Positions 1-41,020 of a stretch of 41,020 bases of DNA are shown in pieces. The translations under genes were made by a program, and so were the position numbers. Source of the stretch: Dehalococcoidia bacterium (GTDB lineage: Bacteria; Chloroflexota; Dehalococcoidia; Lucifugimonadales; UBA826); the NCBI GenBank assembly GCA_029936675.1, contig JAPYSB010000015.1, forward strand, positions 1-41,020. The letters are read 5' to 3'. Under the pieces are notes generated by a model. It had not been told where the DNA came from. It ran no database searches and saw only the letters and a list, made by a program, of their open reading frames with translations. Numbering within the stretch: position 1 is the stretch's first letter; each line of letters begins with the position of its first letter.

Positions 1-2
1 GT

Positions 3-78
3 TGGAGCGGGAGACCGGATTCGAACCGGCGACCTTCTGCTTGGAAGGCAGATACTCTAGCCACTGAGTTACTCCCGC
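3..78 (-). tRNA. tRNA-Gly (anticodon TCC)
   Basis: On the minus strand a full cloverleaf can be folded. The acceptor stem GCGGGAG pairs with CTCCCGC, the anticodon stem TCTGC/GCAGA encloses the loop CTTCCAA, and the T arm carries GGTTCGAATCC. The anticodon is TCC, which reads glycine GGA codons. The terminal CCA is encoded (TGG at 3-5 on the plus strand). Only two bases of window lie beyond its 3' end, so any downstream partner is out of view. Confidence 0.96.
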
Positions 79-92
79 TTGAATGAAGCTTA

Positions 93-122
93 ATTTTAAT
101 ATTTTTTGCGGTGGCATGACAA
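93..122 (-). promoter_or_regulatory. Candidate sigma-70 promoter of tRNA-Gly
   Basis: Minus-strand TTGTCA (117-122, 5 of 6 to consensus) and TAAAAT (93-98, 5 of 6) are separated by 18 bases. This would start transcription a few bases before the tRNA 5' end at 78. It is pattern matching only, in an AT-rich stretch where -10-like words are common. Confidence 0.4.
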
Positions 123-218
123 CAATCTGATAAACAAAAATAATCGTAAATCCCTGGAATGAAGGTTTTGAGTTAGAATGCGCTCCAGGTTGGAACAACT
201 TAACCAAATAAAGTTTGC

Positions 219-1643
219 ATGAATAGAACACTATTACCATTCCTTGCAATTTCTTTAGGCTTATGGGTTGAAGTGGTAGATCAGGCTGGAATCATGCTGG
301 CTCTTCCTTCTATTTCACGTTTTTTTTCTTCAGATCTTTCCACTGCTCAGTGGGTATTAATCGGGTATGTTTTGTCGATTAGCGTTTCACTTATACCCAT
401 GAGCAGGATATCTGATTTATTGGGTCATAAGAAAATTTATGTTTGGGGACTGACTCTGGCGGCCGTGATTACTTTTCTTGCTGGATTTAGTAATTCAATA
501 GGGCTTCTGATAGCTTTTAGTTTGATAAGAGGCGTAGGAAGGGGCATGACACAGGGCACCTCTATGGCCCTGGTTTTGTCGATCTTTGGTCCTTCACAGG
601 GAGGAAAAGCTTTGGGTTTATACATTTCCGTGGTAGGCATAGGAAGTGCGGCAGGGCCTTTAATATCTGGATTCATACTTAACAATTACACTTGGAGGTT
701 TCTGTTTTTCATTATTGGGGGGTTAGGTATTATCTCATCCATGGCAGCCTCTTGGTTAGTCAGTTCTAACCATGCTTCTACAATTAAATTAAGGGAATTG
801 AAATTTGATTGGATCGGGGCAGGACTTTTTACAATTGGAATAGCAGCATTACTCCAAACAGCAACTTGGGGTTCTAGAATTGGATTTCTGCATCCAGTAA
901 CAATCAGTATTTCATGTTTATCCCTTATAGGGTTTGCTCTTTTCATTTACAGGGAAATGTCGGTGGGAGATCCTATGATTGATTTGAGCCTATTTCGTAA
1001 CAGGTTATTTTCCACTGGTGTATCTGCACATTTTCTGTTTTTTATGGGAGGTGCCTGTCCCTGGTTCTTTATGCCATTCTTTCTGGAAATTGTAGCTGGA
1101 TATTCTCCTCAACAAATTGGGTTTATTATGGGTGCAGGGGCAATATCCATGTCGATTGCAGGTGCTTTTTGCGGGTATTTATCCGATAAATTTGGGCCTT
1201 TTATTTTTTCAGTAGGTGGATTTGTTGTTACTGCCGTTGGTCTTTATGTTTTAACAAATTTAACTGTGAATGCTACCTGGCCATTAGCGATCATAGGAAT
1301 ATTGTGCATAAATATGGCGAGCGGGATATTTTTCGGTCCGAATAATAAACAGGTCTTTGGATCTGTTTCCCCTAATTTTCATGGCGTGATTTCCGGGTTT
1401 ATGCACACAACCAGAAATAGCGGGAGCGCCATAGGTATATCGATTGGTACCGCCATAGCGACGTCTGTTATGGCATACATGGGGTATGAGCCTACTATTT
1501 CTGATTTGTCTAACGACACTGGGGTTTCTGTATTGGGCGCCTTTGTAAGAGGGATGAAATTCGTGTTTTTCGGGGGTATGGGTGTTTCGATACTTGGAAT
1601 ATTTGTATTAGTTCTCGGTGGTAGGAATAAAATCAATAACTAG
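219..1643 (+). CDS. MFS transporter, DHA2 (EmrB/QacA-like) family
   Basis: The 474-residue protein is almost wholly hydrophobic, with about 12-14 membrane segments. It has the layout of proton-driven multidrug exporters of the DHA2 branch. An MFS motif-A-like stretch (RISDLLGHKK) follows the second segment, and a motif-C-like glycine/proline stretch (GSAAGPLISGF) lies near residue 145. The early acidic pair EVVDQ in the first helix is typical of the branch. The ATG at 219 has only a weak upstream SD. The gene converges with polA, whose stop lies 34 bases away, and no clear terminator is visible between them. Substrate unknown; drug or small-metabolite export is the family role. Confidence 0.85.
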   Translation: MNRTLLPFLAISLGLWVEVVDQAGIMLALPSISRFFSSDLSTAQWVLIGYVLSISVSLIPMSRISDLLGHKKIYVWGLTLAAVITFLAGFSNSIGLLIAFSLIRGVGRGMTQGTSMALVLSIFGPSQGGKALGLYISVVGIGSAAGPLISGFILNNYTWRFLFFIIGGLGIISSMAASWLVSSNHASTIKLRELKFDWIGAGLFTIGIAALLQTATWGSRIGFLHPVTISISCLSLIGFALFIYREMSVGDPMIDLSLFRNRLFSTGVSAHFLFFMGGACPWFFMPFFLEIVAGYSPQQIGFIMGAGAISMSIAGAFCGYLSDKFGPFIFSVGGFVVTAVGLYVLTNLTVNATWPLAIIGILCINMASGIFFGPNNKQVFGSVSPNFHGVISGFMHTTRNSGSAIGISIGTAIATSVMAYMGYEPTISDLSNDTGVSVLGAFVRGMKFVFFGGMGVSILGIFVLVLGGRNKINN

Positions 1644-1677
1644 CTACCGGATTGGAGTTAAGTATTTAGATATTCCC

Positions 1678-4467
1678 TTACTTTAAATTACCCCAATCGG
1701 AACCTGTTTTCATTTCGATTTCTAAGGGCACGTCAAGAATTACTGCTGAAGGCATTAATTCTCCAACCAAAGACTCCATTTGTTGTAATTCCTGCCGGGG
1801 TACTTCAAATATTAATTCATCATGAACTTGAAGTATCATTTTTGATTCTAGTCCCAGCATCCTCAACTGCTCATCTATGTTGATCATAGCTATTTTTATG
1901 ATATCGGCGGCAGTTCCCTGTATTGGCATATTAATGGCAGCTCTTTCAGCCTGGCTCCTTAGATGGAAATTTCTAGAATTTATTTCCGGTAAATATCTTC
2001 TTCTACCGAGCAATGTTTCAATATAACCACTCGTGTGGCATTGTGACTTGATTCCCTCTAGGTAGCTCAATATTCCAGGATATTTACTGAAGTAGATATC
2101 TATAAACTCCTTTCCTTCTTTTTGGCTTAAATCAGTTTGCCTCGCTATCCCGTGTGGGCTTAAGCCGTATATAACGCCAAAGTTCAAGACTTTGGCCACT
2201 CGTCTCATATCAGGTGTGACTTCGTCAATTGGAATGTCATAAACCGTTGAGCTTGTTGCATTATGTATGTCTTCTCCACGATGAAATGCATTTACCAATC
2301 CCGAATCTTTGGATAGATGCGCTAACACCCGAAGTTCAATTTGTGAATAATCGGCCGCCAGTAACACATTTTCAACCGGGTTTTCAGTTACAAAAGCTTC
2401 TCGAACTTTTCTGCCAAGTTCCGTTCGTACTGGAATATTTTGGACGTTAGGATCGTTACTGGATATCCGCCCAGTGGCTGTACCAGTTTGTCTGTAGGAA
2501 GTGTGAACACGACCCGTTGATTTGTTGACCATACTAGGAAGGGCATCTATGTAAGTTGACTTAATTTTGGCTAATTCACGATGTTCCAAAATTCGGTTTA
2601 GTACCTCATATGATCTTGAATCAGCATTTTCAGAATCACCTCTATCTAATATGGTTTTAAGATCTTCCAATGCTTGAGCATCAGTTGAGTGGCCGCTTTT
2701 TGTTTTTCTTGTTGGTGGCAGATTAAGCTCGTTAAAAAGCAATTCACTTAGTTGTTTTGGAGAGTTTAAATTGAATTCGTGACCAATTAATTCAAACATT
2801 TCAGATCTAATTTGGTCCAATTGTTCACCGATAGAAATTGACATACTTTCTAAAATATTTTGGTTTAACTTAACTCCATTTCTCTGCATGGTGACCAGAA
2901 TAGGAATTAATGGAACTTCAACTTCATTAAATAGCTTAGAGATATTTTTTTGTTCCAATTCGGATTTCATTACACCATGGAGACGCTCCGTAAAATCCGC
3001 GTCTGCCGTTGCGTATTCTGCCGCCTCTTCGACCGATACTTCAGCCATTGTTATTTGGGATTTTCCAGTTCCTATCAGGTTTTTTATAGGGGTCATTTCT
3101 TCGCCAAAACATTCTAAGGCCAGCTCCTTTAATCCCCAGTTCCTTCTGCCGGATAAATGGGCCGCAACCATAGTGTCAAAAGATAGCCCTTCTACTCTAA
3201 TGTCATCATTCATTAGGACCATAATGTCAAAATTGGCATTGTGGGCCCGTTTGGGTACTGTGGGGTTTTCGAAAATAGGTTTCAAAGCGGATAAAACGTC
3301 ACCTTTCGGTAGCTGAGTCCCATTGTCATGCCCAATTGGAATATACCAGCCTTTGTTGGGCTCAACTGAGATGGATATACCCACTAATTTGCAGGTCATT
3401 GCGTCTAGGGAAGTAGTTTCTGTATCGAAGGAAAATCCTGAATCAGTATCTATTTTCGTAGCCAATTCCTTTAAAGATTTTTCGTTGTCAACCAGGAGAT
3501 ATTCTGTTTCGGGTTTTTCGTTTAGGAATGACAATTGAGTTTCAGAATTATGGCCAAAATCGCTCGTAGTACCTGGAATTTTGGGTATTATCGAGTGAAA
3601 CTCTAGTTCTCTAAAAAGATCTACAACCTTAGTTCTATCAAATGTTCCGAATTCAGCTGCTGATAAGTCTAGATTTACTGGTGCATCTCTAATAATTTTG
3701 GTTAAAATTTGGCTTTTGTCGGCTACTGCTTTGTTTTCTGCTAAATTTTTCTTCGCTCTTGGAGGGGTCACTTCATCCAAGTGGTCGTATATACCTTGGA
3801 TAGATCCGAAATCTAATAGCAGTTTTATAGCAGTCTTTATTCCTATCCCTGGGATACCCGGGATATTGTCTGAAGAGTCTCCCTGTAATGCTTTTATCTC
3901 AGATACAAATTCTGGGCCGAGCCCTCCATATCTTTCCTTAACTGCATTTATGTCATAGATAGACGACTTCTGGAAGCTTGAATTCATGAAAACTCTAGTG
4001 TTATTGGATACTAATTGCAGAGTATCAGAATCTCCCGTTAGAATAACTGTGTTGAGATTTTTCTCCTCTGCCTGATGAGACAATGTTCCAAGAAGGTCAT
4101 CAGCTTCAAATTCTTCCAACTCGTAGATAGGCACTTCAAAGGCAGACATAACCTGCCTGACCCTGTCGAACTGGGGGCGTAGCTCCGGGGGGGTGGGAGG
4201 ACGATGGGCTTTATATTCATCAAACATTTTATGTCTGAAGGTAGGGGCTGGCAGGTCAAAAGTTATAGCCACATGGGTAGGCTTCAGTTCTGACAAAGCC
4301 CTGATAAAAGCGTTCGTGAATCCATATACGCCTCTGACGTCCTCGCCACTGGTACTAACAGTCAAAGGTTGTTGTATTGCATGAAATGCCCGATGAATTA
4401 AGGCGTGCCCATCAATGAGGATTAGAAGAGATTTATTGTCATGGGTACTCATAGGATTTGAGTTCAT
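1678..4467 (-). CDS. polA: DNA polymerase I
   Basis: 929 residues with all three domains. The N-terminal 5'-3' exonuclease (about 10-290) keeps its acidic residues, e.g. D19, E121/D123/D124, D146/D148 and D197/D200 in GDSSDNIPG. The 3'-5' proofreading domain (about 320-510) looks active: Exo I DTETTSLD (D348, E350), Exo II HNANFD (D414), Exo III YATAD (Y485, D489). The polymerase domain has motif A AADYSQIEL (D706), motif B RRVAKVLNFGVIYG (R756, K759, Y767) and motif C VHDELIFEVP (D883). It fills gaps in repair and removes Okazaki primers. An internal ATG at codon 6 (4452) could also be the start, but it has no SD. It is the last gene of the leftward run, 40 bases after the Ldh-type gene. Confidence 0.97.
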   Translation of the reverse strand: MNSNPMSTHDNKSLLILIDGHALIHRAFHAIQQPLTVSTSGEDVRGVYGFTNAFIRALSELKPTHVAITFDLPAPTFRHKMFDEYKAHRPPTPPELRPQFDRVRQVMSAFEVPIYELEEFEADDLLGTLSHQAEEKNLNTVILTGDSDTLQLVSNNTRVFMNSSFQKSSIYDINAVKERYGGLGPEFVSEIKALQGDSSDNIPGIPGIGIKTAIKLLLDFGSIQGIYDHLDEVTPPRAKKNLAENKAVADKSQILTKIIRDAPVNLDLSAAEFGTFDRTKVVDLFRELEFHSIIPKIPGTTSDFGHNSETQLSFLNEKPETEYLLVDNEKSLKELATKIDTDSGFSFDTETTSLDAMTCKLVGISISVEPNKGWYIPIGHDNGTQLPKGDVLSALKPIFENPTVPKRAHNANFDIMVLMNDDIRVEGLSFDTMVAAHLSGRRNWGLKELALECFGEEMTPIKNLIGTGKSQITMAEVSVEEAAEYATADADFTERLHGVMKSELEQKNISKLFNEVEVPLIPILVTMQRNGVKLNQNILESMSISIGEQLDQIRSEMFELIGHEFNLNSPKQLSELLFNELNLPPTRKTKSGHSTDAQALEDLKTILDRGDSENADSRSYEVLNRILEHRELAKIKSTYIDALPSMVNKSTGRVHTSYRQTGTATGRISSNDPNVQNIPVRTELGRKVREAFVTENPVENVLLAADYSQIELRVLAHLSKDSGLVNAFHRGEDIHNATSSTVYDIPIDEVTPDMRRVAKVLNFGVIYGLSPHGIARQTDLSQKEGKEFIDIYFSKYPGILSYLEGIKSQCHTSGYIETLLGRRRYLPEINSRNFHLRSQAERAAINMPIQGTAADIIKIAMINIDEQLRMLGLESKMILQVHDELIFEVPRQELQQMESLVGELMPSAVILDVPLEIEMKTGSDWGNLK

Positions 4468-4507
4468 GAGAGATGAACGAGTTCCTTTTAATTTAAATTG
4501 TGAACAC

Positions 4508-5605
4508 TTATATCAATTCCAATTCTTGCAATTCCAATCTTTGGGTGGTTTCGGAAAACCATTCAATAACTTCCTTGTGAAGGGGTATTCCACTCACCTT
4601 TCTTTTTGCCATTTCTTCACTTTCAGAAAGCCCAGGATATAGAACCCTGTCATGGCCTGGGGCAGGTGGAGTTGATTTAAGAGTTACAAGCATGTCATCC
4701 ATATTCTTTTTGTAATCATCAATATCAGTAAATGCGTCCACGTTATATGCTGCGAAATAGCTTCTGGAAGGCGTCCAAGACGGCGTATCTCTCAACATAC
4801 CAGGATCGTCTCCAGATAACAGGGAACCAAGTATTTCCACCATTAATCCGAATCCGTACCCTTTATGCGAACCCTGTTCTCTTGATCCTCCCAAGGGGAG
4901 TTGATAATAATCGTCTCTATCCACTATTTTGGTTTCTTCCATTATCGGGGAACCATCGCTACTCGCAACCCAACCCGGCAAAAGTGTGGCATCTACTCTG
5001 GCGGCCAATTTTAATTTGTTCCCCGCAACCGCCGAAGTCGCTGCATCAAACAATATTGGGGCCTCTAGGTTAGAAGGAGAGGCTATGGAAATAGGATTGG
5101 TTCCCAATCTTGGCTCTGCTCCGAATGTTGGGAGAATTCCTGTCCCAGCTGCCACCGAACACATGCCTACCATATCTTTTTGGGCTGCCATCATTGAAAA
5201 ATGTCCTACCGCACCCATGTGGCCACTATTAAACATAGTAACCACGCCGACACCCACGTCTCGTGCTTTTGAAATAGCCATTTCCATAGCTTGGACGCCA
5301 GCCATGATTCCAAGTGCCCTATCAGCGTCTATTGTGGCAGTACCCGGGCTTTCTTTAACTACCTGTATATTCGGGGTTTTATTGAGGTCCCCATCCTCGA
5401 AAAGCTGGACATAAACCCTTAGCATGTTTGAGACACCGTGAGTCTCAACTCCCCTTAGATCGGCAGTGACCAGCACGTCAGTTCCATTTTTCGCATCTTC
5501 CTTGCTTAGGCCTATTTTTTCAAATATATCTTGAACAGCCTTTCTCAAAGCAGACTCGGATACTTTTACTTGATCTTCCTTGGGCACTTTAAATCTATCT
5601 AGCAC
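4508..5605 (-). CDS. Ldh family (malate/L-lactate/ureidoglycolate-type) NAD(P) dehydrogenase
   Basis: The 365-residue protein matches the Ldh_2 family, a non-Rossmann NAD(P)-dependent 2-hydroxyacid dehydrogenase fold unrelated to classical LDH. The family signature TADLRGVETHGVSNM (R51, H56), the central SGHMGAVGHF with a probable catalytic His (H129), the GTNPIS loop and the C-terminal GSHKGYGFGLMVEIL are all present. Family members oxidise L-malate, L-lactate, ureidoglycolate, sulfolactate or similar acids; the substrate cannot be told from sequence. Translation starts at GTG with a perfect AGGAGG (5611-5616) five bases upstream. It lies between the phosphohexomutase (71-base gap) and polA (40-base gap), with no terminator seen in either gap. 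Confidence 0.9.
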   Translation of the reverse strand: MLDRFKVPKEDQVKVSESALRKAVQDIFEKIGLSKEDAKNGTDVLVTADLRGVETHGVSNMLRVYVQLFEDGDLNKTPNIQVVKESPGTATIDADRALGIMAGVQAMEMAISKARDVGVGVVTMFNSGHMGAVGHFSMMAAQKDMVGMCSVAAGTGILPTFGAEPRLGTNPISIASPSNLEAPILFDAATSAVAGNKLKLAARVDATLLPGWVASSDGSPIMEETKIVDRDDYYQLPLGGSREQGSHKGYGFGLMVEILGSLLSGDDPGMLRDTPSWTPSRSYFAAYNVDAFTDIDDYKKNMDDMLVTLKSTPPAPGHDRVLYPGLSESEEMAKRKVSGIPLHKEVIEWFSETTQRLELQELELI

Positions 5606-5676
5606 TTCAACCTCCTAAGTCTCTTCAGAGTTGCGGATATAAGGCGCAAATTAAATACTGTCATCTTGAGCAGCTT

Positions 5677-7098
5677 TCACCCGTCGACTATCATACGACA
5701 ATCTTGGATGATCTTTTTCACTTGGCCAGGGCTAGTTCCCTCAGCATAGAGTCTTATTAATGGCTCTGTCCCTGAGAACCTAATAAGGCCCCATGCATTT
5801 TCTTCAAGGTGTAATTTGAGTCCATCTCTGGTGTCGGTGTTTAAGACCTTCAATGCCCCTAAATGTTCAAATGTGGGCCTACTTATTCTATGTAATTTCT
5901 CTTCACGATCTTGCTCTTTAAATGCTATATCTTTCCTATCAAAATAATACGGGCCTGTTATTTTTTCCAGTTCCTCCAGCAAGTCTGACGGATTTAAACC
6001 CGTCACAGACATCATGTCTAATATCATTAGGCCGGAAAGTAAACCATCTCTTTCTGGAATGTGACCTGTAAACCCATATCCTCCGCTTTCCTCTCCTGCG
6101 GCTATTGCATTCTCCTCCATCATCACTGGGCCCAAATATTTAAATCCCACAGGAGTGTCTATCACATCTATATCATGTAATTTGCCTAACTTATTTATCA
6201 TGTTAGTCATGGTTATGGATTTTATTATTGGCCCCTTCAACCCCAGATTTTCGAGGAGGTGCTTGCAAATTAGGGCAAAAGTGTGAAGTGTCGATATGTA
6301 ATTACCTTCTTCGTCTGTAAGACCCAAACGATCAGCATCCCCGTCAGTTGCTAAACCCACATCAAAATTCGAGTTAGAAAGGAGTTTTCTTAAGGGTTCG
6401 AGATTTTTCTCTATTGGTTCTGGTTGAATCATGCCAGGGAAGCTAGGGTCTGGATTTCCCCTAATCTCTTCTACCCGACTTGACCCACCTTCTATTAGTT
6501 TGGCCAAATACTTTGATCCTGCACCATGCATAGAATCTATTGCTATATTTAGACCAGCATTTCTAATCCTGTTTAGATTGACTAGCTCTGCTATGTGATT
6601 TAAATAGGTCGGTTCGGGGTCTAATTTTTCTAGCATCCCCATTTTCTCTGCGGTTTCGATGGGCATTGTTGAAATTTTTTGGGATTTTTCTAGCTCAAAT
6701 ATATAAGTTTCAATCTCAGAAATTATCGCCTCTGAAGCACTTCCACCGTATGACGGTTTAAATTTGAAACCGTTCCACTCCGATGAGTTATGACTCGCTG
6801 TTATTACCACTCCAGCACCACATTCTCGTGACACCAGGTTATAACTCAGTACAGGGGTTGGACAGGGCCGATCACATAGAATTACAGGGATCTGGTTACC
6901 TGTTGCAACTTCTGCCACGGCTTCAGCGAAAATATTGGAATTCAGTCTTGTGTCATATCCAATGATTAGACCGTTTTCCTCTATCTCGCGGTCTTTCATG
7001 AAATTACAAACTGCTTGCGCGCATATCTTCACATTTTCTATAGTGAACTCTTCTGACATCAGGGCCCGCCAGCCATCTGTGCCAAATTTTATAGTCAA
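5677..7098 (-). CDS. Phosphoglucomutase/phosphomannomutase family protein
   Basis: 473-residue alpha-D-phosphohexomutase. The four family sites are intact: phosphoserine loop TASHNSSEWNG (S102), metal loop DGDAD (252-256), sugar-binding GEESGG (335-340) and phosphate-binding RFSGTEP (440-446). It should interconvert hexose 1- and 6-phosphates; glucose, mannose or glucosamine specificity is not decidable. The only plausible start is TTG at 7098, since the frame upstream has no ATG or GTG. The Shine-Dalgarno position is an unusual run of eight G (C8 at 7103-7110 on the plus strand). It starts 21 bases after metK and is probably cotranscribed with it. Confidence 0.92.
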   Translation of the reverse strand: MTIKFGTDGWRALMSEEFTIENVKICAQAVCNFMKDREIEENGLIIGYDTRLNSNIFAEAVAEVATGNQIPVILCDRPCPTPVLSYNLVSRECGAGVVITASHNSSEWNGFKFKPSYGGSASEAIISEIETYIFELEKSQKISTMPIETAEKMGMLEKLDPEPTYLNHIAELVNLNRIRNAGLNIAIDSMHGAGSKYLAKLIEGGSSRVEEIRGNPDPSFPGMIQPEPIEKNLEPLRKLLSNSNFDVGLATDGDADRLGLTDEEGNYISTLHTFALICKHLLENLGLKGPIIKSITMTNMINKLGKLHDIDVIDTPVGFKYLGPVMMEENAIAAGEESGGYGFTGHIPERDGLLSGLMILDMMSVTGLNPSDLLEELEKITGPYYFDRKDIAFKEQDREEKLHRISRPTFEHLGALKVLNTDTRDGLKLHLEENAWGLIRFSGTEPLIRLYAEGTSPGQVKKIIQDCRMIVDG

Positions 7099-7119
7099 GA
7101 CACCCCCCCCTAAAATTTA

Positions 7120-8331
7120 TTAAAGGTTTATGGCTTTTTTAATATCTTCAACTTTATTGGTTCTCTCCCAGGGTAGATCAATGTCGGTTCTACCGAAGTG
7201 TCCGTATGAGGCTGTCTGGGCATATATCGGCCGCCTGAGATCTAGATCCCTTATTATCGCCCCTGGCCTCAGATCAAAATGTGTTTCTACTATCTGATCG
7301 ATTTCGTGGTTTGAAATTTTATTTGTACCAAAAGTTTCTATTGAGACCGATATAGGAGCTGAGATCCCGATTGCATAGGATACCTGGACTTCAGCTCTAC
7401 TTGCGACACCTGAGGCTACCAAATTTTTTGCTACCCATCTGGCTGCGTAAGCAGCCGACCTATCGACCTTTGTAGGGTCCTTTCCTGAAAATGCACCACC
7501 ACCATGTCTTGCCATTCCACCGTAAGTGTCAACCAATATTTTTCTACCGGTCAAGCCAGTATCCCCGACAGGTCCACCTATAACAAACCTCCCAGACGGA
7601 TTTACAATGAATCGGGTGTCAATAAGTAAATCTTTAGGGATTATATCCTTGGCCACCTTTTCAATGAGGTCTTTTTCAATGATTTTGTTCTCTACATCAG
7701 GATCATGCTGATTGCTAAGTAGAACGGTGTGCACACGTTTGGGCTTCCCCTTGGAATATTCCACTGTGACTTGGGATTTGCCATCTGGTCGAAGGTATTT
7801 TAATTCCCCGCTTTTCCTTACTTCGGACAGTTTTTTTGTTAATTGGTGAGAGAGCGACATTGGTAGTGGCATCAATTCTGGAGTCTCGTCACATGCAAAC
7901 CCCACCATCATTCCCTGGTCTCCGGCTCCCAATGATTCAACTTCATCATCTGACATGTCTTTTGACCTGGTTTCCAAAGCATTGCTAACGCCTTCAGATA
8001 TATCAGATGATTGCTCATCGATGGCAACCATCACCCCGCAGGTTTGATAGTCGAAACCGTAGGCTGGATCGGTATATCCAATGTTTTTAATTGTGTTTCT
8101 GACCAATCCAGGAATATCAACATACCCTTTAGATATACTTATTTCCCCCATCACTACCACTAGTCCCGTGGTACAAGCGACTTCACATGCCACTCTGGCC
8201 CTAGGGTCTAATTTAAGCATAGCGTCTAGAACACCGTCGGAAATCTGGTCACATATCTTGTCAGGATGTCCTTCAGTTACTGATTCTGAAGTGAATAAGT
8301 ATGATTCAGATTCCATAAAATTTAAAGTCAT
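7120..8331 (-). CDS. metK: S-adenosylmethionine synthase
   Basis: 403 residues, the usual bacterial length. It makes SAM from methionine and ATP, releasing phosphate and pyrophosphate. Signatures: [14 protein letters not shown] (21-25 is GHPDK, ATP/Mg site), GAGDQG hexapeptide (135-140) and the glycine-rich [16 protein letters not shown] (277-292). The ATG at 8331 follows GGAG with an 8-base spacer, which favours it over the ATG at codon 6. It is the fifth gene of the SAM-riboswitch-headed run, so it is probably repressed by its own product through the leader at 11884-12063. Confidence 0.97.
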
Positions 8332-8371
8332 AATTCAATCTCCAAGTGATAAACCAACAATTTGATTTTGA

Positions 8372-10613
<2,242 letters not shown>

Positions 10614-10616
10614 GAA

Positions 10617-10970
10617 CTATAAATCAGTACCTTGACTAGTCGGGTAACCACGTTCGATCCACGTTGGCGTACCTTCTTCAATGTTGTATAGCTTCGATGA
10701 GTCATATCCCATTGCAGCAGCCATTTCACAAGCAAGGCCGCTCCTGACACCAGCGGCGCATATGAACAAGAGATCTTTGTCTCTAGGAAGTTCATCTATG
10801 CGTCCGAGAACATCATCTACCGTTATAAACAAGGCTCCCTCTACATGACCTTCAATGTATTCATCAGTTCTCCGTACGTCCACAAAAACCACATCTTCAT
10901 TACCATGTAGGTCGGCGGCCTCATCCACTGAGATTCTAACGTAAGGTTCCCCTTCGATTTGTTTAGGCAT
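10617..10970 (-). CDS. Single-domain rhodanese-like sulfurtransferase
   Basis: 117 residues from the ATG at 10970, which has AGAGGAG eight bases upstream. The reading frame stays open to 11099, but that longer form would overlap the MTAP gene and has no support. The rhodanese fold is clear: DVRRTDEYIEGHVEGA and the active-site loop CAAGVRSG with the persulfide cysteine C71, then the closing WIERGYP. Such proteins carry sulfane sulfur or act as thiosulfate:thiol transferases in the cytoplasm. Its place between MTA phosphorylase (17-base gap) and the PfkB kinase (3 bases) suggests sulfur handling linked to methionine/homocysteine turnover. The partner is not known. Confidence 0.9.
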   Translation of the reverse strand: MPKQIEGEPYVRISVDEAADLHGNEDVVFVDVRRTDEYIEGHVEGALFITVDDVLGRIDELPRDKDLLFICAAGVRSGLACEMAAAMGYDSSKLYNIEEGTPTWIERGYPTSQGTDL

Positions 10971-10987
10971 TACACACTCCTCTAATT

Positions 10988-11851
10988 TCAGATCGTTATA
11001 TATTTTTGCAGTAACACACCTAGTTTCTTTGCGCTTTTCTGGTTGTCTAGAATTCTTTGAGTCACCAGTGCATCTTGCAAAGATGTATTGCATATGCACT
11101 CGTCCTCTAATAAATCAATATTTTCTGCTATTTTACTGATAAGTTTTTTTGAAGTCTCCACATTTTGTTTGAGATTACTAATTACCATGCTAGCGGTCAC
11201 ATCTTCTTGATCTTCCTTCCAACAGTCATAATCTGTGACAAGAGCTACCGTCGCGTAACACATCTCCGCTTCACGAGCTAATTTAGCCTCAGGGATAGCA
11301 GTCATTCCAATGATGTCGCAGCCCCATTTTCTGTACAAATTGGACTCGGCTTTGGTGGAAAATTGAGGGCCTTCTATGGCTACGTACGTACCAGACAAAT
11401 GTCGATCTATTGCTAAGCTTTCACAAAAGGAATCGATCATTTTTGAAAGATCTTTGCAAAACGGATTTGCGAAGCTTATGTGAGCTACAAGGCCATCCCC
11501 AAAGAAGGTATCTTCTCTGGATTTAGTTCGGTCTATCAGTTGGTCTGGAATTACTACATCTAACGGTTTGATTGCTTCATTTAAGCTTCCCACTGCGGAT
11601 ACCGAGACCACTTTTTTGACTCCCAAAGTCTTTAAAGCATAAATGTTAGCTCTGTAGGGAATATCTGAAGGCGATAGAGAATGATCAGCGCCATGCCTTG
11701 GTATGAATGCTGCTCTTTTGTTTCCGATTGACCCTAATGTGACTGGGGAACTTGTATTACCAAAAGGGGTAGTGATTTCAATGGCCTCGAGATCTTTAAG
11801 GCCTTCCAATTCATAGACTCCGGACCCACCGATAAAAGCAGTTTCTATCAT
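10988..11851 (-). CDS. S-methyl-5'-thioadenosine phosphorylase
   Basis: 287-residue trimeric-type nucleoside phosphorylase. Phosphate loop GGSGVYELEGL (8-18), RHGADHSLSPSDIPYRAN, then the base and ribose sites VSAVGSL and IGMTAIPEAKLAREAE, and TDYDCW. The TDYDCW aspartate marks MTA/adenosine-type (6-amino) specificity as opposed to guanosine/inosine phosphorylases. It converts MTA plus phosphate to adenine and methylthioribose-1-phosphate. It is the first gene after the SAM riboswitch, so it should fall when SAM is high. No mtnA or later methionine-salvage gene is in the window, so the fate of methylthioribose-1-phosphate is not shown. The ATG at 11851 has only a weak SD. Confidence 0.93.
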   Translation of the reverse strand: MIETAFIGGSGVYELEGLKDLEAIEITTPFGNTSSPVTLGSIGNKRAAFIPRHGADHSLSPSDIPYRANIYALKTLGVKKVVSVSAVGSLNEAIKPLDVVIPDQLIDRTKSREDTFFGDGLVAHISFANPFCKDLSKMIDSFCESLAIDRHLSGTYVAIEGPQFSTKAESNLYRKWGCDIIGMTAIPEAKLAREAEMCYATVALVTDYDCWKEDQEDVTASMVISNLKQNVETSKKLISKIAENIDLLEDECICNTSLQDALVTQRILDNQKSAKKLGVLLQKYITI

Positions 11852-11883
11852 ATTGTTAAATTGAGTTCCGATAACTTTTCACC

Positions 11884-11911
11884 AAAAAAAAACTTCCCAA
11901 AGAGAGAAGTT
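11884..11911 (-). terminator. Rho-independent terminator, expression platform of the SAM riboswitch
   Basis: On the minus strand AACTTCTC and GGGAAGTT form an 8-bp stem (one T-G wobble) with a 5-base loop, followed by a run of nine T. It ends 32 bases before the MTAP start. The left arm TTCTCTC (11902-11908) is a perfect complement to GAGAGAA (11933-11939), which overlaps the 3' strand of aptamer P1. Without SAM that pairing would open both P1 and the terminator; with SAM the terminator forms. Confidence 0.92.
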
Positions 11912-11936
11912 ACTGAAAGTAATTATTGTTTGTTCT

Positions 11937-12063
11937 CTCATCTTCCGGGCACTACATTATCCCGCTGGAATTGGCACCGTATTTCAAAAAGAGCGTATGT
12001 TAATCTTTATTAAAGTCGGTTGCCGGGCGTCTAAGGGCCAGTCCCTCAGCCACTCTTGATAAG
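11937..12063 (-). ncRNA. SAM-I (S-box) riboswitch aptamer
   Basis: Minus-strand leader upstream of the MTAP gene. P1 pairs CTTATC (12058-12063) with GATGAG (11937-11942). The S-box core follows in order: AAGAGTGGCTGAGGGACTGG just inside P1, GCCCGGCAACC (12018-12028), GGTGCCAATTCC (11967-11978) and a P4 stem CGGG/CCCG before the closing GGAAGATGAG. P3 carries a longer AT-rich insert. This order and wording are those of the SAM-I class, which binds S-adenosylmethionine. It is linked to a terminator, so SAM binding should end transcription before the MTAP-rhodanese-PfkB-ahcY-metK genes. An Infernal search with the SAM-I covariance model would settle it. Confidence 0.95.
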
Positions 12064-12088
12064 TTCGCTATATTTAGTTTGTGGAAAA

Positions 12089-12117
12089 ATCGTACCTTAG
12101 TGCAATAGTTGAGTCAA
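12089..12117 (-). promoter_or_regulatory. Candidate sigma-70 promoter of the SAM-riboswitch operon
   Basis: Minus-strand TTGACT (12112-12117, 5 of 6) and TACGAT (12089-12094, 4 of 6) with exactly 17 bases between. The -35 box begins three bases after the phosphofructokinase stop codon. Predicted initiation near 12082 leaves about 20 bases before riboswitch P1, the right spacing for a leader transcript. Confidence 0.6.
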
Positions 12118-12119
12118 TT

Positions 12120-13316
12120 TCAAAGTAAATTAAAGATGGGTTCAGTGTCGTGTATTGGATTTCCTAATAAAGGCCTGAGGTAGGACTTAAATGAATCGCT
12201 TGTATATCCTTCTTCATTTGGCCTGTAATTTTCAGGTAAATATTTTATTTTGCCGGCCACATCTTTTAAGTTAGCCGAGCCTATAGAATATTGGTATTTT
12301 TGATTATCAGAACGGATTATTGTCAGGATTACCTCATTCATTTCAGATCGGGCCATTTCAATTGCCTTTTGGCCTAATTCATAGGCCTCTTCACGATCAG
12401 TTGTAGACACGGCGTCCATTAAGGATCTCTGGATACTTCCTGGTTTTTCCCATCTACATCTGACACCTAATCTTTTCTCAACAAGATCCGACAGATATTT
12501 ACCAGGGCTTTCAAAATAACTGTGGCCGAAATTATCAGTGAAGGTCGGCGGGTTTTCTTTACTTAAATTACCTTGCCTGGACCTTATTTTTTCTGAAACC
12601 ACCGCTACTGCATATCCATAACTCCTATATGCGTTTTCAATGGAAATCAAGAAGTTTTCCTCTGAAAATATAACTTCCGGTATTCCTATGAAATGCGGAG
12701 CGTCACGATCAGTTTTTTTATAGAAGGAGCTAGCGGCTGCCAACCATCCAGAATCCCTACCCATAACTTCAAGAATACAAATAGGTGAGTTTATTCCCAT
12801 AGCTTCTGCGTCCCTAGCAACACCGAAAGTGGCTTGGCTTATGAATCGTGCGGTGCTTCCATAGCCTGGAGAGTGATCGGTAAGAACTAGGTCGTTGTCT
12901 ATCGTCTTTGGAAGGTTAATGACTTGCAATTCATATTTATCCGCTCTAGCTGCCTCTGAAACGCTTAGTCCCGTTGCGGCTGAATCATTTCCACCGATTA
13001 TGTGGAGGATTCTTATGTTATGAGCCTTTAATGTTTTTAATAAAGGTTCAATATCATTAGGGAGTAACTTATGTCTGCTACTTCCCAAAGCTGCACCGGG
13101 CATTTTTGCCAAAGATTTTAACTGTAAGTTAGACAATTCGGTAATATCCGGGATTTTGCCGTCGATAACTCCCGTGATCCCATGAATTCCACCGTAAATT
13201 CGGCTCTTTGGATAAAGAGTTTGCCCATTTTTAATGAGTCCAGCCAGAGTACTGTTTATTACTGGGGTGCACCCTCCAGATTGGATAAGCAGGATATTTC
13301 CAGATGACGTGGTCAT
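12120..13316 (-). CDS. 6-phosphofructokinase, probably pyrophosphate-dependent
   Basis: 398 residues. It phosphorylates fructose 6-phosphate in glycolysis. The PFK core is clear: GGCTPVIN (phosphoryl-donor loop), PKTIDNDL (136-143), MGRDSGWLA (185-193) and the later PE and fructose-binding segments. Two donor-selecting positions point to PPi rather than ATP. GGNDS has Asp111 where ATP enzymes keep Gly, and PKTIDND has Lys137 where ATP enzymes have Gly. PPi-PFKs are reversible and can also serve gluconeogenesis. The ATG follows the HAD-family gene by 13 bases. Its stop is immediately followed by the promoter of the SAM operon. Confidence 0.88.
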   Translation of the reverse strand: MTTSSGNILLIQSGGCTPVINSTLAGLIKNGQTLYPKSRIYGGIHGITGVIDGKIPDITELSNLQLKSLAKMPGAALGSSRHKLLPNDIEPLLKTLKAHNIRILHIIGGNDSAATGLSVSEAARADKYELQVINLPKTIDNDLVLTDHSPGYGSTARFISQATFGVARDAEAMGINSPICILEVMGRDSGWLAAASSFYKKTDRDAPHFIGIPEVIFSEENFLISIENAYRSYGYAVAVVSEKIRSRQGNLSKENPPTFTDNFGHSYFESPGKYLSDLVEKRLGVRCRWEKPGSIQRSLMDAVSTTDREEAYELGQKAIEMARSEMNEVILTIIRSDNQKYQYSIGSANLKDVAGKIKYLPENYRPNEEGYTSDSFKSYLRPLLGNPIHDTEPIFNLL

Positions 13317-13329
13317 GTGGCTCTGATGA

Positions 13330-14070
13330 CTATGGGTTGGTTTTTTTTGTAGCGGACATCTTTTTGGACAAATCTATAAAATCGTCGGCCATCATGTCTA
13401 TATAGTCCTCTTCAGCGTAATCGACAACCGTATTTTCTCCGTGTTCTTTGGCTCTCGGGACATAGCCGGTCATCATTCCGTTACTTTTGGCTGATTTTAA
13501 ATCGTTTTTGTGGGCCGCAACCATCATTACTTGATTTATTGGAAGCCCAAGATATTCACCTGTACTCAAATAAGACTCTGGATCTGGTTTATAGTGTTTT
13601 GAAATTTCGGCAGAAAGTACCGCATCCCAGGGCAATCCCCCATATTTGGCCATGTTAACCAGTAAAGCAACATTACCATTTGAAAGTGAGCTGATAATGT
13701 AATTTTTTTTCAGAAGTGTGAGACCCTCAACCGAATCAGGCCACGGATCTAATCGATGCCAAGCTCGGTTCAGGCTATCTATTTCCTCTTCGGACAGATT
13801 GGAGATTTTATGCTTCGACAATAATTCATCCAATATCATACGGTGGAGGGTATCTATTTTAGTCCAGGGCATCTCCCCGTTTCTTACCTTGTTCATTGAG
13901 GGAGCGTATCCTGATCGCCATTCATCAGCGAATGAATTCCAGTCTAAATCGAATCCCTTTTTTTGACCTAAATCCTGTATTTCTCTAGCGATGCTGCTTC
14001 GCCAATCAACAACAGTACCGAAAACGTCAAAAGTCATAGCCTTTACCTGAGATAGGTTTTTTTCGCTCAT
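13330..14070 (-). CDS. HAD superfamily hydrolase, haloacid dehalogenase type II-like
   Basis: 246 residues with the type II (L-2-haloacid dehalogenase) layout. Nucleophile Asp15 in FDVFGTVVDWR, a helical cap with R52, Ser130-Asn131 in SSLSNGN, Lys161 with Tyr167 in KPDPESY, and Asp190 in VAAHKND. In characterised L-2-haloacid dehalogenases the last segment reads S-x-N-x-x-D; here it is A-x-H-x-x-D, so two substrate-pocket residues differ. It may hydrolyse a halogenated or another small carboxylic acid, or a phosphate ester; the sequence does not decide. It starts at ATG 14070 with AAGGTGA upstream, 21 bases after the acyl-CoA ligase gene, and is followed closely by PFK. Confidence 0.82.
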   Translation of the reverse strand: MSEKNLSQVKAMTFDVFGTVVDWRSSIAREIQDLGQKKGFDLDWNSFADEWRSGYAPSMNKVRNGEMPWTKIDTLHRMILDELLSKHKISNLSEEEIDSLNRAWHRLDPWPDSVEGLTLLKKNYIISSLSNGNVALLVNMAKYGGLPWDAVLSAEISKHYKPDPESYLSTGEYLGLPINQVMMVAAHKNDLKSAKSNGMMTGYVPRAKEHGENTVVDYAEEDYIDMMADDFIDLSKKMSATKKTNP

Positions 14071-14091
14071 TCAATTCACCTTGTCTAGTTC

Positions 14092-15585
14092 TTATTCTGC
14101 AAACTTGGCGGCTACATGCCTCCGTTGAATTTTCCCCGTAGCTGTTCTGGGTAATTCGCTAACTATATAAACACGGTCTGGGATTTTGAAATCGGCCAAA
14201 TGTTGGCTGCAGAAGGACTGGATCTCACTTTCACTTGTTCCCGAGGAAATGACTACAGCTGCCTGTACTGCTTCCCCATATTTTTCATCAGGGACCCCGA
14301 AACAAACCGCCTCTGAAACATTTGGGTGCCGCAGTATTGCGGCATCAATTTCTAGTGGCGAAATTTTTTCGCCCCCGCGATTGATGAGTTCCTTGAGTCT
14401 TCCAGTCAGGGTGAGTATCGATTCCTCAGACAGAATTCCTTGGTCACCGGTTCTAAACCAACCATTAGTGAATGCCTCTTCATTGGCAGAAGGGTTATTG
14501 TGATATCCATGAGTGACATTCGGGCCTTTTATAACAACCTCCCCAGTTTGGTTTGTTGCCATAAGGGTGCCATGTTCATCCATAATACCGATTTCGATAC
14601 CAGTCGCTTTTCCAACGGTGCCAGGATTTCTAGGCCCAGGAGGTAAGAGATTTGACGACATTTGATGAGACGCCTCAGTCATGCCGTAGGCTTCTAATAC
14701 AGGAGCCCCAAACCTATTCTCAAGGTCATTAAAAACTGAAGGCGCCAACGCGGCAGAGCAAGATCGTATGAAACGAAATGATTGACTAGGTGCTTCGTCT
14801 TCATCTGCTCTCATCAGCAATATCTGGTGAATAGTGGGCACCGCTGAATACCAAGTGGCATTTGTGGTTGCCTGTATTTGCCAAAAATTGCTGGCACTAA
14901 ATCTCGGTGGGATCACCATGCTGCCACCACTTTTCATAGTAGATAGTGAAACCCCTATAAGTCCGTGGACATGGAACAACGGCATAACAACCATTGCCAA
15001 ATCATCTTCGGTGAGATTGTAGGTATTCACTATATTTTGTAAAGATGCCATCAAGTTACCGTGGGTTAGGGGAACCCCTTTTGGCCGGCTGGTGGTGCCT
15101 GATGTGTGAAGGAAAAGAGCTATGTCATCTTCTGAAGGAGCTGATACGGGGGACCTCGCTGTTAATAAAGATCCTGACTTTGATATCAAGAGTTGACCTT
15201 GATTATCTAAATTGACTTCAGCAACTGGGATATTCAATTCATCAGCTGCTTGGTTCGCAACATCTGCACCTGGAGCAATAATAACCAGCTGAGATTCAGT
15301 ATCCTCCATATAAAATTTGAATTCTTCATTTGTATAGGCTGAGTTTAAAGGAGCTGCGATCGCGCCGGACCTCGTTACCGCGAGAAAGGTAATCATAAAA
15401 TCTAGACTATTTCCAAGTACGATTGAAACGGTACGACCTCTTTCTACACCAGCCGCAGAAAGTATTTCTGCTATTTTTTCTATCTGGTCAGAAAATTCGC
15501 CGTAAGTTATTGTTGGTCCGCCGGGTATTAGAATTACATTCTTATTCGATGGGTGATTTGTTATTAGGTCTGCTAATGTCGACAA
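14092..15585 (-). CDS. AMP-forming acyl-CoA synthetase, oxalate-CoA ligase-like
   Basis: 497-residue ANL-superfamily ligase that activates a carboxylic acid through an acyl-adenylate and passes it to CoA. ATP loop TSGTTSRPKG (161-170), YGMTEASHQM (300-309), FRTGDQG (377-383), GRLKELINRGGEKISP and the C-terminal lysine in TATGKIQRR (K485) are intact. The stretch from MTEASHQMSSN through LPPGPRNPGTVG closely recalls plant AAE3 and yeast Pcs60, which are oxalate-CoA ligases. Oxalate or another small diacid is therefore a likely substrate, recalled from family patterns and not proven. It starts at TTG 15585 with AAGGAGG seven bases before it, and heads the unit with the HAD and PFK genes. Confidence 0.87.
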   Translation of the reverse strand: MSTLADLITNHPSNKNVILIPGGPTITYGEFSDQIEKIAEILSAAGVERGRTVSIVLGNSLDFMITFLAVTRSGAIAAPLNSAYTNEEFKFYMEDTESQLVIIAPGADVANQAADELNIPVAEVNLDNQGQLLISKSGSLLTARSPVSAPSEDDIALFLHTSGTTSRPKGVPLTHGNLMASLQNIVNTYNLTEDDLAMVVMPLFHVHGLIGVSLSTMKSGGSMVIPPRFSASNFWQIQATTNATWYSAVPTIHQILLMRADEDEAPSQSFRFIRSCSAALAPSVFNDLENRFGAPVLEAYGMTEASHQMSSNLLPPGPRNPGTVGKATGIEIGIMDEHGTLMATNQTGEVVIKGPNVTHGYHNNPSANEEAFTNGWFRTGDQGILSEESILTLTGRLKELINRGGEKISPLEIDAAILRHPNVSEAVCFGVPDEKYGEAVQAAVVISSGTSESEIQSFCSQHLADFKIPDRVYIVSELPRTATGKIQRRHVAAKFAE

Positions 15586-15650
15586 CTTAATCCCTCCTTG
15601 GGAGCTAGGTAACAGAATTGTACTGAATGAAATGAATACCGCAACTTTAT

Positions 15651-16637
15651 CTAAGCGGTCATTTTTCTATACCATTTGATTGCGTCAGCCATCCCTTGTT
15701 CAACAGACATCCTTGGTCGCCAGTTCATTAATTTCTTGGCCTTGCCTATATTGGCAAACGCACCTGCAGTATCCCCATCACGAGGAGGAGCTTTGGCGGT
15801 TGCTATTTCGCAACCATATACCTGCTCAAAAATCTCAATAAATTCTTTTACAGTGGTAGGGCTACCGCCTCCGATATTAATTTTTTCGAATTTGGATTGT
15901 GAGGCTAATATCGATTGGAAGGATTCCAGTGCTGCAACGTGGGCCTCAGCAAGATCCCAAATATGAATGTAATCCCGTACCCCTGTACCGTCCTTAGTTG
16001 GCCAGTTAGAACCGGTGATTTTAATGTTAGTTGTGAAACCCTCGGCAGCTTTTACTAGGTTGCCCAATAAGTGGGAGGTGTTGTCTAAACTGGGGCCACA
16101 CCTCATTTTTGGATCAGCTCCAATAGGGTTAAAATATCTAAGCGCAATGCCTCCTATTTCAAAGGCATTACAAAAATCTTCTAAAATCATTTCGATCACC
16201 AATTTGGTTTTGGCATATGGGCTCAAAGGCCTTAAAGGGGAGTCTTCATCAACACCTGCCCCGTTCTTGGCCTCATAAATGGAGGCACTAGAGCTAAAAA
16301 GTATTTTTTTGATGCCGACAGTTCTCAAAGTTGTAAATAATTGAAGAGATTTACTTACGTTTTCATAATAATATTGATCTGGATGCAAAGTTGATTCGGG
16401 GACTAAAATTTTCCCTGCACAATGCACCACACTCTCAATCTCAGGATGTTCTTTGAATATGTTTTTTATTAGATCATCGTTGGCGATATCACCAGTGAAT
16501 GTAGGGAATTGATCCACCTGCTGACCGGATCCTGTAATCATTGAATCTATTATTATTGGCTCATGCCCATGGTCAGCTAGAGAATGACAAACCATGCTTC
16601 CAATGTATCCGGCTCCACCTGTTATCAGTATTTTCAA
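15651..16637 (-). CDS. galE: UDP-glucose 4-epimerase
   Basis: 328-residue extended SDR. NAD motif GGAGYIG (7-13), catalytic Ser116 in the FSSSAS loop, Tyr141 and Lys145 in SPYAKTK, then RYFNPIGADP and the GalE-typical GTGVRDYIHIWDLAEAH. It interconverts UDP-glucose and UDP-galactose (or the N-acetyl forms) for cell-surface glycans. The start is TTG at 16637 with AAGGA six bases upstream. It lies 65 bases before the acyl-CoA ligase on the same strand and is divergent from the NIPSNAP gene across a 150-base AT-rich spacer. Confidence 0.93.
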   Translation of the reverse strand: MKILITGGAGYIGSMVCHSLADHGHEPIIIDSMITGSGQQVDQFPTFTGDIANDDLIKNIFKEHPEIESVVHCAGKILVPESTLHPDQYYYENVSKSLQLFTTLRTVGIKKILFSSSASIYEAKNGAGVDEDSPLRPLSPYAKTKLVIEMILEDFCNAFEIGGIALRYFNPIGADPKMRCGPSLDNTSHLLGNLVKAAEGFTTNIKITGSNWPTKDGTGVRDYIHIWDLAEAHVAALESFQSILASQSKFEKINIGGGSPTTVKEFIEIFEQVYGCEIATAKAPPRDGDTAGAFANIGKAKKLMNWRPRMSVEQGMADAIKWYRKMTA

Positions 16638-16787
16638 GTCAAATCCTTACCTGTATTTTCTTAAGGTATGTAAATTTATATGTCATGACCTAAACCCTCA
16701 AAGGTACTTTAAATATTTTATTGCATTCTATTATGTTAGGCTTGTGTTTTGAGATTATGTTGAGCTGTTTTAGGTAGGAGCATTAGT

Positions 16788-17402
16788 ATGATATATGAGT
16801 TTCGAACCTACGATATCAAACCTAGGACCGTGGATCAGTTCGGTGAAAATACAAAGGCTAAATTGGATAAAAGACTGGAATACTCCCCGTTGGGAGGGTT
16901 TTGGTATACCGAAATGGGACCCCTCAATCAGGTTGTCCATATTTGGCCATATGAAGATTCAAATCACAGATCTGAGATTAGATCCAAAGCGGTATCAGAA
17001 GGTGACTGGCCACCAGATAATAATGACATTATTTTAAATATGGAAAGTGAAATTATGTTTCCCGCACCTTTCATGAGGCCTTTAGAACCTAAAAATATGG
17101 GTCCCATTTATGAGATGAGGATTTATACCTATAAACCCGGAGATATTCCTAAAGTGTTAGGTGCCTGGGGGGCGGCCATTGAAAAAAGAGAAGAATATTC
17201 TCCTTTGGTTGGGTGTTGGTATTCTGATGTTGGGGGGCTGAATAAATTCATACATATGTGGTCATATGATTCCTTTGAGGAACGCACCAGGGTTAGAACC
17301 GAGACGAGGGCGCAGGGTGTGTGGCCGCCTAAAGGTGGAGTTGCTCCTGTAAAACAAGAAAATAAGATATTGTTACCTTTCGATTTTTCCCCGCTCCAAT
17401 AA
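16788..17402 (+). CDS. NIPSNAP family protein with two tandem domains
   Basis: 204 residues made of two clear repeats. Residues 1-75 begin IYEFRTYDIKP and contain EYSPLGGFWYTEMGPLNQVVHIW. Residues about 106-180 begin IYEMRIYTYKPGD and contain EYSPLVGCWYSDVGGLNKFIHMW. Both halves end in a WPP motif. NIPSNAP is a ferredoxin-like dimeric alpha/beta barrel fold whose bacterial members have no settled biochemical role; many sit beside catabolic genes. TAGGAG lies seven bases before the ATG. It converges with the FAD oxidase gene, with four bases between the stops. Family sure, function unknown. Confidence 0.9.
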   Translation: MIYEFRTYDIKPRTVDQFGENTKAKLDKRLEYSPLGGFWYTEMGPLNQVVHIWPYEDSNHRSEIRSKAVSEGDWPPDNNDIILNMESEIMFPAPFMRPLEPKNMGPIYEMRIYTYKPGDIPKVLGAWGAAIEKREEYSPLVGCWYSDVGGLNKFIHMWSYDSFEERTRVRTETRAQGVWPPKGGVAPVKQENKILLPFDFSPLQ

Positions 17403-17406
17403 AAAT

Positions 17407-18525
17407 CTAAAGGGAAGCAAATCTGGCCGGACTGAAAGAGGCTATTTCCACTTCAGGTTGTTGGTCTGATATCAGCTGCGAAATAATCTTGCCCATCGCT
17501 GGACCGAGTAAAATTCCTTTTCTTCCGGTTCCAGTAGCCAAGAAAATGTTCTGATCATTTGGAACCGACCCTATAATGATTTTTCCATCTACAGGAAGTG
17601 GCCGTAGGCAGGCCGTGTGTTGTACTAGGGTTGCGTCGTCTAAATTGGGGATCATTTTGTTCAGTGCCTCGAGTACTTGGTCTCGACCACTTGTGGTCGG
17701 TATGTCATCGAAACCTACGTTCTCTTCAGTAGTTCCGGCCCACAAGAGCCCGTCCGGTTTGGTACATGCGTAATTTCCTTGCCATCCAACTGAGCAGTTC
17801 ACTGTAATATTTGGTGCATTCAGCTTCACTATCTGGCCTTTTAAAGGGGTTATGGGCACCTTAATACCAAGCCATTCGGCTGTTTTACCCATCCACGGGC
17901 CCATCGCCAGAACTAGATTGTCACAGGTCCTGACCCCACTTTGGGTGGTTATTGCAATGGTGGTACCTTCACGAATCACAGCACTGACGTCTCCGTGGAC
18001 TATATCGACTCCAAGTAATTCACATGCTTGTGTTAACGCCAACAATAATTTGTAAGGTTCTACGTCGGCTACTCCCTCCGTATAGACGGCTCCCAGGACT
18101 TCTTTTGAAATATGAGGGACTACCTGTAGAGCTTCCTCGCTGCTGAGCCATTCGACATGGTAGCCTTTTTCGTCGGTTCTCCATTCAACTTGCTTTTTTG
18201 CTTTAGTAGCTTCAGATGCCGTGAAAATTAAGTCTAGGGCTGGTCGAAACCTATGGTCTGTATTTATTCCAGTACTTTCAAATAACTCTCTTGAAAATTG
18301 GGTATGTATATCCATACCCATTCGGGCTATTTCTAGTTCAGGTAAAATATCATCGGCCTGGCCAGCCTCACCTAGTGGGCTTAGGCTTCCATAGGCAAAT
18401 CCCGAAGCGTGACTGCCAATCGAATCCCTTTCGATCACGGTGACTGAATGCCCTGTTTTGGCAAGGAAATAGGCAGAGGACAGTCCTACTATACCTCCCC
18501 CTACAACACAAACGTTCGATTCCAT
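17407..18525 (-). CDS. FAD-dependent oxidoreductase, DAO (glycine/D-amino acid oxidase) family
   Basis: 372 residues. The N-terminal dinucleotide motif GGGIVGLSSAYFLA and IERDSIGSHASGFAYG bind FAD. The C-terminal CLRPLPVDGKIIIG and ATGTGRKGILLGPAMG are the DAO-family FAD and substrate caps seen in ThiO-type glycine oxidases and amine oxidases. It should oxidatively deaminate or demethylate an amine or amino acid. It starts nine bases after the class III aminotransferase, so the two probably act on related amino compounds. No signal peptide; presumably cytoplasmic. Confidence 0.87.
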   Translation of the reverse strand: MESNVCVVGGGIVGLSSAYFLAKTGHSVTVIERDSIGSHASGFAYGSLSPLGEAGQADDILPELEIARMGMDIHTQFSRELFESTGINTDHRFRPALDLIFTASEATKAKKQVEWRTDEKGYHVEWLSSEEALQVVPHISKEVLGAVYTEGVADVEPYKLLLALTQACELLGVDIVHGDVSAVIREGTTIAITTQSGVRTCDNLVLAMGPWMGKTAEWLGIKVPITPLKGQIVKLNAPNITVNCSVGWQGNYACTKPDGLLWAGTTEENVGFDDIPTTSGRDQVLEALNKMIPNLDDATLVQHTACLRPLPVDGKIIIGSVPNDQNIFLATGTGRKGILLGPAMGKIISQLISDQQPEVEIASFSPARFASL

Positions 18526-18534
18526 ATTTGAGAT

Positions 18535-19914
18535 CTATAAGGTGGTTTCTATTTCCGTCAAAGCCGAGTTGAGCTGCCCCACAAAATGATCGATTTCATT
18601 TTTTGTTATACAAAGAGGAGGTGCGATTGGGATAGTGTCCCCTGCTCGTCCGAGTATCATATGTTTTTGCAATGCGGCAGTGACTTTGTCTGCTAATTTT
18701 AATTCAGCCGGGAATTTTTCTCTCGTATCCCGGTCTTTTACAAGTTCAACAGCACTCAATAGTCCTTTTCCGCCGCGAACATCCCCAACTATTTTATGAT
18801 CATACAATGATTGCAGTCGTTCATACATGTAGTCCCCCATGGCTGCTGCATTTTCCACGATATTCTCATTTTCCATAATGTCGAGATTCGCGATGGCTGC
18901 TGCGCATGATGCTGGATTTCCACCAAATGTTATGAGGTGTCTGAATGTGTCATCATCACCTCCCTCGAAAGCTGAAGCAATCTTTTTGCTGCCAATAGCT
19001 GCACCAATCGGCAAGTATCCGCTGGTTAGTGCCTTGGCGACAGTGGTAATGTCAGGTTTGATACCCCAATGCTCCGTGGCGAACATTTTCCCGGTCCTGC
19101 CGAACGCATTTATCACTTCGTCGCATATCATCACGACACCGTACTTATCGCATATTTCTCGGATTGTAGGCCAGTACTCCGGGTGGGGGATGTGGATACC
19201 AGATGCCGCTGAAATTGGTTCACCTATGAAGGCAGCTACAGTGGACGGTCCCTCATGAAGTATGGCCCGTTCCAAGTCCTTTGCACATTCAAGCGTGCAT
19301 CCTCCCTTAGCGCTGCAGCATCTTCCCCGGTACGCGTCAGGTTGTTCAATATGAATGTTTCCTGGCATTAGAGGGCCATAATTAATAGGAGCGGCTATGC
19401 CTCCGCCCCCTAGACTCATGCAGGCGTGAGTTGCCCCGTGGTATGAGCCTTTTCTACTTATAACCTTGTACCTGGTACCTTCCCCTATATTTTTCTGGTA
19501 ATTTTTTGCCATTTTGAGTGCAGTTTCAACTGCCTCTGATCCACCGCTGACAAAGTACACTCGTGAATGTTTGTCGGGTGCTAGCGCGGCTACTCTTCCT
19601 GCAAGTTCTGCGGTTACCGGGGTCAAAGTGCCACCCGGGGAGTAAGAAATGCCTTGCATTTGTTCATAAACTGCATCGGCAATTTCTTTTCTGCCATGGC
19701 CAATATTTACCAGCCACATGCCAGATAGGGTGTCAAACCATTCGTTTCCTTCAACGTCGTAAACCCATACCCCTTTCGAGTCACTTACAAGCTTGAGTCC
19801 ATTATCACCAAACATGTCGTTGGTTTGACGGGCATGAGGCCAAAAGTGCTCAGCGGCCTGCTGTTTAAGTTCTTCGATTATCTCTCCAGACAATGTTGTT
19901 GTAGTCGCCATCAT
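18535..19914 (-). CDS. Class III (omega-amino acid type) aminotransferase
   Basis: 459-residue fold-type I PLP enzyme. The Schiff-base lysine is Lys294 in TTVAKALTSGYLPIGA and the PLP-nitrogen aspartate is D265 in CDEVINAFGRTG. The N-terminal FWPHARQ and the cysteine-rich stretch CCSAKGGCTLEC (199-210) fit the pyruvate-dependent omega-aminotransferase subgroup (beta-alanine, taurine, putrescine type). GAGGTGAA stands directly before two consecutive ATG codons, so the first or the second Met may be used. It lies between the DUF5679 gene (24-base gap) and the DAO oxidase. The amino donor is not predictable from sequence. Confidence 0.92.
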   Translation of the reverse strand: MMATTTTLSGEIIEELKQQAAEHFWPHARQTNDMFGDNGLKLVSDSKGVWVYDVEGNEWFDTLSGMWLVNIGHGRKEIADAVYEQMQGISYSPGGTLTPVTAELAGRVAALAPDKHSRVYFVSGGSEAVETALKMAKNYQKNIGEGTRYKVISRKGSYHGATHACMSLGGGGIAAPINYGPLMPGNIHIEQPDAYRGRCCSAKGGCTLECAKDLERAILHEGPSTVAAFIGEPISAASGIHIPHPEYWPTIREICDKYGVVMICDEVINAFGRTGKMFATEHWGIKPDITTVAKALTSGYLPIGAAIGSKKIASAFEGGDDDTFRHLITFGGNPASCAAAIANLDIMENENIVENAAAMGDYMYERLQSLYDHKIVGDVRGGKGLLSAVELVKDRDTREKFPAELKLADKVTAALQKHMILGRAGDTIPIAPPLCITKNEIDHFVGQLNSALTEIETTL

Positions 19915-19938
19915 TTCACCTCATTTCTCAAACTATCA

Positions 19939-20082
19939 CTAACTAGCTTTTCCAATTCTAAATACTTTTGAACCACAAGCTCCACACTTTCCCTGAGTGG
20001 CTGCTCTTCCATTTTTAAGTGTGATCTCATTGGGTTCTTTGATTTCATGGGGTCCTTTGCATTTAAGGCAGTAAGCTTCCAA
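19939..20082 (-). CDS. DUF5679 small zinc-ribbon protein
   Basis: A 47-residue gene. It starts at TTG (20080-20082) with ACGAGG nine bases upstream and ends at TAG (19939-19941). It has two zinc-ligand pairs, Y-C-L-K-C near residue 5 and C-G-A-C at 33-36. Between them is ITLKNGRAATQG, and the protein ends in VFRIGKAS. The pattern C-x2-C, LKNGR-A-TQG, C-x2-C and KVFRIGK is that of the DUF5679 family, frequent in Chloroflexota and Actinobacteriota. Function unknown; a metal-bound nucleic-acid or ribosome contact is only a guess. It precedes the class III aminotransferase by 24 bases. Confidence 0.85.
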   Translation of the reverse strand: MEAYCLKCKGPHEIKEPNEITLKNGRAATQGKCGACGSKVFRIGKAS

Positions 20083-20364
20083 AACGTTGCACCTCGTAAG
20101 TTTAGGTAATTTTCCGTTTTGTTAGCTTACCTTTTTCTTAAGTAAGGATGCTAAAAATCAGAAAGTTCCGGAATTATATCCATCATTAAGTTATCCGCAA
20201 ACCCCTAGATCAAAACATTAGAGATTTGGAGCAATCAAAATGAGGTGCCGTTAGCTATTGCGGCAATCAAATTTTCCTGATAAAAGAAGCGAGTAGATTT
20301 TCTTAGCCCATTCTATTTTGGGGTTTCCTCCATCTTTTTTTGAGTATGGAATAGAGTATGCAAC
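20083..20364. other. Divergent intergenic spacer
   Basis: 282 bases between the DUF5679 gene (leftward) and the uronate-dehydrogenase-like gene (rightward). Apart from the leftward promoter candidate at 20173-20201 no ORF with an SD, no RNA fold and no repeat was recognised. Confidence 0.6.
20173..20201 (-). promoter_or_regulatory. Candidate promoter of the DUF5679-aminotransferase-oxidase unit
   Basis: Minus-strand TATAAT (20173-20178, perfect -10) with TTTGCG (20196-20201, weak -35) 17 bases upstream. It would give a 5' leader of roughly 85 bases before the DUF5679 TTG start. Confidence 0.45.
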
Positions 20365-21132
20365 GTGGATAAAAAAAAAGTTTTAATTACTGGGGTATCA
20401 GGGTTGGTGGGATCTGTCCTTGCAGAATCGCTAAAGCAAGAATACGAGATCACGGGAGTAGACTTGGAAGAATCTCTCCAAGTCCCGACCGTAAAGGCCA
20501 ACTGTTCTATTCTTCAAGATATTTTGCCAGCTTTTTACGATGTCGATACTGTCATTGATCTTGCAAGTAATCCCGGTCAATTCAGTGCTTGGGATGTTAT
20601 TCATGATGTCAATTTAAAATGCACTTCTAATGCTTTGGAGGCTTCTAGAATTTCGGGAGTAAAAAGGGTTATTTTTGCCAGCTCAAACCATGCCACTGGT
20701 ATGTATGAGTTTGATAGCCCGTATAGCGAAATTGTGAAAGGTGATTATAGAGGCCTTGAAGCTGATTCAATTCCATTAATAACCACAGATATGCCGGTTA
20801 GGCCCGACGGGCCCTACGGGGTTGCCAAAGCCTTTGGAGAAGCCGCGGGTAGATTTTATTCGGACCAATATGGAATCAGTTCTCTATCGGTACGAATTGG
20901 AACTCTAAATTCTGAAGGTAAACCCACAAACGAAAGGCAATTCGCTACACTTCTTAGCCATACTGATTTGAGCAATTTGTTCCGAAAGTGCATAGAGGCT
21001 CCCTCAAACTTGAAATACGGGATCTACTATGGTGTATCCAGAAATAAGTGGAAGTTTTGGGATGTAAGTAACTCGGAGAAAGATTTGGGATACTCTCCTG
21101 CTGATGATGCTGAGATATGGCGTAAAGGTTGA
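20365..21132 (+). CDS. NAD-dependent extended SDR, uronate dehydrogenase-like
   Basis: 255 residues starting at GTG 20365 (no ATG fits). NAD motif GVSGLVG (10-16), Ser106/Ser107 in FASSNHATGMYE, Tyr151 and Lys155 in PYGVAKAFGE, then SVRIGT and a C-terminal half containing LLSHTDLSNLFRKCIEAP and GVSRNKWKFWDVS. The ASSNH, RPDG-YGV-K and SH-D blocks are those of bacterial uronate dehydrogenases, which oxidise galacturonate or glucuronate to aldarate lactones with NAD. Identity is by family pattern; a related sugar dehydrogenase role is possible. The next gene has its own promoter candidate directly after this stop. Confidence 0.82.
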   Translation: MDKKKVLITGVSGLVGSVLAESLKQEYEITGVDLEESLQVPTVKANCSILQDILPAFYDVDTVIDLASNPGQFSAWDVIHDVNLKCTSNALEASRISGVKRVIFASSNHATGMYEFDSPYSEIVKGDYRGLEADSIPLITTDMPVRPDGPYGVAKAFGEAAGRFYSDQYGISSLSVRIGTLNSEGKPTNERQFATLLSHTDLSNLFRKCIEAPSNLKYGIYYGVSRNKWKFWDVSNSEKDLGYSPADDAEIWRKG

Positions 21133-21162
21133 TTGACTGAGAATTAGTGCGGTTAATATAAG
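21133..21162 (+). promoter_or_regulatory. Candidate sigma-70 promoter upstream of the TPP-enzyme gene
   Basis: TTGACT (21133-21138) and TATAAG (21157-21162), each 5 of 6 to consensus, with an 18-base spacer. It begins immediately after the preceding stop codon, about 45 bases before the ATG at 21208. Confidence 0.5.
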
Positions 21163-21207
21163 TTTTGATACTAACGTCATATATTTTATGAAGGATGTGT
21201 AGATTTA

Positions 21208-21701
21208 ATGGAACAGGTTTTAACTCCTACCCCGATAATAGAGCAATTCAAGAAGAATGGTGTAACTCATGTTATATGGTTGCCGGAGAGTGAAACGAAT
21301 TTTATGTATGAGTTAATGACGAGGAAAAAGAGCTGAAAATCGTGTCTGAGTGCCGGGAAGGAGAATCTATGGCTATAGCGGCTGGGGTGTGGGTAGGTGG
21401 TAAGAAACCTGTGGTCTTAATCCAAAATACAGGTATGCTTGAAGCTGGGGATTCTATTCGTGGCTTAGGGATTGATATAGAGTTTCCACTGGTCATGATG
21501 ATTGGTTATCGAGGTTGGACAAGGCATGGAATAACCAAAAATTCAGCTGCTCGTTTTACCGAACCAATATTGCACGCTTATGGCATTAACTATTATTTGA
21601 TAGAGTCGAATGATGACGTTGATAGGATAAGTGAGGCTTTTGAAGAGGCTGAGCGGACCAGGAGGCCAGTAGCCTGTTTGCTGGGGGCAGAATATAGTTA
21701 A
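21208..21701 (+). pseudogene. Frameshifted TPP-binding subunit (sulfopyruvate/phosphonopyruvate decarboxylase alpha-like)
   Basis: Two reading frames together give one protein of about 164 residues. The first (21208-21336) encodes MEQVLTPTPIIEQFKKNG, then THVIWLPESETNFMYELM, and stops at TGA 21334-21336. The second (about 21322-21701) continues with EKELKIVSECREGESMAIAAG, then NTGMLEAGDSIRGL, MMIGYRGWTRHG and the C-terminal segment. This matches the N-terminal (alpha, ComD-type) half of TPP-dependent decarboxylases, which provides the catalytic glutamate region (CREGE). One base appears missing, or the ribosome shifts -1 at GGAAAAAGAGC (21323-21333). No beta (C-terminal) subunit follows; the next gene is rpiB on the other strand. 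Likely inactive, or an assembly error. Confidence 0.75.
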
Positions 21702-21708
21702 TCCAATT

Positions 21709-22161
21709 TTAGCTAAAGTCGTTTTCCATCTCGATCACTTTATTTAACCTTCGTGCATGTCTTTCTTCATTTGTATATTCGGCAGAAATAAATGCTGAAA
21801 CCAGTTCCCGTACTACCTCGATACCGACGATCCGTGACCCGAGGCAGAGAACGTTCATGTTGTCGTGTTCAACTCCTTGATGGGCCGAATAAATATCATG
21901 GCATACCGCAGCCCTTACTCCTTTGATTTTGTTTGCAGCCACTGAAGCTCCCACCCCACTCCCGCAAACCATTATCCCCCTATTAGTTTCTCCTGAAGAC
22001 ACACTTTCTGCCAATGGCTTTGCGTAATCCGGATAATCATCTAAAGGATCCAAAGAATGAGGCCCAATATCGATGACATCATGCCCCGCTCTTTTGAGAA
22101 TTTCTGATATTTCATTTTTTAATTCATATCCGTTATGGTCGGCAGCGACTGAAATTCTCAT
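21709..22161 (-). CDS. rpiB: Ribose-5-phosphate isomerase B
   Basis: 150-residue RpiB/LacAB protein that interconverts ribose 5-phosphate and ribulose 5-phosphate. N-terminal AADHNGYELK, catalytic Cys66 in MVCGSGVGASVAANK, and the phosphate and ring-opening histidines in HDIYSAHQGVEHDNMNVLCLG. Normal length. Allose-6-phosphate or galactose-6-phosphate isomerase variants share the fold, but the CGSG cysteine and HDNMN pattern fit RpiB. GGAG lies 11 bases before the ATG. It is divergent from the large hydrolase gene. Confidence 0.93.
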   Translation of the reverse strand: MRISVAADHNGYELKNEISEILKRAGHDVIDIGPHSLDPLDDYPDYAKPLAESVSSGETNRGIMVCGSGVGASVAANKIKGVRAAVCHDIYSAHQGVEHDNMNVLCLGSRIVGIEVVRELVSAFISAEYTNEERHARRLNKVIEMENDFS

Positions 22162-22295
22162 CGATGTTATCTCCGGTTCCGGTAGTATTCCACGATCATT
22201 AGATAAAGAGTTTAGGATTTGAGCTGTCTTACAGTCAACGTCCTTTGAAAGAAATTAGAATGCTAGAATGAGGTTTATGTTGTGGGAGGTAAAAA

Positions 22296-24278
22296 ATGTC
22301 CGTGAGCCGATTTGAAGTAACCAGTAAAGTTCTGTTAGAGAGTGGAAAAGAATATGGAGACATAGGCACCTATGACCATTTGCAGGGGAAAGCCTATTTC
22401 GAAGTAGACCCTTTTTCCGAGTCAAACGAAAGAATAGTAGATATCCAATTAGCTCCTCGTAATGCTGATGGGAAGGTTGAATTTTCGGCTGATTTCGTTT
22501 TGTTGACTCCTTCTGATCCAGACAAAGGTAATGGCACTATGTTTCTTGATGTTGTAAATAGAGGAAACAAGACCGTACTTTACGGGTTTAATAGTGCAAA
22601 TAGACCTACAGACCCTACCGCACCTATTGAATCCGGTAACGGCTTTTTGATGAGGGAAGGCTATACCGTGATGTTTTGTGGATGGCAAGCAGATGTGCCA
22701 GAGATGCCTGGATTGATTGGACTTTCCGTACCAGAGGCATATGTCGATGGAGAACAATTAAGTGGCAGAGTTATGAATCAATATCAGACAAATGTTGCAA
22801 CCTCGGTTTTCCCTCTAGCTGACCGATATCACCTGAAAAATCCGGCTGCCGATGAGACTGAGCTTGAGGCGGAGTTAATGGTGCAAGATCAGCCAAACGG
22901 GATACCTGAACTAATTGAAAGAAACAAATGGGATCTTGTCCGGGTGGAGGATTCCGAAATAGAACCGGATGTGTCGCACGTTCATCTGCAAGGCGGATAC
23001 GAATTAGGACGGATATACAAGTTGGTTTATACGGCAAAAGGTAGTCGTATTGTTGGCTTAGGATTTGCCGCGGTAAGGGATATTTGCTCCTTTATGAAAT
23101 ATGCCTCGGAAGAAGAAGGTAATCCACTAGGTGGGTATGTAGATCACGCGATATCTTACGGAGTGTCGCAGACCGGCAGGTTTCTTAGGCAGTATATATA
23201 CACGGGCATGAACGTTGATGAATCCGCTCGGCAATCCATGGATGGGATAATTGCTCACGTAGGAGGGGGTATGAGGGGAGAGTTTAATCTACGCTTTGGA
23301 CAACCTTCCAAAGATGTGTGTTACATAATCCCAGAGTTGTTTCCATTCACTGATACTGAACAAAAAGACACGGTAAGCGGCAGGGAGGGTGGGCTGTTAG
23401 ACAGGATGACTGGTCAAGGGAATGTTCCCAAAATAATGTTTACAAACAGTTCCGCCGAATATTGGCGTGGTGATGCTGCCTTAATACACACCAATATAGA
23501 AGATAATAGCGATGCGCCAGAACATCCTAATGTCAGGCGCTATCATTTTTCGGGGACCCAACACGGTTCAGGAAAATACCCTTTAGAAACAGTTCGAGAG
23601 GCAGATTCTGTAAGAGGTAATTTGCCCTTCAATGGTGTCAATTACACTCCGATCCTGAGAGGTTGTTTGACCAATATGAACAATTGGGTAAAAGGTGAGA
23701 ATGACCCTCCGGCCAGTAGTCATCCAAGACATGAAGATGGCTCCGCGATAGAAACTAAAGATGTAATAGGAAAATTTTCAAAGATTCCTGGCATAAGACT
23801 ACCCGATAGGGTCTTAAATCCAATGAGATTAGATTATGGCGACGAGCAGCATCTGGGTAGGACAGTCAAGCTGCCGCCAGAACAAGGTGAAACCTATCCT
23901 GCCTTTGTATCGGATGTAGATGAAACATTAAATGAGATAGCTGGTATCCGACTGCCAGATGTAAGTGTTCCTGTGGCTACTAGTACCGGGTGGAACACGA
24001 GACATTCCTTGATTGGGAACGAAGGACTTCTTATCGGAATTACTGGGGGATTGGCCGGATGGACTGTGGCGCTTCCATCGACCGAAAAAGAGAAGGAAAG
24101 AGATCATGACCCCCGACCATCACTCGAAAATCTTTATCCTACCAAGCAAGATTACATGTTCAAGGTAAAAGAAGCAGCTCAGAAATTAATTGAGAAAAGA
24201 TATATTTTGGATGAAGATTTACAAGGTGTGATGGATATATGCGAGCAAAAATACGACGATATCACTAGCGCCGAATAA
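22296..24278 (+). CDS. Large alpha/beta hydrolase-domain protein (Abhydrolase_10 type)
   Basis: 660 residues. An N-terminal beta-rich half (about 1-240) opens with SRFEVTSKVLLESGKEYG and contains LDVVNRGNK and GYTVMFCGWQ. A C-terminal alpha/beta hydrolase half has the probable nucleophile Ser291 in SYGVSQTGRFLRQY, followed by a GxMRGEFN stretch and THQ/HGSGKYP-like C-terminal histidines. This layout is the alpha/beta hydrolase domain family of unknown substrate, common in soil and marine bacteria. No signal peptide. GGGAGG lies six bases before the ATG. The VLRF1 gene begins 27 bases later on the same strand. Confidence 0.85.
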   Translation: MSVSRFEVTSKVLLESGKEYGDIGTYDHLQGKAYFEVDPFSESNERIVDIQLAPRNADGKVEFSADFVLLTPSDPDKGNGTMFLDVVNRGNKTVLYGFNSANRPTDPTAPIESGNGFLMREGYTVMFCGWQADVPEMPGLIGLSVPEAYVDGEQLSGRVMNQYQTNVATSVFPLADRYHLKNPAADETELEAELMVQDQPNGIPELIERNKWDLVRVEDSEIEPDVSHVHLQGGYELGRIYKLVYTAKGSRIVGLGFAAVRDICSFMKYASEEEGNPLGGYVDHAISYGVSQTGRFLRQYIYTGMNVDESARQSMDGIIAHVGGGMRGEFNLRFGQPSKDVCYIIPELFPFTDTEQKDTVSGREGGLLDRMTGQGNVPKIMFTNSSAEYWRGDAALIHTNIEDNSDAPEHPNVRRYHFSGTQHGSGKYPLETVREADSVRGNLPFNGVNYTPILRGCLTNMNNWVKGENDPPASSHPRHEDGSAIETKDVIGKFSKIPGIRLPDRVLNPMRLDYGDEQHLGRTVKLPPEQGETYPAFVSDVDETLNEIAGIRLPDVSVPVATSTGWNTRHSLIGNEGLLIGITGGLAGWTVALPSTEKEKERDHDPRPSLENLYPTKQDYMFKVKEAAQKLIEKRYILDEDLQGVMDICEQKYDDITSAE

Positions 24279-24305
24279 TATTGATAAAACACATGGAAAC
24301 TCGCA

Positions 24306-25049
24306 ATGCAAATAGTTCAGACAAGCGATAATTGGCTCTCAAAAGAAGCGGTTTTTAAACATCTGAGTGAGTTAGCTGAAAACACTTACACCGACCGTAC
24401 CGTCTATCTTGCGGCTAATTTTAAAGAGAGTAACTCCGTCACTCCCAAAATCGCAGGTCCCGTTATAGAGGCCGTTATAAACGAAGTCGGCTCTAATGAC
24501 ACAGGAATGGTTCTGTTCAGACGTGATGAAGAATTAACCGTCATTGAACCACCTTTGCCATTTTCGATGGATGCGATCACGCAAGATCAAGACACACTAC
24601 TCCTAGAAGACATATTTGATGTACCTAAAACGATTGCGGTGGTCCTGGTCAGACTAGGAAGGTATGCCGTTGCCTTAATGGATGGTCAGGAGTTGATAGA
24701 GACTAAGACAGAAGGCCGTCAGATGAAAAATCGCCATAAGGCAGGAGGATCTTCACAGAGAAGATTTGAGAGAAGTAGAGAAAGATTGATCCGAGAACTT
24801 TATGACAAGGTCTGTGAAGTGTCTCAACGTATATTTGAACCGAGGATGCACGACATTGATTATCTGTTTCTGGGTGGTGAGAAACACACGATAAACGGGT
24901 TCAAGAAAAGATGTGGATTTATTGAAAAATTTGATGGGAAGATTATGTCTAGATTAATAAATGTAGATGAACCGAACAGTGAGGCTTTAAAGTCGTTAAG
25001 CAATGAAATATATAAAAGTAGGGTTAGGGTTTTTAAGACGGTTCGATGA
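24306..25049 (+). CDS. Vms1-like release factor 1 (VLRF1) family peptidyl-tRNA hydrolase
   Basis: 247 residues of the eRF1-like VLRF1 fold. An N-terminal alpha/beta region contains LFRRDEELTVIEPPLPF and TIAVVLVRLGRYAVALMDGQELIE. The catalytic loop follows, RHKAGGSSQRRFERSRERL, with the glutamine Q151 that takes the place of the GGQ glutamine of release factors. Next are DYLFLGGEKHTI and the terminal SRVRVFKTV. Yeast Vms1 and its bacterial relatives cleave peptidyl-tRNA on stalled large ribosomal subunits, so ribosome rescue is the expected role. Identification is by motif memory (GG-x-x-Q-RR and LGG-K); an HMM search would confirm it. It follows the large hydrolase gene with no evident link in function. 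Confidence 0.8.
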   Translation: MQIVQTSDNWLSKEAVFKHLSELAENTYTDRTVYLAANFKESNSVTPKIAGPVIEAVINEVGSNDTGMVLFRRDEELTVIEPPLPFSMDAITQDQDTLLLEDIFDVPKTIAVVLVRLGRYAVALMDGQELIETKTEGRQMKNRHKAGGSSQRRFERSRERLIRELYDKVCEVSQRIFEPRMHDIDYLFLGGEKHTINGFKKRCGFIEKFDGKIMSRLINVDEPNSEALKSLSNEIYKSRVRVFKTVR

Positions 25050-25056
25050 CCAGTAT

Positions 25057-25830
25057 CTACTGAGAAGTGTACCCACCGTCTATAACTAACGAAGAACCAG
25101 TAATGAAGGATGCTTCATCAGAAGCTAGAAATAGAGCTGCGTTAGCTATTTCTTCTGGCCGTCCTAAACGCCCCATGGGGTGTAAATTCTTTAATTGTTG
25201 ATAAATAGACTCGTCGTTAGTTAAAGCTTCAGTTAGGTTAGTCTCCACATATCCTGGGCATAGACAGTTGACCCGCACATTTTTGGATGCCATATCGTTT
25301 GCCAAAGTTTTCGTGAATTGAATGACACCACCTTTTGATGGGGGATATGCATTAAATCCACCTCCGATACCGACTGGATATCCTACCAATCCGTTTATGG
25401 AAGCCAAGTTGATTATTGATCCACTTCCGTTCAGTTCCATCTCTGGTACTGCATACCTAGAGACCAAATAGGTACCTTTTAAATTTACTTCTATCACCCT
25501 ATCCCATATTTCCTCGGGATCCGCATCTTCCTCAAAAGCGTTTCGACTACTTATTCCGGCACTGTTAACTAAAATATCGAGTTTTCCATATGCTTGCGTA
25601 GCTTTATTTACCATTTCAGCAGCATCACCTGATTTGGTAACATCAGCTGAAATTTTCAAAATACTGCTAGTGTCCCCCGGGTAGGTATCTGGAACCGATA
25701 TATCTGCTGCGACAACGCTGGCTCCTTCTTCCACGAATCTCTTTACGCATGCCTCTCCAATTCCAGATTTGGCACCTGTTATAAGGGCTACTTTCCCGGA
25801 GAGTCTTCCCGCACTTTTATTTGCGCACAT
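25057..25830 (-). CDS. SDR family oxidoreductase
   Basis: 257-residue classical SDR (FabG-like). Cofactor motif TGAKSGIG (18-25), NSAGI, catalytic Asn116 in VNLKG, Ser144, Tyr162 and Lys166 in AYPPSKGG, and the CPGYVET and C-terminal ASFITGSSLVIDGGY blocks. An NAD(P)-dependent alcohol/ketone dehydrogenase of unknown substrate. AGGAAG lies six bases before the ATG at 25830. It converges with the VLRF1 gene (7 bases between stops) and is divergent from the ferredoxin gene. Confidence 0.93.
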   Translation of the reverse strand: MCANKSAGRLSGKVALITGAKSGIGEACVKRFVEEGASVVAADISVPDTYPGDTSSILKISADVTKSGDAAEMVNKATQAYGKLDILVNSAGISSRNAFEEDADPEEIWDRVIEVNLKGTYLVSRYAVPEMELNGSGSIINLASINGLVGYPVGIGGGFNAYPPSKGGVIQFTKTLANDMASKNVRVNCLCPGYVETNLTEALTNDESIYQQLKNLHPMGRLGRPEEIANAALFLASDEASFITGSSLVIDGGYTSQ

Positions 25831-25953
25831 ATCAAACTTCCTAATCTAGTATTCGACAACATTACCATGTATTTAATCTTCGGGTAATTTGTTACAGGAA
25901 TATAAGGCTGATAGAATCTTTCTGTTAGAACTACGGTTACGGGGAGAAGCATT

Positions 25954-26298
25954 ATGCCTGAATTTAAGAATCATATCCTGGTTTGTGATGTTGAACGAGA
26001 TGATGGGATCCATTGTGGGAATAAGGGTGGAGCAGAGGTGAAGCAAAAAGTTGTGCAAATGTTGTCGAAGTATGGACTTAGAAGCAGCGTATATGTTTCT
26101 AGCACTGGCTGCACGAGTCAACATAGGAAATGTGAGACCGACCAATGTAGCATGATTGTCTATGGACCTGGAAATAAAGGCACATGGTATATTGCAAACC
26201 CGGATGACGTAGAGACCATCGTGAAAGAGCACCTCGTCGATGGTAATACAGTTGAAGGTCTGGTAAACGACGGAATGAAAATAAATTTGGATGCTTAA
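25954..26298 (+). CDS. Thioredoxin-like [2Fe-2S] ferredoxin
   Basis: 114 residues beginning HILVCDVERDDGIHCGNKGG, the N-terminal half of shethna-type/NuoE-like [2Fe-2S] ferredoxins, with C11 and C21. The C-terminal half has GTWYIANPDDVETIVKEHLVDGNTVEGLV, which is family-typical. The second cysteine pair is unusual: C53, C60 and C65 in STGCTSQHRKCETDQC, where relatives usually have a compact C-x3-C. One of the three is therefore extra, or the ligand spacing differs. Soluble electron carrier; partner unknown. GGGGAG lies seven bases before the ATG. It converges with the S51 peptidase. Confidence 0.82.
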   Translation: MPEFKNHILVCDVERDDGIHCGNKGGAEVKQKVVQMLSKYGLRSSVYVSSTGCTSQHRKCETDQCSMIVYGPGNKGTWYIANPDDVETIVKEHLVDGNTVEGLVNDGMKINLDA

Positions 26299-26306
26299 TT
26301 ACTAGT

Positions 26307-26966
26307 TTAAGAAGCTGGTTCGATTATTTTGTAAGTGCTTCTACTGTAAAAAACGGCTTTACCTTTTCCTGCAATTTTGACCCCGTTGTCTCCCAAAAAA
26401 ACGCCGGTAGCGGAATCAATACCAATAAGCTCAATTCCTGACTGTAACTCGGATTGATTTTCAGATGAGACTGTCTCAGGGGTACTATTTTCATGGTGAG
26501 GTAAGACGGCAGTATCTGAAATAAGGCCGATGCCTTGCATCCATTTTCTATATCTCATTCTACTACCTAAAACCATTGCTCCCGCACTCGAACCTGCTAA
26601 GGTGGCCCCCTTTGAAACAGCTTCTGTAACGGTGGTCATGAATGGTGTTTGGTACAAAGTTTCTAACAGGTGTTTTGGGTCTCCTCCTGTTAAATATATG
26701 AGATCGACTTCATGAATGTTACTGAAATATTTTTCATCTTCTGCATGGCCTCTGTTTAAAATCAGTATTGGGTTCGCATTTGCTCCCAGAGAATCGAAAT
26801 ATCGAACACCATTCTCTGCAGCCTGTTCAGGTCGTTGATTTGCAGCGGCTGTAGGAATTATAGCAACACGTGGGTGTTTCTTATTTAAGGACTCGAGTAA
26901 ATAAGAATCCATAGCAAGACAGTCTTCCCGGAATTCCCCACCGCCAACCAAGAGAATATTATTCAT
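26307..26966 (-). CDS. Peptidase S51 family (dipeptidase E / cyanophycinase-like)
   Basis: 219 residues. A class-I-glutamine-amidotransferase-like fold with IYLTGGDPKHLLETL, the nucleophile elbow AGSSAGAMVLG (Ser127) and a histidine in VLPHHEN, as in PepE and cyanophycinase. Members cleave Asp-containing dipeptides or cyanophycin; the specificity here is unknown. It begins 21 bases after the RidA gene on the same strand and likely shares its transcript. The ATG has no strong SD, so coupling to RidA translation is possible. Confidence 0.85.
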   Translation of the reverse strand: MNNILLVGGGEFREDCLAMDSYLLESLNKKHPRVAIIPTAAANQRPEQAAENGVRYFDSLGANANPILILNRGHAEDEKYFSNIHEVDLIYLTGGDPKHLLETLYQTPFMTTVTEAVSKGATLAGSSAGAMVLGSRMRYRKWMQGIGLISDTAVLPHHENSTPETVSSENQSELQSGIELIGIDSATGVFLGDNGVKIAGKGKAVFYSRSTYKIIEPAS

Positions 26967-26987
26967 AGGTTTCTTGGTTTAAACTCG

Positions 26988-27455
26988 TCAATCCGATATT
27001 TCTGCAATCATTTCTATTTCGATTGGCATCCCGCCAGGTAAGGTTGCTACTCCCACTGCTGACCTGGCATGGCGCCCTTTGTCACCAAAAATTTCTACCA
27101 ATAAGTCGGAACAACCGTTTGTCACGGCTGGGGGTTCTGTGAAGTCTGGGGCTGAATTAACCATTGAGAGTAGTTTGACAATCTGGTTAACCCTATCCAG
27201 TTCTCCTAGGTATCCTTTTAACCTTGCAACCAGGTTAATAGCTGTCAGTCTAGCGGCATCATATCCTTCTTCCACCCCAAAAGTGCTTCCGAGTTTTCCT
27301 ATATATGCACTTCCGTCTGGTTTGGGGGTGGGGCCTACCCCTGAGAGGTATATCAAATTACCTGTTCTCACCACCGGCACATAATTTGCCATAGGAGCTG
27401 GGGTATCTGGTAATTCAATTCCCAATTCCTGAATTCTATCTTCTATCGTTCCCAT
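26988..27455 (-). CDS. RidA family (YjgF/UK114-type) protein, long form
   Basis: 155 residues. The larger RidA subgroup with an N-terminal extension: ELGIELPDTPAPMANYVP, GNLIYLSGVGPTPKPDG, and a C-terminal block HARSAVGVATLPGGMPIEIEM with the conserved arginine. RidA enzymes hydrolyse reactive enamine/imine intermediates from PLP enzymes. The window has two aminotransferases and two amine oxidases that could make such intermediates. AGGAG lies six bases before the ATG. Confidence 0.92.
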   Translation of the reverse strand: MGTIEDRIQELGIELPDTPAPMANYVPVVRTGNLIYLSGVGPTPKPDGSAYIGKLGSTFGVEEGYDAARLTAINLVARLKGYLGELDRVNQIVKLLSMVNSAPDFTEPPAVTNGCSDLLVEIFGDKGRHARSAVGVATLPGGMPIEIEMIAEISD

Positions 27456-27551
27456 TGGGCTCTCCTAGTTGGACTTTTTTAATCGTTGCTACTATTGTTC
27501 AATTCTATCCAGGACATAACGGCACAGAGCATAGTATCAGAGGGGGTCCAA

Positions 27552-27947
27552 ATGAGCCTAACGGAAGATCATGTCAGACTGAAAGCGGTTAACCATGTGA
27601 CTTATAACGTGGTTGATAAAGAGAAGGCAACAAAATTTTGGGTAGAGGTACTCGGAGTGAAACAAATACCCAAACAGGTTGATGTTGAACACATAATTTG
27701 GCTCCAATTACCAAGCGGGGCGATGGTACACATTGTTGAAACCCCTAAGGGCCCCTCGACCCCGTCACATCATGGTGCTTTTGAAGTCGATGACATAGAG
27801 GCGGCAGCTAGAGTAGTTCAGCAGAAAGGAATTGAGACCACTGATATTACGACTCGGAATGATGGTCAAAGAGTTTTTTTCTTGAATGATCCTGAAGGTA
27901 ATCGAATAGAAATATGCACTAAATCGGGGTTTGGTGTTTTAGTTTAA
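27552..27947 (+). CDS. VOC (glyoxalase/dioxygenase fold) family protein
   Basis: 131 residues from the ATG at 27552, which has GAGGGGG just upstream. The frame is open from an earlier ATG at 27486, but that one lies in the divergent promoter space without an SD. Paired beta-alpha-beta-beta-beta modules with metal ligands H15 in NHVTYNV, one near LPSGAMVHIVE, H74 or H75, and E120 in GNRIEI give a glyoxalase-I-like metal site. Substrate unknown. The stop lies three bases from that of the convergent PTE-like gene. Confidence 0.87.
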   Translation: MSLTEDHVRLKAVNHVTYNVVDKEKATKFWVEVLGVKQIPKQVDVEHIIWLQLPSGAMVHIVETPKGPSTPSHHGAFEVDDIEAAARVVQQKGIETTDITTRNDGQRVFFLNDPEGNRIEICTKSGFGVLV

Positions 27948-27950
27948 TTC

Positions 27951-29003
27951 TCATACGATCGCTAGTAGCCTAGCTGGGGTATTTTTGGTTATTGCTACTA
28001 TCTCAGATTCCTCGAAATTCCTTTTCCGCATTCGTGGAATTATGTGCTCAGGTATGTAACCGTAGCCATGACCACCATATTTCACAAGCCGGTGTTTAGT
28101 ACAAATGTCATGGGATATGACAATTCGGTCACCTAAACCATTATCTATCATGTGTCTAATGAAATTAAGACGCTGAGCATCACTTGGCATATCAAAGTCA
28201 GAAGGCTGGTAAAAAGATACTTCGTTTCCGAAGAGATCCCATTCTAAGACACATCCAGTATCGGCTATTTTTTCCAAGGTTCCTATCGTATCTACTGTCC
28301 TGTCTAAATGTCCCATAATTACTCTGGAAATGTCCGCCCCGGAGTCAATGAGTATATTGAGGATTTCAATTGGAGCATTTTCATCCCTGCCTGGATGTAT
28401 AAGAATCGAAGCTCCTGTCTCTGATTGAGCTTGAGCAGATGCTTTCAAAACTTTTAACTCATTTGGCTTCAAGGGCCATGTGCAGCCAATTTCGCCAATG
28501 ATTCCTGCTTTTATTCCTGTGCTGCCCACCCCCACTTGAATATCCCGGACTATTTCTTGAGAAATATCATTTTGATCCATTTCATTGATGTTGTCCGGTT
28601 GAGCCGCATCGACATAATACCCCGCCCCCATCACCACATGGAGACCGGCGCCTCGGGATATCCTTGCAAGTGCGAGGGGATCTCTTCCAATTCCGACGGT
28701 GGTTGCGTCAACGATCGTCCCACCTCCATGCCTTTGATATAGCATCGCTTCTTCTATGGCTGTGTCCTCATCAAGTACCAAAAGATTGTCGAGATTGCTG
28801 TAGCAATATTGCCTTATCCACCCTAGGTTTTCCATGGAAACCGGTGCATGTGCCATTCTTTGCGTTGTTACATCTGGGGAAGGGTTGAACATGACAGAGA
28901 AATCTATAAGTAGATGTTCATGAGTCATTGTTAAACCAAGGTCCGCTGGATCTATCAAGCCCAGTACTGATTGAATTTTTCCTTTTTGGGTTGGGTCACT
29001 CAT
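27951..29003 (-). CDS. Phosphotriesterase-like (PTE/PHP family) metal-dependent hydrolase
   Basis: 350-residue amidohydrolase barrel. Metal ligands H28 and H30 in TMTHEHLL, H203 in LIHPGR, H232 in MGHLDR and D299 in SHDICTKH. The bridging residue is Glu171 in IIGEIGC, not the carboxylated lysine of true phosphotriesterase; a glutamate here is typical of PHP/PTER-type relatives. Likely substrates are lactones, esters or amides; phosphotriester activity should not be assumed. It starts 253 bases downstream of the MFS gene on the same strand. Confidence 0.9.
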   Translation of the reverse strand: MSDPTQKGKIQSVLGLIDPADLGLTMTHEHLLIDFSVMFNPSPDVTTQRMAHAPVSMENLGWIRQYCYSNLDNLLVLDEDTAIEEAMLYQRHGGGTIVDATTVGIGRDPLALARISRGAGLHVVMGAGYYVDAAQPDNINEMDQNDISQEIVRDIQVGVGSTGIKAGIIGEIGCTWPLKPNELKVLKASAQAQSETGASILIHPGRDENAPIEILNILIDSGADISRVIMGHLDRTVDTIGTLEKIADTGCVLEWDLFGNEVSFYQPSDFDMPSDAQRLNFIRHMIDNGLGDRIVISHDICTKHRLVKYGGHGYGYIPEHIIPRMRKRNFEESEIVAITKNTPARLLAIV

Positions 29004-29256
29004 GATTCTGACCTATAAATCCTTACTGAAAGTTTCTATGTTTTTTCTGTGTCCTTGTTAATGCTGGACAAATATGGTGCCTTTCGTTGCCTATCAAATT
29101 TTCTATGTAAGATTTCGGGCCGAACAGCTCTTCTGGTAACCGGTTCAAACATGATGCTAAGGCTTATTGTGTCGTACGAAACCGCATTATACCCACCTTT
29201 AGATAATTATTAGTATTTGGTGGGAGAGCAGAAAAGCAAAAGTAACTTCCATCCAG
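29004..29256. other. Intergenic spacer upstream of the PTE-like gene
   Basis: 253 bases. A 6-bp inverted repeat CCCACC/GGTGGG around a 21-base AT-rich loop (roughly 29190-29224) is followed on the minus strand by a TATAAT word. No -35 box at proper spacing and no ORF or RNA gene was recognised. Confidence 0.4.
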
Positions 29257-30540
29257 TCAATCCATTTTTCTGAAAGTTTTGTTGAATACAGCAAAACCGA
29301 TAGTGAACACGGCAAGTAAAACCCCACTTATTGTCAAAGAATCTGGGGTTCCTATTTTTTCAGCTAAAATGCCAAACGGAACAGCACTTAAGGGCATCAA
29401 ACCGAAGGTCATCATAGTTATACTCGTAGTACGGCCTCTCATCTCTGGGTCGGCTTTGAGTTGCACCATAGTCATGTTTAGGGACATGTACATTGAGCTA
29501 GTCAAGCCGATAAATATGAGGAATGGCACTGCTATGGAGAATGAGGTGACTTGAGCAAATACCGCCAAAGTCACTCCCCAGGCTAAGGAGGCACAAAGCA
29601 TAACCATCCCTCTTCTAGGGATATTACCTATTGCCGAAAGTAGAAGTGTTCCGATTGTCGCCCCAATACCCATTAGCATCAGTAGAATTCCCAACCCATC
29701 AGATTCAATAGCCAATGCTTCTCTTGCCCATGCAGGAACCAAAGCCATATAGGAAAAGCCAAAAAGTACTGGTATGAATGACATAATGAATAGCCCCCTC
29801 AGAATCGGGTTGGCAAAAGCGTAACGTATTCCATCTGCCACATCCCTTCCAACATTTTTACCAGTTTTCGCCGCTCTGTCAGGCGCATAGTGGACCATTC
29901 CAATTGTGATAGCAGCGAAAGCATAAATAATAGCAATCACAAAAAATACCCCGGCTGTATCCAATAGCAAAATTAAAAACCCTGCTAAAGCAGGGCCAGC
30001 GACTCTGGTTAAGTTCATACTGGAGTTATTAAGGGAGATAGCATTCATTAATTTGGAGTCAGGAACTATGTCAGAAATGATTGCTTGGCGGCTCGGCATG
30101 TTTATAGACATTAATGAACCATTGAAAATCCCAATCACCATAATGTGCCAAAAAGTGACAAATCCAAACAAATCAAGGGTCCCGAGAAATAACGTCAATA
30201 CTCCACTGCCAATCTGGCTAAAGATAATCAATTTTTTTCTGGAAACCCGATCTGCCAAAGCCCCAGCAAAAGGTGCCACAACCGTCATGGGTAAAGCAAA
30301 AGTCAGAGTAACAAGTGTGAGTGCCAAGGGAGAATCGTCTGTCACCCTCAATACTAGCCAACTTCTTGTAATCATTTGCATATTCATTGCCATGAAAGAT
30401 ACAAATGACCCTATCCATACCCATCTGAAGTCCCTATACGAAAGGGTATCTAGTATGTTTGAGAACCTACGGTTTTTTGATGGCTTTTGGTCTGGCTTGG
30501 TTTCACTGGGAATATTCGGATTTTTGACAGACTGGGCCAT
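29257..30540 (-). CDS. MFS transporter (EntS/MFS_3-like)
   Basis: 427 residues with a 35-residue polar N-terminus followed by about 12 membrane segments. SYRDFRWVWIGSF at the first helix and GALADRVSRKKLII (motif A) after the second, with NMPSRQAIISDIVP in the loop, are typical of the MFS_3/EntS exporter group. Substrate unknown. It is divergent from a second, unrelated MFS gene at 30687. No cognate enzyme is adjacent on its own strand other than the PTE-like hydrolase downstream. Confidence 0.87.
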   Translation of the reverse strand: MAQSVKNPNIPSETKPDQKPSKNRRFSNILDTLSYRDFRWVWIGSFVSFMAMNMQMITRSWLVLRVTDDSPLALTLVTLTFALPMTVVAPFAGALADRVSRKKLIIFSQIGSGVLTLFLGTLDLFGFVTFWHIMVIGIFNGSLMSINMPSRQAIISDIVPDSKLMNAISLNNSSMNLTRVAGPALAGFLILLLDTAGVFFVIAIIYAFAAITIGMVHYAPDRAAKTGKNVGRDVADGIRYAFANPILRGLFIMSFIPVLFGFSYMALVPAWAREALAIESDGLGILLMLMGIGATIGTLLLSAIGNIPRRGMVMLCASLAWGVTLAVFAQVTSFSIAVPFLIFIGLTSSMYMSLNMTMVQLKADPEMRGRTTSITMMTFGLMPLSAVPFGILAEKIGTPDSLTISGVLLAVFTIGFAVFNKTFRKMD

Positions 30541-30594
30541 TGTGAGTCACTAATAAAGGGTTACAATACGCGGGTTAGAATATTTTAGAAGGTA

Positions 30595-30633
30595 ACATTG
30601 CTGTATATTCACGTCAATCATTTCATGCAATGT
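30595..30633. repeat. Inverted repeat between divergent MFS genes
   Basis: ACATTGC (30595-30601) and GCAATGT (30627-30633) are perfect inverted copies, 25 bases apart, in the 146-base spacer between the two MFS genes. It could be a regulator site; chance is possible for a 7-bp match. Confidence 0.3.
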
Positions 30634-30686
30634 AATTCTGTAATAATCCTGCTTTGGGTTAAATTACTGTTTGGAGGCCTTTTATT

Positions 30687-31865
30687 ATGCCATCGGAAAC
30701 TTCAGAACCTTTATGGTCGAGAGATTTTGTTATAAATCTCTTGGTGGCCCATTTACTCCTCGCGGGCTTTTTCTCTCTTTTCATGGTGGTACCAGGATTT
30801 ATAGATAAACTTGGAGGAAAGGACTGGGAGATAGGCGTAATCATTGCAACTTTTGGATTGGCTGGGGTGATTTTCCGACCTATGGCAGGTAAATGGATTC
30901 TAAAATCCGGGCCTAAAAGAGTAATTATTTTCGGGATATTAATATTTGTAGGCACCACTGTTTTGTATATCCCCCTGCCTAGTGAGTGGTGGATAGTGCC
31001 TGTTCGCATGGCCCAGGGTGTAGGCCTTGCGATTGCCCCGGTGGCCACAAGTACTGTGGTTGCTAATCTAGCTCCTGAATCCAGGCGTGGAGAAGGTATG
31101 TCATACATGGGTAATTCGATATCTATAGCACAGTTGTATGCTCCACCGATTGGGTTTTTCCTGGCTGATAGTTTCAGTTTTACTTTGGCTTTCATAGCCG
31201 CCTCTGCGGTAGCATTAGTGTCTTTCTTTGTCTGCCTAACAATGTCAGATTCCCGAACTAGGATGCCTGTCACACAACAGAATGAAAACGAAATGCCTGA
31301 TGCTCCATTTATTAGCAGGGCAGCGATATTTCCCACCCTAATTTTTTTGACATATGCATTTACCATGGCGCCTGTAAGCACCTTCCTTCCAATGCTTTCA
31401 GATGTTAGGGAATTGGGCGTAAATCCGGGATTTTATTTCACTATACTGTCAGGAATGACGATGCTTACAACTCTGTTGAGTGGTCGGATTTCAGATAAAT
31501 TTGGAAGGTCCGCTGTAATTATTCCTGGCCTAACATTAGTCTCTGTAGCGATGTTCATGCTGTCTGGAACTTTTACTTCGAGCATGTTTTTTGGGGCGGC
31601 CTTTTTTCATGGGGTTGGATATGGATTGATTTATCCTGGCATTAATTCTTTAGTGGTAGACCGAGTTCAGGTGAATGAGAGAGGTTCTGCAATTGGGACA
31701 CTTCAGCAAGCTTGGGATATAGGTGCCTCAGGAGGCAATTTTATAGTTGGGCCGATAATTGGAGCCCTAGGGGTTGGTTCCGCATTTGTGGTAGTGGGAG
31801 CCGGGGCTGCCACGGGAGTGCTTGGATTCATTACCGGAAATCGGAAATCCAAGAACATTTCGTAG
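30687..31865 (+). CDS. MFS transporter (probable substrate importer of the catabolic cluster)
   Basis: 392 residues, about 12 membrane segments. Central motif A reads GKWILKSGPKRVI after helix 2 and GRISDKFGRSAVII in the second half. GGAGG precedes the ATG at 30687 by nine bases. It heads the rightward run with an HpcH aldolase, lactonase, FAD oxidase, Gfo/Idh protein and aminotransferase, so uptake of their substrate is a reasonable inference. Sequence alone does not distinguish import from export. Confidence 0.87.
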   Translation: MPSETSEPLWSRDFVINLLVAHLLLAGFFSLFMVVPGFIDKLGGKDWEIGVIIATFGLAGVIFRPMAGKWILKSGPKRVIIFGILIFVGTTVLYIPLPSEWWIVPVRMAQGVGLAIAPVATSTVVANLAPESRRGEGMSYMGNSISIAQLYAPPIGFFLADSFSFTLAFIAASAVALVSFFVCLTMSDSRTRMPVTQQNENEMPDAPFISRAAIFPTLIFLTYAFTMAPVSTFLPMLSDVRELGVNPGFYFTILSGMTMLTTLLSGRISDKFGRSAVIIPGLTLVSVAMFMLSGTFTSSMFFGAAFFHGVGYGLIYPGINSLVVDRVQVNERGSAIGTLQQAWDIGASGGNFIVGPIIGALGVGSAFVVVGAGAATGVLGFITGNRKSKNIS

Positions 31866-31898
31866 ACCTGCTAAATTTCACTGAGTACAATGCATGAA

Positions 31899-31914
31899 CG
31901 AATTTTATAATTCG
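31899..31914. repeat. AT-rich palindrome between MFS and aldolase genes
   Basis: CGAATT-TTAT-AATTCG is a perfect 6-bp inverted repeat with a 4-base loop, 36 bases before the aldolase ATG. It may be a weak hairpin or an operator half-site pair; no T-run follows, so it is not a clear terminator. Confidence 0.3.
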
Positions 31915-31949
31915 ATAATGGATGGTTACGAAACTCCAGGAGAGAATAA

Positions 31950-32777
31950 ATGAATGGAGAGCAGCTACGAAAAAAAACGAGCGATGGCGGTATTGTTTAC
32001 GGAACTATGCTGAGCATGGGACGTAACCCTAGATGGTCACAAGCAATTTCAGCATTTGGTTTAGATTACGTAATTATTGATACGGAACATGCTCCTCGCA
32101 GTAGGGCCGAAGTAGCAGATTTCCTGGCAGCTTTCACATACAGTGGAGTGGTTCCTATTGTACGAATTCCGATCCCTGCTTCTCATTATGTGACTATGTA
32201 TATTGATGCAGGTGCCCAGGGGGTACTTGCTCCATATTGTGAGACAGTAGACCAAGTAAAGGAAGTTGTTGCGGCTGCTCGCTGGAGGCCACTGAAAGGG
32301 GCTTTAGCTGAAAAAGCAGTGGAAACCGGGGAATTACCAAGTCAAGCAACGAGAGCCTATCTGGAAAACCGAAACAAGAATAATGTTTGCATAATAGGAA
32401 TCGAGAGTGTTCCAGCTATTGAAAACTTGGAGAATATGCTCCAAGTAGAAGGGATTGACGCAATTTTTGTTGGGCCAAACGATCTCACAATAACCCTAGG
32501 AATACCGGACCAATATGACCATCCTAATTATGAAGCCGCGCTGCGAGAAATAATTGCAAAAAGTGAGGCCGCCGGTAAACCGGTTTTAATTCATCACCAA
32601 ACAGTCCAACTGACTCAAAAATGGCTTCGAGAAGGGGCAAGGTTTGTTCTTTATTCCAGCGATGCTAGAACTATGCATAATGGGTATAAAGAGGAGTTTG
32701 GAGAAATAAAGTCAGTAGGATCTGAACTGGGTGGTGAGACCATAGGTGATGTAGGCGAATCAGAAGAAGTAATTTAG
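31950..32777 (+). CDS. HpcH/HpaI family class II aldolase
   Basis: 275-residue TIM-barrel aldolase. D44-T-E46-H47 in IIDTEHAPRS, R72 in VRIP, GAQGVLAPYCET, metal ligand E152 in GIESVPAIEN and D178 in VGPNDL match the HpaI/2-keto-3-deoxy-sugar-acid aldolase site. It would cleave a 2-oxo-4-hydroxy acid to pyruvate (or an oxo acid) and an aldehyde. AGGAGA lies six bases before the ATG. The gene sits between the MFS transporter and a lactonase, as in sugar-acid breakdown clusters. The exact substrate is unknown. Confidence 0.92.
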   Translation: MNGEQLRKKTSDGGIVYGTMLSMGRNPRWSQAISAFGLDYVIIDTEHAPRSRAEVADFLAAFTYSGVVPIVRIPIPASHYVTMYIDAGAQGVLAPYCETVDQVKEVVAAARWRPLKGALAEKAVETGELPSQATRAYLENRNKNNVCIIGIESVPAIENLENMLQVEGIDAIFVGPNDLTITLGIPDQYDHPNYEAALREIIAKSEAAGKPVLIHHQTVQLTQKWLREGARFVLYSSDARTMHNGYKEEFGEIKSVGSELGGETIGDVGESEEVI

Positions 32778-32789
32778 GAGAAAGAAATA

Positions 32790-33689
32790 ATGAGTTGGGA
32801 TTTCATAGCAGTACAAGGGCCATTTGGGGGTACGAGTGAGGGTCCGGCGTGGGACGGCGAATCACTTTTATTCACTCACATTCCTGAAAGCAAAATATAT
32901 AAATTTAATCCCAAAACCAGCACCACTGAGGTGTTTAGAGAGAATACTAATTGCGCAAATGGATTAATGTTTGATGAATTTGGAAACTTGTATGCTTGCG
33001 AAGGGGGAGGAAGAAGAGTTGTCAGGTACGATGGTGACTCAACAGAGGTTTTAGCCGAATCATATGAAGGCAGCAGATTTAACGTTCCAAACGATTTGGC
33101 GATAGATACTCAAGGAAGGGTTTGGTTTACAGATCCTTTTTATGAAGGCGCAGGTGGTCCTTGGAGCGAAGATAGGTCGAATAAAGAACTGGATCATGAC
33201 TCTGTATATAGAATAGACGTGACAGATGGGAAATCAACGGCTGTGAGCCGAGTTACCGAGGATACTACCCGGCCTAACGGTCTTCTGTTTTCCTTAGATT
33301 TCCAGACCTTGTATGTGGCTCAAAGCGGGCGACTACCGGAGGAAAAAAGACAGCTGCGAGCTTACCCGGTCAACTCCGATGGTTCTTTAGGCGACCATGA
33401 GGTGATACATGATTTTGGCGAACACAGAGGTATAGACGGGATGGTGCTAGATGCGGATGGAAATATTGTCGCTACAGCTGGATATAAGGCTGGTGGACCA
33501 GGCCCCATGATATACGTGTTTTCTGCGTCCGGAGAGGTACTGGAAACACATCCTACTCCGTTTGATAGGCCAACCAATTGTTCATTTGGCGGTGAGGATC
33601 TATCGACCTTGTATGTCACAACTGGGGATGGGTTTTTGTTACGAGCTTTCACTGAACGACAAGGACGACTTAATTATCCCAAGATATAG
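32790..33689 (+). CDS. SMP-30/gluconolactonase family protein
   Basis: 299-residue six-bladed beta-propeller. Metal-site residues are visible: Glu17 in TSEGPAWDG, Asn101 in NVPNDLAID with GRVWFTDP, a later Asn in RPNGLLFS and Asp in GIDGMVLDADGN. Family members hydrolyse sugar lactones to aldonic acids. It begins 12 bases after the HpcH aldolase, with AGGAGAAAG before the ATG, supporting a joined pathway of lactone opening and aldol cleavage. No signal peptide. Confidence 0.92.
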   Translation: MSWDFIAVQGPFGGTSEGPAWDGESLLFTHIPESKIYKFNPKTSTTEVFRENTNCANGLMFDEFGNLYACEGGGRRVVRYDGDSTEVLAESYEGSRFNVPNDLAIDTQGRVWFTDPFYEGAGGPWSEDRSNKELDHDSVYRIDVTDGKSTAVSRVTEDTTRPNGLLFSLDFQTLYVAQSGRLPEEKRQLRAYPVNSDGSLGDHEVIHDFGEHRGIDGMVLDADGNIVATAGYKAGGPGPMIYVFSASGEVLETHPTPFDRPTNCSFGGEDLSTLYVTTGDGFLLRAFTERQGRLNYPKI

Positions 33690-33722
33690 TTCTGTTGTTA
33701 TCAAAACGGGGAGTAAAATAAT

Positions 33723-34907
33723 TTGAATGCCGATGTAATAGTAATAGGCGCTGGAATTGCAGGGTGTTCTACGGCCCTTCACTTGTCTGAATCGGGAATA
33801 TCAACTTTGCTTTTTGATATGGGAGAGGTTTCAGGGGAGGCATCAGGAGTCAACATGGGAGGACTTGGCGGTGTGGGATGGGGTAATTCTCCTAAGTTGC
33901 AAGAATACCTAACAATGGGGAGTCTGAACATTTTCAAGCGACTTCAGATTGAGTTAGGTTACGACTTGGAATTTAGACAGTCAGGATCTTTCACAGCCAT
34001 ACATAACGAGCAGCAATATGCGTATGCCCAGAACAGGGTCATACAATCTCAAAAAGATGGTTTTAACCTACAACTATTGAGTTCTTACGAGGCGAAATCG
34101 ATAGAACCGGAATTGAACCTGGATTTACTTGGATATGTCTATGCCCCTACTAGAGGTCAAGCTGACCCTCTCAAAACAACTCGGGCATTTGGGCAAGCTG
34201 CATTGAATGCAGGGACTAAAGTACATACAAATACCCAAGTAATTGGTATGCGATCTCACCATGGAATATGGGAGCTTGAGACAAATAATGGGAATTATGA
34301 AACACAATTCGTCGTTATTGCCGCGGGAGCTTGGTGTAAAAATATTGGCGAGATGGTAGGTGCAAATATACCTATAGAACCTGTTGTAGGGCAGATGTGG
34401 TCCACAGACCCTTTGCCGCCTAGGGTTTTCAGCACAATATCGTCATTCGAATCTAGTTTTCATTGGAGTGAAAATCCCTACGTAGACAATAATTCCCCAC
34501 CTGAATTAACTCACTTTGGAGAACAAAGAGTAACTAGACACCTATATGGAAGACAACGTAAAAACGGAGAAATTATTTTTGGCGGTGATCGTAGAGACGC
34601 CGGTTTCAATAAGACAATAGACGCCGGCGGGGTGGAAATTAACAAAGGACAGGCTACAGAAGTTCTTCCCTTATTGTCTGGATTACCGATATCGACAACA
34701 TGGTCTGGGTTGATGCCATTTTCAAAAGACGGTCAGCCAGTTATCGGCAGGATACCGGGAAATGATAATTTATTTGTGGTAACAGGGCTCTGCTCTTCGG
34801 GTTTCGGAAGAGGACCTGGTGCTGGCATGTTGGTAGCTGATTTAGTTTCTCGTGGTGAATCTCACCCTGTATTGGTGGAATCAGACCCAGCTCGATTCGC
34901 TGCGTAG
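33723..34907 (+). CDS. FAD-dependent oxidoreductase, DAO family
   Basis: 394 residues. Rossmann FAD motif VIVIGAGIAGCSTALHL (G9, G11, G14), EVSGEASGVNMGGLGGVGWG and C-terminal GLMPFSKDGQPVIGRIPG followed by VTGLCSSGFGRGPGAG. It resembles sarcosine/glycine oxidase-type flavoenzymes that oxidise secondary or primary amines. It starts at TTG 33723 with GGGGAG nine bases upstream; the ATG overlapping it is out of frame. It is distinct from the other DAO gene at 17407. The substrate is presumably an amino or imino compound of the cluster. Confidence 0.87.
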   Translation: MNADVIVIGAGIAGCSTALHLSESGISTLLFDMGEVSGEASGVNMGGLGGVGWGNSPKLQEYLTMGSLNIFKRLQIELGYDLEFRQSGSFTAIHNEQQYAYAQNRVIQSQKDGFNLQLLSSYEAKSIEPELNLDLLGYVYAPTRGQADPLKTTRAFGQAALNAGTKVHTNTQVIGMRSHHGIWELETNNGNYETQFVVIAAGAWCKNIGEMVGANIPIEPVVGQMWSTDPLPPRVFSTISSFESSFHWSENPYVDNNSPPELTHFGEQRVTRHLYGRQRKNGEIIFGGDRRDAGFNKTIDAGGVEINKGQATEVLPLLSGLPISTTWSGLMPFSKDGQPVIGRIPGNDNLFVVTGLCSSGFGRGPGAGMLVADLVSRGESHPVLVESDPARFAA

Positions 34908-34979
34908 ACTGCGTATTACGACTCAAATATAATTCATATTCAAATGATAATTTAAAGGGAAACTGAAGAGGTACCAATT

Positions 34980-36029
34980 ATGACGGGTGAAAGCATAAAA
35001 ATCGGACTTGTTGGGGCTGGCGGGAATACAAAACTTAGGCATATACCTGGCCTTCAGGCCATGGATAATGTAGTCGTAGACAGTGTTTGCAACAGGAGTA
35101 TGGCCTCTGGACAAAGAGTCGCTGATGAATTTGGTATAGAGAAGGTCTATGACAATTGGATAGACGTTATGGAGGATCCTGATAATGATGCTGTATGCAT
35201 CGGAACTTGGCCGTACATGCACTGTACCCTGGTACTTGCCGCTTTGGAAAATGGGAAACATGTTCAGACTGAGGCTAGAATGACTACAAATGCCTCAGAG
35301 GCTCATATCATGTTGGAAGCTTCCAAGAATTTTCCGGATCTTGTTACACAAATAGTTCCAGCACCCCACACTCTAAATCTAGATAAGACAATAAAAGCTC
35401 TTATTAAAGACGGGTATTTGGGCGATATATTGTCGGTGGATGCGGCTATCACTCAGGGAGGATTTGTCGATAAGGATAAGCAATATCATTGGCGCCAAAG
35501 TAGAGATTTCAGCGGATATAATATTATGGGTCTGGGTATCTGGTACGAAGCTGTAATGCGATGGATAGGACCTGCTGCTACGGTTCAAGCTATAACCAGA
35601 ATAACGGTACCTCAGCGACCTGATCAAAACGGTAATTTGCAGGTACTGACGATACCTGACCATGTGGAAATTCTGTGTGAGATGTTTACAGGCCCAGTTC
35701 TGCATATTAGGTTTAGCGATGTCTTGGGCCATGCTCCCGGAAATGGGGTATGGATTTATGGTACTGAGGGTACTTTGTATGTAGACGCTACAAACCAAAC
35801 AGACCTTAAGCTTTTTGGCGGAAGAAAATCAGATTCCTCCCTGTCAGAGATAGCCATAAAGCCTGAATTGAGCGGCGGATGGAGGGTAGAAGAGGAGTTT
35901 ATAAATGCAATTAGAGGCATTGAAGAGATAACGCATACATCATTTGAAGACGGAGTTCGCTACATGGAATTTACCGAAGCTGTGACCCGTAGTTCTCAAT
36001 CGGGCGAGAAAATATATCTACCGCTATAG
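34980..36029 (+). CDS. Gfo/Idh/MocA family oxidoreductase with altered EKP motif
   Basis: 349 residues. N-terminal NAD(P) domain IGLVGAGGNTKLRHIPGL and C-terminal alpha/beta domain with GYNIMGLGIWYEAVMRW. The normally conserved E-K-P catalytic motif reads E98-A99-R100 (HVQTEARM), so the lysine that usually assists hydride transfer is missing. The fold and cofactor loop are otherwise intact. It may be a sugar or sugar-acid dehydrogenase with another base, or have a non-redox role. GAGG precedes the ATG by eight bases. It lies between the FAD oxidase and the aminotransferase. Confidence 0.88.
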   Translation: MTGESIKIGLVGAGGNTKLRHIPGLQAMDNVVVDSVCNRSMASGQRVADEFGIEKVYDNWIDVMEDPDNDAVCIGTWPYMHCTLVLAALENGKHVQTEARMTTNASEAHIMLEASKNFPDLVTQIVPAPHTLNLDKTIKALIKDGYLGDILSVDAAITQGGFVDKDKQYHWRQSRDFSGYNIMGLGIWYEAVMRWIGPAATVQAITRITVPQRPDQNGNLQVLTIPDHVEILCEMFTGPVLHIRFSDVLGHAPGNGVWIYGTEGTLYVDATNQTDLKLFGGRKSDSSLSEIAIKPELSGGWRVEEEFINAIRGIEEITHTSFEDGVRYMEFTEAVTRSSQSGEKIYLPL

Positions 36030-36051
36030 CTAGGATTTGGAGTATTAAACA

Positions 36052-37245
36052 ATGGCGTATAACTATCAACAATTGGCTTCGACTACTCTGCCACCGGAAA
36101 TAGAAATGCCTCCAGCATTAAGGGAGGAAGTCGAATATATATTCTCGGTGACTTATACGGATCCGGATGCTATGGCGCTCAAAGAATTTGCGGAAGCAGC
36201 GGCGACGGTCATTGAAAGAGACGGGAGGTCTTTAGGTACATATCCTCCCCCACAGGGACATGAGGGACTTCGGGAATTTATATCTTCCGAATTGTCCTCT
36301 AATCGAGGTTCAGATATTCCGGTGGATAATATTTTTCTAACTAGTGGGGCAGGTGGTGCATGCCAGGTTTTTGCTGATGCTTTTATTGATCCTGGTGATG
36401 TAGTCATGATGGATGAATTTTGTTATCACGGTAGTCTGAATATGTTCCTGAAAAAAGGGGCTCGCCCTTGCCATGTTTCCATGGACCAAGATGGGATAAT
36501 TCCAGAAGAGCTGGAAAAATCGATCCAAGAAAACATTAAAAAGGGTGATAAACCTAAGCTCATCTATACGATTTCTGTTTACCATAATCCTACTGGTGCC
36601 ACCATCAATCTTGAAAGAAGAAAGAAGATAGTTGAGATATCCAATAAATACCAGATACCTATAGTAGAAAACGAATCGTACGCTGATTTTCACATTGATG
36701 GGCCGCAACTGCCGCCGGCAATGATTGGGTTGGATGCGGATGAGGGAGTCATGCATATTTCGGCTTTCACCAAGCTGATGGGTTGCGGGCTTAGACTCGG
36801 ATTTGGTGCCTTCCCGGAGTCTGCCAGGGAGTCGTTAGCAAAAGTAGGATTTGGTGTATCCCCGAGCCATTTGACTTCTATGGCAGTACATGAATATCTT
36901 AAGGACAACAAACCCTCATATGTCTCTGGGGTAGCTACTTCCTTGGGCAGGAAACGTGATGCGATGCTAAGGTCGTTAGGGGAATATTTCCCTCCATCTT
37001 GTACTTGGACTGAGCCCAATGGGGGAATGATGATTTGGATGGAACTCCCAGAAGGAACGGATACCTGGGATATTTTAGGCAAGGCTGTAGAAAAAGGTGT
37101 GAAATACAACCCTGGCTCAATATTCAAAGCGGATAGGAGTGGGAGGAATCACTTACGACTTACTTTCAGCCATCATACACCTGAAGAAATAGAGGAAGGG
37201 ATAGCTATTTTGGCTGGAGTTTTTGAAGCAGAAGGGGTCATATAG
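36052..37245 (+). CDS. Fold-type I PLP aminotransferase (class I/II)
   Basis: 397 residues. TSGAGGACQVFADAFIDPGD, YHNPTGATI (N179, P180) and the PLP lysine Lys241 in SAFTKLMGCGLRLGF place it among 2-aminoadipate/MocR-like aminotransferases. The position that normally carries the PLP-nitrogen aspartate (D-D-x-Y) reads N207-E-S-Y in IVENESYADF, an unusual substitution. GGAG precedes the ATG by nine bases. Its stop TAG is separated by one base from the gatC start, so the two are tightly coupled. Reaction not predictable; transamination or another PLP chemistry. Confidence 0.87.
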   Translation: MAYNYQQLASTTLPPEIEMPPALREEVEYIFSVTYTDPDAMALKEFAEAAATVIERDGRSLGTYPPPQGHEGLREFISSELSSNRGSDIPVDNIFLTSGAGGACQVFADAFIDPGDVVMMDEFCYHGSLNMFLKKGARPCHVSMDQDGIIPEELEKSIQENIKKGDKPKLIYTISVYHNPTGATINLERRKKIVEISNKYQIPIVENESYADFHIDGPQLPPAMIGLDADEGVMHISAFTKLMGCGLRLGFGAFPESARESLAKVGFGVSPSHLTSMAVHEYLKDNKPSYVSGVATSLGRKRDAMLRSLGEYFPPSCTWTEPNGGMMIWMELPEGTDTWDILGKAVEKGVKYNPGSIFKADRSGRNHLRLTFSHHTPEEIEEGIAILAGVFEAEGVI

Positions 37246-37246
37246 A

Positions 37247-37546
37247 TTGTCTGAGCTAACCGATTTGTCAATTGAAGAAATTAGGCAGATATCTGTGTTG
37301 ACCAGAATTGCCATGACGGAAGATGAGTTGGATGTGATGCGGACTCAGATGTCTAACATACTGGACAGTGTGGCAATCCTCAATGAAGTGGATACAGAAG
37401 GTGTTGAACCTACCGGGCACTCAGTAAACATAAAATCGGTGATGAGAGAAGACAAAAGACAAGATTCCTTGACACAGGATGAAACTCTTATGAATGCTCC
37501 TCAGAGAGATGGATCTTTCATTAGAATTAAGGCTGTTTTGGAATAG
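37247..37546 (+). CDS. gatC: Asp-tRNA(Asn)/Glu-tRNA(Gln) amidotransferase subunit C
   Basis: 99 residues from TTG 37247, which has AAGGGG nine bases upstream inside the end of the aminotransferase gene. A longer version from TTG 37223 is open but overlaps that gene. The helical GatC core is clear: LSIEEIRQISVLTRIAMTEDEL, then LDSVAILNEVDTEGVEPTGH and the C-terminal LMNAPQRDGSFIRIKAVLE. GatC stabilises GatA in the GatCAB enzyme that amidates misacylated tRNA. gatA follows 18 bases later; gatB is not in the window. Confidence 0.93.
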   Translation: MSELTDLSIEEIRQISVLTRIAMTEDELDVMRTQMSNILDSVAILNEVDTEGVEPTGHSVNIKSVMREDKRQDSLTQDETLMNAPQRDGSFIRIKAVLE

Positions 37547-37564
37547 GGATATTTTCAATTAGAT

Positions 37565-39028
37565 ATGAAATCCGTAAACCTTGAAACTATCACAATTGCT
37601 GAGGCTAGACGACTTCTTGACAACAAAGAAGTGTCGGCACTTGAGCTCACAAAAAATTACCTTGAACGAATAAAAACTTTCGAAAAAGACATTGATGCAT
37701 ATGTCACTGTCACCGAGGATCGTGCCCTAGAAGACGCTAACTTGGCAGATAAGAGAATAGGTGAGGGAACTCAAACAAATCTCACTGGAATCCCAATGCA
37801 ACTAAAAGACAATATTTGTTACTCAGGCATTCCTACAACCTGTTCCTCAAAAATGTTGGAAAACTTTGTGCCCCCATACGATGCATCAATATCAACTTAT
37901 CTAAAAAATGAGAATTCTGTTTTGCTAGGCAAAGGAAATTTAGACGAATTTGCTATGGGATCATCGACGGAAAATTCAGCCCTAAAATTGACGAAAAACC
38001 CCTGGGATACTAGTAGGGTTCCAGGAGGTAGTAGTGGTGGACCAGCAGCAGCTGTAGCAGCTTCTGAATGTGTATTTTCACTTGGATCAGATACTGGAGG
38101 GAGTATTAGACAGCCTGCATCTCTATGTGGTGTTGTTGGTATGAAACCTACTTATGGGTTGGTAAGCAGATTTGGGTTAGTAGCTTTTGCTAGCTCGCTG
38201 GATCAGATAGGCCCTTTGACAAAGAGCGTGGAAGATAGCGCCTTAGTTCTCCAGTCAATCGCAGGGTACGATTCTAGAGATTCCACTTCTCTGGATGTAA
38301 AAATACCCGATTATGTTAGTAATCTGACTACTGATCTAAAGGGTTTTAGGATTGGTATTCCGAAAGAATATTTTATTGAAGGGATCAGCCCGGGGGTTGA
38401 GAAATCGATTCTTGATGCAGTAGAGGTGCTGAAAGGGTTAGGAGCTGATGTGAAGGAAGTTTCTCTTCCGCATACCAAGTATGCCCTGGCAGTTTACTAC
38501 ATAATCGCACCGTCAGAGGCTTCTGCCAATCTAGCTAGATATGACGGAGTTAAATACGGGTTTTCTGAGAAAAATGCTGAAACCATGTGGGCAGGGTTCG
38601 AGAATACAAGATCCAATGGTTTCGGCCCTGAAGTTAAAAGACGTATCATGCTCGGCGCATATGCGTTATCTGCTGGGTATTATGATGCTTACTACCTGAA
38701 GGCCCAAAAGGTTAGGACCTTGATAAGACAAGAGTTTGAGGACGTGTTCAAAAATGTTGATGTCTTAGCCATGCCGACTTCACCTACTACTGCCTTTAAG
38801 ATCGGGGATAAAATCGACGATCCATTGCAAATGTACTTAAATGACATATTTACAATACCCGCAAACATAGCTGGAATCCCCGGAATTTCAATTCCGGCTG
38901 GATTGGTTGATGGATTGCCGGTGGGGCTTCAATTTATGGCAGGTACATTACAAGAAACTAATTTGTTCAAGGCGGCATATGCATATGAACAAGCCACCGA
39001 TTGGCATAATCAAGCTCCCCCTATTTAG
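37565..39028 (+). CDS. gatA: Asp-tRNA(Asn)/Glu-tRNA(Gln) amidotransferase subunit A
   Basis: 487-residue amidase-signature enzyme, usual length. It frees ammonia from glutamine for amidation of Glu-tRNA(Gln) or Asp-tRNA(Asn). The Ser-cisSer-Lys triad is intact: Lys81 in MQLKDNI, Ser156 in VPGGSSGGP and Ser180 in [13 protein letters not shown]. The C-terminal half carries [21 protein letters not shown], typical of GatA. The usual PGGSSGGSAA reads [10 protein letters not shown] here. It is preceded by gatC and followed 12 bases later by an alpha/beta hydrolase. Confidence 0.95.
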
Positions 39029-39039
39029 AAGAGCCTAAA

Positions 39040-39729
39040 ATGGAAGATTCTGATGATATATCGATCGGAATTATCGGCCTCGCAGAATGGGAGATTCCTG
39101 AGGATCAGGTAGGAAGAGGATTAACTCTACAAACCACTAGAGGCCCAATCAATACGATAGTTCATCATGACCCTGAAAGGCCCGCCCATCGCGGTGTCAT
39201 TTGGATGGGAGGTGCTCGCGGAGGATTGGATGGTCCAGCTGGAGGCCTTTACCGAATTGTTGGTGAGGGGTTATCACCTGGAATCACATCTTTAAGAATT
39301 GACTACAGGGAGCCTGGTGAGTTGATTGAATGTGTCATGGACACCTTGGCTGGAGTATCATTTTTGACCGGTACAGGTCATTCCGATATTTTACTGGTAG
39401 GGCATTCATTTGGAGGCGCGGTTGCTATAAAATCGGCACCTTTTTCCGACAAGGTAAAAGGAGTCATTGCACTGTCAAGCCAAACATATGGAGCAACGGA
39501 TGTTTCAGAAGTATCCCCACGACCGATTTTACTAATCCATGGGGAAGATGACATCGTTTTGTCTCCCCAATGTTCCCAGACTATATTCGACTGGGCAGAG
39601 GAACCGAAGGAGGTGATCTTTATGCCAGCTACAGGTCACGGGTTAAGAGAAACTTCTGAGGAAGTCACCGCGAAGGTCAAGTCGTGGGTTGTCAATCACT
39701 TATACCTTCCGGGTGAAGTACCGGAATAG
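39040..39729 (+). CDS. Alpha/beta hydrolase (dienelactone hydrolase-like)
   Basis: 229 residues. Oxyanion region VIWMGGARGGLDGP, nucleophile elbow GHSFGG (Ser123), acid in LLIHGEDDIVL (D170 or D171) and His200 in ATGHGL complete a Ser-Asp-His triad. The short single domain without cap fits dienelactone-hydrolase or small carboxylesterase relatives. Substrate unknown. It begins 12 bases after gatA, so it probably shares its transcript. Confidence 0.85.
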   Translation: MEDSDDISIGIIGLAEWEIPEDQVGRGLTLQTTRGPINTIVHHDPERPAHRGVIWMGGARGGLDGPAGGLYRIVGEGLSPGITSLRIDYREPGELIECVMDTLAGVSFLTGTGHSDILLVGHSFGGAVAIKSAPFSDKVKGVIALSSQTYGATDVSEVSPRPILLIHGEDDIVLSPQCSQTIFDWAEEPKEVIFMPATGHGLRETSEEVTAKVKSWVVNHLYLPGEVPE

Positions 39730-39814
39730 CATGGCAAGGTTGGTTGGGATATACTCAACTTTACCTACTAATTAATAGCCAATAAATACCTAAATAAAGG
39801 GGAGCTTTTTTGAT

Positions 39815-40627
39815 ATGGGAGAACTCGACGGAAAAGTAGCAATCATTACGGGTGCGGGTAGATTAAGAGGTATAGGCAGAGCAGCTGCTGAAGCTTTGGC
39901 AAAATTGGGGGCAGATGTTGTTGTTACAGGTACTGGAAGAAGCCCGGATTCATTCCCTGACGACGAAAAGGCAATTGGCTGGAAAGACATTGAAACTGTT
40001 GCTGAGCGGGTTCGGGATATAGGCCGCCGAGCACTTCCTTTGGTAGTAGACGTTACAAATCGGGATGATGTTAAGAGAATGGTGGATGAAACTCTCAAAG
40101 AGTTCGGTCGGGTGGACATATTGATAAATAACGCGGCTTATGCTCGAGCAGAGGATAGGGCTCCGATATTGGATTTAAATGAAGACACTTTTCAGAAAGT
40201 AATGGACATCAAAGTAACAGGGACTTTCCTTTGTACTAAGGCTGCTATTAAACCCATGATTGATCAAGGTGATGGCGGGAAAATAGTAAATATTTCATCG
40301 ACAGCTGGCAAGCGCGGATCTGCCAATACTCTTGCCTATAATGGCGCTAATTTTGCCATCGTAGGTATGACACAATCAATGGCTAAGGAACTTGGATCTC
40401 ACAACATAAATGTTAATGCTGTGTGCCCGGGGGCCGTAGACACTCATAGGATGGATGTTCTTGGCAGAGGTAACACTTGGAGTAATATGGCTGATTCGAC
40501 CCCTATAGGTCGAAATGGTACCGATGAAGAAGTTGGTGATTTTTGTGCATATCTTTGCACCGAAGCCGCATCATGGATTCATGGGCAGTCGATCAACCAG
40601 AACGGCGGCACGGTGATGGAACATTAA
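39815..40627 (+). CDS. SDR family protein with swapped Asn/Lys active-site residues
   Basis: 270-residue classical SDR fold. Nucleotide motif TGAGRLRGIGRA (with a 2-residue insert), NNAAYA, Ser162 in NISSTAGKRG and Tyr175 in LAYNGANFAI, then CPGAVDT and the C-terminal NQNGG. The lysine of Y-x3-K is Asn179 (codon AAT). The catalytic Asn of the alpha-4 helix (V-N-L-K-G in normal members) aligns with Lys133 in DIKVTGTF (codon AAA). The N-S-Y-K tetrad is thus K-S-Y-N. It may work by a rearranged relay or be inactive. GGGGAG precedes the ATG. It is the last gene before tRNA-Val. Confidence 0.9.
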   Translation: MGELDGKVAIITGAGRLRGIGRAAAEALAKLGADVVVTGTGRSPDSFPDDEKAIGWKDIETVAERVRDIGRRALPLVVDVTNRDDVKRMVDETLKEFGRVDILINNAAYARAEDRAPILDLNEDTFQKVMDIKVTGTFLCTKAAIKPMIDQGDGGKIVNISSTAGKRGSANTLAYNGANFAIVGMTQSMAKELGSHNINVNAVCPGAVDTHRMDVLGRGNTWSNMADSTPIGRNGTDEEVGDFCAYLCTEAASWIHGQSINQNGGTVMEH

Positions 40628-40714
40628 GTCTGGGTCATATTTCGTTGACTGAGATTGGTTACATTGCTAAGCTTTTTACTCCTTCATAGAGATAAAAAAC
40701 ATGTTCATGATCAA

Positions 40715-40791
40715 GGGCGGTTAGCTCAGTGGTTTAGAGCGCTGCGTTGACATCGCAGAGGTCATAAGTTCGACTCTTATACCGCCCACCA
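40715..40791 (+). tRNA. tRNA-Val (anticodon GAC)
   Basis: Acceptor stem GGGCGGT pairs with ACCGCCC, the D arm begins TAGCTCAGTGG, the anticodon stem CTGCG/CGCAG encloses TTGACAT with anticodon GAC (valine GUC/GUU), and the T arm contains GTTCGACTC. CCA is encoded at 40789-40791. Promoter-like words lie upstream: TTGACT (40645-40650) with TAAGCT 17 bases later. A TGCGCC/GGCGCA hairpin (40802-40818) stands ten bases after the CCA end but lacks a T-run. Confidence 0.96.
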
Positions 40792-41020
40792 TGATGTCTT
40801 TTGCGCCTAAATGGCGCATCTCACCGCCTCTCCCCACCGGATTTTTGTGAACACTTTTTGGAAGACTGTTCACTAATCGCTCATACTTATCCCTCAAATC
40901 TGGGTTCCATGGACGCTTATCGTTAATATAGACAATGGTTAGAATAGTCCCAGCCGTTTCTATGTTGAAAAGCCCAACGAAAATTTGAGAACTCAGACTC
41001 TTCAATAAAATTGTATCTGA
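40792..41020. other. Right flank of tRNA-Val, edge of window
   Basis: 229 bases without a recognised gene. A minus-strand frame is open from the window edge and runs into the antisense of the tRNA (stop near 40721). Its codons before the tRNA read NIETAGTILTIVYINDKRPW and onward, not recognised as any family. It could be the end of an integrated element's gene beyond the edge, or chance. Confidence 0.4.

Follow-up and report, generated by a model that had tools for sequence, protein, structure and literature searches.

The stretch of DNA analysed here (the window, 41,020 nucleotides) carries on its minus strand what we consider, with a probability of about 0.9, to be a canonical SAM-I transcriptional OFF switch placed over a SAM-cycle operon, in which the position of the methylthioadenosine phosphorylase gene (MTAP) as the first target was derived through the loss of mtnA. 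The closest named relatives of the window are SAR202-cluster Chloroflexota MAGs, MTAP being 98% identical in locus L011.

A preliminary description had proposed a SAM-I riboswitch on the basis of S-box core blocks and a closing GATGAG, each of which was found in the sequence as quoted. The identity was borne out by the Infernal-type check suggested there, as a covariance-model search matched RF00162 over its full length (model positions 1-108) with 75.8 bits (E 3.5e-16), exceeding the gathering score of 44.4. RF00162 was the only RNA family to match the leader, and this was the single SAM-I copy found in the 2.19-Mb genome. P1 comprises 6 bp in the window (CUUAUC/GAUGAG, including one U-G pair), and the two outer P1 pairs of the RF00162 model are broken, a loss common to the whole of genus g1.

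Selection on the aptamer was apparent from an alignment of 38 leaders of the order, in which the SAM-I structure with its pseudoknot amounts to 30 pairs and 95.9% of the cells are paired. Changes on both sides of a pair were seen in 13 of the 30, pseudoknot pairs among them, and the covariation score was 0.253, as against 0.107 for shuffled alignments (none of 500 reached the observed value) and at most 0.092 for slid structures. Both the four-helix junction and the pseudoknot between the P2 loop and J3/4 were thus found to be supported by covariation. Twelve positions of the ligand pocket (alignment rows 6, 7, 11, 44-47, 90-92, 125 and 126) were invariant in all 38 leaders; these we take to be the SAM-contact positions of J1/2, P1 and the P3 internal loop in the solved crystal structure. 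J1/2 and the P3 internal loop match the SAM-I consensus in the window as well as in its relatives. Because the aptamer covaries and the twelve pocket nucleotides do not vary, the ligand is most likely SAM and not spermidine.

The coordinates of the parts of the expression platform are given in the table together with those of the operon genes. The 8-bp terminator with its nine T residues was present as originally described, and so was the 7-nt match between GAGAGAA and TTCTCTC, which proved fully complementary and shares the bases GAG with P1, these being both the start of GAGAGAA and the end of the P1 3' strand. P1 and the antiterminator are consequently mutually exclusive, with the terminator positioned 3' of them, and the calculated energies were -9.6 kcal/mol for the antiterminator duplex and -6.4 kcal/mol for P1. 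No further terminator-like site was seen on the minus strand between positions 1500 and 12200. Among 48 leaders, 41 had a terminator hairpin below -5 kcal/mol, and in 23 of these 41 the stretch on the 3' side of P1 paired with the 5' arm of the terminator above shuffled sequences (p<=0.05; about 2 expected), while in the remaining 18 it did not by this simple test; as eight of the leaders belong to the genus of the window and are nearly identical at the platform, the independent weight comes from the others (15 of 33). The terminator is invariant within the genus and hence shows no covariation there, but in several other leaders (e.g. L127, L139 and L154) the antiterminator sequence has changed with its pairing retained. 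The proposed terminator/antiterminator logic was supported. Minimum-free-energy folding of the full leader was dropped as proof of the switch, since the resulting fold is a long-range alternative and not the SAM-I fold; this is to be expected for an aptamer held by its ligand and a pseudoknot, and gives no independent support.

A sigma-70-like promoter (TTGACT-17-TACGAT) follows immediately upon the stop codon of the PFK gene that lies upstream. A consensus scan alone was at chance level here (1 site found, 0.7 expected), and the argument for the promoter is its conservation: the other seven leaders of the genus retain both hexamers, one of them having TTGACG, and similar sites occur in two further genera and in family f24.

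Table. Positions of the riboswitch, its expression platform and the genes of the operon in the window
Feature	Position	Strand	Basis
Sigma-70-like promoter, TTGACT-17-TACGAT	12089..12117	-	conservation
SAM-I riboswitch aptamer (RF00162)	11935..12065	-	covariance-model match, covariation in 38 leaders, invariant pocket
P1 5' strand, CUUAUC	12058..12063	-	covariance-model match, pairing analysis
P1 3' strand, GAUGAG, partly common to antiterminator	11937..11942	-	covariance-model match, pairing analysis
Antiterminator 5' half, GAGAGAA	11933..11939	-	7 bp with 11908-11902
Antiterminator 3' half, UUCUCUC, overlaps terminator 5' arm	11902..11908	-	pairing analysis
Intrinsic terminator	11884..11911	-	8-bp stem 11911-11891, nine T 11892-11884
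S-methyl-5'-thioadenosine phosphorylase (MTAP), gene 1	10988..11851	-	TIGR01694, 314.9 bits (cut-off 274.85)
Rhodanese-domain protein	10617..10970	-	PF00581; start inferred from relatives
PfkB-family kinase	9666..10613	-	PF00294; below cut-off of every NCBIfam equivalog
Adenosylhomocysteinase (ahcY)	8372..9643	-	TIGR00936, 627 bits
Methionine adenosyltransferase (metK)	7120..8331	-	TIGR01034, 573.5 bits
Phosphoglucomutase/phosphomannomutase family protein (pgm), conserved operon tail in the order	5677..7098	-	profile matches, relatives
Ldh_2 family dehydrogenase	4508..5605	-	PF02615; 71-nt gap

The assignment of MTAP as the first and metK as the fifth gene behind the switch was correct, with the rhodanese-domain protein, the PfkB-family kinase (possibly an adenosine kinase) and ahcY between them. 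The rhodanese frame is open to position 11099 and its homologues begin near 10970; with the start placed as in these homologues, intergenic gaps would not exceed 71 nt. No terminator-like site was found on the minus strand before the Ldh_2 gene, which is probably co-transcribed with the operon. The first codon of MTAP (window positions 11851-11849) varies among close relatives, being ATG in the window, ACG in L006, CTG in L002 and L003 and TTG in L005, and translation of MTAP may really begin at near-cognate codons or at other sites. MTAP was also found directly 5' of a relative of the PfkB kinase in several other phyla (Dadabacteria, Deltaproteobacteria, Aminicenantes and others; loci L032-L035, L039, L041, L042, L046, L051, L060, L071, L072 and L077), an adjacency that suggests a functional link. 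Near the ends of the contig, tRNA genes are present at window positions 6-78 (minus strand) and 40715-40788 (plus strand).

By analogy with the riboswitch family, from which SAM binding as well as the direction of regulation is taken, the switch would operate as follows. Transcription would start just 3' of the promoter, and at low SAM concentrations GAGAGAA, made up of the P1 3' side and the bases that follow it, would pair with UUCUCUC, block the terminator and allow MTAP, rhodanese, pfkB, ahcY, metK and pgm (and probably ldh2) to be transcribed. Binding of SAM would stabilise P1 and release UUCUCUC, so that the 8-bp terminator could form and stop transcription before MTAP. SAM would in this way lower its own synthesis (metK) jointly with SAH hydrolysis (ahcY) and the phosphorolysis of MTA (MTAP). 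As the operon holds the only metK match in the genome (G000), the switch would subject SAM synthesis to feedback, and it would also set the capacity for removing MTA and SAH.

The arrangement of the window was compared with that of its order, in which 109 of 247 genomes had a SAM-I match above the cut-off, nearly always in single copy. A match to mtnA was also present in 86 of these 109 genomes, and in every one of the 86 it followed the switch directly and in the same orientation, the match to the mtnA model starting 71-235 nt from SAM-I. The usual order in relatives is SAM-I-mtnA-MTAP-rhodanese-(pfkB)-ahcY-metK-pgm. In the family of the window (f1), mtnA gave no match in any of 16 genomes, some of which are incomplete (G004, 55%). 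All family members with SAM-I have MTAP, the five members without MTAP are also without SAM-I, and G006 has MTAP without SAM-I. Sampling of 30 SAM-I loci from the remainder of the class showed 20 to be mtnA-first, and L237, from another family, provided a second MTAP-first case. A core-motif regex, which finds 71 of the 79 loci fetched for SAM-I, gave one match among 73 distant MTAP loci from other phyla (L018-L090), and this was not beside MTAP; because no adjoining SAM-I was obtained in this set, an MTAP-first order behind SAM-I is not general.

Other gene arrangements behind SAM-I were also encountered in the order. Genus g36 (family f31; L133 and L228-L230) and genus g75 (family f19; L150, L226 and L227) have neither mtnA nor MTAP behind the switch, and rhodanese is first there. 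Downstream of the SAM-I element at positions 475-580 of L157 (G189) lie an M50/PDZ peptidase gene (rseP-like) and an ispG-like gene, the latter called from its sequence, with no SAM-cycle genes, and a second SAM-I element in G093 (L147, G093:C9:16735-16853) precedes a gene for a molybdopterin-binding oxidoreductase (PF00174).

Between SAM-I and MTAP, all five genomes of family f24 were found to carry a truncated MtnA of about 140 aa. The frame (138-149 aa, about 415-450 bases) encodes the MtnA N-terminal domain without the remainder of the enzyme and scores 31-39 bits against an MtnA profile; it begins at position 688 in L130, 292 in L222, 271 in L223, 272 in L224 and 258 in L225 (reverse complement). 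As pairwise dN/dS values are about 0.2-0.4, the fragment is apparently kept as a protein under purifying selection. The MTAP-first order is most likely derived, mtnA having been lost from an mtnA-first operon in the family of the window, so that the leader now abuts MTAP; this loss is argued from the spread of mtnA through the order and class and from the f24 remnant, and not from a tree. The opposite direction, in which MTAP-first would be ancestral and mtnA inserted later in the other families with the switch working just as described, is unlikely. A tree of MetK and AhcY, the root of which was left open, recovered the family of the window as one clade (SH-aLRT 100) and, when drawn with midpoint rooting, gave f1 a weakly supported position near the base, beside other families without intact mtnA, as such a history would have it; the predominance of mtnA-first loci both in the order and in the rest of the class, and the truncated mtnA retained by f24 in the same slot, nevertheless argue for loss. 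The preliminary description had regarded the target order as odd. That MTAP comes first is true, but the order is not odd in principle, given that the relatives have mtnA and then MTAP and the family has no mtnA.

The MTAP-first position also raised the possibility that the aptamer is a SAM-I variant for another ligand, such as spermidine, MTA or SAH. SAM-I variants that do not accept SAM but bind spermidine are known 5' of polyamine genes (PMC10853860), and spermidine synthesis yields MTA, the substrate of the first gene here. Those variants, however, depart from SAM-I in J1/2 and in the internal loop of P3, where the window is canonical, and MTA showed no sign of a ligand role even for them (PMC10853860). 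With the contact positions invariant in 38 relatives, and SAM-cycle genes rather than polyamine synthesis genes in the operon, a ligand other than SAM is highly improbable. It is likewise very unlikely that the element is a decaying relic whose sequence lingers after regulation was lost along with mtnA. The absence of the two outer P1 pairs from genus g1 and of SAM-I from G006 and the five members without MTAP would fit such decay, but comparison of homologous leaders, which had been put forward as a check on P1 and terminator pairing, supported a SAM-I switch: the genus and two further genera have retained the P1 core together with the pocket, the antiterminator and the terminator, whereas variation is seen in the loops of P3 and P4.

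A SAM sensor before MTAP thus looks like the remainder of the SAM-I-mtnA-MTAP-ahcY-metK operon that is widespread in the class, in which one switch is placed over SAM synthesis and by-product clearance. In keeping MTA phosphorolysis without the next enzyme of methionine salvage, this marine family presents a gap in sulfur metabolism. One tentative and rather doubtful explanation is that f1 kept SAM-I for the removal of MTA (perhaps also 5'-deoxyadenosine) and not for methionine recovery, with MTR-1-phosphate leaving by an undescribed route, for example through the PfkB kinase or the rhodanese; its basis is that mtnA is gone from the family while MTAP and the switch were kept or lost largely together. 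Nearly all genomes of the family lack the C-terminal domain of MetE (PF01717) as well as the MetH B12-activation domain (PF02965). A broken methionine cycle is not claimed, because a stand-alone, single-domain homocysteine methyltransferase (PF02574, about 300 aa) is present in all 16.

The control of by-product disposal by a SAM sensor, put forward at the outset as part of the odd point, has long been known. In Bacillus subtilis, mtnKA is an established S-box target (PMC5519356), and a 2007 study of metagenomes reported an S-box before mtnA (COG0182; PMC2211319). Similarly, metK is a standard SAM-I target, and SAM-class riboswitches are known to govern metK-ahcY elsewhere (PMC4239095). There is therefore nothing new in the salvage of by-products being under SAM-I, and the mechanism here is ordinary. 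A search of the literature collection for SAM-I with MTA phosphorylase gave no publication in which MTAP is named as a SAM-I target, and one for SAR202 with riboswitch returned nothing on SAM at the level of titles and abstracts.

Compared with the S-box leaders of B. subtilis (yitJ, mtnK/mtnA and metK), the leader described here has the same aptamer architecture, pocket, pseudoknot and terminator/antiterminator OFF design. The S-box targets of B. subtilis are spread over many separate operons, whereas here one switch precedes a single operon joining MTAP, ahcY and metK, in SAR202-clade Chloroflexota. In B. subtilis the MTA-salvage genes mtnK and mtnA (PMC5519356) are likewise under S-box control, as is metK. 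The metagenomic S-box-mtnA arrangement (PMC2211319) is that of most relatives of the window, which itself differs in being without mtnA and having MTAP first. The SAM-Chlorobi, SAM-SAH and SAH riboswitches (PMC4239095) also control SAM-cycle genes (metK-ahcY, metK and ahcY, respectively), but they are RNA families other than RF00162. The spermidine riboswitch (PMC10853860) has the overall fold and transcription termination in common with the leader, but its pocket differs in J1/2 and P3, whereas that of the window is canonical.
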